Below, piece by piece: positions 1-64,000 of a stretch of DNA of 64,000 bases. The notes under the pieces were generated by a model. It worked only from the letters and a program-made list of their open reading frames with translations, ran no database searches and had not been told where the DNA came from. The stretch is from Onthophagus taurus. Lineage: Eukaryota > Arthropoda > Insecta > Coleoptera > Scarabaeidae. The position numbers and the translations under genes were made by a program. Each line of letters begins with the position of its first letter. Within the stretch, counting starts at the first letter, position 1. The stretch covers positions 23,684,001-23,748,000 of the forward strand of contig NC_091976.1 of assembly GCF_036711975.1 (NCBI RefSeq), given 5' to 3'.

Positions 1-1760
1 TGGTTAGGAATTCTTTAATTTAATAGCAAACACTATCTATCTATTTGCTTATCTATCTACACACGATCTATTTGCCCCAAATATTTTAAATACTTAAATG
101 AGATTTTTAGAGATATATCTCGAAAATTAAGATACCTACTACGAGATTAAACTCTCTTCACGCCATGTTAATATATGGGTTTGATATATTCGAGTGCCAA
201 CCTAACCCCACATGATTAGAAGAACTAAAACATTGGAGATAGAGTTTATCTCGAAAATTGAGATATCTCATTTTAATTGAATGTCAAGCTAGTAACTATA
301 TGGTTAGGAATTCTTTAATTTAATCCTAAAGACGATCATATTTATATTTGGGATTTTTAAAGATATATCTCGAAATTAAGATATCTACTATGATATTTAA
401 TGTTTAACCATCTCTTCACGCCATTTAATACGTCGGCTTAACATACTCAAGTGCCAACCCAACCTCGCGCGTTTAGAAGAACTAAAACATTGGAGATGGA
501 GTTTATCTCGAAAAATTGAGATATCTCATCTTAACTGAATATCAAGCTCGTAACTTTATGGTTAGGAATTTTTTAATTTAATACCAAACACGATCTATTT
601 GCCACAAAAATTTTAAATAAATGAGATTTTTAGAGATATATCTTGAAAATTAAGATACTTACTATATTTGATGTTTAAATGAACTATCTTCGCAATATAT
701 TAATACATGAGATTGATATACTCGAACCCAACCCAACCTCCAGCGATTAGAAGAACTAAAATATTGGACATAGAGTTTATCTCGAAAAATTGAGATATCT
801 CATCCTAACTGAATATCAATTTAATAACTTTATTGGTTAGGAACTCATAAATTTAATATCAAACTCGATCTATTTGCCACAAAATTTTAAATAATTGGGA
901 TTTTTAGAGATATATCTCAAAAATTAAGATATTTACTATGATATTTAATGTTTAAATTAATTCTCTTCGCGACATGTTAATATATGGGCTTGATATATTC
1001 GAGCCTCAACCCAACCCCACGCGATTAGAAGAATTAAAACATTAGAGATGGAATTAATCTCGAAAAATTGAGATACCTCATCATAACTGAAGCTAATAAT
1101 CCATAAATAACCATCCTAAGTAATCCTAAATAAGACTAAATCATCCTAAATAACCTAATTATTTTATTGTATTTGCCACAAAAAATTAAATTATTTATTA
1201 GAAAAACTAAAACATCGGAGATTTTGAAGTTTATCTCGAAAAATTGAGATATCTCATCCTAACTTACTATCAAGTTAGTCACTTTATTGGTTAAGAACTC
1301 TTTAATTTAATCCTAAACACGATTTACATTTATATCTATATTTGGGATTTTTAGAGATATATCTCGAAATTAAGATATCTACTATGATATATAACGTTTA
1401 AACCATCTCTTCACGCCTTTTAATACATCGGCTTAATATACTCAAGTCCCAACCCAACCTCGCACGATTAGAAAAATTAAAACATTGGAGATGGAGTTTA
1501 TCTCGAAAAATTGAGATATCTCGTCCTAACTGAATATGAACTAAGTTTATTGGTTAATTATACTAACATTATTGGTTAAGAACACTTTAATTTAATACCA
1601 AATATAATCTATTTGTCACAAAAAATTTAAATATTGGAGATTTTTAGAGATATGTCTCAAAAATTAAGATCCATACTAACAATAAGATATTTATATAAAT
1701 AATAATAAATATATGATAAATTTAACGTTTAATTATTTCTTTTTACCTTTCGATAAATGT
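1..1760. repeat. Satellite-like tandem array, unit about 260-300 bp
   Basis: Diverged copies of one unit start near 1, 301, 560, 833, 1287 and 1570, each opening with a close variant of GGTTAGGAATTCTTTAATTT. Each unit carries two short palindromes (around GAGATATATCTC and GAGATATCTC), a stretch with TTCACGCCATGTTAATACAT, and ends in a conserved GATTAGAAGAACTAAAACAT block. Spacing is about 300, 258, 274, 454 and 285 bp; the long interval around 1090-1260 holds a partial, shuffled copy. The array is cut by the window edge. It lies on the 3' side of kibra exon 1, so it is probably intronic or intergenic to kibra. No coding capacity seen. Confidence 0.85.
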
Positions 1761-2029
1761 GGTGAAAACGATGTATTAAAAAGATTTTTTTTTTATATCT
1801 CAATTTCTATCTTTAATCTTTATCTCTAATTTTTTTTTTATCGAAACCACATCGTGTTTGGTATCAAATTTTAGGATTTTTAATCGCGATGACTATGGTG
1901 TATAGGAACCTATGTTTAAAGCAAGTTTCCTCATGTCATGTTAATACATGGGCTTGATATACTCGTGACCTAACACAATTAGTTAAGGGTTTATGAAAAG
2001 CTGTAAAATATTTTTTTTTTGTTTCAAAT

Positions 2030-2600
2030 AGTTTATCGTCGCCGCATAAGAAATTTGAACTTGCGAAATTCAAATTTGCCACACCTCGTAAATAATCGCG
2101 ATCGACGTGGAATGCATAAACACCTGTCGCGGTCAAATAAACAAAACCTGAGAACGAAACGCCGTTTTCTATAAACCGAAACGAAACCGTGTGGCCCCCT
2201 CGATTTATAAAACTATTCCAAGAATTTACGACAAAATGCATACTCTCGCTTTAAATATCTATGGGAAAGAGATAAACTTTTTAATCGGACGACCACGTTT
2301 CCGGGAAACTTGTGTAACAAGCGCCACCGATATCTTTTTTTATTCCTTTTTGTGCTATTTAACCATATTATTTTTGTGTCATTTATTTATTAGTGTATTA
2401 TTTGGTGTGTTCGCGATAAAGAGCAATTATCCGGAATGACGAGTACGACGGGAAAACTACGTCGAGTGGTCCGTGGAAAAATCGTACGCCCCTTAATTAA
2501 GGCGCGTTCCCACGGACGAGCGCAGAGAGGAGACTGTAAATCGTGCACGCATAGGTGAACGCGAGGTATGCGGCCGTTATGAGCCGTTTGTTTCGTTACT
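2030..2600. other. GC-richer unassigned block
   Basis: This stretch is clearly richer in G+C and CpG than the AT-rich DNA on both sides. It contains two overlapping open frames on opposite strands (about 101 codons on minus at 1936-2241, 82 codons on plus at 2191-2439), but neither resembles a family I recognise and neither has convincing splice context. The 2500 region carries the symmetric TTAATTAA next to CGCCCC/GGCGCG. It could be a regulatory island or an unrecognised exon of a kibra isoform. From 1761 to 2029 and from 2601 to 3450 I see nothing else that can be named. Confidence 0.3.
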
Positions 2601-3454
2601 CGAGCGATTTTTTTTTCATTTTTGATATAATGATGAAAGCTAATAGTTATAACGTTTCTATAATTTTTATGATCTGCGTATTGATTAATTATAACGTTTA
2701 TATAAGAATTTGAATAAGGTATCAAAAAAAAATTGTATACGGTTCATTTAGAATTGAAAATTAGTTATTTTGAATAAAAAGATGGACAGATGTCTTTGTT
2801 CGTAGTGGATTGATGATGATTCAGTAGAAAGGCATGATCGAAATGTTTTACGTAATCCGCCGTAGAGCGTATTTTTAATTGTAATTCTGACCTTGGTATA
2901 TCGGCAATTGAACGAACCAGAAACCGTATGTTCTCTCTCTCATTCTCCCTACAACTTGTCGAGAGTTAATTTTTAAAACTCGATCATTTCTACTTGCAAA
3001 TAAATCAATAAAATGTATTAATAATAACAAAAAAACGTTAATCGGAATGTAAGTTAATCTAATTTGACATTCGTTCACGATAATGATAATAACCTCGGGA
3101 TTCTATTGAAAAACCCGATCGTACGATACCCGCATTCCTAAACATTTATCTGTTCCTAACCTATCTGGAATTTTTTATGTGGTTATTACCGGTTTAAAAA
3201 ATATTTCTCATCTGATATCAAGCAAAGGTTGGTCGCATCGTTTATGAATCACACTTTTATGATAGAATCAAAGCATAGAAAAATAAAAAAAGAATTTGGG
3301 TTGGATACGCCCTTTTTGAGGAGAATCTCAACCTTGCATAGCAGTGCACAACTGCTTGATAAAACCAAGTATGTATCTTTTGAAGATGGAACTTCCAGAT
3401 AATGATGAAAACAACAATGAAGCTGATTGAAGATTGATTGATGAGAGGTTTTTG

Positions 3455-4205
3455 CCTTCGAATGTAAAACTTGTAAATCAATGTATCTTTGGATGCACAT
3501 GTTTTTATTAGTGTCATAAACTCGCATACAGTTTAGAATTAAATGCAGCTTCAAATAACTGTTATGGTATCTAACAGTACTTTTCCATAACACCCAAAGC
3601 ATAGTTTTAGACCAGATTTCAGTTGGGTTTCTGCAAATACTTGCAGCTGGCTTACAACATTATTCGTCAAATTGATTTCTTTTTTTCTGGGTTAATAACA
3701 AATTGTCACCTTCGATTCAGATTGCTTTGGAATTGCTGTCCATGGAACTTTCAACATATTCTGCGACGGAAATAACGCACTTTGTTGTAAAGCTTACTTG
3801 ATAAGAGATAATTACAAAACATCTTCTATTTGACTTTTTTAGTATGGAGGATCTTGATTTATGTTGTTTTTCTTCGAATGTAAAACTTGTAAAACAATGT
3901 ATCTTTGGATGTACATGTTTTTATTAGTGTCATAAAGTCGCATACAGTTTAGAATCAAATGTAGCCTCATATAACTGTTATGGTTCATATCTGGTATCTA
4001 ACAGTACTTTTCCATAACACCCAAAGCATAGTTTTAGACCAGATTTCAGTTGGGTTTCTGCAAATACTTGCTGCAGCTGGCTTATAACATTATTCGTCAA
4101 ATTGATTTGTTTTTGTCTGGGCTAATAACAAATTGTCACTTTGTTGTAAAGCTTACTTTTTTTTAATTACAAAACATCTTCTATTTGACTTTTTTAGTAT
4201 GGAGG
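3455..4205. repeat. Imperfect tandem duplication, about 0.4 kb unit
   Basis: Copy 1 (about 3455-3860) and copy 2 (about 3870-4205) share long near-identical runs: the TTCGAATGTAAAACTTGTAA start, the TCTAACAGTACTTTTCCATA middle, and the TTTTTTAGTATGGAGGATCT end. Copy 2 has lost about 70 bp that copy 1 has between the middle and end blocks. The similarity is high enough for a fairly recent local duplication. Short open frames overlap both copies but no protein family is recognisable. Confidence 0.85.
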
Positions 4206-7200
4206 ATCTTAAATATGAGTTCAATTCAAGGATAAACCTTAGATCTTGATTTATATTGTTCTCAATTTAACATTTATATAAAGCTAAATCCAGATTAATT
4301 CATCTGGTTTGATGTTAGTCCATGATTTCGATACTTTTAAGTTAGACCATCTCGTCCAACCTTGCTGTTCTTGCTTGTCATGATACATAAAGCAGATTTT
4401 ATGAAGTTTCTTATCCCGAAACATCAACTTGCTGTATGCAATTGCCGATTGCATGATGAAATAGCATTAAGATATGATGAAATAACACAAATAAAAATGA
4501 ATCTAGAACAAAATCCTTTTATGACAGACACTAGAACGAATGTTAAATTTAAAAGTGTTCATTACAACCAGAGTTTGAGTCATTGTAACACATTGAGAGT
4601 TGTATATGAACACAATCCTGCAATATCATTGTGATATAGAACTGGTGTAGAGTCACTTAATTTTGTCAAAGTCTGCCAGGATACCATGTTTTGCAAAAAA
4701 CTTGCAAATAGTAAGAACAGAAATGATGTGATAATTATTACCATTTTCCAGTTATTTAAGCATTTAATTCAGATTGCCTTAAGTCGAAAAAACTTGGCAA
4801 AGAAGAAGAAATCTTTCTCAAATCAGGATGCTTTACACAAATACCGGATTCGAGTACAGCCTATTGTTACAAATTATGTTGAAAATTGACAAAATAAAGC
4901 ATCGAAATAAGTTTATGCTGTCAATGACATTTAAGACTAACGCCATTAATACAATACGTTAAAATTTAAGTAACATGAAAAATTCTTATTCATTATCGTA
5001 GTACAGCAACAACAAAATCATTTTAAGCCGATTTTACAAATACTTTTTTGCATAGTCATGTTTTATTTGGTAGATAATGTATTTGTACATTCTCGCTTTG
5101 CCGATAAATAAAAGCTCGAGTTTATGTGTATCGTTATCATTGCCACAAAGCATAACAGTAACCATATCTTTCGATGCTTGCTATCTCCTGCAAAATACTT
5201 ATCACGCCACCATTTTTCAATAACTCACGAGTGTAATGCTTCTCCAATTTCTTGACGAAATTCTGAAACAGTTTTTTTAACTATAAGATTATTGAAATCT
5301 CATCAATATCTGTTGAAATCCGGGTATTTTTCCCCTTCGCTTTGGAACATAATCTAAACTGTTCAAGTATTTCCAGTATTTGCAATTAAAATGCGTCCGA
5401 GCGAATTCCGATAAACTCGGTTACACTCACAGTTGTGGTATTTCCTTTGCGATAAAGCCAAAGGCTACGCAGGACGTTGAATAACATAGATTATTTTTTA
5501 CTCTACAAACGACAATTACAGTGAAAGTACAAAGTACTTTGATTATCACAAAAATTTAAAATTCAATCATTAAATACATTTAAAGATTTTCTTTTACACT
5601 TAAAACAAAGTAATATAAAAAAAACGATAAAAAAGAAGATATTTACTAATATGAATTTGTCTGACGTAAAATATAAGGCATTTTCGTTATGAGAGGTCAT
5701 CGGGGCCGAATTCTTGACCTCCAATTCGGTTATTGTTTACGTCTTTGCAAGTCTTTCCTGAACAGATAGCATCGCGCGACCAAAACTTTTCATCCAATAG
5801 CGAAACTCGACGTCAACGACGTCGATTCTTCGACGAGATATGGAGATATCTAAGCAAAAGGTCATTTACGTATTAAAACCCAAAAATGAAAAACATAAAA
5901 CGTATATTTTATGAACGTTTATTTTCGGGATGTTGTGATACTACTAATCAATTAAAAATAAATGAAATCAATCGGTTTTTAGTTAATATTTAATTAATAT
6001 TACAATGATTGATTTCATATTCTATTTTTAAAGTTTTATAACCTTGAAATAATATCAGTTAGTTTATTATTCATTGTTTTGCAAAAGAAAATGAAAGGAA
6101 AAAAAATTGAAGACACCCTTCCAAGAATAAAGAAAATAATCAGTGACAATTCAATTTGGAATGTAAACGTTTGAGTCACACGAAATGAATAAAAAAAATA
6201 TTTTTTTAAAAGACAAACAAAACTCTCATTTTGTACACCAAATGGAATTCGAGTTGAATTGAACGCGAATCGTTTGAGTTCTCGCATATACAGAGAAAGT
6301 CAGTGCTGCTGCATTCCTCCGTTAAAGCAGTTTTCCCTCCGTTATTTTGACATCGGAACGCGCGACGCGGCGGAAATTTAATGTTATTACGTTTTTAGTA
6401 GCAGATTTAAAAGAATGGAAAAAACGCCCCCGAATTGAGGAATTTCTAACGATCCGCGGAATCTTTACGGTATATATTGGAATCTTGGCGAAGGTCCAAA
6501 ACGAGCGCGGACGACGAACGTACCAAAAAAAAAGGAGTAAAATGGGGATGTCGGAATTCGAATCGCCCACAGTGCTCGACGACGCAAATATAAAACCGAC
6601 GCCAAGCCGTCTATAGAGACGCCTTTGTGGGCGACAAACGACGACAGACGTCCCTATAAACTTTTATTTTGTACTAATTATTTTACATTTAAAGAGATTT
6701 AAATAAAATATAACATAATAGAGTATGGGTAATAAGTTATCCTTAGAACTTGATAAGTTCCTGAAGATGAGGTGTGTTTCTCGAAATCAGTAAAACTACT
6801 ATTAGTAGCATCTATTCACCAAGATAGGTATGGATTTCTTTTATGCTTTCTAATCTACACTGTTAAAGTCAAAGTATTACCAACGATCCAATTATCCTAG
6901 GAGGTCAGCTAACAAGACTGTTGCTATATCTGCTAGAATGATTTAGGGCAAGGGTATAACATGAAGCAAGTACATCAGCAAGGAATTACCTAATGCCAAA
7001 GTAATTTGTTGTAAACTACAAGCCAACATCTTCACGACGTATCAAATAATCAAAAAAATTCTTCTTCATTACAATTTATTTCCTGCATATCCTCAAATAT
7101 ATAAATACATCCTGACTATTAAATGAAACGTCTTATTGTTTTTGGCCTCTTGTAGCATCGAGTAACTAACAAAGAAAGTATTGCCCATCTGCATAGCTGA

Positions 7201-7375
7201 TCTTGTATTATCTCGTTCTTTCTTTCGATAGCATTTTTGTTTGCGTGAGCCACCCCATATGGCTACAGTATCAATTGTATTCATTTTAAATTGATGAATT
7301 GATTAGATATTTTGAAATATTAGTCCACTTACTCTCAAAATTATTTATATTGGTGGTCCAGTCCAAATTTAGTTA
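4206..7375. other. Unassigned DNA between repeats
   Basis: Two short plus-strand open frames (4362-4634 and 4686-4889) could be decayed transposon coding sequence, but I cannot place them in a family. A CpG-richer block at 6300-6660 contains an ATATAAAA box near 6586 and could be a promoter or enhancer; a 90-codon plus-strand frame crosses it without recognisable content. A second CpG-richer block sits at 5690-5850. Nothing else in this interval can be supported. Confidence 0.3.
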
Positions 7376-7725
7376 ATTGCCGCGAATCTTGCGTTTTTCC
7401 ACGTTTAGTAAATTCGTTGGATTAGCGGAAAGGTTTAGATCTGTTCGGAACTCTTGAATTAAAACAGGGCTATCATTACCGAATGATAGGTCTATGTGAT
7501 TTCGCTCTGGAAATTCAAACGCCAAAGTTCTAAAGTCATGTAACTAAACAATCGTGCCTCCATAAAGAAATATATCGCGCTAGCTCTTCTTCTTGTTCTG
7601 GAGAGAATGTTGGTGTGTGGCGATCCATTTTTTCTTCGATGATTCTTTGCGGTTAAGCTCTCCTTTTCTTATTTTTTTAACTTGAGCTTCAAGAATTGTA
7701 CGACGAACTTCAAACTAGCTTTTAT
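7375..7725 (-). mobile_element. Tigger/pogo-like transposase N-terminal remnant
   Basis: Read on the minus strand from about 7720 down, the sequence gives a psq-type helix-turn-helix piece (LEAQVKKIRKGELNRKES) followed, after a frame change, by FSPEQEEELARYI and later by FGNDSPVLIQEFRTDLNLSA and NPTNLLNVEKRKI. This order is the N-terminal layout of pogo/Tigger-type transposases that are abundant in insect genomes. The catalytic DDE part is absent and several frameshifts and stops break the frame, so this is a dead 5' fragment. Family assignment rests on motif memory. Confidence 0.6.
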
Positions 7726-8039
7726 TTTGCCCGCTAATACATCCTCAACAGAAAAGAAGTTGAGTAATAACACATATAGATTAATATCATTTTTAATTAA
7801 GGATCAAATAGTAGAAAGAATTATGAGATCAAAATATCACAGCAGATCATTACCTGCTCTTCAGTTAGAACTAAAATATTTGACATGAAATTAACACCAA
7901 ACAAAATGGCGAACCTCACTTTTTTCGTTGCACGTTTTTTCTCTCACAGATTTGCAGTAACTTTATTATTGTGGTTTGAACCATTTAATAACAGATCGTA
8001 TGATTCTAATTTGACGATCAGCAAGTGGATGGTTTTACC

Positions 8040-9900
8040 CGTATAATCTAGTTAATAATTAAAGTATTTGTTCTAATAATAGTATATAGAAATTCGTTAA
8101 AGTACATAGTGTTCTGTAAGTAGTTTCTAGTCTTTCACAAACATAGTCTAGTCTTTTGTCAGCAGTATATAGTGTTCTAATAACGGTATATAGGTTTCCA
8201 CTAAAACCCTTTAGTGTTTAGTGAATAGTATCTAGTTTTTTACCAGTTGTCTAGTCTTCTGTCAGCAATAACTAGTCCCCTCCTAAGAATATCTAATCTT
8301 TTTCCAGCAGTATCTGACATAATCCTTCATTACAAGTATCTGATCTTCTACAAGCAGTATCCAAGCTTCTATCAGCATTATCAAATGTTCTACCAACTGT
8401 ATATAGTCAACCATTAAAGTATTTGGTGTTCTAACAATAGTATTTAGTCGTTGAAGTACATAGTGTTCTGTAAGTAGTTTCTAGCCTTCCACAAGCATTG
8501 TCAAGTTTTCTGTTAGCAATAGATAGTACTTTACCAACAATTTCTGGTCTTCTGTTACCAGTATCTAGTGTTCCAATAATAAGTATCTAGTTTTCAACGA
8601 GATGTCTACTCCTCTCTCAGCAATAACTAGTCCCCTCCTAGCAATATCTAATCTTTTACAAGGAATATCCATACTTCTACCAGCATTATAATAGCTAATA
8701 ATAGTATATAACATTAAAGTACATAATGTTCTGTAAGTAGTTTCTAGTCTTTCACAGGTATTATCAAGTCTTCTGCCAGCAATAGCTAATTCTCTACCAA
8801 CAATTTCTAGTCTTCTGACAGCAGTATCTAGTGTTCTAATAATAGTACATAAGTTTCCAATAGAATTCTTTTGTTGAACTAAAACTAGAACTAACACTAG
8901 AAACTTTCGGGTTTTGCCGTGCGTCTTTTAAGAAAAGGTTTGAAGTTTCGGATACCATGTTGCAACCTTCTTCAGAAACTGATTCGAAATGTAAACTTTT
9001 CAATTAGCACCGGCCGTGAAAGCCTTACTTATAGAACTATTTTGTGTTCTGTAAACAGTATCTAGTTTTCAACAAGTTGTTTAGGCCTCTGTCAGCAGAT
9101 AATGCACTTCTACCAGCATTATCTGGTGTTCTAACAAATATAGTCAAGTATTAAAGTATTTGGTGTTCTAATAATAGCATACAGCCATCCGTTAAAGTAC
9201 ATAGTGTTCTGTAAGTAGTTTCTAGTGATCTACAAGCATTGTCAAGTCTTTTGTCAACAATTTCTAGTCTTCTGTCAGCAGTATCTAGAGTTCTAATAAC
9301 AGTATATAAGTTTTTAATAAACTATTTAGTGTTCTATTAGCAATAAGTAGTCCTCTCTATACCTACCCCTCTCCCCTATACCTATTTACTGTAGTTTCAT
9401 ATAGGGAAATTTATCAAAACGTGTACGGAATACCGGAAAACCTTTGGTTTTTTTTTTGTTAGAAGGCCATGGAACTTTGACAGGTTTTCTGTTTATTATT
9501 TAAGTAGTATTTGTCAAAATAGAATAATTTTCATAAAATTTGTATTAATTTTACTCCTCTGTCAGCAATAACTAGTCCCCTTTTAGCAATATCTAATCTT
9601 TTACAAGAAATATCCAAACTTCTAGCATTATCTGGTGTTCTAACAAATATAGTGAAGTATTAAAGTATTTGGTGCTCTAATAATAGTATACAACCATCCA
9701 TTAAAGTACATAGTGTATTGTAAGTAGTTTCTAGTGATCTACAAGCATTGTCAAGGCTTTTGTCAGCAGTATCTAGAGTTCTAATAACAGTATATAAGTT
9801 TCTAGTAGAACTATTTAGTGTTCTGTAAACAGTATCTAATTTTCTACAAGTTATCTTGTGTTCTATTAGCAATAAGTAGTCCTCTATACCTACCCCTCTT
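8040..9900. repeat. 21-bp minisatellite, about 1.8 kb
   Basis: The region is built from diverged units of about 21 bp with consensus close to AGTCTTCTGTCAGCAGTATCT and AGTGTTCTAATAATAGTATAT. The unit is a multiple of three, so minus-strand frames stay open for 70 to 110 codons and read as heptads of the type RRLxIxx (8565-8897 and 9660-9872). These frames are a by-product of the repeat and I do not call them genes. Higher-order copying is also present: blocks containing the AAAGTACATAGTGTTCTGTA run recur near 8090, 8450, 8710, 9200 and 9700. Confidence 0.85.
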
Positions 9901-10055
9901 CCCTATACCTATTTTAAATTTGTCAAAACGTGCACGGAATACCGGGAACCAATTTTTTTTTTTTATGGAATTTTGATAGTTTTTCTGTTTATTTCTTAAG
10001 TAGTATTTGTCAAAAATAGAATAATTTTCATAAAATTTGTATTAATTCAGCATTA
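9331..10055. repeat. Direct duplication flanking a minisatellite block
   Basis: About 235 bp at 9331-9565 is repeated at 9851-10050. Both copies begin at GTTCTATTAGCAATAAGTAG, pass through TACCTACCCCTCT and ACGGAATACCGG, and end at TCATAAAATTTGTATTAATT. Copy 2 lacks about 30 bp in the middle. The spacer between them is more of the 21-bp minisatellite, so a larger block of repeat plus unique DNA was duplicated. Confidence 0.8.
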
Positions 10056-10574
10056 CTAGAAGTATGAATTAAAATGAATGAACGCATCATATGAATATTT
10101 CATTGACAAAATAGGTTTTTCCGATTTCAATTTTTACATTTTCCATAAATTTACAAGTCAATCACGTTAAAAACCAACACAAACCTAAAATTAAACGTTT
10201 TATTGTTGTTTATAACAGATTATTCTAGAATTTAATTGAGTAATTTATCAAGCGATAACAAGGTGATAACAAAATACCTAAAATGTGAATATCGCAACTC
10301 TTTTACGTACTTGTTTATAGTTTACGCGAAAAGATTGAAATTGGGATCATTTTTTTCTTAACTAAAGGAGTAAAGCGAAGAAGAGTAACAAAAAAAAATA
10401 AAATATGTAACGACGACGATGGGCATTATTTTTAGCAACACGCACCAGCGGTCACGAATGCACGCGTTTTCCGCGAGATGGCGCGAGGAGCGCGCGCGTT
10501 GCGGCGTTTTTTAAATCGCGAAAATCGCGCAGGGTTTAAAGACCTTTAAAAATGGAATCCGCATCAGGGAAAAA

Positions 10575-10737
10575 AGAGAGAACGAAAACGGGCATTCAGC
10601 GAAAAGAGAGAGAGCGAGAGGAAGGACATATAAACACACCGAGGATGAAAAAGAAAAAAGAAAGAAAAGAAAAGGAATAAGATGATGAAGAAAAAGAAGA
10701 TGAAGATGAAGAAGAAAAAGACGAAGAAGGTGGATAG
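10575..10737. repeat. Purine-rich low-complexity tract in kibra intron 1
   Basis: About 160 bp of almost pure A/G on the plus strand (polypyrimidine on the kibra sense strand), starting about 40 bp inside intron 1. A 78-codon minus-strand frame rich in Phe, Leu and Ser crosses it and is a composition artefact. The remaining intron DNA from 10056 to 10574 shows nothing recognisable. Confidence 0.7.
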
Positions 10738-10779
10738 AGAAAAGCGCATAAGGCGCATCACGTCGTTGTCGTCGCATAC

Positions 10780-10907
10780 CTGTCCCTCGGGTCGATCCAA
10801 GTGGTCTTCTTCGAGTTGTGGTCGATGAAGTAAACCTTTCCATCGTAGTCCCTAGCCACGTCCCAACCGTCCGGCAGTGGCAACAGGCCATTCCTCGCTT
10901 TTGGCAT
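10780..10907 (-). CDS. kibra: Kibra, first coding exon (first WW domain)
   Basis: The exon starts with ATG at 10907 and gives 42 codons plus two bases, ending at a clean donor (GACAG followed by GTATGC). The product reads [20 protein letters not shown] and continues with [20 protein letters not shown]: a full WW domain with both tryptophans, about residues 9-42. The LPLP-x-GW start, the DGKxYFIDH core and the WIDPRDR end match the first WW domain of Kibra/WWC, an upstream scaffold of the Hippo pathway that acts with Merlin and Expanded at the apical cell cortex. Kibra WW domains bind PPxY motifs such as those of Warts. The second WW domain, C2 domain and aPKC-binding region would be encoded at lower coordinates and are not in the window, so intron 1 would exceed 10.7 kb. 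Another WW protein is possible but less likely. Confidence 0.85.
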
Positions 10908-11110
10908 TATTATTATCGCAACATTTAAACGACCGCCCCGCCGAAAACTCCTCTCTCTCTCACGGTTTCCCCGCGCTCAAAACGAACGTACGGCAAACTG
11001 GCACACACACACTCAACTACACGGCCATGTTGAATACCACATTATCATGAGCAGGCGACGGGTGACGTCACTACGTCGTCCACCAATCGCGCGATACCTT
11101 CCTTGCGAAT
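10908..11110 (-). promoter_or_regulatory. Probable kibra 5' UTR and promoter
   Basis: This CpG-rich stretch lies directly upstream of the kibra start codon. It contains a perfect CRE palindrome TGACGTCA at 11063-11070 and a CGTCATCCACC-like neighbourhood typical of TATA-less insect promoters. No TATA box is evident. Transcription start is not mapped; the call is from position and composition. Confidence 0.45.
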
Positions 11111-12080
11111 GGAATGCGACTACAGAAGGCAAAGCCAAAAGCACATAATAATATCTCTCTCTATTTTAATTAGTATTTCGAAAATTTAAAATAATAATAA
11201 TATTACTTCTATATATTATATATATAAATAGATTTTTCAAAAAAATCCTTTTTCTCTCTCCTTTATTTTGAATCTCTTCAATTTCAATCTTCTTCACTAT
11301 GTGTCATACACGATTTCTTTTCTAATTCATTTTGAATACTGGTTTTTAATTTTCTAATAAATAAAGAATCTTAATGTATCGTATCCAGCTTGTTTCTTAT
11401 CGCTTTCTTTTTTTTTCAAATCTTCGTTCGTATTTAATCACATCGCACCTTATCGTGTCCCGTGGCCTAACCTCAAAATGTGTACCAAACACTTTTCGTA
11501 ATCGCGCAATTTCGCCACGGCACTATCGCGCTCGTACTGAAGCTGAAACTGAATGAAGAAGGAATAAACTCGATCGTGTCGGCGGCAATTGCGCTTAAAC
11601 TCAAACTGTGTCTCGTCCGTCGTCGAGATCGGCGATCCTATTGGCATGCGAACGGAATGTGGCAGGGACTCGTCGGCCCCTCGGCCCGCAACCCACATTC
11701 CCCCCTGCTTTTGCTTGCTTTACTTTGCTTCTTTACTTACATACTCCTCTATCTATACGTTTGTATCCGTATCGTACATGAACTATGTGCGGAGCTAATA
11801 CGATTATTCTTAAATACTTCTCCGTTTTAATACTTTTCGTTCGGATGGTATTTAAGACGTGGAGAGAGTGTTAAATTTATGTTAACCGCGCACACGTATT
11901 CTTATTCTCGAGTTACCACCGCGGACGACGTTGAAATGTTGTAGTTCTAACTAAAACAATATGTTGAATTGGATCATGGTGACATCTATTAACCAATAGT
12001 TTAATTATTATTTGAAAATAAAATGTTAATTGGGTTGCATATACACGTATTTATTTTGAAATATAACTTCACAACATTAA
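11111..12080. other. Intergenic DNA, nothing recognised
   Basis: The block at 11450-11700 is CpG-richer and carries overlapping open frames on both strands (for example 11480-11830 plus, 116 codons), which may reflect composition rather than coding. It could be an upstream regulatory region of kibra. No domain, splice structure or repeat was recognised. Confidence 0.25.
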
Positions 12081-12088
12081 AGAAACAA

Positions 12089-14138
12089 GTAATTGGACCG
12101 CATTATACATCACTTGACTAAGCGATATTTTATCGTTTTTAGAGATTTTCATGTTGTCTGGTAGGTAAAGGTGTACCTTATCTTACAAAAAATGCAGAAT
12201 ACCGAAAGACCTAAAATACTATTTGTTTTAAAGGATAAAGCTAAGCGCCAATCGCGTTATACGATTTCAAGTCCGTTTTGCATCATACGTCTAAGAACCG
12301 ACTTAGATACACCAAGAAATTCTACAATAGAAAAAAATAGATGAATTTACAATTTCGGGCCAGTGTCGTTTTCTACATGTTAGTATAAAATTAAAAGTTT
12401 ATGTCTTTTATTTTATATAGAATAGAATAAACTTTATTGTGCCAATAAGACCTGAGCAGTATATATGAGAAACAGTAATTAAATTTTTGACCAGTCTGTA
12501 TAAGATACTCCGATACAACAAATGGCAATCTATTTGACAACATCTGAAGAGTAATCGTGCTAACGTAGATCTTTTTTGAAAAAGCGTTGGCTGAGATATG
12601 GAGTTTTAAAGAGCATGTTGAAATTTACCAAAAAAAGCTTAAAACCAAAATAACTCGAAAACGAAAAACGCTAGGTACCAATAAGTTAGATTAAAGTCAA
12701 CCTATTTTTTTACGTACAATTAAACGGTGTAATAAAAACTATAGCATTCATGGTTTATATCCACTGTATTTTGTTTGTTTGCAGTTGGTCTATTAAAATT
12801 TATAACCGACCAAGTTACTCTAGATTTATTTCTATAATAGTATTTATAATATTTCTATATAGAATTTAAGTTTAACTAATTTCGGCCCTTGGCTATCTTC
12901 AGCGACTCTACAAATAGATTAACATTTCTCATCTTATCCATTTTACAAACGACAGCGGTAGGTAGCGCTAGTTAGCATAAGATATCACTATGTTGCGTAT
13001 TTTTATTGCACTAAAACTAGAACTAACACTAGTGAAAGAAGCATTCGAACCGAAAACCAAAAAGTTCGAAGTTTCAACTTTTAATTTTGACATATTTGTC
13101 AACTTCATGAAAATCCTTTAAAATGAGTCCAAACTCTACATATTTAACTTTAATATTAATGGAAATACAATCACTTCCGGTTTGAAACGTCAACGTCAAT
13201 TTAGACATATTTGTCATATTCATTAAAAACCCTTTAAAATGAGTCCAAAGATGACGCACTTATCTCAAATAACAAAAAAGTTAGAATAAAAAACGTTAAA
13301 CCCTAAGTTAGCAACAATGAAGATAGCAACTTAATTTTTAAATATTAATACCAACCTTAATTTTTAATTTTTTTTTATTATATTTTTTTGTTTTTGTGAC
13401 AAATATTAAGACATTTTATAAAAATTAAAAATATGTCAAAATGACATTGACATTTTAAACCGGAAGTTCTTATATCTCGAGTAATATTGGAATTAAACGT
13501 ATCTTGTTTGGGCTCATTTTAAAGGATTTTTAATGAAAAATACAAATATGTCAAAATTGAGGTTAACATTTTAAACCTGAAGTTAGTTATCATATAATAG
13601 AAGTTTTATAACTGAAGTTAATTTAATGTTAGTCACTTTTCCGCACTTTCTTTTTAATTTTAACGTGTTTTAATAATCTGATTTCGACTTTGATATGTGA
13701 TCTTCTTTAACAAAACAAAAAGAAATATTAAGAAACTTGTTTGTAAAATGGATAAGATGAGAGATGTTAATCTATTTGTAGAGTCTCTGAAGATGGCCAA
13801 GGGCCGAAACTGGTTAGGCTTAAATTCTATATAAAATAAAAACCAGTTTAAAAGTACAAAATCAAACTCTAGATTATTTTCTTCAAAAATTTTTACACGA
13901 AACATCATTTTGTCTCTAGTTTTAGTGATTAAATTTATGCCACGACTTATAAAAACAACCTGTATAATCATAAAACGTAACTAGTGACCAAGGCTTCTGT
14001 GCTTGTGATAGCTGTCATCAGTGTACTGTGATAAAAATGGACAGGCACCAAACAATTTTCAATAGTTCGAGTTTTTTTCGTTTTTCTCAACATTATTCAT
14101 TTGTTGCTTAGTCAAGTGATGCATAATGTGGCCCAATT
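12089..14138. mobile_element. Nested inverted-repeat elements
   Basis: An outer pair of inverted segments lies at 12089-12123 and 14106-14138 (shared core CATCACTTGACTAAGC). An inner pair of about 95 bp lies at 12857-12953 and 13737-13833, both containing the run TTTCGGCCCTTGGC and the run ATCTTATCCATTTTACAAAC. Between the inner arms is a composite of the dispersed ACTAGAACTAACACTAG family and the 100-bp CAAACCGGAAGT-type repeat also found at 60.3-62.1 kb. This looks like a non-autonomous foldback or MITE-type element with other elements inside it. No transposase is visible. Confidence 0.6.
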
Positions 14139-14336
14139 GTAAGTGTTCTAAATCCAAGATCATAAATTTTTTCAAAGGCTAAACTTATGAGCTATCCATA
14201 TTTAGTTCTAAAACGAATGGATTTCACTTAAATAAATCGAGATTTAAGATAAATAGAAAAATAGATTTTTATTTTATTCAACTCAGCTTAAAGTAGATAA
14301 AATTTTCAAAAATAATCCTTAAAACTATGCTTTCTT

Positions 14337-17300
14337 TTAAAATGGCAAATAATTATAAGGAATGGTAACTCTACATATCGGGCAACTACCATTGTTTCTT
14401 AACCACTCCATAATGCACTAAAATGTAAATAAAAAAGTTAAACAATCAAAATTAACAAAAAACATAATTACGTTATTGTGAAATAAATGCCCACACGATA
14501 ACGGCATCTCATTTTGCTCGATTTGATCTAAACAAATTGGGCATGCATTAATCTCAGATTGAGTATTCTTGTCTGATTGCGAATCATTTTCCCAAAAACG
14601 TAAAATATTATTAGTGGCATCATCAATTATGCTACTTTTAAATGTTAATTTTAAATACTCAACGACATCTTCAAGCTTTATCTCTTTAAAATTAACGTTT
14701 TTTTGGGATTGCACAACTTTAATCGCTCCATTTATTTGCGTAGTCGTACAAAGCGGCAACAAACTTTGAATTTTTGTAACAAAAGTATCAAATTCATCAC
14801 GAGCTTTTATCTTTTTTAATTTTCGTCGGCTTAATCCACATAACGGGGGAAAATCTTCATCTGATGGCTCTATATATGGTTCAAAACTTTCACATTCTTC
14901 GTTTAGAGTTTCATCTGGATTTTCATTAAGATCCTCATTAAAACTATCATTTAAATAATTGAATTCTCTATGTGGTTGAGGTAAATCATTTGAGTAATAA
15001 CCACCACCACATGCTTCATCTTGAAGAGCCCATCCTTGAAAAAAATTGAAATCTGGATTATTTTGATTCCTTCGTTTATTGTTTCTACATATAGTTATTA
15101 ATTTTGCAATCAAATCAAGCATTAAATTTGGTTGTTCAGTTAGGTTTGGTTCCAATACATAATCTGTACTTAATATTTCAACAAACTGATTGGAGTGTAA
15201 AAGTCGTAGAATTTGTTTGTGTCTTTTATCAATTGATTTGTTGTAATGTTCAGCTTCGTTTTGATAGTGTGATATAGTCCAAGAAAGATGATCCACATCC
15301 TCTTTTAAATCTAACTTTATAAAATCGGAACGTAACGCTGTTAACATTGCATCAATACTTTGTAATTTTTGTTTGGTTTGTTCTCCTGTGGTTTTTTGAA
15401 GATGATGGAGAGAAGTAAAAGCAGATTGTATGATCTCTAACATAGTAGTTTCATGATCAATATAATTTTCTCTTAAAAAATAAATAAATGAAGATAAAAT
15501 TAAGACGATTAAAATAAAATAAATAATAATAATTAAAAGAAGACGAGAAGATACCTTGATTCTTGTATTTCATCTTCAAGGTGATTAATTTTATTTTGAG
15601 CAGCTTTAAGATTCTAATTAACAAAAAAATAATTATGTTATTAAATCAATACTACATGTAGTTAGTCACAAAAGACTAGATACACCACCTAAAAGAAATG
15701 GAAGCAAAAAATTTGCTCCCAATCGTTAAACATGGTCGATGGCGGCTTCTGGGCTAGGAAATTTAATTTTTATTGATGGTATCATATTTGGAAATATTGC
15801 AAGGCAATTTGAAAACATAACTTGTTTTTTTTTAACAAGACAACGATTCTAAGCATACCATTCATGTTGTCCAAGAATGGATTCTTTCTTCTTGAAAAAC
15901 TAGCGGATCCAGAAACATATCAGTTATGGAACACCCAGGTCAGAATTTTACTTAAAATACATGATCTTGATAAAATTGCAGATGGCCTACAAATAAACCT
16001 TAAAAAATTAACTAAAGAAGAAAAAAATGAATGGAAAATAAAAGATGCAAAAGCACAAAGTATAATAACCACCACATGCTTCAAGTGCAATAAAAAAGGT
16101 CATATTGCAAGAAACTGTAGGGAAAATAGTGGAAAAGAACAACAGAAGGACAAATGTGGAATATGCAAGAAGAAAAATCACGCTGCAAAGGATTGTTATT
16201 TTAGAATTATACATCGTGATGTTGTTTTAAGATTAGATCAAGAACTTAATCAAAAGAGGAACGAAATTGATGAACAAATTAAAGAAAAAAACAACTCAGG
16301 AAGTCCAAAAGGAAGAATATAGAGAGAAGAAAAACGAAGAAAATCATGATAGAAGGGAACAAAGAACAAGAAAACCACCTGTAAAGTTCAAGGACCAAGT
16401 ATATTTGACATTTGATGAAGTAATAAATGGTGAAGATAAGAAAAAATGGTTAGATGCAATAGAAGAAGATTGAAGTTGAATCAAGTATAGGAATTAGTAA
16501 AACGCGAAGAAATTAAGGGACAAAAGGTATTGAGTAATAAATAAGCTTTATAAGGAACTTATAAAGCCAGATTAGTGGTAAGAGATTTTGAACAACCAAA
16601 AGAACACATAGAAGAGTTATTCAGTTCTACAGCAAGTATGAGCTGTATTAGAGCAATATTAGTAACAGCAACTACAGAAGCATGTAAAATAACAAAATTA
16701 GATATAAAAACGTTTTTTTTTGTATGGCGAACTGAAAGAAGATATCTACATGAAGATACCACAGGGATATAGCAATCTAAACAATATAAACCAAGTGCTT
16801 GAAAAATTTTAAATTGACGACAGTAAAAAAACTAAAATACCATTAAGGTAAAACGAAGCGATAATCAAGAGATAAAGAAAGACTTTGCATATAAAGAAGC
16901 AGTAAGCAGTTTACTATACTTAACTAACAAAACCAGACTAGATATGTTAAAAATACAAAAAAATGTGACGTAACTGATGTAAAAAGAATTTAAAATATCT
17001 ACATACAAACAAGGATTTTGGAATCGAATATACGCTTGGAACTGTAAGGAGTTCTACATATCAAGAGTTTTATGGAAGAGTTGATTGGTGAAGAAATACA
17101 AACAACAAAGCTTATAGACAATAGAAGTGCTATAGACTTGATCAATAATGGAATTTTAAACAAAGTAAAGATATTGACGTTCGTTTTCATTTTATACATG
17201 ATGTATTACACATTATACAGAGTGGTTCAGCTTTTAATCGGGGATTTAATTTGGGCATCACTAAAGAGTAATAAATACTACATTCTTAGATAGTTTAGAA

Positions 17301-20300
17301 CTTCCATGCAATGTGGAGTTTTTTTAGGGGATGACCACCCCTATATTTTTTAAATAGCAATCCCTGTCGAGTTTTACCTTATTTTAAAGGTAATGAAAAA
17401 AGAAGCACAACCCCATATAGCAAAACCCGATATCTTAATTCTATTATATATATGATATGATAATTCGATTATTAAGCAAGAGTATCATTTTTTTAAATAT
17501 TGTTTAAAACAACGTAATTTGTTAAGACAAACATTCATCTTATTTATGGTTTTTCTTATAAAAATCACAATCAATTGGTGTTATTTAGTTAGTACTAGAT
17601 CCTAGTAAGTGCACAACTTCCATAACCAGCTATAAACAATTTTTTTAACAATAGCATTGCTTTACAGTACAATGTAGCATATTTTATTTTTTTTACGCTA
17701 AAACAAAAAAAAAGTACCAGTAATAAACAAGCTTTATAAGCCATACCTTTTTATATTAATATTCCATGGCGTTAAAAAGTTGTTATAAAAAAATCAAAGG
17801 GGTTGTGAATTTCATCCCCTTAGAGGGCGCTAGGGAAGTTTAAGGTGTGATTGAAAATAAGGTTAACCAGTAGTACATACATACAAAATTTTAAATTCTA
17901 TGGTTTACTTATACCCGAAATAAAGAATAAAATGTAAATTTTTGGCTCAACTTTGACAGCTCATAGCTGGAAAACAAAAGAGTTGCGACCATATGTTTAT
18001 ATAAAAAACTTGTTTTATTTTGGCAAGTACTACGTCCTAGTAAAGTTTCCCGATTAGAAAGCTGAACCATCCTGTATATGATATTTATATAATACAAGTG
18101 TCCCACCTAAGTTGTCTTAGCCCATAGCCGAATTATGATTGAGTTTTGCAAAAAAAAGTTTCAGATAAAAATTGAATCGAATCATATTGTACATATTTTA
18201 AAATTAGTTTCAGTAATGGCGGACTTCAGCTTCTACCGGAAATGGATATCAACTTTGTTATTTTAAATAGAACACCTGTATTTACTGCATTTTTGGATTC
18301 TTTGTGAAATTTCAATGGTACTTTGTTAAGGATAGCTTAGCTCTAACTGGTATCGTTTTTGAATTATATGACGATTTTCGAAAAAAATGACTTTTGCAGA
18401 GTCTTATAAATTTGGTAATACTTAACAAATAATACTTTGAAAACCAGTTCTAATACATGGAACACTAATGACAGTTCTAACGCGTGGAACATTAATGACA
18501 GTTTATCTAGTTTGTTTTCCAAGCCTACTTCAACTTTAATAGTATTGCAAAGCGTCCACCACCAATTTTACCAGTCGCTGCAAATGTAATTTTTTTCGAA
18601 AATCGTCATATAATTCAAAAACGATACCAGTTAAACCTTATTTGAAAAAATTTTTGAAAACCTCAATCATAATTCGGCTATGGACCGAGGCAACTTAGAT
18701 GGGACACCCTGTATGTACATGATATAGTCATATCAAAACGAATTAAATTGATCCACTATAATAGTGTAGATAATTTAGCAGAGATTTTTACTAAACCATC
18801 AGAAAGGATTAAATTTGAAGGATTTAAAGATAAACTAGTTGTTAGAATTAAAGTTATTGTTGTGTAAAACTTCGTTTTTTTTACTGGGGTGTGTTATGTT
18901 TGAGTTTTAGTGGTATAAACAAAAGTCAAGTAGGTTAAATGACAATGTAAAAATATGATAAAACACCACTATACCCAAATACTAGTCAATGTAACAGAGA
19001 ATCTTGTTCTTTCTATGCCAAGACAACTCCATGCAGTTTTGAATTTGTAAGGTGGACCTAGGGAATATTAAAATTTTTGTATTTGACTATGATTAACTTA
19101 ATAATGTCAAGTTTTATATATTTTATATGTGTATGTAGACTTTTGTGAGCTGTTAATTTTAGTTTAAATTTTTTTCCTAAGATTGTATTATAATAAAATA
19201 GTTATGGTGTTTCAAAATTGTCTACATGTGTAGTAATAAATATTTTTAAAACGAAATGTTCAATAATATGACGTATTATTTAACTGGAGTGAATTTACTT
19301 GGTGTACATAGACTTTTGTGACTAACTACACTTAAATTGTTTAAATTCTTTTACCGATAAAGTCTCATTTAATCGTTTGGTTAAATCAGAATTACTTTTT
19401 CGTAATTCATCCACAGTCGTTTTTAATACTGATAATTCCTTATCCTTTTTTTGGTCATTTTTATCCTAAAAATTTAATTTCAATAAAACAACAAAGATTT
19501 AACCTAAAAAAAAATCTTACCTTGAATTTTAAAGTTTGTACCGACTTATTAATTGTTTTTACTAAATCAGTTTGGAATCCTTTAGTGCATGTGTTAACAT
19601 TAACTGTTTGAGTTGACTTATCATTGCTAATAACCTGGTTATTGTTAGGAAGATCTCCCCCCAAGAACATATCAATTTGATCTCTTATTATGGGGAAGAT
19701 GTCATCTCGAAAAATGCTTCCAATCGTTTTAACATCATTCATTTCTAAAAGAAAAAAATTATTTCATGAAAACAAAGACAATAAGATTACCAAAAATGTT
19801 GTTTGTTTTAATATAATTATTTAAAGGAATTTCTTCCATATTTTTAGTATAACCCAAAAACTTCATAATCGAATCTTTTAATTTAATCTCATTCAAATTT
19901 GTTATACTCAAATTTAAATTTTTGAATACTTTTGGTGTGTGAGAAGTTATTTGTGCAAGGCAGAAAGCATCACGCGAACATCTAAATCTAAAATAAAAAA
20001 TTTTAATTTAAATTTCCCACAAATAAGCGCCATCTATCAATTAATAATGTAACTTAATGATAACCTTTATTGTTTACACTTACATGTGACGTTTATTTTT
20101 GACAACTCCAAGCAAAGCAAAAAACAAAGATTCTTGATATTTTTCGGTTAATTCATAAAATAACTCTTCGGCTTCATCCCATTTGCGTCCACAACATAAA
20201 ATAACCGCATTGATAAGCAGGATTAAATCGAAATCTGCTTGGGTCATATCGAATTCTTCTGGACATCCCCCTTTTTCTAAATAGTATCTGATTATCGTAA

Positions 20301-20460
20301 TTGTTTCAATCGCTTTCGAAATGTTAAGTTTTATTAAATGTTTAATAAAACTTTTAACGTTCTTTAGTATTGTGTCTTTTTGCGAGATTTCCACGTCCGC
20401 ACTTTTCTTCCTACGGAATTCTTCTTTTAAGAGGTCGTAAAATGAATTTCCGGATTCCAT
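14337..20460 (-). CDS. RING-H2 finger protein, seven coding exons
   Basis: Coding exons in transcript order: 20460-20084, 19987-19791, 19744-19521, 19465-19355, 15613-15555, 15471-14472, 14417-14337; total 683 codons with stop, all phases closing. Residues 1-190 are alpha-helical with a TPR-like patch (KWDEAEELFYELTEKYQES); residues about 280-340 are coiled coil (including NLKAAQNKINHLEDEIQES); residues 633-671 are a C-terminal RING-H2: CPICLD, CGHLFH, then CIMEWL and CPIC after the last 54-bp intron. All eight zinc ligands are present in C3H2C3 order, so it should be an E3 ubiquitin ligase. The layout (helical N-terminus, coiled coil, terminal RING-H2) is like TTC3/DZIP3, but I am not certain of orthology. 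The acceptor of exon 2 could also be six bases earlier in frame (19981 or 19987). The 3.7 kb intron holds a copia remnant and MITEs. Confidence 0.8.
17218..18075. mobile_element. MITE inserted in the copia remnant
   Basis: Terminal inverted repeats of about 30 bp match between 17218-17246 (ACAGAGTGGTTCAGC start) and the reverse complement of 18048-18075 (ACAGGATGGTTCAGC). Both share the run GGTTCAGCTTT followed by AATCGGG. The insertion cuts the copia RNase H domain. No coding sequence is visible inside, so this is a non-autonomous DNA element of about 860 bp. Confidence 0.75.
18094..18712. mobile_element. Second MITE, long terminal inverted repeats
   Basis: About 50-bp inverted ends at 18094-18143 and 18662-18712 share CCATAGCCGAATTATGATTG and end in GTGTCCCA-type termini. 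An inner foldback pair at about 18351-18390 and 18588-18630 shares AATTATATGACGATTTTCGA. It lies immediately after the previous MITE and before the copia tail. Non-coding, non-autonomous. Confidence 0.75.
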
Positions 20461-21221
20461 CTTATTCAACACTTGGTATACTTTTATAAACCACTATTTT
20501 TCTTTCTTATCGAATAAAAATGTTAAAATTGCTTGAACAATCCTTTTAAAATCGTTACTGGTACAGCGATGTTTACAGATTGAGTGCAGTTTAACAACTT
20601 GTTGGTCTTGTTGGTTGGATTGAAGTGGAAGCGTTGTTGTGTGTGGACAAAAAGCGAAGTTCAACTAATTAGTCATGAATGGATTTTCGGTTAAACTATT
20701 TTCAATTTGATAACATTCGTTGTGTACAAAGTGATAATTTAAGTTTTAATTGTTATAATATGATAAGAATTGTTATTACGATAAGATTAAGTTTTTATGT
20801 TTTTATTTATGTTGTCTATTAAATGTAAAATGATAATATATATTAAAAATAACCTATTACAATAATTATTTATTAATAAAATAATTTAAATTGATCTTTA
20901 AGTTGGTAATTTAGAATTCGAACGCCATCTATTGGTTTCTTTACAAAAAATTATCACAAAAATTAAATTTAAATAGTATAACGAATAATTAGTCATTTCC
21001 AATTAAAAGAATATCAAAGGGTTGAAAGCCGATTTTGTTTCATCGAATTCCTCAAATATATTTTAATAATTTTTAACATTGAAAAATTTCTTTCTGCAGA
21101 CGCAACTGTCACCTGTCAACTGTCAGGTTTTGATAATTTGTTAGTTAAATTTTCAAACAGTTTGACATATTTTAATGTCATTCAGAAAATTGCCTTTTTA
21201 AGCTAAAACCAAAAAAAGAAA
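20461..21221. promoter_or_regulatory. Shared divergent promoter region
   Basis: These 761 bp separate the start codons of the RING-H2 gene (minus) and the SLC6-like gene (plus), so both promoters must lie here unless there are undetected upstream non-coding exons. The DNA is AT-rich with no clear TATA or initiator. A CCATCTATTGG element sits near 20925. No repeat was recognised. Confidence 0.4.
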
Positions 21222-23432
21222 ATGTATGGGGGCTACATAAGGTATTTATTTCCTCCTCGTTCATATACACTACCGATAATACGAGGAGATCGAGTGGATT
21301 TATTTAAAAGAATAGCTGGGGTTAATCCTGAAGAGGTAAACTAAATTTTTTTCTAAATAAATAAATTTTATGTTATTTTTATGTTTTAGGAAGATGAAAG
21401 CGATGTTCAAATGTCCGCGATCCAATTTATAACCGCCTCCACAATGTATCAAATCAACATTTATTATTTAATTATTTTTATAGATATTTTACTTGCTTCT
21501 GGTGGAGGTAATAATCTCCAACATTATTTTTTTTTAATTTTTTGATGTTTTTTTTTGTTTCAGTAAACGTTTTCTTCTCATTTTTACCTTTACACATTTT
21601 CTTATCGATTCCTTTACTCGTCCTTTTCATATTTATGAGTAGTTACTCCAAAAAGGGATTTTTATGTATGTGGGAATGCGTCCCAATGTTTTCTGGATTA
21701 GGATACAGTTTATTATTATGTCGTTTAACTTTCGCGCTATTCCAAGTTTTTTTTACATTCGTGCCATGTTTACTTCTAATCGATTTAATGACATCTCCAA
21801 CTTTCTCGTATAATTTTAGAAATTGCCCCGGGGATACAAACAATGTTTGTTTCCCAATGTATCCTTTATTCCCGATTAATCGAACTTGCAACACCCCTGT
21901 TTTAGAACGCTCCTTTAACGAAAGCATTTACATGGCGAGTCAATATTATTATAGAATTCATATTTTGGGGTATCACCGACATGATTCAGTACCGCAAATA
22001 AAATTGTTGCACGTTTTCGTATCATTTTTCATCTGGGCGTTTGTTTGTGTAATTTCAATGTTTGGGGTTAAACGGGTTGTTAAAGTTACGATGAGTATTC
22101 AATTAGTTTTGAACGCGATTGCGGTTTTTTCTGTGTCTTATGGGATGATGTTGGGGAGTGATACGCCGATTCCTCAAGTTCATGAATACAATCGAATTAA
22201 AAACATGGATTTTTGGGTCGAAATATTTGTTGTTACGACGGATATCATTGTTATTACCGATATGATATATATGGGGACGTTAAAGCCGAAAAGTTTAACA
22301 TCTTCACAAGCTGGCATATTAATTGGATTTGGAAAAGGTTTCTTTCTTATCGTAGTCATGTTTTTTACAAATCGATGTGCTCATTTGATATTGGGGCATT
22401 ATCGATTTTTGGATACAAGGTGTCTTATTGCGTTTGGTATGTTGGTTAAAAATTAGATTATGAAGATTAGTAAATAAATCATTTTAGGTCATGACGTAAT
22501 GTTTTCTTTTGTACCAGATGTGCTTTATAGGGTTCGTTTTGGTTTAGTACTAACAATCCTTTGGTATTTAGGAATTATAGTCTCAAATATAAACGTTTTG
22601 GTTTTGACAATCATCGGAATGGTTAGTGCTATAACAGAAAAATTTAAAACATTGAGAAGATTCCGATTGCTGGTTTTTTGTGGAATATGTGGAGCGGGCT
22701 TTTTAGGGAGTATTTATTTTTGTACAAACCTTGGGATGAACACCATTTACATTTATCGCACATACGGGGATCTTTATTTTACGACGGCTTTCATGATCGT
22801 GATCAATTTGGCTTTGATGTTTGTGTATTCGATTAATAGGATCATGGAGGATTACACATTTACTTACGGGAATCCCCCGAAAAAATTTTATGTTACTTCT
22901 TGGCAAACGTTTCCTCTATTGGCAATTGTAAGTATGATACAACTAAAATTTCATTCATTTTTTTTGTTTAGTTTGTGTTTTTATTTGTGGTAAGTTATGG
23001 ACAAGAACCAAGTCAAGTTTATATGACTCAAGGAACTTTATTATGGAGTTATATCCACACTGCGATTATGCTTATACCGATTTTTGTGCAAATTTTAACA
23101 AAATGTTTTAAGCATCTTAAATATAGAGTGAGTGATTTTTTGTGATAATCCTTCTTAATAAACTTGGTATGTTCTAGACTTTAAAAACGGTCACTAAACC
23201 GGGTAGTTCTTGGGGCCCTGGGGATGCTTTGTTGCGCCACGCAAGGAAATACTTTTATCCTCAAAGAGATATTCGTTACAGGAATACGCAATTAGTTTGC
23301 CAGCACAGATGCATTTATAATTCCGATAAATATTTTGATGAACATGTTAAACAAATTACCAAAATGCGCGAAATAATTCACAAAATGGGCTTAGAAATTC
23401 GAAGAGATGTATTGATGGATATGTATAAATAA
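21222..23432 (+). CDS. Divergent SLC6-family (neurotransmitter-symporter-like) membrane protein
   Basis: Six coding exons: 21222-21335, 21390-21507, 21564-22436, 22488-22927, 22972-23127, 23178-23432; 651 aa, phases close. About twelve hydrophobic segments fit the LeuT/SLC6 fold. Family marks are the IL1/TM3 entry (CMWECVPMFSGLGYS, compare the usual W-x-C-P-x-F-x-G-x-GYA), a second extracellular loop with cysteines and N-glycosylation sites (NCPGDTNNVC, NES), a TM5-like FGVKRVVKV, and the C-terminal PGSSWGPGDALLR typical of SLC6 ends. The TM1 motif N-V-W-R-F-P-Y that shapes the Na/Cl and substrate site is absent; the equivalent stretch reads ASTMYQINIYYLIIF. The protein is therefore likely not a conventional Na-coupled symporter, although it is under coding constraint (open across six exons). 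Membrane location is inferred. The alternative that it belongs to another twelve-helix family is unlikely given the C-terminus. Confidence 0.75.
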
Positions 23433-23544
23433 AAAATATCAAATATTTTTTTTAATTTTATTATATACAGTTAAATCTTGATATAACGGTCTATCTATAA
23501 CGCACATGGAGGGGGGGGGGAGAAAAAGGTGATGGGAGGGAGAT

Positions 23545-23695
23545 TGAGGAGATGAGAGAATTCATCTGGGGTATAGATTTAGGGAAGATAGGCATACCTA
23601 GAGATTGAGAGGAAAATATCAAATTACTGCACAAAAAGGGAAACACAAACGATTGTAATAATTATACGAACTTTAGGAGGGAGGAACAAGCGGCA
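23545..23695 (+). mobile_element. LINE reverse-transcriptase scrap
   Basis: A short plus-strand stretch reads LHKKGNTNDCNNYTNF after a stop codon, matching the H/F-KKG-x-x-x-x-C-x-NY-R segment of non-LTR reverse transcriptases. It is preceded by a G homopolymer run at 23511-23521. Only about 50 codons are recognisable, so the clade cannot be set. Confidence 0.5.
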
Positions 23696-23757
23696 TACTG
23701 GAAAATAGACAAAAGTAAGATCACATATGGCATGGAGAGAGGGTAGGTACTGGGCAC

Positions 23758-24240
23758 ACGATATACAGGGTGATTTATTAGCTCACCATCAAACTTTGGT
23801 TGATTTCTTATTTCGGTAGCAGCCATTTGTATTCTGTTTAATAACTGTTCTTGTGTGTTAATTTCCACTTGATACACAATTTGTTTCATTTGACTACATA
23901 AGTAGAAATCCAATGGATTAAGGTCGGGGGATCTAGATGGCCAAGCAATGGTGGTTTAATCAATGTAGGTAGATCTTTTCGAAATTTTGCATAGTGCCAT
24001 AATTTCTCATTCTGAACAACTTTTCTTAATGATATTTTGCCGCATCATGAACAAAAAGATTACTTTACTTGAACAAAAAATAGTTTTTGCTTCACTATCA
24101 AGGCCGAGTTGATTTTCAAAATATGAAAATTAAAATTCTCTCCACACCAAGCAGTGGTTATTTCCTCAGCCTTAAAATAAAATTCTAAAATTTTTGTCAT
24201 TATACCTCTGGTAACATCTATCCTGGGACATACTGTATGT
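23758..24240 (-). mobile_element. IS630/mariner-superfamily transposase 3' remnant
   Basis: On the minus strand, 23940-23780 reads IAWPSRSPDLNPLDFYLCSQ followed by MKQIVYQVEINTQEQLLNRI, the last DDE block and C-terminus of an insect mariner-superfamily transposase of the same broad type as the element at 28.65 kb. Possible element ends are ATACAGGGTGATTTATTAG near 23770 and the GGGACATACTGTATG segment near 24230, but they do not form a long inverted repeat. The upstream catalytic region is not recognisable, so this is a dead copy. Confidence 0.65.
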
Positions 24241-25059
24241 TGAAAGGATGGAGCGAAATGATTGTAAAGTCTTAGTTGACAATAAAAAACGTTATTATTA
24301 TTATAACGCTTAGATAGAATCCAACTCGGGGTATTCCCCGAATTTGTCTATACGATGGATATATAATCAATAATGATAGTTCTTGATCGAGGTTTTACTA
24401 TTTATAATTGGAAATTTGGTTGAAAATAAAACAAAACTAAATACATTATTTAATTCTTTTTTATTGATATTATTAATTATTAATTTTACGCAAATATTTA
24501 CACTAAAAACCACTTACTTAAGTTACTTATAACAGTATGTAGTTATATTGAAAGTAGATTCTAAGAGAAAAAAAAATATAAGGAGCATTGAAAAAGGGAA
24601 AGCACACGAGTTTGAAAACAAATAAGGCTTTATTTCGTCACTTTACAAAATCACCAATTAATTAATTAATTAATTGTTCAGTTCGATTTTAAAATGGTCA
24701 AGAAATTTGAAAGGAAATATTATTTTTAGTTTAAATCAAATCCCATGTTGTGTAATAAAGAAAACTTGTGGATTATCCAATAGTCAATAACGAGTTTTTC
24801 AACAATACCGGTACAAAAAAATAATTAATTTTTAACGTTAAAATAAGAAATACTATCTTTTTTATACCTTTTTTTTTCAAAAATTCTGTAAGTATGTAGT
24901 ATATACAAAATATCGGCATCTCTTTAGTCTATTTACAATAAATATGTACAAAAAAATGTAATGAGAGAACCTAATAACCATTCGCATCTCTAAAAGAAAT
25001 GAATCGATTAATTTAACTTTAATTATTTGAATTATTATAGAACAAGATGGGGAACTAGA
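24241..25059 (-). other. Intergenic DNA and probable Pcf11 3' UTR
   Basis: No gene is visible. The sequence nearest the Pcf11 stop codon (24.4-25.06 kb) is AT-rich and probably holds its 3' UTR; a short (TTAA)n run occurs at 24656-24676. A polyadenylation site could not be fixed. Confidence 0.35.
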
Positions 25060-28000
25060 TCACATAATGGAACAAAGTCCAGAGAGTTCGGCTCCCTTTT
25101 TAACTGGGGCCATTTTTTTGAGGTTGATACCCCGCAGCGCGGGCTTGACGTTGAGCTGGACAGGCTCCTCGCCGGGGGGCAAGGGTTGGGACGGGTCTAT
25201 AGATTCACCACCTTTCTCAATTTCGCTACTCAACTCTTTATTGGTACTACTCTCTTTAGGCGCAATTACAGGCAACGGTTTCGTTATGTTTATTTTTATT
25301 TTACCACTAATACCGGTTGTTGGTTGAACGTTCGAGTCAAAGAACTCTACGTTACCGTCCATATGCGTCACAAGGTCGGTTGGGTGGGCGTCCGTTACCG
25401 GTTCTGAAGTTATTTTTTCAGCTACATCAACTCCCCCACCATCCACTAATAATAAATCGTCACCCTCCAATTCATCTAAATACATAATATTAAAACATTA
25501 ACATTTATTAACTCGTACAAAAAATTTACCTGGATCAATTGGCTCGCTTTTTATCTTCACACTATCAATATCCATTTTAAAAATAGCGCCATCAACATCA
25601 ACAAAACCATCATCAATCGGTTCCTCTTTAATTTGGATCACTCTAGGTTCTAATTTTTCATCGGGGAGATCATCGTAACGATCATCATCAACCAAATCGA
25701 TTTTTTCCGGGACAATTTCATTTATTATTACATCATCATCGTCATCATCATCATTTTCTTCCGGATCATCCGGAAACGCTTCTTGCGATATTTCCTCTTT
25801 ATCTTTAGTTTCAGAAATTTCGGTTAATTTTTCAGATTCATCGTCATCTATTACAATTTCGGATGTGGTTTCTTCCATTTTTTCTTCTGGTAAAGTATCT
25901 AAACCTGGTATTGTACTATCTTGGGTTGTTTCATCTTCTTTTTCTATCGCTGAATCCTCTAATGTTGTATCAACTAAAGAGGCCTAAATAAAAAAAAAAT
26001 GTTTCAAATAATAATTTTAATAACAATAATTATTATTTATTTACTTGGTAATCTTCATAACATAAAGGATGATAATTCAATCCATCAACACAAATAGCTA
26101 GTTTTAAATGCCACTCTTCCTTTTCTTCATTATAAAACTGATCGAAACGATCGTGACAAACTTCGCATCGGGGATCTTGTATGTTTGGGTCAGCGGGAAC
26201 GCTAGGAATTTCAATTTCTTCCTCAATCTCGTCATTGCCTTCGGCTTGCGCTTGCTGTTGGTTTTCAAAGTAACTTTTTTCACGCTCCTCTAAATCTTCG
26301 ATTTCTTCGTAATTTTTCCAATCGGATAAAGAATAATACCACCTGCGACTGGCTGCTTTTCGAATATTCTTTTTTCCCTTGCGATTTTGCCGGAAGTGCC
26401 AATCGAGATGTTGGCTATACTGCATGCTTTGTTCCGGTGGGAAACGCATTCCGCACGTACTACACGGCATCCCTGAATAAAGGGAATGCACTAAACTCGA
26501 ATGCCGAGTTTTTAAAGTTTCTGGCTTATCAAAATTAACCGCTCTGTAAAATTGTGGCATTTCCTTTCTTAAGAAACTACTAACTGGGGTGATTTTGTGA
26601 GGTGGTGAAGGTATTTGGGGTAATTTATTTACGATATTACTATTCACAAGAGGAGGATTAATGTTTTTATTAATTATTTGGGGGGCTGGTATTGTAACTT
26701 CGGGGGTTACATTTTTTTGTTCTTGCAATGTGGTCATTATTCCAGTTGCGACTAATTTTTGGAACAAATCGTTAATATTTAAGGTTGTGGGAATTAATGG
26801 AGCTGGATTTGGTGTTGTTGTTGTCGATTGGCTAACAGGTACATCGTGAATTTCTTGAGGTGCTTCTTGCATCGGAATTTCTTTCGGTTGATTTTCAACT
26901 TGATATCCATTTGTACTTATATTTAAGTTTGTTGGGTTTGCAAGTAAGTTTGATGCCATAACACTCGATAAAACACTATCTAAGTTATCTAAAAAAAATA
27001 AATTAATTTAGCTTGTAATATACTGTTGGAAATAATTCACGAGCACACCCTGTATAATCTGAACGCGTCAAGATAAATTCATAATATTTGCGGAGCATAA
27101 AGATTTACTATAAATGAGTTTATTAAGCGAGTTTTGAGTTTTTCTGTCGCGGCATTGTTGACTGAGCCACCCTTCCAAGTGTGGTCGTTTTTAATGTGGT
27201 GTGTGCATATACAGGGTGTATCAGGTATGAGTAGAAAAAATATGAGGGGTTATAAGTCCCTTTCTTTGTCCTTCTTAAGATATGATACGATCAAGTTAAG
27301 GGTTCACAAGTTTGAGTACCACTTAAGTTAATGAATTATACTAAGCAGGCTTTGCTTTGCAATTTGTAATTTGTTTGTAGTTTTGTAATTTTGTTTTTTT
27401 TTTAATACAATAAGCAAGTTTGTCTATTAAAACCTAAATTTTCGTAAATTTTCACATTAAAGACTGATAAAACAGAAGTGATAAATTTATTCGTATAAAC
27501 AACCTCTAAAAAAGTATCTCAAAAATGACTTTCATGCGTCAAATTAAAGCTATACAGTGTGTCCGTAAAGTAACGGATATAGGCGATAAAATCATTATAA
27601 ACGGTTTATAGAAAAATCCCTGAAACGGGTCTAAAGATTTAAATTTTTTGCAATTGTTTGGTGTAGATTTTAAATTTCTTCCGCCATTTTTAAGCGAGTT
27701 ATGATGTCATCGGTATATTTTTCAAATGGCAATCCCTCATTTTTATTACGAAATATGAAAGAAGATTTTGCTGAGCAAGAAAACCCTCATGTTACTGTAA
27801 GGAGTATTGGGTCTAATTTCGACATATAAAGTAAACTTAATTCACGAGGAATGAATCGTAGTTTTTGCAACAACAATTTTGCAACGATAACGAAGACTTT
27901 GTCAAAAACATAATTTTTTCGACGAAGGGACATTTACATTGAGTGAACAAGCAAATAGACAAAGTTGTCGGTATTGCGCTACCCAAAATCCAAATTAGTC

Positions 28001-31000
28001 AAGAAAGTCGCACACCCAATATCCGCAAAAGATTTGAGGAAACCTTAATAAATTTTTTCCGAAATGTTTATAATGACCGCACGAGAACTGTTTAAAGATG
28101 TCCAATAGCGGATTCACGGAAAAAGTTTATTTTTCTTTCCGTGTCGAATGTATTGCTGAGTACACGTGAGAAACGTGTTATGAGGTGGGGCCGATTACCT
28201 GTGTCTGATTTACGATTTACGCTATTGGTCGATTTTAAACAATTCTCGTGCGATTATCATAAACATTTCGAAAAATATTTATTAGAAAAATCGTTTCAAA
28301 GTAATGTATCCTTCAACCGTATAATGCTCTGATCCGGGAAATACGGGACACGCTGTATATATCGGTGTGAGGGAAAAGTTTGTTGTCGTACTGTATGCGC
28401 AATGGAAGGGCGATCGCGTTACTTAAACGAGTTTGAGCGAAAACTGATTGTGGGTATGCACATTGAGGGTGCATCGTTCCGTGGAATTACGCGTCCTCTC
28501 GAACGGTCATTATCGGCAGTGCAACGAGCATGGCGAAAATGGTCTGAGCTAAGACATACTCAAAGCAATTTGGAGCTGTTGGCCATCGGGAAGGGAAGGC
28601 GCACTTACTACGCGAATTGTACGGCGGCGTTTGGTACAGCGGATTCTAAAGAGTGTTTTTTATAGAGGTATAGAACTTTAAGTTGGCAACACTTTTTTAA
28701 CTGGCGGCCATTTTGTCAGCTGCCAAGTGATTTATGTTTAGTTTGGTTTGGCATTTCAACATGAATATACTGACGCATGAACAACGCTTCCAAATTGTGC
28801 AAATTTATTTTGAAATTACAAAACCATGTCAACATAATCGTCCGTCAGAGCAATTAGTTCGGTTAACTATGGAACGTTTTCACACCACGTTTACTCTAAA
28901 TGATAATACGCATCCACAGAGACGTCGTACAGTGCGTACAGAAGAAGTCATTGCTGCTGTAGAGCGTAGCGTAGAGGAAGTTCGGGTCTTCCTCTACGCT
29001 ACGCTCTACCGCCATCTCAGTCTATCCGCCATCGTGCACAGGAATTGGATATGTGTCCATCCACTTTATGGAAGATTTTGCGGAAAGATCTTGGTTTGCG
29101 TGCTTACAAAATCCAACTCGTGCAAGAATTGAAGCCACACGATCACCCAGTAAGGCGTAGATTCGGTAAATGGGCCCAAAACAAGATTGCCGTTGATCCA
29201 GATTTTCATAAACGAATTTTGTTTAGCGATGAAGCTTGTTTGAATGGATACGTCAATAAACAAAACTACCGTATTTGGAGTGATGGTAATCCTCAAGTGT
29301 ATGTTGAGACACAAAAACTGACTGTTTGGTGTGCTTTATGGGCGGGTGGAATCATTGGTCCGCTATAGAGCCATGATTACTGACTTTTTCGTTCATCAAT
29401 TGAACAACTATGATGTGCAGGACCTGTGATTTCAACAAGACGGCGCGACATGTCACACAGCTCGTGCCACAATTGATTTATTGAAGGAAACGTTTGGTAA
29501 CCGCATAGTTTCACGTTTTGGACCCAAGATCGTGCGATTTAACGCCGCTAGACTATTTTCTGTGGGGATATGTGAAGTCGCTAGTCTACGCCGATAAGCC
29601 CGAAACGATTGACCACTTGGAGAACAAGATTTGCCGCGTTATTGCCGATATACGGCCACAATTGTTGAAAAAAGTCATCGAAAATTGGACCTCCAGATTA
29701 GACTACGTCCGATCCAGCCGTAGCGGTTATATATCAGAAGGCATATTTAAAGTATAATGCCAGAAGATTATCTTTCGAATAAAATACATTTCATGGCAAT
29801 TTAAACAATTTATATGCGTTTAATTCCATATCAAAGTTCTTTACCTCTATAAAAAACACCTTTACTAACACCCTAGCACCGCCGCATACGTCACGAGCGG
29901 GTCGACGCTAGACATTAGTGAGTTGCTGAGTGGAAGGACACTTTGTTTTCCGACGAATCAAGATTCGAATTGAGCGTCTACTCGAGCAGTGCGTGCAAGA
30001 ACGCCCTATCCACCGCCTTCCAAGCATTATGGAATGGGGTGCAATTACACATGGTGGACGTACACGTCTGCTATACATGTACGACAACTCCCGGGGTCTG
30101 TGTTGTACAGACCTTTGTAGAAAAGCACAGTACACGAATGCTTCCATGGCCAGCTCATTCTCCGAATTTGAATCCGATCGAGTTATGTTTGGGACATAAT
30201 TGGTCGGAAACTTCAACGTTATCTGGTCTCCTCAGCTAACGTTGAGGAACTATGGAGGAGAGTAGAGGCGGCATGGTTGGCCACATACCAAATTTATATC
30301 GCGCTAGACACACGCGTTCAGATTATACAGAGTGTGCTCGTGAATTATTTCCAACAGTGTATAAAAAAAGAAATTAATAACTTACTTAACCCCGTTTGTT
30401 GGAATAAATTAGGAACTGGCGAATTTGAATTTCTATCGGGTGATTCAACCCCGATAAGTTTCCGCTTTTTAGCAACCACAGGTAAAGCAGGTTCATTAGC
30501 ATCAACAACCGGGAAAGCTTCCATACTATTCTCACTCTCAATTTTAGGACTATCCGGGCGAAATCCTTCCATATCTTTAATCCTAACAACCCCAGGATGC
30601 ACCCCGCGTGGTAACCGCGTAAATCGAATAAAATGTTTTTTTTCCTGCACAATAATCGGTTTTGGAAGTCCCCCATATTCGACGGTAAACGGAATTTCAT
30701 TAATCATCACCGTTTTTAAAGCGTCAATAAATTTAAGTGTATTTGGTTTCCCGTCGATTTCGAATTTTTGTAATTTTCCGTCTAAATAAACGGGAACGAC
30801 CGTTTTCGCATCGATTATTAAATTAATTTGTCCGGCGACTAAATCTTTGCGTATTTCCGTTCCGATTTTAACTTGAGGCGGGGGTCCCTCCATTTTCAAA
30901 GAGGTCAATTTCCCGTCGAGATCGATAAAGACTTGCGGACCGCCAAAAAAACATTCGTAATTTTTTCCGTCGACGTAAATCTCTCGAGTCGGCGCCCCCA

Positions 31001-34000
31001 ATTTCACGTTGTGCGGACTTCCGTTAATTAACACTTCCTTATAAGGTTCGTTAAATGACAAATAATAAATATCTTTATCGCCGAAAATCACTTTTCTTAC
31101 TCCACTTTGAAACGAGATCTCTTTCGGCTCATCCCAAGACATGAAAATAATCGCGGTTTCGTCGTAGTAACGGATATCTCTTGGGTACCCATCGATATTT
31201 ATTGATTTTGTGTTATCTTGATTGGCACAATCGACGACTAATTCTTGTGGGCTATTTTCGGTTGTTGTTTGTTCTTGTTCTAAACTATCCAAATCAATAA
31301 CTTCGTTGTTGTAAATTGGTGATTGTTTTATAAAATTTGATTGCATTGGTTTCCATGGCCCATTTAATGGTCGTGGCCAATTCTCTCCTGGTCTCATGGG
31401 TAGCCGAATTCCTCCTCTGATCATTCCTCGTCCTCTCACAGGACGTCCCCGCCACATTCCACGTCTTAAATCACCTCTATCTGGGCCTCTTGGAAATTTG
31501 TTAAATTCGTTATTATTAACTTGAGGTACTCTATCATCTTTATCAACATAAATGTTTCGTCTAAAAGTAGCTGTATCTTCATCGGAACTACAACTAAAAT
31601 TAGCTTCTAATTCATCATCACTAATCGGTTGTAATGTAATATTTCCCAAATTCTCTTCGTTATCCTTTCGTTTTGCTTCATTTAATTTTTGATTTTCCAT
31701 TTGCGCCAAAATCTTGTTCATTAACGCCTTTTCTTGTTCTTTAGTCATATTTCCGGTTTTTATGCATTGTTCATCAGCGGAAGATATTATTATTCGACTC
31801 ATAGAATCATCTGCACTATTAGTTCCACCACGCAAATCAGTATCTTTTTGTTTCTGTTCCTGTTTAGTCCTTAATTTTTCCCTATTCGTAGCATTAGCTA
31901 ATTTCGCTCTTAATATATCTAACTTTTTAACCTTTTCTGACTTTTCTTCTTCAGGTTTCGACGAAATAATTGGAGGAGGCGGTGTTGGGGGTCTATCTTG
32001 AGAAGGTGTATTTACCACGGATGTAAGTTGACGCAAATCTGTATCTTCATTACCAAATAATCTAAAAATTAAAATTATCGTTTCGAGATTATTAGCACCG
32101 ATTATTAATAAAGTAAACATACTCATCAAACACCTCCGTTTTCGATTTTTTGCTAGAAACGTTTAAACTCGGGTCTGGATTGTCAGTTGAAGAACGTTTC
32201 TTGCTGACCATCGAAGGTAAATGTCTTAAATCGACGTCCATACCTGTCACAGTGAGATCATCTGTAGAACCTACGAAAGCTTTTTGTGTTAGTAATTAAT
32301 TTGGAATTGTTAGTTAATTGTTAGAACGAAATATGGTGTTAAATAATTATCTTTTTGGGAATTAAGCATTTTAAAAGATTTTACAAAATGGGCTTCTCCA
32401 CTACATTATTACGAAAATCTTTGTATAAACTCGATTTATTATTTGTAGACTATTTGGTGATATCAACTCCACAGTAAGAAAAGTGTGCCCATCCGAGACC
32501 CGGTGCGTGGTGTGACTTCTAAATTTCTGATCACAGAAAAATTTCTTGGTCACCACCGAGTCTCGAACCTCGATCGCTTAGCGCAAGCCGAGACCGCTGG
32601 GCTATCACGCCACAAAGAAGATAACGCAGTGCATAATGCTTATTAACACAAATAATTCTAAGATCAACTAAAAACAAACTGTGGGTAACAAAGGTAACAC
32701 AAGAACAACAAAGGACCAGAGACAAAAATTAGAAGCTTACGGACTAAAGAAACCTGCATGGGAAAAAGAAACCTCATATATAAAGAAATCCTATGTATAC
32801 CAAACCGATAAACAAGACTTAACCAAGAAAAAAACAAGAATAGAACTTAATCTTATAAGGACATTGCACTTATATACTTCCAATGAAATTCCACTGTATA
32901 CAGTGTGTTAATTAATTATATTATGGTACCCGAGATCATCATTGCAAGTATGCAACCAATATCGCAGTATAATATAACACGCGATTTGCGTATTACAATA
33001 CCAATACTGTGATATTGGTTGCATACTTGCAATGATGACGTCGGGTACGATAACTAATTAACACAGTGTACTTATTAAGGAAATGGGCAATAAACAATCT
33101 ACTGAAATGGCCAAGTTGAACATCTCTTCACCAACGGAGAAATCTCAAGGTCATGTTAGGATCAAACTCACGTCAAGGTCAAAATATACTATTTAACCTT
33201 CGCTTTTTGACGCTATTTGACAATCCCCCTCGTCGTAAAACCACGTAACCTTAACCTTGATGTTCCAGGGGAAGGTTCGTCAATCCGTACTACTTGAATA
33301 GATAAAAAACTGTCAAAAAACAAATTAGAATGTGTTCATCAGTGTTTTTCTATCTGTGTGTCTAAGTCGATGCTATCTTCATTATAAGACAACAGATAAA
33401 AAAGCCAATTGAGTACGATAAACCTATATTCTTTCGTTTTTGTAGTCTTGAAGCAAGCCTTCGACAGATTAATGATAGGAAACATATTTGATCTACTAAG
33501 AGAAGAGGTAGATGATGGATATACCTTCTACGAATCATGTTATGCAGACGACGCCATACTGCATAAAAGCGGAGAACGAGGACTATGTAGCGCGCAAACT
33601 GTACAGATTTATAATAACAGAAAAATTTAATATGCAAATAGTGTGCGAGAACATCAATGAAGAGTAAAATAAAAGACCAAGTAATGACGTTTAAGTATCT
33701 GAGGTTGGAACTGGACATGATGAGAGATCTGGTAGTGCAGGACATGGTGAGATGGACCAGAACGTGACGTCAGTAATGGAGGGACCAGGTTGATAAGATG
33801 AGCTAGACACGAATGGGCACAAAAACCAGGAACCAAGCGTCCAATTAGAAGAAACGCTGGACATCTTTATCACAAGAAGGAATGAGACAGAACTAGATCT
33901 TATAGCAGGACGAATAAGAAGAGAAAAAATAATAAGTCAACAAAAACGAAATTTTTTGTTTCCATTAATAATTATTTAGCTCAGGAGCGCGCGCGTGCCA

Positions 34001-37000
34001 TAAATTTTAGGAGACAGATCCGTATCAACCAACGATTTTGCAACGTCGCTCGCTTCACTGTTCTCTCGATAAGGGATAACGCGAAAAAACTGTCCTATTG
34101 ATACAAAAATGGTTTGATAAATAGATTTACTGAACGTAAAGTTACTATTTTAAATTGTGGTTACATCGCGGACGAAAACATAAACACGTCAGAGTTTACA
34201 AAAATTGGGTAAATCATAAAATCAATAAAAAAACGAGCGACGTTGCCAGATCGTTCGTATTAACTTTCTTCAATTTCGATTCCGACAAAATTGATATTAC
34301 GGATCTGTAAAATATTATTATATTATATTATTCCTGCACGCAAATACAAGTAAGTTTAGTAAGTAATTACGGAGATCAAAATGATGATGACATTTTTGAA
34401 GCTTATCTTAATGAAAACTTGGAACAAGATATTGAAGAACCCGAAATACTCTAAATTCTGTAGTAATCAAAGTTGAAGTAAGAAAAATCATTTTTTTACT
34501 ATGACTGCTAAAAAAGTTATTCTTATCGTATGTTTTATAGCTGACGCGCCTCTGTCGTTCTATTTGCTTTTCCATACACAGAGTGAGTTATTAGTATCCC
34601 GGCAGTCGACAGCTACTAAATCATTTGATAGAAAAAAATTTTTTAAACAAGCATTGTTTAATTCATAATCACTTTCTATAACGTAAAATTCTTTTCCTTC
34701 ATACAGGGTGTTGCATTTAGACGTGATGGCTAGCATGTAAATTTTTTACAATAGAACGCCCTGTATATTATGTGCTGGTTGAATTGCCCATCAGGTTCCC
34801 TTTAATTTATATTAAGTATCACATGTCCAATTTTAGTAGTTTTCGTCATATTTACAAATAAGATGAAAAAAGTATAATAAAATGTGCCATTATTGTACTT
34901 AATATTACATTCTGTCTATTTTTGTCCGTTTTTTTTTGTTTGATTACTATTTTATAATGTAAAGTAATTTTGTTGCCACATACCTAATTTTAATATGATT
35001 ACTTGATAAATATAAAATTATAAGATTTTAAAAGTATAACTAATAGAATATGTAATTGTTCTGCCAATTAAATTTACTTTGGATTTTTATCGCTTTTTGA
35101 TTATTTATTTATCAAAAATAATATTTTGCATACATTTTTGCATAAAATTCATATATTCGTTCTATGAAAACTAAATTAATATTTTAACATTATTTATCTA
35201 CGACTGCTTGGATAAGTCATCATTACCACACTCATTTGAGGTGATTTGAGTTACGTAATGAAGTTCATTACCGCACTGGTTTCATTACGTAACGCATTTT
35301 TAGCCCAATCAGAACAGACTTACTTTATTGAAACGAGCAATAATACAAAAGAAAAAGTGCTGCCTATTTAAAGAGAAACAATACTATTTATTATAAACAT
35401 TAATTGTTATGTTTTTACATTTCGAAACACTTATTCCAGATGAGTAAACATGTTATTGAAACTGACATTAATTCAAAATTGTCATCAATCATTTCAAAAT
35501 ATTTTTATAAATGTCAATATAGACCTTTTCAAAGAAAATGATTTTTAAGTAATTTTTAGCAGTCGTAGATAAAATGTTGTACATCACACGTGGATTAGAG
35601 CATAATTACAGTACTCGTGTGATTACACGACGAGGTCGTAGACCGAGTTTGTGATTTCACACTCGTACAGTAATTATGTTTCTAGTCCAATTGTAATATA
35701 AATAACTATTATGTTCATGTTTTAAGTCGGCTTGCCTATTAATAGACTGCCTAAGTCTGACGTCACAGAGGTGGGCGGAGCTTATACTGACTCCAAACAA
35801 TTTCGTTGCTAACCACTGTTGCTAAGATAAATTGCTAAAAAATGTCATTTGAAATGTCATCACTTAGTTTATTTTAACACTAATGGAAAATTGCATATGG
35901 TGATTTACCGTTAGCAACGAAAATGTTTGGAGTCAGTATAAGCTCCACCCATCTCTGTGACGTCAAGGCTTAGGTTGTCTATTGAATTAATAGCTGCATT
36001 TGCTTCAAATAGCTTACTGGATAGAAAGTGATTTATTGTTTAATAAATGATAAGGATGATGAGGATTACATAAAGTGAAGTTAAATTAAAGAACTGTTTA
36101 GAAATGAGAGACAAACAAAAAAGAAATAATAAAAAAACTGACAAAAATAAACAGAATGTAATATTAAGTACAATAATGGCATGTTTTATTATACATATTT
36201 CTTTAAATTCTAAATATCAGGAAAACTACTAAAGTTAGACATATGACGTACTTAACATTAATTAAAGGGAACTTGATGCGCAATTCAACCAGCACATAAT
36301 GTTTTATGAACACGCTGTATAGTGTATCTAATATCTTTAAATACTATGATCTACCTACTGGCTTTCACGATTATCTGACATAGTTTAAAAGCAAAAATGT
36401 CATTTGTACATCGTTTTAAAAAGATCCCGCAACGGGCATACTTGGGAAAAACAATTAAATATCTCAGGAACTACTAACGCTGTGAGTCTGCAACATATAC
36501 GGTTGCATAAACAAATTTAGTTGTATTCATAATATGATAAAATATACACGGCGTCCTAGGTGAATACACTTTGTGTTTTGACAGTTTCTAATTGTCAATT
36601 CAAATTTCTATTTTCAAGTGTTACGATGTTACCAACTGCTACATACCTATTTCCCTACATTGTCAAAATTTATTTTGTCCACGACTACCTTATAATGAGT
36701 ATTCTAAAACAAAATGGTAGTCATTTTTCACGGAGTTAATAATAGCGGTGAATAATAATCATTATCCACGGGTAGCCATCTTGACCAGACTAATAATAAT
36801 TATTTGAAACGTTAAAAGTTCAAAAAACGTCAATTTAATTCAATTTTTTAGGAGTTTCTAAATGTTTGACATAAAAAAAACCTAAACAAATTCCTTTTTT
36901 CGTATGATTTAAGCATAAATTAATTAATTTTCCTAAAGAAAACGACGTTTTAGAAAACTGACATTTAATTTTGACAAATTGTTGTGAAGTTGGTTACAGT

Positions 37001-40000
37001 TAGTAATATTGAATTTGTGTCACATTGACGTTTAACCTTTATTCAAAAATTTATTTAAAAAATAATTTTATGGAATCAATTTCAATAGTCGTAGACAAAG
37101 TATAGTATTCTACTCGCATATAATAATATACTATTATTTTTGTTCAAAAAAAGGATAAAAACGCGAATTACAAAAAATAGCATAAAAACACGTTTCATAA
37201 GACTTAAAGCACCCGTTTTTCAACTTGAATTCGTGCATTTTAAACGTGTCTTACGAAACTTGTTTTTTAATATACTATTATCTACAACTATTTAATTTCG
37301 AAAAAAAAAATCAAAAAAGGAAAAAAAACTTGATAGACATTTCAGACATAACCCCAATATAAGAAAGCTGTCATTTCTGTATTATTTTATTTTTTGATTA
37401 GTAGGTCGTCTCAGAACTGTGTAATAATGGCTTCATTATTCAACACTTGTCAGTCATAAGAGTAATGCGTGTCAATACCCGTCATAAATCAAATGTATAA
37501 CGAATAGATAATTCAATAGTTGTAGATAAATAATTTTACGTAATAGAAAGTGGTGAGTTTAACAATTTTCGTTTAAAACATTTTTTTCTATCTCAAATGA
37601 TTTAGTAGCTATCGACATCTAATAATAACCCACCTGTATATACATGGTGTCCCACGTAAGCGGCAAAGTACATAAATGACGTTAAGGAGCTGAGGTTCTT
37701 CAGTTTTTCTGGCAGTTCTTAGAGAAAAAGTTGTAGGAAATTTACCACAGTATTAAGGGCGAATATTTTTATACTTACAGGGTGTTCCATAACGAAGTAT
37801 TGACATAAACATATTATGTTATTTTAAATGGAATGATATAGTCTTTATTGCGTGTTCTAATTCTACACTATGTCCTCTAAACCTGAATTGCTCAGCGAGT
37901 GGTTAAGCTAGAAAGGTAAAAAGCAACATGGGTTATAAAATACTTTGTATGTATAAAAATATTTTCCGTTTATAGTGTAGTAAATTTTCTACAACTTTTT
38001 TTATGTACTTTGCCGCTTACATGGGAGGCACCTGTACAACTAATCCCTTTTCATTTAATTAAAAATATGTAAACCAACAACTTCATTTTAGACGACCATT
38101 TCTTTACCACCTCTTTTAGAGTTCCTGTTCTTCTCTTCCGCATTGCTTCTCATGCAAGGTATAAATCCCTCTATGTATAATCGCAATCAGTAGATTGCGA
38201 AGAATGTCATGAAATACTTTTCAGGATTCTGTCATTCTTCTCTTAATAAATTTGTACATCATTATTCATTACAGTATGCAGCATATACTCAAAAATTTTA
38301 CACCATCTTTGGGTCTGTATCAGGAATATGAATGTTCTGGAAATCCAAACAACGAAACTCGGCAGGTATACTACAAATTAGGTAACATTTAACCTTTCAG
38401 AAAGCATTACTTCGAATTCCACATTATTCCTTATATTATACACTAAGTTGGACTTAATTACGTTTCAATAAATTCTTTGAAGTGGTATTAGTATAATTAT
38501 TGTCTTCTGATCAAAGTAATGCACGTCCCTCACAAATTGATTCACTTCACGTCATTTTAGCCACAAACATTTTCAACACTATCCAAATGATAAACAAAAC
38601 ACACACAGTTAACACTAAAACTGAGTCGTGAATCAAGTATTTCAACAAAAAACGACGCAAAAATCATCGAAATTCAGTGGAGAGACCCATTATTAAAAAA
38701 AGTTAAATAAAATTAGTTATTATACTGACCTATTAAATATTTAGGAAATGTACCATTTCCTGTGGTTAGCATTAAGAGAATATAAATAATAAATACTTTC
38801 ACATAAATGAACCACGCTTTTATCAAAATCTTTAAAAAATAATCGTAATAATAATCTTTTCTTGAATATCTTATTTTTTATAATTAAGTATTTTTTAATT
38901 TTATCTCCACTTTAAAACTCCAGCACACAAACAAATTAAAATCTTTCTTACCATTATCCTCGGAGATATCACATTGTAGTCTTGCTTGTTTCTCGGGTGG
39001 TCCGCTCAAACGAAGATCGACGTCTCGAACTGGTTCTGGGCTGACGGATAAATCTCGATTGCGACGGATGTAATTCCGACTTTTAGAGCTGGGTTTTAGT
39101 TCTTTAAACGTCGTGGTCAAAGCGTCACTCTGCGATTTACCCGGCGAGAGGGTCCTGCTCTCTTTATCAGCCTTACCCAAATTGTTTAAGGAGGACGAGG
39201 AGGAAGAAGAGGACGTTGGTACGCTGGACGAGGTTATTTTCGGGATTTTCTCTTTCTTTTTGTGTTTATTGGGCGAAGCGGAAGAGGAGCGGCTACCGCC
39301 GGTCTTCGACTCACTTTTACCGCTTTTATTTTTTGTGGGAGACGAATCGAGAGAGCTTGCGGAGCCACTACTTCCTTTTGACGGGCTAGAGAGTTTAGAC
39401 CCTGAACGGCCAGCTCTAACCGCCTTTGTGGAAAATAAATCGGACGATTTATCAGATTTTTTCGTTAAGGATTGGGTTGTAGGCGTTTTTGATTTGGTTT
39501 GCGCGGAAGGAGGTGCGCTACCTTTGCTAGAAACCTGTGAACGGGGGTCTGAACGGCTGTTGCCCTGAACACTCGCTTTATTAATGTTTAATGATTTATT
39601 ATTGTTAGCGTTTGAACCTAATGTCTCTGCGTTTATATTTGATTTATTCTCTAACGGCACATTAGAACTAACAGTGGTATTGATGGGCGCGGACGTCGCT
39701 GTTGAGCCACCACTACTTTGAAGTCGGGCTAATCGCGGATCCCTCGTTCGACCACTCGATGCTGCTGCCACCAGCGCACTATTTACGGGTGTTATTTTTG
39801 GGGTTGATGCGTTTGATACTCCAGAATTACCGGCGTTTGGAAGTAATCTTTTATTCATTACAGATGATGACTAATAAATTATGTGGGAATTAGTAAAAAC
39901 ATATTTGTGTTTTAAAAAAAAACTTACAGTTAATTGTTTTGTATTTTTTGAATTGTTAGTGCCCCCTGATAACTGCTTTGCAACTTCAGGCTTCAACAAA

Positions 40001-41450
40001 ATATTCTTGATAAAACACACACAAAATTAATATAATATTATAAATTAATGTAAGTTAATATCTTTTTAATACCTGTGCTTTATTTATTTTCGGTCCATCT
40101 GTAGTACTAGAAGTTCCATTTCCCATATTCATCCTTTCTTGTAATTTAACCTGCGCCTGCAACACCTCCAATTCGAGCCTCTTCTGCTGCAACTCCAACA
40201 ACTGCTGTTGCTTCATCAATAACTTCTTCTGCATATCGAGGGTTGAAGGTCCGACCTCTGGGGGCGCATTCGCAGACGTTGGGATCGCGATGGGGGGGCT
40301 TTTTTTGGGAAGCGTCATCTGCCAGAAGAAGAAGAAGCGAAGAAGCGTCAAGCGGGAGTTAATTACTACCACGTTTTTTTATATACTTTATTATTTATAA
40401 ATGACACAACGATTTCGTTTAGATTTACAATAAAAAGAAACAACAAGATATAACAGTATCTTACATTTTGTAAAAATTTCGGATTTAAATGAATGTTATT
40501 TGTGACGGGGGGATCCGAAATTGGCCAAGCCGGGTCCAGGTGTTGGTTGACCTTCACATCTAAGTTGTAAAGTTTCGTTTTTGGGAGGACATCGTTCCAT
40601 GTTTGGCGCAGCTTAAACATTTCTGAACGAGTTTTTTCGTCCACCTGAAATGTAATTAAAAAAAAAGTGTTAGAGGATATTTTATGGAAGTTTAAAAAGA
40701 ATATTTTTGCGTGTAGGTGTGTACATACCACTTCAAAAGTTTGACAAAATGTGGAAACAATGTTCTGACTGAAGAGGGACAAGTAGATTCCACCGACAGT
40801 CTTCATAATACAATCGATGAGGTACAACACTGGCAACTTGATGTCCTTGGGCACCTAAGTACAGATAACTCACTCTACTTTACATTTCTCCCAAATTTCT
40901 ATTAACGATTAAATCAGCAAGAAGACCCAGATCCGCACTGCCATCGATACTTACACAATATGATACAACAATTAAAAACTACTCACTGCCTAAATATTTA
41001 TTAATGACAAAACGCGTTCATCACTTTCTATCTCTACCATATTCGTTTATGTACTTTTTATTTAAGATTTGGCATGCATAGTAAAAAACAAATAATTATA
41101 CCATGTTTTTAAAATTATTTATTTACTTATATCACAAATAGGTTCTTTTCAAAAAAAAATAAATTAATAAGAGGTGGAAAAGAGGTCACCTCTTATACGT
41201 AACCTTATTAATTGTTTTTTTAATTTTCAAGTTAGTTAAGCTTGAAGGGCTAACTAACACAAAAGTGATAATAACTTTAAATAATGACCTTATCGAGATG
41301 AGATTCGATGGTGGCGACGATATCGGATGCATGGGCAACATTCTCTCCAGCCAACATTGTAAGCACGTTTATCATCGGTTTACTGTTGCACGTCAAATCG
41401 TCCAACGTCGAAACGTACTCCCTCACCTCTCTACTTGTCGACGACATCAT
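25060..41450 (-). CDS. Pcf11: Pcf11, mRNA 3'-end cleavage and polyadenylation factor
   Basis: Eleven coding exons: 41450-41289, 40854-40729, 40644-40465, 40318-40073, 40005-39928, 39870-38952, 32270-32123, 32061-30386, 26988-26045, 25983-25530, 25475-25060; 1,782 aa, all phases close. Residues 1-140 form the CID that binds the phosphorylated RNA polymerase II tail (REVREYVSTLDDLTCNSKP, KLPVLYLIDCI, FKLRQTWNDVLP). Residues 175-225 are a Gln/Leu/Lys-rich coiled coil, then a Ser-rich exon with RTRDPRLARL. A charged segment with ELFGNEDTDLRQL (about 620) precedes Arg/Gly-rich DNA at 31360-31470 and a repeated beta-type region (residues about 925-1115). The C-terminus has two zinc-binding modules (CSTCGMRF with HLDWHF; CEVCHDRF) flanking the likely Clp1-binding part, then an acidic tail. 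Pcf11 joins cleavage factor II with Clp1. Introns 6 (6.7 kb) and 8 (3.4 kb) are full of transposons. Start could also be the second Met. Confidence 0.92.
27553..28357. mobile_element. Non-autonomous element inside the Tc1-like transposon
   Basis: Short inverted ends match: ACAGTGTGTCCGTAAAGTA at 27554 and the reverse complement of the right end, ACAGCGTGTCCCGTATTTC, at about 28357. No transposase is recognisable in between. A further ATACAGGGTGTATCA end-like motif at 27209 suggests yet another fragment between 27069 and 27552. Confidence 0.5.
28651..29860 (+). mobile_element. Mariner-superfamily transposon (DUF4817-type transposase), defective
   Basis: About 30-bp inverted ends lie at 28651-28681 and 29831-29860 (core TGTTTTTTATAGAGGTA). 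The transposase begins near 28761 with a helix-turn-helix (MNILTHEQRFQIVQIYF), shifts frame at a hairpin near 28959-29009, continues with MCPSTLWKILRKDLGL (29050), ILFSDEACLNGYV (first catalytic Asp, 29217), a stretch with WSDGNPQVYV, then FQQDGATCHTARATIDLL (second Asp, about 29430, after stops) and LTPLDYFLWGYVK (third acidic block, about 29540). It is inserted in the Tc1-like transposase gene, separating its DNA-binding and catalytic parts. Several stops and frameshifts make it non-functional. Confidence 0.85.
32470..32620 (-). mobile_element. tRNA-derived SINE
   Basis: On the minus strand, 32612-32591 reads TGGCGTGATAGCCCAGCGG, a good RNA polymerase III A box (TRGCNNAGYNGG-like), and 32575-32557 reads GAGGTTCGAGACTC, a B box (GGTTCGANNCC). 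The region between them has tRNA-like spacing, but the acceptor stem does not close, so it is not a tRNA gene. The tail continues down to about 32470 with sequence not related to tRNA (GGTGGTGACCAAGAAATT). It lies in Pcf11 intron 6, same strand as Pcf11. Tail boundaries are uncertain. Confidence 0.7.
32898..33070. mobile_element. Palindromic MITE, short copy
   Basis: Nearly the whole 170 bp folds on itself. Ends are ACAGTGTGTTAATTAATTA and its complement, with inner runs GGTTGCATACTTGCAATGAT and GATATTGGTTGCATACTT. A longer copy of the same family is at 55330-55583. It lies in Pcf11 intron 6. Confidence 0.85.
33430..33910 (+). mobile_element. LINE reverse-transcriptase remnant
   Basis: A plus-strand frame gives KQAFDRLMIGNIFDLLREE and then CYADDAILHKSGE, the A-box and the YADD catalytic box of a non-LTR reverse transcriptase, with the intervening part deleted. 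Further frames up to 33900 resemble the LINE C-terminal tail with the order R-W-x-R, W-R-D-Q-V-D, then a basic segment. Many stops. It is an RTE- or similar-type LINE by layout, but the clade is not certain. Confidence 0.65.
34703..36320. mobile_element. Large inverted-repeat element in Pcf11 intron 6
   Basis: Arms of about 200 bp at 34767-34975 and 36105-36301 are inverted copies: both have the run TGTGCTGGTTGAATTG, the run CCCTTTAATT and the run TACTTAATATTACATTCTGT. The interior holds two more foldbacks (35195-35580 around ATCTACGACTGC, and 35750-35975). No transposase was found, so this is a non-autonomous foldback-type element. Outer motifs TACAGGGTGTTGCA (34705) and a matching CTGTATAG (36313) may mark an enclosing older element. 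Confidence 0.7.
35750..35975. repeat. Foldback pair carrying TGACGTCA sites
   Basis: About 62 bp at 35752-35813 is repeated in inverted orientation at 35910-35975. Each arm carries a CTGACGTCACAGAGG-like or TGTGACGTCA motif, the run GGCGGAGCTTATACTGA (or its complement) and the run TTCGTTGCTAAC. The CRE-like palindrome is the same core seen in the kibra promoter, but here it sits in mobile DNA. Confidence 0.75.
36560..37285. repeat. Dispersed repeat family A, fullest copy
   Basis: Parts of this block recur elsewhere in the window: 36565-36680 and 37150-37280 match 47690-47975 in reverse orientation (shared AACACGTTTCATAAGACTTA), and 36670-37080 matches 56650-57060 in the same orientation (shared CACGACTACCTTATAA and TAATAATTATTTGAAAC). 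No coding sequence is visible. It sits in Pcf11 intron 6. Confidence 0.75.
37640..38036. mobile_element. MITE with GTGTCCCA-type ends
   Basis: Inverted ends at about 37645-37680 and 37995-38030 share GTAAGCGGCAAAGTACATAA. An ACAGGGTGTTCCATAACGAA segment inside (37779) suggests a further small insertion. The rest of Pcf11 intron 6, from 38037 to 38951 and from 33911 to 34702, shows nothing I can name. Confidence 0.7.
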
Positions 41451-42000
41451 CCAAAAATAAATTATAAATACACTTGTAGTTGTAATAGTACTATCACAGG
41501 CTGTGCGTGGAAATTAAAATCTAAAATGGAAGAAGCAAAAAAAATCTACGTCAGTTTTTAATGAACCGAAAAAGTTTGTGACGTTTATAGTGTCACAATT
41601 AAAACGTATGTCGCGTCCGATATTCACTCACCTTAAAACCTAATTCATTAGTAAACGTTATTCAAGGTGACATCTTCGTTACATTTCGCACACGATTTCC
41701 ACCGCCTTTTTCCGCCTTCTTCATTTCCAAATAAACGCGGAAAAAGACTCGCTTCACGTGCTCTTTACTTTGATCACTAAAAATGGCGACTGGCGATTGT
41801 TTGTTGGGCTACTTGAAATGAGGGTAAACGTCATAACAATCGCGCATGCGCATTTAAATTTTTATTTAAAAACTACTACAAAAAAATAGTTAATTACTTT
41901 TAAATAAACGATTAAATAAGTTTTTATCGCATAATTTGTATGCCTAAAAGCGATTATTAGCACGGAAAATATAATTAAAAATAAATTATTTTATTAGGAC
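41451..42000 (-). promoter_or_regulatory. Probable Pcf11 promoter
   Basis: Upstream of the Pcf11 start codon is a CpG-richer stretch with a CGCCATTTTTAG core near 41780 and a perfect GCGCATGCGC palindrome at 41842-41851, the classic NRF-1 type site (Ewg in flies). This fits a broadly expressed TATA-less gene. The transcription start is not mapped. Confidence 0.45.
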
Positions 42001-42900
42001 TTTTGTATTTTTTTTTTGATTAAAAAACCGTTATCTGTAGGTTGATTTTTAATGTATATACGTTAAAATGCGTATTATGTTGGGCGTAATTCCCATTATA
42101 AGTGGGTCAATAAAAATAAAATCGATGTCTTTGTTTTCATTTAAAAATTGCGAAGTAAGAATAAAAGTGTAATCTATTTCTTTTTTAATTTAAATGAATC
42201 AAATTAAAGTAATTATTAATTACAAATAATAAATTTCTTAATATTTCCTAATAACAATATTATTTCAATTATTATTATTTAAACATTTAAATTTGTAACC
42301 AATTTGACCTTGTTCGTGATTGGTTAAATTTTATTTTTGACAACGCTTTAAATTTATAGGTTAGGTTACTGACATTTAAACGATTTTTTCGTGTCCTAAA
42401 TTTTTTGAGCGCAATATTTTAATTTAATTGAAGTAAAATCAATTCTTTTTAAAATTAAAAAGGGATTCTAAGGTTAGTAATAATTCACAACCAATTTTGC
42501 CAATTTTGATGCAATTCATTAATTTACATCATTAATAAAGAAAACGACCGATATTGTTGATAAAATTGTCAAGGCTGAACAAATTATTTCACACTACATG
42601 ACGGTTTATTTATAGGAGTATTGGAAAAGTTATGAATCCCAAGCATTGAAGATCAAAACATAAAAAGAGAAATCATTAATTTGTGCAATATATCATAATT
42701 ATGTACAACAGGTATATTAAACATTTACAGCCTATAAATTTGTATTAGTATGTAGAAATAATAACTATGCCATTTCACTCTAACACATGTTAACTTATGG
42801 GCGTAATATCTATACCGTATGCGGAAAATAAATCGTAAATGCACTATTTCGAACGTTTTCACGCGATGAGTCACTCTCACTTCTGGTGGTATAGACTCTA
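42001..42900. other. AT-rich intergenic DNA
   Basis: No gene, repeat family copy or inverted repeat of note is visible, apart from a TATA-rich dyad at 42895-42945 (TATAGAG and complements). A minus-strand 68-codon frame at 42725-42931 has no recognisable content. Confidence 0.3.
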
Positions 42901-42919
42901 TATCTCTATACTCTATTAT

Positions 42920-43262
42920 ATATATAGTCACTATAGAGTATAGTACAACGTTCCTCTAGGATACATCTAGATGTGGAGAATAGTCTTCCGCTAGTTGCAG
43001 GGCATTTAAAATTCGACGGACTAATTTCTTTAATCATGGGAGGTCATTACAGTTTTTCCTAAATTCCATAGGACATGTATGGGGTTCAATTTTTCTTTGC
43101 ATGTAAATATCTATTTCGCCATCAATTTTATCTTGTTCTCCTGAAGAATCTTGAAATTCGTCAAATAACGTTGAAGTTGAAGTAAATGCTTTGAGTTTTA
43201 TGGGTCTTGTTGCTGTTATATCTAATTCATCTTCAACAACTTTAGGTTCTTCATCTAAAATG
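42920..43262 (-). mobile_element. hAT transposase C-terminal remnant
   Basis: Reading down from 43262, the frame gives EEPKVVEDELDI, later EIDIYMQRKIEPHTC and CNDLP, then a stop. Just beyond, in the same general frame, comes CPATSGRLFSTSRCILEE, which is the conserved hAT dimerisation signature (usually CPATSVPSERLFSTAG). A 3-residue deletion (the PSE part) and a stop codon mark it as dead. The upstream catalytic region is not found. A TTGCAG before codon 'SILDEE' resembles a splice acceptor but is more likely chance. Confidence 0.75.
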
Positions 43263-43319
43263 GACTGCAACATAATCCGTATTGACGATTTAACTCTTGT
43301 TTGCTTGTCGTCACTACAA

Positions 43320-43690
43320 TTCTTCTTCTAGAACTAGTATCATTTGGGTTTAGCCGTCTTTAGAGATGCACGGCTAAACCTGATATTTTCTAGTTCTAGA
43401 TCTAGTGTTAGTTCTAGTTTTACACTATCACTAGAACTAACACAAGACCTAGAACTAGAATCATTCGGCTTTAGCCGTCTTGAAAGACGTGCGGCTAAAC
43501 CCGAATGTTTCTAGTTTTAAGTCTAATGTTAGTTCTAGTTATACACTTGCACTATCACTAGAACTAACACTATACCTAGAACTAGAATCATTTGGGTTTA
43601 GCCACACGTCTCTAAAGACGGCTAAACCCGAATGATTCTAGTTCTAGGTCTAGTGTTAGTTCTAGTTTTAATTCAATAAAAATATGTAAC
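43320..43690. repeat. Dispersed CTAGT family, multi-copy cluster
   Basis: Three alternating units are arranged as inverted repeats. Each unit pairs a CTAGTGTTAGTTCTAGTTTT block with a hairpin block containing GGTTTAGCCGTCTT and its complement AAGACGGCTAAACCCGAATG. Relatives occur near 8876-8925, 12990-13040, 55910-56220, 59745-60290 (split by a MITE) and 62210-62320. Most copies adjoin CAATAAAAATATACAACATA and GTGATATCTTAT. Non-coding. Confidence 0.85.
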
Positions 43691-43794
43691 ATAGTGATAT
43701 CTTATAAATAATAACGAAAAACTTTATTTTTAGATCTAAAAGCTAAATTAAACTTCTAAAAAACTTATTTCGTTAAGATCGAATCATTTTTTCT

Positions 43795-44553
43795 TTATAA
43801 TCCGCCATTTTGTTCTTATTATTATCGAATTTAATTAATCCAACATCGTATTCGTGATCTACATTAAATTCTCTTTAAAACGAGCCCAAACTCGATGGGG
43901 TTATCGTAAAAGATAACAAACTTCTTATTGTCATTTTTTTGAGGTTATGACAAAATTAAATGTGGGATATCGCGGGTGTTTCTTGAGATAATCGAGTCGA
44001 GTTTGGACTCGATTTGAAGCATTTTTAATTCCCCACACGATCGTGAATAAATTAAAAGCCTAACCTCACTTTATAAACGTCAAATCATATATATACTATC
44101 ATATATATAGATAGTATATATATGCGTCAAATTAATATTATTTGATATTTTCCGCCATCTTGATTAATAATTTTAATTAAATAATAGCGAAATTCTATAT
44201 TTTTACTTAAAAGTACCCCACGAACTTAATTTCGTTCAAATCTTAACATTTTTCATTGAATTATCCGCCATTTTGCCTTTATTTTGACAGAATTTAATTA
44301 AACCAACATCGTATTCGTAATCTATATTAAATTCTCTTTAAAATGAGCCTAAACTCGGTCGAGTTATCTTAAAAGACAACAAACTTCCGGTTGTCACTTT
44401 TTAGAGGTTATGTTAAAATTAAATGTTGGATATCTCGGGTGTTTTTTAAAATAATTGGGTCGTGTTTGGTCTCAAATTAAAGGATTTTTAATATCCCACG
44501 TGATTATGTACTAAGATAAAACCTAACCTCACTTTGTAAACGTCAAATTAATT
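43795..44553. repeat. Diverged direct duplication, about 275 bp unit
   Basis: 43795-44075 and 44262-44545 match at a diverged level, both with CCAACATCGTATTCGT, the run ATTAAATTCTCTTTAAAA, the run AACCTCACTTT and CGTCAAAT. The spacer contains a short ATATAT hairpin near 44090-44125. The unit shares the style of the 60-62 kb repeats (the motif 'TTTAAAATGAGCC' and 'AACTTCCGG'). Confidence 0.75.
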
Positions 44554-44742
44554 TTATTCGTTATTATCCAAGATTTTAACGCAACGTTTTGTTTTTATTT
44601 GCGTTAATAATTTACTAAGCGTTAAATTGTTGTCTATTTTTACTGATGTTGTAAGGTTTAAGCCATCTAGGAGGAAATTTTCATCCTTAGTAATCAATAA
44701 GTTCTGAATTTCCCCATAAACGTCTTGTATACTGGTCAACAT
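44554..44742 (-). CDS. Possible small hypothetical protein (62 codons)
   Basis: An ATG-initiated frame starts MLTSIQDVYGEIQNLLITKD and ends with a stop next to the repeat at 44545. Composition is protein-like and helical, and it lies about 700 bp from Rab30 in divergent orientation. I do not recognise the protein. It may be a small gene, a first exon cut off by the adjoining repeat, or chance. No downstream exon could be found. Confidence 0.25.
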   Translation of the reverse strand: MLTSIQDVYGEIQNLLITKDENFLLDGLNLTTSVKIDNNLTLSKLLTQIKTKRCVKILDNNE

Positions 44743-45450
44743 AGTGTAAATAGAATTCCATCGTGTTAAAATATGTTATTTTAACGGCTTAGAAGCGCGA
44801 ATTTGACATAAGCGAACTTAAATTTACCGCCAAAAATATCTATTTTTTTTTATAGTTGTTTATCTTTCTTAGTGTAAATATAGCATTTGTATTCACTTCT
44901 AATACTTTAAAAATAAATTAATAAACAAATTTCTCACCATTTCCTAATAAAAAGATTAAATTATAAATATTTTTAACGAATTAAGCTAACTTCACACATA
45001 TTTAAAATTCCTCCCCCCCAAAAAAAACCTTGTTAGAAACAAAATAATTAGACAACTCAATTTATCTTAATGAGTAAAAAAAAATAGAATGATGACTAAT
45101 ACACCAACTAATGCCATCTCTGTTTTACACAGCTGTTCATTTGACAGATGACTTTTTTATGCATTAACAATTCCACCTGTCATTTATCTCAATAAAATTC
45201 ATTTCTGGGTCGAAAAGAACCGTAATTTTCGCCTGAATGCATCAAAATCGATTAATAACGATGTATCGAAAAAATACGTAATCGGTGACGTAATAGTTTA
45301 AACATATCTCGAGCGAAATCGGTGAAAACGTGAATTAATTAAAAATAATATCTATATGTGTAGAATGTGAATCACCTGTAAGTTTCTCTATTAAAAAAAT
45401 AGAAAACAAATTAAAAGTAAGCAGAGAAACTTGGTAAATTGATCGCAAAA

Positions 45451-46167
45451 ATGGACGATTATAAATTTTTATTCAAAGTGGTTCTTGTTGGAAATGCTGG
45501 TGTTGGTAAAACATGTCTTGTGAGAAGGTTTACTCAAGGGCTTTTCCCCCCAGGACAAGGTGCTACGATCGGTGTGGATTTTATGATAAAAACCGTTGAA
45601 GTTGAAGGTGAAAAAGTCAAGGTAAAGTTATTTTAAAAAAATTTTTAAGTTCATTTTAATAATAATTAATAATTAGCTTCAGATATGGGATACAGCCGGA
45701 CAAGAACGTTTTCGTTCGATCACACAAAGTTATTACAGATCAGCACATGCCCTTATTTTAGTTTATGATATTTCATGTCAGCCTACTTTTGATTGTCTTC
45801 CTGATTGGTTGAGAGAAATCGAAGAATATGCTAGCAGCAAAGTTTTAAGGATTTTAGTAGGAAATAAAATCGATCGAGATGATCGAGAAATTCCTACTCA
45901 TGTCGGTGAAGATTTTGCTGCTAGACATAATATGTATTTTTTGGAAACTTCCGCAAAAGAAGCTGATAATGTTGAAAAATTATTTATGCAAATCGCAGAA
46001 GATCTCATGGAGGTAAAAAAAAATTATTTTTAATCAATTAATAATTAATAATTTATTTTTAGCAAGCAAGAAGTAAGGATTTACTTCGTTATGATACATC
46101 AACAGCTAATATAGATAATAAAACGACGTCTATATCAGATTCAGGTTGTTGTAGTAAATTGATTTAG
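45451..46167 (+). CDS. Rab30: Rab30 small GTPase
   Basis: Three coding exons: 45451-45621, 45677-46012, 46063-46167; 203 aa, the usual length of Rab30. All GTP-binding motifs are intact: P-loop GNAGVGKT (about residues 13-20), switch I TIGVDF, switch II WDTAGQERFRS, NKID for base recognition and ETSAK. The C-terminus CCSKLI has the double cysteine used for geranylgeranylation. The strings FTQGLFPPGQGATIGVDFMI and LREIEEYAS are Rab30-specific. Rab30 acts at the Golgi, keeping its structure and taking part in secretory and autophagic traffic. The ATG at 45451 is chosen because it gives MDDYKFLFK, matching the family; four codons of upstream open frame lack an ATG. Both introns are 50-55 bp. Confidence 0.95.
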
Positions 46168-47125
46168 ATGAATTGTGCAATGTTAATACAGTTGATTATG
46201 ATTAATTATTAATAAGACTTAATTGTTCTAATTTAAGTGTAATCAACTGTATTTCTTGTTGTTGTTGGTTTGTTTTCCCAGTAATTAATATTAATTCTTT
46301 GATTTTCTCAGGTGTTACTATTTTATTAGTTGAGTTTAAAATGAGTATTTTTTAATGACACAAATTATCTTGATTAGGATCAAATTTTGTATTGCTTAAC
46401 AGGTTGTGCCTAAAAAGTTCCTAATTCTTTTCTTATTTAACTTTTGTTCTCAAAAATTTAAATATTACAATAAAACGAAACAAAGACTTGTATGTTTATC
46501 TTGAATTGATTAGATTTTGGTAAATTTTTTAATTAGAAATGGTAAACATATCTGTAAGAGTAGAAATTTTTGGAATTGCACTCAAAATAAAATTAAAAAA
46601 AGCTTAATAAAATATGTGTTGTGAAAACTCACGCATTGTATCTCTTTATTTCATTAATTTAATTTTTATAAAGACTTTGGCACTAAGCTACGGTAGATGT
46701 ACTTAAAATTTAGCTGTGATTGACGCATTTTTATCTTTTTTGGTTTTTAGTGTAACTTATTTTCTAACTTATTACGTGTTAACTCTTATAATACTCCTTT
46801 TTATAATTATTTAAAATCGATGGTGGTTATGTACAGGGTCTATTTTTGTCGTGTATGATTAGCTCACCCTGTATTTATTTTTAATTTTATTAGCATGAAA
46901 ATCAAAGTGTGTAGTTGTTCTTTTTCGTTGATTTATCTAGAAATGAACTAATTTATCTAGATTTATTAGCACTTTATAGATTATTATTATAAAATTGGTG
47001 TAGGAATATTAATTTGTCACCCATTTGATTTGTTTTAAATATCTTTATAATGAACGTTAACCAATAACCAAAGAATAACGAGATTATTGTAAAAAAATAT
47101 GATTTAATAAAGACTTATTGTTCAA
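46168..47125 (+). other. Rab30 3' UTR and flank
   Basis: AT-rich sequence after the Rab30 stop. Candidate polyadenylation signals are AATAAA at about 46470 and 47107 (the latter followed by a T/G-rich stretch). A CAGGGTCTATTTTTGTCG motif at 46838 and a complementary end at 46870 suggest a small MITE scrap. From 47126 to 47690 I see nothing recognisable. Confidence 0.35.
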
Positions 47126-47689
47126 AACTCTATTTTTTATTCTCCATTTTATTTCTCAAAACAGAACAAGGGAGCCACAAGAGAATCTCTCAACCGATTT
47201 TAATGAATAATATCTCTTTCACTAAGACTTATGCTGAAAATGAATGTCGAAAATTAATACACAAGATGTAAAACCACGATTTTATCTAATTTTCACCTTT
47301 TCGTATTTTTCTCGATATTTATTAGGGTTGTAACGAATGTATTCGCATTCGTAATATGCGGATTATTGAACAGTGTACAAACTTCACTTTGAGTGCGTTT
47401 TCTATCACCTGCACCGTACCCATACATTATTAACCCTTCCTCTGTAAACCTGGGTATTTCCTGTCCGAATTACAACTGTTTAGGCAAATAATTTCTTCAT
47501 TTCATATAAAAAAATATGTAAGTATGCAAAAATAAATTTTTCGATAATTTTATGATTGATTTATCAAGTTGAAGGTTTCGAGCATTATCATGAATTGTTT
47601 ATAAAATTTTTTGAGTGCATTAACAGGATGAAAAAACGGCCGGACCCGAAAGACCCACCTATACAGACGGAAGGTGCTAAAATAGTATA

Positions 47690-47975
47690 TTAAAAAACAA
47701 GTTTCGTAAGACACGTTTGAAATGCACGAATTCAAGTTGAAAATCGAGTGGCGAAGCCACAAGTTTTTTAATGAATGAATGCTTTAAGTCTTATGAAACG
47801 TGTTTTTAATGCTATTTTTTGTAATTCGCGTTTTTATCCTTTTTCTCTTCTCAAAAATAAAATAAATTTTGACAATGTAGGGAAATAGGTATGTAGCAGT
47901 TGGTAACACCGTAACACTTGAAAATAGAAATTTGAATTGACAAGAAGAACCTGTCAAAACAAAATGTATTCACCT
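47690..47975. repeat. Dispersed repeat family A, inverted partial copy
   Basis: Reverse complement of parts of 36560-37285, including TTGACAATGTAGGGAAATAG and AACACGTTTCATAAGACTTA (as complement). The middle of the longer copy is missing here. It stops at the splice-donor-like site of the next feature. Confidence 0.75.
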
Positions 47976-48156
47976 GACAAAAATGTTTCATGTACATCTC
48001 CCAAAATAAGAGAAATTGCTCAGAGTTCAATGTTCTCATCATTGTGGATCTTATATTCGATGTTAAGAACGTGTTTAAACATCCGTAGACAAACATTGTT
48101 ACATTGACAGCTAGAAAAATTAATGACCCAATGTCACCAACTTGAACTGGTTCCAT
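47974..48156 (-). pseudogene. Orphan exon of a membrane protein, possibly chemoreceptor
   Basis: A minus-strand frame of about 61 codons starts MEPVQVGDIGSLIFLAVNVT, has one or two hydrophobic helices, then SEQFLLFWEMYMKHFCQ, and ends exactly at a donor-like CAG/GTGAAT. The pattern (membrane helices, then short acidic/aromatic linker) is reminiscent of an insect odorant receptor exon, but the match is weak. No partner exons are visible, and repeat family A begins right at the donor. It may be a fragment carried or truncated by mobile DNA. Confidence 0.3.
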
Positions 48157-48329
48157 AAAATGTTACTAAGATCTCATTACAGCATCGGATGCTGTAAGGA
48201 GTCTCATTACAGCACCCGTTTGAGTACTGTTATATATTTCTCAATATAGGTGTCTGAATTCGGTGTCGGCGTATGGGACTGCATTGCCATTTATGGGACA
48301 TAGTTTACTTTTTTATAAGTAAATTTTAT

Positions 48330-49985
48330 GTATGTCGATTTATTTGTATTTAGTTTTATTAGCCATCATTTGGTCCAGTTTTCTATTGAATTTAAGGCCA
48401 ATTGTAACTTATTTGCTGCAACTACTTAATTTTCTGCAACAGCCAAGATCGCTGTGTCATCTGCGAATGTAGCTGTTAAAGTTTCTGGTACCTGAGGAAG
48501 GTCGAATGTATAGAGTAAGTACAGTGTTGGGCCAAATACACTTCCTTGAGAAACTCCGGCTCGTATTTCATGTAGTGGTGAATAAGCGTTTTCGTATTTT
48601 CCTCTAAAATATCGATCAGAAAGATACGATTTTAATAGTTGAGTTGGTAGTATTTGGTCTAGTTTGTAATTTAAGCCATCTAACCAGATTTTATCGAAAG
48701 CTTGTGCAACATCCAGAAATACGGCAGAGCAGACTTTATTTTATTCCATAGCTATTTCGATAGTATTTGTTATTCTATGCACTTGGTCTATTGTTGCATG
48801 TTTATTCCGAAACCCAAATTGATGTATTGATATTAGGGCTTTTTCTTCTATGACAGATGATGTAACATCTGTGGGGGGTTTCCCAGGTTTTGGTATCATT
48901 ATTATTTCAGCAACTTTCCATATGCTTGGGAAGCATTTCTGTTTAAAAGCAGCATTAATTATGTGTAATAGTTTTGTAATCGCCCGTTTTGGTAGATGTT
49001 CCAATGTTTCTCCATTAATTAGGTTATAGCCTACTGATTTCTTTATATTTAGTTTTTGTATTTCATAATACAGTTCTTTCATTCTTACACATGGTATATT
49101 ACTCTCCTGATCACTTTGAATTACGCTAGGGACACTATTTAGCATAGTTGTTCCACTGTCTGATGTAAAAGTTTCTTTCAGATGTTCAGCAAACAAATTA
49201 ACGTTTTCTTGATTGCTCTTAGCCCAATTTCCATTGTTATTTCGAATTAGAGGTGTGTTTTTGGAACTTTAAGCTTTCTTGTTGCCTTCCACAGAGAATA
49301 ATCAGTACTGGCATCGTCAGTAAGGTCTTTTAAGTAATTTTGAATATTATTATCTTTGTGGCTATCTGTTGATGCTCTTAATTCGGCTGTTATTTTATTT
49401 AATTTAGTTTTATCACTAGGAATTCTATTGGTTTGCCATTTTTTTCTTGCTTTCGGTTTTTCTGCAATTGGTGTTGAGGCCCAAACTGCGTTTTGTATGT
49501 CTTTTAAGAACTTTTCTACTTCATTGTCAATTTCTTCGCTTGTTTTCATAAGAGCATTAAGATGAATTTTACTATCTAATGTTTGTTGAAACAGATTCCA
49601 ATTAGTGAATTTATTAGTTAGTGATAAAAAGGGTTCTTTGTTACATACTTTGTTATTTAGAATAATAATTACTGGTGAGTGATCTCAGTCCAGTCCTAAC
49701 TCTTCTTCTATGTTTACGAAGTTAAGCGATATATTTTTCGTAATAAAAAAATCAAGCAAGTCCGAAATTTTACTTCTATCTGTTGGCCAGTAAGTTGGCT
49801 TCCCAGTGGAGAGCACCTCACAATTTAGGGCCTCTATTGAATGGTTCAGTTCTCTTGCTTTTGTATTTGTCAAGCGAGAACCCCAAGACATATGTTTTGC
49901 ATTAAAGTCTCCTCCAAGTATAAATTTGTAGTCAAGATGTAGTAGAATCTTCTCTTTTGAGATTATGTCTTGGTGATATGTACGT
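48330..49985 (-). mobile_element. Jockey-type LINE remnant
   Basis: On the minus strand: an endonuclease C-terminal part near 49890 (MSWGSRLTNTKARELNHSI, PTYWPTDRSKISDLLDFFI); a linker (49549-49247) with ARKKWQTNRIPSDKTKLN; the reverse transcriptase N-terminal fingers (49196-48741) with EIIMIPKPGKPP and IHQFGFRNKHATIDQVHRI; then, after a frameshift, LDVAQAFDKIWLDGL, GVSQGSVFGPTLYLL and FADDTAILAV, the last being the FADD catalytic box. Stops and frameshifts are few, so it is fairly young but 5' truncated and inactive. Confidence 0.88.
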
Positions 49986-50345
49986 TGCTCCTACAGATAT
50001 TAACGTTGTAGAGTTGACAAAAGTGTTGTTCCCATTCATTTAGTGTTGAACATGAATGTTCCTTCATCTTCTGGCCTTCCAAAGGTCATGTTTCATGTGC
50101 GCCAAGAACTTTTCCCAATGCGCTTTTTTAATGTATTGGATCTTGTTGTTGACTGCATTTCTTACAGCCTTATATTCATCTAGTGTTAAGCTTTGAGATC
50201 TGTATTTTAAGTATGAATTTCGTTTTTCCTTTGCAAGTTCTTTGAGTTCCTCTGTAAACCATGGTTTTTTATTTGGTGTGGTAGATATATTAGATATTTT
50301 TCTTTCCAGTGTCTCTTGGTCGGCTTTGAGTATATTTGATTTAAA
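49986..50345 (-). mobile_element. Second, different LINE fragment
   Basis: A minus-strand frame from 50330 to 50070 reads KKPWFTEELKELAKEKRNSY and later NNKIQYIKKAHWEKFLAHMK, the linker between endonuclease and reverse transcriptase in another LINE lineage. It joins the Jockey-type remnant near 49985-50040 and ends about 150 bp from the AsnRS stop codon. Confidence 0.65.
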
Positions 50346-50493
50346 TGATTATCCATGTCGCAAGTTTTAAACTTAATAAACTGAAGATATAATTGTCTTC
50401 AGTCGACCTACAAAAAATTAAAACGACACTTAAACTAATACTTTACAATTTATTAATGAAACAAAACAATTTCTTTTTAATCAAAAATGAATG

Positions 50494-51954
50494 CTACATT
50501 TGACAATGATGAGGCCACCTTGGAAATGGAATTGTATCTTTAATATTAGCAATCCCAACAATGCTTTGTAAGAATCGTTCGAATCCCATTCCAAAACCTG
50601 CAGTCGGAACGCTCCCGAATCTTCTCAAATCCAAGTACCAATCTAATCGAGCGTCGTTACCCGGAATACTATTTTTTAATTTATAATAATCGTTTTCGCG
50701 TAAACTCCCACCAATAATCTCCCCAACGTTTGGGCCTAACAAATCTACAGCAGCAACTTTCGTTTGATCATCAGTCAATTCTTTCATATAAAACGGTTTC
50801 ATCGTTTTTGGAAAATTTATTATAAAAACCGGTGATTGACAATGCGCGACTAAAAAGATTTCGTGTTCTTTAGTTAAACCATCCTTTTCGTTGAACGCTT
50901 TTTGAAATTTCGTTTCATACTTTTTTAAAATGTTGACAACTTCATCATACGGTAGAACTTTAAAGTCACGAATTAAATGGGACGAAATATAATGATCGGT
51001 TTCTTTACAAACGGCGATTTCTTCGGCGCATTTATCAAAAATTTTAAAAGATACACATTTAATAAACATCTCGATGGTATTTAAAAGTGTTTCTAATTTA
51101 TTGATAAAAGCCATTTCGGCTTCTAACATGTAAAATTCGGACAAATGATACCGTGATCTTGAATTTTCTGCTCGAAACGTTGGCCCGAATGAATAAACTT
51201 TTGATAAACCGTGAGCTGCTGCTTCAAGATGCATCTGTCCAGAAACAGAAAGGTAAGTTTCACAGCCGAAATACGCTTGATCCACAGTCACATTTGGTCG
51301 AATCATATTGTTTAACATATCTTTATTTGTTGGAATAGCGGAAAAAACCTCTCCGGCACCTTCGCAATCGTTTGATGTTAATATCGGTGTGTGAACTTGT
51401 ATGAAATCTTTAGAATGTAAATAATTGTGTATCTCTAAATGAGCAACATCTCTGATTTTTAATAAAGATGAAAAACGTTTTGTTCTTGGACGAAAATGTA
51501 AATATTTCCTTGTATATTCAGGTGGATATATTTTCCTAGGAGCAAATGGGTACCCATCTCTCACATCACATTCACCAACTACTGAAACTGCAGATGCATT
51601 TAACTCTAATTGACCAGATGGAGTTTCAGCTAAATTTCCTGAAACGATTACGGAAGCTCCAGACGTCAAATTTTTTAAGGTCTGATCTTTTTTAGCAACC
51701 ACTTGAAGACGTTTAATGTGTGTACCATCATTTACATCAAAAAATGCGTAATCTTTTTGTTTTCTTAACGATTTTACCCATCCCTAAATATAATTTAAAT
51801 AAATAAAGCAAAATAAGTATGGTAAATTAAGCATTACTTTAATCTTGATGGTATCTCCGGGTCTCTTAACCTTAAAAACATCTGAAATTGTCGTGTGGTA
51901 AAATCTTCCGTACCAATTTCTGGTGCTAATCGCAACAGTTCTTGTTACGAACAT
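50494..51954 (-). CDS. NARS2: Mitochondrial asparaginyl-tRNA synthetase
   Basis: Two coding exons, 51954-51838 and 51783-50494; 468 aa, close to the usual length of animal mitochondrial AsnRS. It charges mitochondrial tRNA-Asn with asparagine. The N-terminus MFVTRTVAISTRNWYGRFYH is basic and hydroxylated like a mitochondrial targeting peptide. Residues about 30-120 are the OB-fold anticodon-binding domain (GWVKSLRKQKDYAFFDVNDG). The class II catalytic core follows, with YLSVSGQMHLEAAAHGLSKV, motif 2 FRAENSRSRYHLSEFYMLE (about residue 246) and motif 3 GFGMGFERFLQ (about 440). Ending in FPRWPHHCQM is typical for AsnRS. The intron is 54 bp. The gene is divergent from Nup58, with 837 bp between start codons. 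Confidence 0.95.
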
Positions 51955-52008
51955 TTTCGCATTAAATTTAGACTATTAATGAGTATTTTACGATTTCATG
52001 GACCGAAC

Positions 52009-52690
52009 GGAATAAAAACATTCACAATTTGACAAACAGTGACAAATAATAACCCAAACGTACCGGTATAGACATTTTAATTAATTCATCGAAAGTCTTT
52101 TAGATATTTATGTTTTAAAAAGATTAATAAGCGTAATTTAATTAATAAAACATTTTTAATTTTTATTGTTAATATTTAAATTTCGCGCTGTTGTAATACC
52201 AACCTAATCAACAATCAATTTTTACATCACTAAATTGTCATTAATCTTAAATAAATTTAGTTTAATTTTATTATTAATTCTAGATTTATTAATAACATTT
52301 ACATCGAAAAACATTTTAGTTTATTATATTCCCCATTAAAACTAAAAACGGAATAAAAACACATTCACAATTTGACAAACAGTGACAAATAATCCAAATA
52401 TACCGATATAGACATTTTAATTAATTAATCGAAAGTCTTTTAGATATTTATGCTTTAAAAAGATTAATAAGCGTAATTTAATTAATAAAACACTTAATTT
52501 TTATTGTTAATATTTAAATTTCGCGCTGTTGTAATACCAACCTAATCAATAATCAATTTTTACATCACTAAATTTTTAATAATCTTAAATAAATCTAGTT
52601 CAATTTTATTATTAATTCTAGATTTATTAATAACATTTACATCGAAAAACATTTTAGTTTATTTTATTCCTCATTAAAACTAAAAACATT
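52009..52690. repeat. Tandem duplication of about 340 bp between NARS2 and Nup58
   Basis: Copy 1 runs about 52009-52348 and copy 2 about 52349-52690, directly adjacent. They share long identical runs such as TAAAAAGATTAATAAGCGTA and TTTCGCGCTGTTGTAATACC and differ by few substitutions and short indels (for example ACGTACCGG versus ATATACCGA). The region is the shared upstream DNA of two divergent genes, so promoter elements may be doubled. Confidence 0.9.
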
Positions 52691-52791
52691 ATTAATAAAT
52701 ATTTATTTTTATTTTTGACAGTTCAAAACCGCCAAAGCTAACATAACCTCAATTTATATTTACAATAATTTCACTTATAAATCTTACAATA

Positions 52792-54843
52792 ATGTCGACT
52801 GGATTTACCTTTGGACCTAAGTAAGTTGTAAAGTGTTTTTTTAATATATAATCAATTAATTTTATTATTATAAAGTACAACCACTCCAGCTTTTGGACAA
52901 ACCTCTTTTGGGGCACAACCAGCTCAACCTTCCGGAAGTATCACCTTTGGTACTCCTGTATCGTCTGCAGTGGGAAATACAGGTTTTGGACAACCAAGTA
53001 CAGGTAAAACAATGTTTTTGTTTTGTTGTGATGTTAATTAATTTATTAATTAGGTTTCGGCCAAACGAATTTTTCTGGTTTTGGAGCCCAACCAACTCAA
53101 TCAACTCCGTTATCCAATTTAATCGGCACAACGACAGGCCTTTCTACTTTTAATGTTGGGAATCCAACGGCAAGTACAGGCTTTGGGATTAGTTCGCAAA
53201 CAGGATTAATGGCAGCACCCACTGCAGTTGGATTTGGAGTTCCTCAACCCGCCGCAACGCAAACCGGTTTTGGATTTAGTGCGCCACAACAGCAACAACA
53301 ACAAACAACCTCTGTTTCAAACATTTCTGGCGGTTTTGGGTTGGGTTTAACGGCCCCCACGGCTACTACGGCTAGTTTTAGACTTTCAAATCCTCAAACC
53401 ACCTCAACAAATCTTGGGTTTGCTGCCACATCCACTGGGTTTAATTTTAATGCACCTGGAGTGACCACGCAACCAACTTTTAAGTTGGGAGCAACTTCTG
53501 CTCCTTCAACTGGGTTAAGTTTTGCTGCACCAACGACAGCATCAACCGGATTAAATTTAGGGGGGATTTCTACAACCACGACAGGTGGAGGTTTGTTTCA
53601 GAGTCAACCTCAAACAAGCATTGGAGGCTTTTTTAGCACCCCAACGACGAGTGCTGGATTATCTCTTGGAACCACATTAACAACTCCATCTTTAGGATTA
53701 AGTTTTGCAGCAACGACTGCGCCAACTTTGTCGTTTTCCGCTCCGGCTACAACAACAACAGCAACCATAGGACTTGGAGGATCAGGATTTAATTTAGGAG
53801 GATCTTTTGGTTTAGGTGGATCAACAGCTACTCCAAGTTTAACAAAACCAACAACAACGACGACTCAATCGGTTGGTTTGGGGGGGATTGTTACAAGCAC
53901 TCCAAAAGCGGGAAGTACAACAAGTAAAGGAGCTGAGGTGTTACCAAAAAATGAACCTCTCCCTAACGAAATTCAACAAACAGTTGAATCGTTTAAAAGT
54001 TTTGTTAAGCAACAAAAAGCTTATAGTTCCGACGTAGCGCGGTGTTCAGTTAAAGAATTTAAAAAAGTTTCTGATGAAATCGAAATGGTTTCGAATTTAT
54101 TGAACGAAGTTGAAAAACAATTACAAACGAATCGAGCGGTTTCAGAAAAATTAAAGCTTGATACAGCTAAAGGATTACAATGCGTTGAATTAGCGCAAAG
54201 AACTTTAGATACACCACCAGGTCTTCAGTATGAAAACACAGCCCCAATGGAATTCTTTGTTAACCTTATTGCAGGTTTTGAAAACGAAATGCACACTTTA
54301 CAGATGCAAATTGAAAACACAGATCGTTACGTAAAAAATTTAGGAAAACCCTCCGTTTTAAGTTCGGAAGATTTAGCAATGGGATTGAGAAGACTTCATG
54401 AAAGCTTCGTCGCTTTAGCTGGAAGATTACAATCGGTTCATACCCAAGTTCAAAGTCAAAAAGAACAATATCTGAATTTAAGAAAATATATGTTACACGA
54501 TGATACTAACATTTTTGAAAAAAATAATTCCAAATCAGAAACGTTAAATATCTCTTTGAATGATATAACCTACAAACCGAGTGCGGTTGCTTCTGGACCT
54601 TCACCTTTTAGTACTTTAACTCACCCGAGTATTGTTCAAGCGAATTTGAATCAAACTCATCAACAACAAAGTGGTGTTCTTAATCCACAAACGCAACAGC
54701 AAAGTTTATTTGGATCAACTCAACCTGTGGGAAACATTTTTGGTAACACATCATTAAACTCTAGCATACAACCCATGTTTGGAGCGAATACTTCAGCTTT
54801 TCAATTACAAAAACCACCGACGGGAAATAAACGCTCAAAATAA
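52792..54843 (+). CDS. Nup58: Nucleoporin Nup58 (p58/p45)
   Basis: Three coding exons: 52792-52820, 52876-53003, 53054-54843; 648 aa, phases close. Residues 1-340 are Gly/Thr/Ser-rich with many FG, GFG and LSF repeats (TSFGAQPAQPSGSITFG, FGFSAPQQQQQQT), forming the permeability barrier of the nuclear pore. Residues about 350-555 are the coiled-coil region (ESFKSFVKQQKAYSSDVARC, DTPPGLQYENTAPMEFFVNL, SFVALAGRLQSVHTQVQSQK), which assembles with Nup54 and Nup62 in the central channel. A short FG-poor tail with SLFGSTQ and NIFGNTS follows. The TPPGLQxENTAP string is a Nup58 hallmark. Convergent with FAM114, with 110 bp between stop codons. AATAAA signals are at 54871 and 54892. Confidence 0.93.
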
Positions 54844-54953
54844 ACACAAAATATATCGGGCGAATCGTTTAATAAACATTTTTCACTATATAATAAAAAT
54901 TATTAAAAAGGATTTCGTTATCTGATTATTTTTACAATTATTTACAATTGGAG

Positions 54954-57900
54954 TCACACTGCGCCTACTTGCAAGACTGGAATTAAGAGTTGAAAGGCAT
55001 CCTTTATGTAAGTGGTGCTATTTGCCGCCTGAAATAATGTTTCATTTAAGATATTTGTATTTTATTCAATAATAAATATTTAATTTAAAAATTTTGATTA
55101 CCTCGTAAAATACGTTTGTTATTAACTCGTTTACTTCCGTTTTATCGTCTTCAGTTGTTATCCTATTTAATTTTTCACAAAATTTTGATGAAACTATTCC
55201 GATTAATGCCGCTAATGTCACGGTTAACCTAAAAAATTAAAATTAATTAATATACAGGATGATTTAAAAAACCACTCAGACTTCTAGCGTAGTTAATACA
55301 TGAAAAATTAAGATGAATAGTCTTAATATACAGTGTGTTACTTAATTATCGTACCCAATAACATCATTGCGGGTATGCAACCAATATCACAGTACTGGTA
55401 TTGCAATACGCGATTTGTGTATTCAGATATATTTAGTGCGATATTGGTTGCATACTTGCAATGCTGCTTGCAACACTGAATATATCTGAATGCGCAAATC
55501 GCGTATTGCAATACCAGCACTGTAATATTGGTTGCATACTTGCAATGATGACGTCGAGTACGATAATTAATTAACACACTGTACAGGGGTGGTTCAAATT
55601 CGATGTCCGAATAGGCTAACTCGGATACTATAACAGTTAGAAAAAGAGTAGCTTACATGTCATGATGTCGTTTTTCGAGAAACTACTAATGCCGATAACT
55701 TCAAAACGCTATCGTCTTTTGTTTTTCCCCTAGAGACAAAAATTGAAAATATCGTTAAACCAACAAGTACAATTATCTTGGTTATTATTATAGGTGAAGT
55801 ATTATAACTAAGACATTATATGGACACTTTTTTATAGAGAATTTCATGACGTAGTCAAAACAACTTTTTCGGTTTTAGATTTTGAGATATCATGACAATT
55901 TAATGTTCAGCCGCACGTCTCTCAAGACGACTAAACCCGAATTATTCTAGTTTTAGGTCTTGTGTTAGTTCTAGTGATAGTGTAAAACTAGAACTAACCC
56001 TAGAACTAGATACATTCTAGGTCTAGTGTTCGTTCACTAGGTTTAACTTAGTTTTAGTTCAATAAAAATATACAACATAATGATATCTTATGCTAACTAC
56101 GCTACTTACCACTGTCGCTAGAACTAATATTACACCTAAAAGTAGAAACATTCAGGTTTAACCGTGTTTTTAGTTCTAAGTCTAGTGCTAGTGTTAGTCT
56201 AGTTTTTTGTTATTCAGCGCTAGATAGTTTTATATTTTTATTGAGCTATAACGGGCACTGATAGACTCTTTTTTTAGGATTGTATGTAGACTTTTTTGAG
56301 TTAAAGAAATGATTATGTTTTCTGTTCCCCTTGATTAATAATAATTTATATAGTTTTTATGTAAAATATGGAAATAATATGAACTTTTTACATGTTTTGT
56401 TAAAAAATTTCATTGTATTACATTTCGGGAGCTGAGATATAGTCATTTTCCGGGCTGTATGTAGACTTTATTGCATCACTGTGTGTCATGTCTGCTGGAG
56501 CAGATATTTCTAGAAAAATTGGAATAACTCGAGACATTGATACATTTCCCTGTATCACGTGAAACGAAATTCGCTAGCAACATAGATGTTGCTATCGAAA
56601 ATACAGAAATAGCAGAATTGCAAAATAACCGTAAAAATGACAAAAAGAAGTTTGTCCACGACTACCTTATAAATGAGTTTTCTAAAACAAAAGGGTAGTC
56701 ATTTTTCAGAATGAATAATAGCGGTGAATAATCATTATTCACGGGTAATCAACTTGACAGACTAATAATAATTATTTGAAACATCAAAATTTCAAAAAAC
56801 GTCAATAATTCAATTTTTTTAGGAATTTCTAAAGGTTTGACATTAAAAAAACCTAAACAAATTCTTTTTTTCGTATGATTTACGCATAAATTAATTAATT
56901 TTCGTAAAAAAAAATTAATTTTGACAAATTGTTGTGAAGTTGGTTACAGTTGGTAACATTGAATTTGTGTCATATTGACGTTTAAACTGTACTTTATTAA
57001 AAACATAAATTTATGGAATCAATTTCTACTCATATATAATTCACTCATTATATGCTCGTATAATAATATACTATTATAAGCTAGGTTACTTAATTCACTT
57101 ATTATTGACATTACTGACAGCCCATGTTTAATTTATAGTTAATTTTTTTCTATAATACCTACCAAATTGTTCTAAAGTTGGCAAAATTAACAGGGAGTTT
57201 TGTTTTATCATGTTTTGACATAGATATGTCACACTGACGTTTGAGCTTTCGTTATTCAAAAAGAAAAGGTGCATAAAAATGTTGTGGGGTGTTTATTTGC
57301 CATTTATTTACCTAGAAAAGGTGTTTTGTTCTATTTAATTACTTTGTAGCACGTTTTTACAAGAAATATGTACTTCGTTAAAATCGTATATTTAAAAATC
57401 TATTAGTATTTTAACCTCAACTATTTAGTTACTGAAAATGTTACTAAAAATCAAGAAAACAACATAAATTTTATAAGAAAAAATTTACATTGACAAGTAT
57501 TATAGAAAAAAAACGAACTATAGGCTTGTACTATTATGAGAAACAAAATTAGCAGTGGCATAGAAAATATTTTTAAAAAAGGGTTTTTTATTGCAGGTAA
57601 TGAAACTTTGACGTCCTACATCTCACTAAGAAAACATTTGCGAGCCCATATATTAAGACTATTCATCTTAATTTTTCATGTATTACTTAGTATACATCTT
57701 TTTTAATTAATAACTTACTGAACTAAAGAATCAGCTTCATCCGCAGTACTCCTATGTTGTTTAACCAACAACAACTCCCCACCTTTATGAAACTGTTCAA
57801 CTGCAATAGCAGTAAGTTCAGCTAAAGTTTCAACAGCTTTTTGATGCACATCCCTAGAATTATCAGTTTCCGCGTTTCCATCCAACCAAGTTTCAACATC

Positions 57901-59424
57901 ATCCCACATTAAAAGTAATTTATCATAACAAATAGGAACGTTTAATTCTTTTACTGAAGTCTCAATCTTTTCTTTAATTTCGTCTTTATCTAACGTTTCA
58001 TCTTCATCATCTTCGGGTAATTCGCATAATTCTTTGATTTGTCCAAGAGTTTCTTGAGTTTCCATTAAGGAGTCACCATGAGAATGCTCGATGAGATTGG
58101 AGAGTTTGATGTCACATTGTTTTGAAAGCATCTCCAAAGCTTCTAAATGCACCAATCCTTGGTAATCATCAAATAAAGTTTCGTAATTCGGTCGTTTAAT
58201 AACAACGTTTTTTTTATAATCGATTTCTTGCTCCGATTTTTCTTTAGCTTCGCGTAACATTTGCGATAAAATTGGTTTATCATCGTTTAAAGTTAAGAAA
58301 GCCCGTTTCTTTTTTAATCCAGGATCGTTTTCTTGTAAAACTTCCATCGTTTTCTTTCCGATCGTTTCTAAAGTGTCTAAACCGCCCGTTATTACTTTTG
58401 AACCGGTTGTTTCAACCAATTTTGTCACCCCTTGTACTAAAGAACCTAAACCGAATCGGTTTGATTTATCTTCTTGATTTTGTGAATCTAATTCGTCATC
58501 GGAAACATTTTCAACTTCTTTTTCAATTTCCCTATCGCTTTTAGCTAATTCTTCTGGATTTGGGGCACCTATTCCTGTTTCTAAAACTGTTGTTATACTT
58601 TGTGAAACTTGAGTTGTTAAATTTGTTGCTGTTGAGATTACTGAGGATAATCCCCAATTTCCCCATGATCCCCATCCGGTATCTTTTTTATTTTCTTCTT
58701 GAGTGTTTAAAGGGGTTTTTAAGGAAGTTGTTTTGGGAATATTTTCAATCGGTTCCCAATCGTCTTCCCAAGAATTAAGTTCTTGTGATTCTTGTTTTGT
58801 TGATTTTGATATTGGTTCATCAAAATCACCCCAATTATCTTCCCATACATTTTCTTCTTCTTTTTTTGTATTTTTGGTATCTTTTGGAACATCATCTTTC
58901 TCTTCATCACTCCAATTATCGTTATCCCACATACTTTCTTCTTCGTTTTTATCAATACATTTATTTAATGATATAGATTGTGGCGAAATTCGTTTCATAT
59001 CAATATTTTTAGTAGATTCTGGCATGTTAACATCATCATTTCCCCAATCATCATTATCCCACATATTATCATCATGTTCAGCAATTTTTGGTAAAACTAT
59101 TTCATCGCCTTTTTTTGTGATTTCCAACTTGTTTAATGTTTCTGTAACTTTTAATTCTTTTTCTTCATCTTTGTTGATTATTTTCTTTGCATTATCAAGT
59201 ATTTCTGGGTCAACATTTATGTTTTTTGGTGATTCAACAATGTCTTCTACATTTTTAGTACCTATTTTTGAGTTATTCTTGTTACCATCTTTATTTAAGT
59301 CGCAATTTTCACTTTTCTCCAAATCAATTTTCTTACATCTTTTTTTATCATCTTCCTCCTTTTCTTCGTCGGAATAAAACTCTTCACCGGCACTTTCAAA
59401 ACATTCACTATCTGATGTTTCCAT
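54954..59424 (-). CDS. FAM114 (NOXP20-like) protein
   Basis: Three coding exons: 59424-57719, 55228-55102, 55028-54954; 635 aa, phases close. Residues 1-120 are acidic and Lys-rich. Residues about 120-265 carry five short Trp/Asp repeats (MWDNDDWG, MWDNDNWS, VWEDNWGDF, SWEDDWEP, GWGSWGNWG). The conserved FAM114 core follows: amphipathic SVISTATNLTTQVSQSITTV and LGSLVQGVTKLVETTGSKVI, GKKTMEVLQENDPGLKKKR, and FDDYQGLVHLEALEMLSKQC. The end STTYIKDAFQLLIPVLQ is family typical. Vertebrate FAM114A1/A2 are cytosolic proteins linked to Rab2 and the Golgi/ER; the fly relative is reported as a Rab2 effector, which would fit here. The 2.5 kb intron 1 is filled with MITE and dispersed repeat copies; intron 2 is 73 bp. 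Confidence 0.9.
55330..55583. mobile_element. Palindromic MITE, long copy
   Basis: About 254 bp bounded by ACAGTGTGTTACTTAATTAT and its inverted partner TTAATTAACACACTGT. Inside are inverted runs GGTTGCATACTTGCAATG, CAATACGCGATTTG and GAATATATCTGAATGCG. The copy at 32898-33070 is a shorter version lacking the central part. It lies in FAM114 intron 1. Confidence 0.85.
55910..56220. repeat. CTAGT family copies in FAM114 intron 1
   Basis: Two diverged copies of the CTAGTGTTAGTTCTAGTTTT block with the CCGCACGTCTCTCAAGACG hairpin half, plus the CAATAAAAATATACAACATA tail. It is the same family as the cluster at 43320-43690. The region 56221-56640 shows no other recognisable feature. Confidence 0.75.
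56650..57060. repeat. Dispersed repeat family A, partial copy
   Basis: Direct match to 36670-37080 with scattered indels, including AATAGCGGTGAATAA and TAATAATTATTTGAAAC and TTCGTATGATTTACGCATAA. Sits in FAM114 intron 1. The rest of the intron to 57718 has only AT-rich DNA. Confidence 0.75.
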
Positions 59425-59508
59425 TTATAATTTAAAAAATGTTTTTTTTTGCTTCAGATATGAACACGCAATAATCAACGTAACATCTGTTTTTGACAAT
59501 ACGTCTTT

Positions 59509-59613
59509 AGGTTAGATGTCATTTTGACATTTGTGACGTTTCGTAGTAAAGTTCTTGTATGGCTCAATAGATGGAGCTGATATCAAGATTGTAAAAACGA
59601 TTTATTATTTAAT
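59509..59613. repeat. 105-bp direct duplication, copy 1 (FAM114 upstream)
   Basis: The segment from AGGTTAGATGTCATTTTGAC to ACGATTTATTATTTAAT recurs at 62593-62697 with about four differences. Copy 1 lies 85-190 bp upstream of the FAM114 start codon and contains TTTGTGACGTTTCG. It probably overlaps the FAM114 promoter. The two copies bracket nearly 3 kb of repeats. Confidence 0.9.
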
Positions 59614-59760
59614 GGGGTCATACACGATTTTTTTTTTAATTATATTTTCTGAAAGATTATATAAAAATATAGTTACCGTTATTTTTTTTTTAATATTTTC
59701 GAACAAAGTCATTGTTAAAAAAATTATTGAAAATTTATATACCCATTTCTAGGTCTAGTG

Positions 59761-60234
59761 CTTTGATTATATACATATTATATAATATGGATTGAGCCAA
59801 CGAGAGAGATAGCTTGCGCAAGGTGATCGAACCGAGATAGACATAGAAGCGTACTGACATATAATGGGCGTGCGTTAATTTTGGCGGTAAATTTAAAACA
59901 AAATTAATAAATGAAAAAAGACAAAAAAAAAAAAATAAAATAAAATTTCCTTATTATTTATAATACTTACAGGTGATGTGAAACTGTATTATCGCGAACT
60001 TTGCACACGAAACAATACATTTTTAAACATAACGGTGTGACTGGCTGTGACACAACAAAATGATAAACCTCAAATGGAAGAGGTTTGACACTTTTGTGCG
60101 CATGCGCCCGTCTGTTTAGTACCGTTTTATGTCTATCTTTGTTACACTTTCACATCTGCGTCTATTCACCTTGAGCCACATTTTTGTTAGTAGATATATT
60201 CAGTTAGCTCAATCCATATTATATATAATCAAAG
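59761..60234. mobile_element. 474-bp MITE with 8-bp target duplication
   Basis: Ends are CTTTGATTATATAC at 59761 and its inverse TATATATAATCAAAG ending at 60234, extending to AATATGGATTGAGC on both sides. It is flanked by identical 8-bp GTCTAGTG at 59753-59760 and 60235-60242, the length made by hAT-type transposases. The insertion splits a CTAGT family copy. A GCGCATGCGC NRF-1-like palindrome lies inside near 60100. Non-coding. Confidence 0.88.
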
Positions 60235-60242
60235 GTCTAGTG

Positions 60243-62330
60243 TTAGTTCTAGTTTGAGTGCAATAAAAATATACAACATAGTGATATAATATCTAGCTTT
60301 TTTTTAATAAAAAAAACATCATAAAAGAACACCATGAAGTTGTCCATTTGTCTGTTATATGATAACTAACGTCAGATTTAAAATATCAACCTCAATTTTG
60401 ACATCTTCATTAAAAATCCTTTAAAATGAGTACAAATACGATATATTTATCTTCAATATTAATGAAGTTATGGTCAACTTCCGATTAGAAATGTGAACGT
60501 CAATTTTGACATATTTGTAATTGTCGTGAAAAATCCTTTTCCGTCGACCGTGTATTTATATGATTTATAAATGTATACAAAATCATTCATTAATGACACC
60601 TATTAATAAACGATTTTCTATTAATAAACGATTTTAACAAAGTCCGACCGAACTAAATAGTAGTCAATTTAATAAATATTCTCCAATGAAATTTGTAATA
60701 CCGACCCAACCGACCACTATATCTATTCGGTAAGACTACAAAAATAAATTATGACACATTAAAAGTGAGGTTATTTTGCCAGTGACAGAATTGGGAGATT
60801 TTTCAACGATGGATTTTCTCTATTTTGTTGAAAAGACGGTCAACGGAAAAATATTGTAACTAACTCGTATATTAAAATGCGATTAATTATCTCAATAATT
60901 AACGCGTTCGCTTCGCTTCGCTCGCTCACGCGTTAAAATATCTCGATAATTAATCGCCTTCATTAATAGACTTGTTGGTTAAATAACTATTAAAATGAGC
61001 CCAAACATGATACGTTTAATTCCAATATTAGTCGAGATATAAGCAACTTCCGGTTTGAAATGTCAATGTCATTTTGACATATTCTTAATTTTTATAAAAT
61101 GTCTTAAAATTTATCACAAAAACAAAAACACAATAAACAAAATTAAAGTTGGTATTAATATTTAACAATTAAATTGCTATCTTTATTGTTGCTTATTTCG
61201 GGTTTAACGTTTTTTTATTGAAACTTTTTTGTTTTTTGAGATAAGTGTGTCATGTTTGGACTCATGTGTCAGGTTTTTTTAATAAAAAAAACATCATAAA
61301 AGAACACCATGAAATTGTCCATTTGTCTATTATATGATAACTAACTTCAGATTTAAAATGTCAACCTCAATTTTGACATATTTGTAATCTTCATTAAAAA
61401 TCCTTTAAAATGAGTACAAACACGACATATTTATCTTCAATATTACTGAAGTTATGGTCAACTTTCGGTTACAAATGTCAACGTCAATTATAACATATTT
61501 GTAATTGTCGTGAAAAATCCTTTAAAAGGAGCCCAAACATGATACGTTTAATTCCAATTTTAGTCGAGATATAAGCAACTTCCGGTTTGAAATGTCAATG
61601 TCATTTTGACAAATTCTTAATTTTTAGAAAATGTCTTAAAATTTATCACAAAACCAAAAACACAATAAAAAAAAATAAAAATTAAGGTTGGTAATTAACA
61701 TTTAATAATTAAATTGCTATCTTCATTGTTGCTAACTTCGGGTTTAACGTTTTTTTATTCAAACTTTTTTGTTTTTTGAGATAAGTGTATCATGTTTGGA
61801 TTCATTTTAAAGGTTTTTTAATGAAGATGACAAATATGTCAAAATTGACGTTGACGTTTCAAACCGGAAGTGATGGTATTTCCATTAATATTAAAGTTAA
61901 ATGCTGAGTTTGGATTCATTTTAAAGGTTTTTTAATGAAGATGACAAATATGTCAAAATTGACGTTGACGTTTCAAACCGGAAGTGATGGTATTTCCATT
62001 AATATTAAAGTTAAATATGTCGAGTTTGGATTCATTTTAAAGGATTTTTAATGATGTTGTCAAATATGTCAAAATTAAAAGTTAAAAGTTCGAACTTTTT
62101 GGTTTTTTGAGATAAATGCGTCAAGTTTGGACTCACTTTAAAGGTTATTTTATGAAGATTACGAATATAATAATAAAATTAAAGTTGACATTGACAACTG
62201 AAAGTTTTTTTCACGACTAAACCCGACAGTTTCTAGTTTTAGGTCTTGTATTAGTTCTAGTGATAGTGCTAGTGCTAGTGTAAAACTAGAACTAACACTA
62301 GACCTAGAACTTTTTCCTTAAAAAACTTAA
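60243..62330. repeat. Composite repeat block of about 100-250 bp units
   Basis: Several units repeat in direct order: 60296-60540 matches 61274-61520 (shared ATCATAAAAGAACACCATGA); 60996-61160 matches 61530-61690 (shared GATACGTTTAATTCCAAT); 61798-61905 is repeated head to tail at 61912-62025 (shared GACGTTTCAAACCGGAAGTG). A palindromic CGCGTTCGCTTCGCTTCGCT segment lies at 60901-60936 within unrelated DNA at 60540-60995. It ends in a CTAGT family copy at 62210-62320. Relatives of the units occur at 13074-13560. Confidence 0.8.
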
Positions 62331-62592
62331 ATTCAATTTCAATTTTAACAAGCACCTGCAATATTTGGATCTTAATCACCATGGTAACCGAGTCAAGTTG
62401 GATAACCTAACAATAATAAAATTATAACCGTTAATATTTCGCTTTATATTTTAATATTTTTTTTATATTTTTGTGTATTGTTTCTTAAGTGAAATACACT
62501 GTATAAATAAAAACATAGAAATGTCAATTCTTTCAATGACGCCACATTAAGGCCTTTGCGGGGGGAGACGTTCATAACAATAGCGGACCTTG

Positions 62593-62697
62593 AGGTTAGC
62601 CGTCATTTTGACATTTGTGACGTTTCGTAGTAAAGTTCTTGTATGGCTCAATAGATGGAGTTGATATCAAGATTATAAAAACGATTTATTATTTAAT
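62593..62697. repeat. 105-bp direct duplication, copy 2
   Basis: Second copy of the segment at 59509-59613, about 108 bp beyond the stop codon of the KIAA1549-like gene. Differences include AGCTGA to AGTTGA and GATTG to GATTA. Confidence 0.9.
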
Positions 62698-62804
62698 TAT
62701 TACATAATATATTAATAAAAAAGAATATAAAATTGAGGGTGTAATTTAATTAACGTTCTATATATGTACTAATAATTATTTGGTTATTGCACGATTAAAA
62801 CTTT

Positions 62805-64000
62805 TTAATTTTGATCCCCAACTAAATTGGTTGTACTTCCAGGTAAAGAACACTTTCCAATTTCACTTTTAATAGCAGCGATTAAAGGCACAGCTGGATC
62901 GTTCGTTTTGAATTGTCCCTCAGCTAAAATATGGGCCACATCAATTTTTGGTTGTTGTCTTAAAACCCCAGCACTTAAAGGCCGCGCTAAAGGTGATGGA
63001 GCGTGGCTATCCCAAGCTCCTCGGGGTTCTACATGGGCCCCCGTTGGAGGTCTTCTAGGATCCGATGTTTTTGGACGAGGTTTCATCGATTGATTTTCAT
63101 CTGGAAGGCGACTTAAATTTTTCGATTACATTTAAGTTGAAGTTAAATTAGCAACTTTTTACTTATTTATAGCTGAATGGCTTTTAATTTCGGATAAAGC
63201 AGCTCGTTGATCATCAATTGGACTGTCTCTTCTACTTCCGAATAAGCTGAATGTGTCGTCGAGGAGATCGTGGAATCGTTTCCTCATTCTAGCTACGTTA
63301 TTAGCAATTTTTAGTTCGTCGATTCCTTCATCAACGCTAACCCCTAAAAATTATTATTTTAGAGCAATATTTTCTTATAAAAGAAATTACCATGTTGTAT
63401 TTTTTGTTGGTGAATACTCCAAACAACCGGGCCGATAACACCGGGATCTTCGCAAGAACTTCCATGTCGTTTAAAATAATTTTTATCCGGTTGATCTTGA
63501 TCATCTATTAAATCTAAATGAAGAACACTAACTGGTTCTAAAACTTTACTTAAAGGCTCTGGAATGTTACATCTAAAATAAATGATTATTAAATAATACT
63601 TTTTTAATTATTTAAATTACTTTGGAAATGATTTTACTGAGGGCATTGACAAATAAGATTTAGGACTAATCACCCCAGATTCATTTTCAGATCTCTTTAC
63701 ATCCTCGCTACTATCAGAATCGCCAAAAGAACTTCTATATTTCACCAAATTAAGAGGTACAGTTTTATTCGTGGGTTTTCCCCTAAACTGTTTTGGTTTC
63801 GCCCTCATTAAAGGCGAAACATCCAAACTACTCGAACTAACACTCATTGAACTAATTGAACTCCTCGATCGATTAATATCAACACTTCTTAAAGTTTCAT
63901 TCGACGTTTGCGTACGGAAATCGATGTAGGTTGGTGATCCTTTCCTATTTTTGTCTTTATCGTCAACAAAACCAACGTTTTCTTTTGCATGGGTGTCAAA
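62805..64000 (-). CDS. KIAA1549-like protein, C-terminal part
   Basis: Four coding exons in transcript order: from beyond 64000 to 63621, 63572-63391, 63343-63163, 63111-62805 (stop TAA at 62805). Phases are consistent; at least 350 C-terminal residues. The upstream part is Ser/Arg-rich (SVDINRSRSSISSMSVSSSS). The conserved block reads VARMRKRFHDLLDDTFSLFG, followed by SRRDSPIDDQRA, a Pro/Arg-rich linker, and the terminal PAVPLIAAIKSEIGK. The MRxRFHxLLDDxFSLFG block and the PLIxAIKxE end resemble the cytoplasmic tail of vertebrate KIAA1549/KIAA1549L (UPF0606), type I membrane proteins of unknown mechanism. Transmembrane and extracellular parts would lie beyond the window. Orthology is from memory of the tail and is moderately sure. 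Confidence 0.6.

What the first reader, a model, noticed from the sequence alone, without database searches (positions are those of the whole stretch)
21222..23432. SLC6 paralogue without the canonical TM1 ion-binding motif
The protein keeps SLC6 landmarks (IL1/TM3 entry, EL2 cysteines, SWGP C-terminus) and an intact six-exon frame, but where the family has the near-invariant N-V-W-R-F-P-Y it has MYQINIYYLIIF. The unwound TM1 coordinates Na and substrate in characterised members. This suggests a non-transporting or differently driven membrane protein kept by selection, perhaps an insect-specific expansion.
Basis: partly seen in the sequence, partly recalled or inferred. Interest (0 to 1): 0.7.

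Follow-up and report, generated by a model that had tools for sequence, protein, structure and literature searches.

The report
SLC6-like protein without sodium sites
This gene, apparently from an insect, encodes an intact relative of the sodium-driven neurotransmitter and amino-acid transporters whose ion- and substrate-binding helix has been rewritten, as in several sister genes of the same genome, so it probably no longer works as an ordinary sodium-driven transporter.

Summary
Six exons (21222-23432, +) splice into a 651-aa SLC6/SNF protein (PF00209, 47.8 bits) without N-V-W-R-F-P-Y in TM1; that stretch reads Y-L-I-I-F-I-D. It is not a missed exon: a scan of the window found no canonical TM1, and a 49%-identical paralogue (L051) has the same kind of TM1 in the same exon. 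The gene sits in a seven-gene clade of its own genome (ultrafast bootstrap 100). In this clade TM1, usually the best-conserved stretch, is only as conserved as the rest (ratio 0.87; canonical 1.57). In the window protein the residues aligned with Na1, Na2, Cl-, the TM6 glycines and the gate pair are all changed; sister genes keep some. The protein is under purifying selection (omega against L051 below 0.1). New: all 6 clade members readable there, and L034 outside it, have a Lys at or beside the TM7 Na1 Asn; L058 does not. Divergent TM1/TM6 in insect 'Orphan' SLC6 proteins is already in print, so this is a new variant of a known kind. Best reading: an SLC6 fold that lost Na+/Cl--coupled transport and serves a non-transport role; Na+-independent transport is the main rival. 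Function untested.

The parts
21222..23432 (+). Whole coding region of the SLC6-like gene, six exons, 651 aa
   Evidence: GT-AG spliced frame without internal stops; PF00209 47.8 bits
21222..21335 (+). Exon 1, N-terminal segment (residues 1-38)
   Evidence: corresponding exon in paralogue L051
21390..21507 (+). Exon 2, whole of the altered TM1 (residues 39-77; QFITASTMYQINIYYLIIFIDILLASGG)
   Evidence: same exon in L051; NVWRFPY position = Y64..D70
21564..22436 (+). Exon 3, TM2 to TM7 by alignment (residues 78-368)
21824..21826 (+). EL2 cysteine C165
   Evidence: same residue in all 19 sequences of the three groups
21887..21889 (+). EL2 cysteine C186
   Evidence: same residue in all 19 sequences of the three groups
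22241..22243 (+). TM6 Asp D304, aligned with the LeuT F253 position; D/D/D/E/T/Q in the six core clade members, H in L034
22259..22261 (+). TM6 Asp D310, within the part that replaces the unwound GLGLG; D/D/D/N/H/N in the six core members, D in L034
   Evidence: alignment, read by eye
22334..22336 (+). TM7 Lys K335, at or beside the Na1 Asn/Asp (LeuT N286 position)
   Evidence: Lys in 7 of 7 sequences; the most hydrophobic setting (mean KD 2.35) of the four charged positions of clade 1 that pass the test (others R248 1.34, D371 1.46, D379 1.28); 12 of 14 MAFFT runs place it exactly
22488..22927 (+). Exon 4, EL4, TM8 and following helices by alignment
22972..23127 (+). Exon 5, last helices
23178..23432 (+). 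Exon 6, C-terminal tail (TKPGSSWGP...ARKYFYPQRDIRYRN...CQHRC) and stop codon
23298..23312 (+). C-terminal CxHxC motif (C608, H610, C612)
   Evidence: tail motif found in 13 of 18 divergent loci scanned, in the window, and in 0 of 7 canonical loci

Best explanation
The gene encodes an intact SLC6-fold membrane protein of a divergent branch that has lost the machinery of Na+/Cl--coupled transport: in the window protein the unwound TM1 (Na1, Na2 and substrate contacts), the unwound TM6, the TM7 Na1 residue, the TM8 Na2 pair, the Cl- residues and the extracellular Arg-Asp gate are all replaced. The scaffold, the EL2 cysteine pair, the IL1 loop and a tail with WGP...CxHxC are kept under purifying selection. 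Most likely it works as a non-transporting SLC6-like protein (receptor, partner subunit or trafficking factor) acting through its conserved cytosolic IL1 and C-terminal tail, with the core held by an internal charge network that includes the TM7 lysine K335, perhaps paired with TM6 D304 or D310. Shown here: gene structure, homology, motif loss, clade, selection on the whole protein, invariance of the lysine in the clade members read. Inferred: absence of coupled transport, the salt bridge, the cytosolic side of the tail, and the non-transport role.
For: Intact spliced frame and SNF match; a profile of six clade members matches GlyT2 and GlyT1 chains at E about 1e-27. The 49%-identical paralogue shares the altered TM1 and its exon; further paralogues have the same kind of TM1. 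In the window the residues aligned with G20, A22, G24, G26, N27, W29, R30, P32, the TM2 Tyr, T254, G258, G260, N286, T354, S355 and D404 all differ from the canonical ones. TM1 identity relative to the rest: canonical mean 1.57 (15 of 15 pairs 1.36-1.94), clade 1 mean 0.87 (15 pairs, 0.57-1.18), second set mean 0.58 (10 pairs). Purifying selection: omega against L051 0.047, 0.1 already rejected on the profile, LRT against 1 = 260; TM1 plus IL1 (79 codons) omega 0.14, LRT 23; C16 against the C-half of C3 omega 0.257, LRT 46. CxHxC tail. Canonical intramembrane charges lost, one Lys gained.
Against: No transport, binding, expression or usable structure data (the exon-3 model has mean pLDDT 44). 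Sister genes keep some canonical residues: C3 keeps G26, N27 and F31; C16 G24; L053a, C16, C3 and L034 the TM2 Tyr; L053a and C16 a TM6 Gly; L034 has R at R30. dS between window and L051 is saturated (9.3), as in two further pairs (L053a-L053b, C16-L056), so only the rejection of omega=1 is firm, and a pairwise omega does not say which lineage is constrained now. TM1 alone is only marginally below neutral (15 of 30 identical, omega 0.28, LRT 3.8). Loss of glycines does not prove loss of transport. LeuT site numbers are partly recalled.
Confidence: 0.5

Rival explanations
1. Sodium-independent carrier: the protein still moves a substrate, but a tethered cation, the TM7 lysine K335 at the Na1 position, does the job of the bound Na+, much as Lys154 of BasC sits at the Na2 site and Arg262 of CaiT is proposed to replace Na2. 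It would then be an exchanger, facilitator or proton-coupled transporter.
For: Lys in 7 of 7 sequences aligned there (six core members and L034) where the six canonical members have Asn or Asp; the span from the TM6-end Gly to K335 is 20 residues, equal to the Gly-to-Asn span of the canonical member L046 (sequences); precedent for basic residues at Na+ sites in the same fold (PMC6472337, passages); in KAAT1 the residue at this position (D338) affects ion selectivity (PMC8310414 passages).
Against: The window protein lacks the glycines of the unwound TM1 and TM6; TM1 is no longer preferentially conserved; L058 of the sister group lacks the Lys; the Lys placement is exact in 12 of 14 MAFFT runs, but HMMER alignments to GlyT chains differ by -1, 0 or +3 and hhalign leaves TM6-TM7 unaligned.
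Confidence: 0.28
2. Ordinary Na+-coupled SLC6 transporter whose TM1 is supplied by a missed or alternative exon.
For: Only a priori plausibility; the gene has small exons.
Against: A 24-residue canonical TM1 core scores at best 25.7 in six frames of the 64-kb window against 104-115 on canonical members (a TM1 split by an intron would escape this scan); exons 1-3 are separated by introns of 54 and 56 nt; L051 has the same TM1 in the same exon; TM6, TM7, TM8 and gate residues are changed as well; the NVWRFP DNA pattern occurs at 8 places in the genome, none in the window.
Confidence: 0.02
3. Recently dead gene (pseudogene) whose frame has not yet broken.
For: Weak constraint on TM1 alone; one paralogue (C3) may be damaged (read by eye).
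Against: 651 codons intact over six exons with all splice sites in order; omega well below 1 at 49% protein identity; the five paralogues aligned with it, at 27-49% identity, also give open spliced models.
Confidence: 0.05
4. Transporter with an altered but still ion-coupled mechanism, such as another monovalent ion or a non-canonical site, diversified per paralogue for different substrates.
For: The K+-accepting KAAT1 and CAATCH1 have altered TM1 site residues and Asp at the TM7 position (PMC8310414 passages); silkworm Orphan-branch genes are expressed in testis, silk gland, midgut and Malpighian tubules (PMC5085708 passages).
Against: The KAAT1 changes described are a few substitutions; here Asn, Arg, Pro and the glycines of TM1 and TM6 are all gone in the window protein.
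Confidence: 0.15

Closest known systems
GlyT1/GlyT2 (SLC6A9/SLC6A5), best-matching solved chains
   Same: SLC6 core matched along 5-550 of 593 profile positions at E about 1e-27, with KP..WGP (GlyT1) at the start of the C-terminus
   Different: The window protein has other residues at the TM1, TM6, TM7, TM8 ion positions and the gate pair, and is 15-16% identical to the six canonical members of its own genome; CxHxC tail not seen in canonical loci
Insect 'Orphan' SLC6 branch (BmCT1-L, BmSLC6-14, -15, -16 of silkworm; PMC5085708)
   Same: Reported as SLC6 proteins with more divergent TM1 and TM6, unknown function, inferred altered substrate binding
KAAT1/CAATCH1 (insect NAT-SLC6)
   Same: Insect SLC6 proteins with altered TM1 ion-site residues and a charged residue at the TM7 Na1 position (D338)
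   Different: They transport amino acids with K+ or Na+; here Lys, not Asp, and the TM1 motif is gone
BasC / LAT transporters and CaiT (Na+-independent members of the LeuT-fold superfamily)
   Same: A basic side chain at a Na+ site (PMC6472337 passages)
   Different: There at the Na2 site from TM5; here at the Na1 position from TM7, with the TM1 and TM6 glycines gone; only a functional analogy

Membership tests
SLC6 / neurotransmitter:sodium symporter (PF00209 SNF) | Significant match to the family profile over the whole core | tested here: met
   47.8 bits against cut-off 27, profile 10-519 of 524; 6 of 6 clade members match at the E 1 limit (best 9.5e-14; other members' scores not shown)
SLC6 / neurotransmitter:sodium symporter (PF00209 SNF) | EL2 disulfide cysteines | tested here: met
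   C165 and C186 the same in all 19 sequences; the disulfide itself not tested
SLC6 / neurotransmitter:sodium symporter (PF00209 SNF) | TM1 N-V-W-R-F-P-Y with unwound GLG | tested here: not met
   Y-L-I-I-F-I-D and N-I-Y; this bars the label 'Na+ symporter', not homology to SLC6
SLC6 / neurotransmitter:sodium symporter (PF00209 SNF) | Na1, Na2 and Cl- coordinating residues | tested here: not met
   Aligned residues changed in the window; G20/N21/A22/N286 assignments from PMC8310414 passages, others recalled
SLC6 / neurotransmitter:sodium symporter (PF00209 SNF) | Na+-coupled substrate transport | not testable with these tools
   needs uptake or electrophysiology
Insect Orphan SLC6 branch | Divergent TM1 and TM6 | tested here: met
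   alignment; criterion from PMC5085708
Insect Orphan SLC6 branch | Phylogenetic grouping with BmSLC6-14/-15/-16, BmCT1-L | not tested
Na+-independent carriers with a basic residue at a Na+ site (LAT/BasC, CaiT) | Basic residue in a Na+ site position | tested here: inconclusive
   K335 at or beside the Na1 position, 12 of 14 MAFFT runs exact; placement varies in HMMER and hhalign
Na+-independent carriers with a basic residue at a Na+ site (LAT/BasC, CaiT) | Unwound TM1 substrate-binding segment retained (recalled criterion) | tested here: inconclusive
   No glycine at positions 24 or 26 in the window (N, Y), but helix shape was not established: the exon-3 model lacks TM1 and is of low confidence

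The most novel reading that the evidence does not exclude
A lineage of SLC6 proteins has replaced the Na1 sodium ion with a built-in lysine (K335, TM7), probably paired with new TM6 acids, giving a sodium-free SLC6 that either transports without Na+ or is locked by an internal salt bridge. It would be a natural case of a bound ion turned into a side chain within the neurotransmitter-transporter family, with graded intermediates in one genome (C3 keeps S-L-G-N; L036, L038 and L039 keep parts of the motif).
Probability: 0.2. Interest if true: 0.75.

Novelty: new variant of a known kind. Interest (0 to 1): 0.48.

Why it matters
SLC6 transporters include major drug targets, and their TM1 motif is usually treated as near-invariant (recalled). 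In this one genome thirteen gene models that can be read through TM1 lack N-V-W-R-F-P-Y: window, L051, L052, L053a, L053b, C16, C3, L034, L058, L031, L032, L033 and L041, and the window's clade shares a lysine near the Na1 position. If the clade is non-transporting, it is a natural set for asking what the SLC6 scaffold does besides transport. If it transports, it shows how the fold works without sodium. The range of TM1 states in one genome makes the loss of ion coupling open to ancestral reconstruction.

Tried and rejected
Alternative TM1 exon: scanned six frames of the window with a TM1 core profile from seven canonical members of the same genome; nothing close, though a TM1 split by an intron would escape. 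Pseudogene: made unlikely by frame and omega. hhalign of canonical against clade profiles left TM6-TM7 unaligned and did not help with K335. Thimgan 2006 and Boudko 2012 are not held. Passages seen but not used: PMC3029318, PMC4726445. Literature searches were judged from their listings; one search used 'lysine' with 'Na2 site' and 'SLC6' with 'Na1 site', 'lysine', 'tethered', 'insect' (8 of 11 papers listed); no listed title or abstract start describes a Lys replacing Na1 in SLC6. No search asked about a CxHxC tail, so nothing is claimed about print there.

Corrections to my notes: note 6 says the CxHxC tail is in 14 of 18 divergent loci; one search shows 13 of 18 (missed: L036, which is degenerate; L037 and L058, which are cut short; L038 and L039, not fully modelled). 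C-termini of some canonical loci may lie outside the stretches held. Note 5 gives a lower bound for omega near 0.005; the profile does not in fact exclude lower values.

Full report
Gene and observation. The gene was rebuilt from the window: exons 21222-21335, 21390-21507, 21564-22436, 22488-22927, 22972-23127 and 23178-23432 on the + strand, five GT-AG introns, 651 codons plus stop. Pfam finds only SNF, PF00209, 47.8 bits against a cut-off of 27, over profile positions 10-519 of 524. The best-matching solved chains are GlyT1 and GlyT2 (with a six-member profile E about 1e-27). The TM1 motif is not. The protein is 15-16% identical to six canonical SLC6 members of its own genome.

Is TM1 really altered, not missed? 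A 24-residue TM1 core profile from seven canonical members of the same genome scores 104-115 on those members, 25.7 at best on any of six frames of the whole window (a stretch at 26416, opposite a minus-strand frame) and -24 on the actual TM1. A TM1 split by an intron would escape this scan. The introns on both sides of exon 2 are 54 and 56 nt. A tblastn of the protein against its own genome found a paralogue at C2:13616954-13620002 (L051). Spliced alignment gives 308 identities in 627 aligned residues, the same exon around TM1, and a TM1 of the same kind: QFVTACLIYQTNIYHIFNFIDIL against QFITASTMYQINIYYLIIFIDIL. The stretch between the conserved F and GG is 24 residues in the window and in canonical proteins, so the alignment there needs no gap; in 14 of 14 MAFFT runs the canonical Asn column holds Tyr in the window, residue Y64. 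DNA for N-V/I/M-W-R-F-P preceded by the usual Gly-containing residues occurs at 8 places in the genome, none in the window (the pattern misses monoamine-type members and intron-split ones).

The clade. Other paralogues: C11:23.960 Mb (L052, YQTNMYY), two tandem genes at C2:6.467-6.472 Mb (L053a YQMNANY, L053b QHTNLNY), C16:0.356-0.363 Mb (YECGMNS), C3:16.468-16.484 Mb (LECSLGN, which still holds L-G-N), and a looser group L034, L037, L058, L059. A second set of divergent paralogues (L031, L032, L033, L041, L042, L035) follows; L031, L032, L033 and L041 have a TM1 without the motif, while L036, L038 and L039 keep parts of it. L035 and L059 could not be read through TM1, and TM1 of L037 and L042 is uncertain. 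In an unrooted maximum-likelihood tree of 25 models (561 columns, LG+F+R4, ultrafast bootstrap) window+L051 has support 100, the seven-gene clade 100, with the L034 group 100, with L036 95, with the second set 98, and with L039 86. Long branches make the deeper joins uncertain. The models come from my own spliced-alignment script, guided by homology; some are partial.

Ion and substrate sites (six canonical members as reference; LeuT numbers from PMC8310414 passages for G20, N21, A22, N286, otherwise recalled). In the window: G20 M, A22 Q, V23 I, G24 N, G26 Y, N27 Y, W29 I, R30 I, P32 I (F31 kept); TM2 Cl- Tyr F; TM6 T254 position I and glycines 258 and 260 T and M; TM7 N286 K; TM8 T354 N and S355 V; TM10 D404 R. 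All six canonical members keep N27, W29, R30, F31 and P32. Sister genes keep some canonical residues: C3 G26, N27, F31 and the TM2 Tyr; C16 G24, the TM2 Tyr and a TM6 Gly; L053a F31, the TM2 Tyr and a TM6 Gly; L034 R30 and the TM2 Tyr; this list is not complete. N27 is changed in the other six of the seven clade members, N286 in all six that could be read.

Constraint. The ratio of TM1 identity (38 columns) to identity elsewhere is 1.57 on average in canonical members (15 of 15 pairs, 1.36-1.94), 0.87 in clade 1 (15 pairs of six genes, 0.57-1.18) and 0.58 in the second set (10 pairs of five genes). Pairs within a set are not independent, and TM1 of L042 in the second set is uncertain. A pairwise codon model gives omega 0.047 for window-L051 over 594 codons, with 0.1 already rejected (2 delta lnL 4.6) and omega=1 rejected by 260; dS is saturated (9.3), so the figure itself is loose. 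TM1 plus IL1 (79 codons): omega 0.14, LRT 23. TM1 alone (30 codons): 15 residues identical, omega 0.28, LRT 3.8. The N-terminal part gave only 7 aligned codons and says nothing. C16 against the C-terminal half of C3, where dS is 1.28: omega 0.257, LRT 46. C16-L056 and L053a-L053b also reject omega=1 but are fully saturated (all). The protein is maintained, while TM1 has fallen from an especially guarded stretch to an average one.

New positive features. K335 in TM7 is Lys in 7 of 7 sequences aligned there (six core members and L034), where canonical members have N,N,N,D,D,D. In a test for charged positions kept in at least all but one sequence within hydrophobic surroundings, clade 1 with L034 shows R248 (mean hydropathy 1.34), K335 (2.35), D371 (1.46, not in L034) and D379 (1.28); K335 has much the most hydrophobic setting, and the canonical Arg, Asp and Glu that pass the test are lost. 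Exact coincidence with the Na1 Asn holds in 12 of 14 MAFFT runs; the HMMER alignment to GlyT1 agrees, those to GlyT2 chains are off by one or three, and hhalign leaves the region unaligned. L058, in the sister group, lacks the Lys; C3, L037 and L059 could not be read there. The tail ends in a CxHxC motif in 13 of 18 divergent loci scanned, in the window, and in none of 7 canonical loci.

Structure. AlphaFold on exon 3 alone (290 residues, no alignment) gave mean pLDDT 44.4 and was not used.

Comparison with what is known. PMC5085708 (silkworm SLC6; Discussion, sections 2.2 and 2.3, first part of the reference list and passages read) describes an insect Orphan branch; it says TM1 and TM6 of its four silkworm members are 'more divergent', similar to Thimgan 2006 (not held), infers altered substrate binding, and gives expression in testis, silk gland, midgut and Malpighian tubules. 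PMC7487162 (passages) treats SLC6 at the level of family size in what I saw. PMC6472337 (passages) documents a Lys at the Na2 position in BasC and LATs and a proposed Arg in CaiT, and PMC8310414 (passages) the role of the TM7 position in KAAT1. The kind of protein is therefore known; the clade described here, its TM1 consensus, its TM7 lysine and the measured shift in constraint are a new variant as far as these readings go.

Verdict. A non-transporting SLC6-like protein is the most likely reading (about one half), a sodium-independent carrier with a tethered lysine the main rival. No experiment or usable structure was available.

Noticed in passing
window 19322-20460 (-): A neighbour gene, pieced by eye from four frames, lies head to head with the SLC6-like gene, start codons about 760 bases apart; no Pfam domain passed its cut-off.
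   Followed up: partly
window 25060-32162 (-): Pcf11-like mRNA 3'-end processing factor: in the piece 26036-27007 zf_PCFS4 is over its cut-off, Pcf11_C and the Clp1-interaction domain under theirs; the piece 30348-32162 gave no Pfam match, so the extent of the gene is a guess.
   Followed up: partly
window 15813-16322 and 16554-16772 (+): Remains that look like a copia-type retrotransposon: zinc knuckle over its cut-off, reverse transcriptase RVT_2 just under; a further short piece near 18673-18867 looks similar by eye.
   Followed up: partly
window 28730-29760 (+): Broken frames that look by eye like a Tc1/mariner-type transposase; no Pfam match for the two pieces tried.
   Followed up: partly
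window 14421-15569 (-): RING-type zinc finger protein, zf-C3HC4 just over its cut-off.
   Followed up: no
L056/L057/L040 (G000:C3:16.468-16.484 Mb): In this paralogue the TM6-TM7 exon was not found in the stretch held and a frame that looks transposon-like by eye lies beside it: a long intron or a damaged gene.
   Followed up: partly
L058 (G000:C1:6382500-6384500): Member of the sister group with TM1 TWAELFTFAICTRFSVSYITVQMYMMTNFG and no Lys at the K335 position.
   Followed up: no
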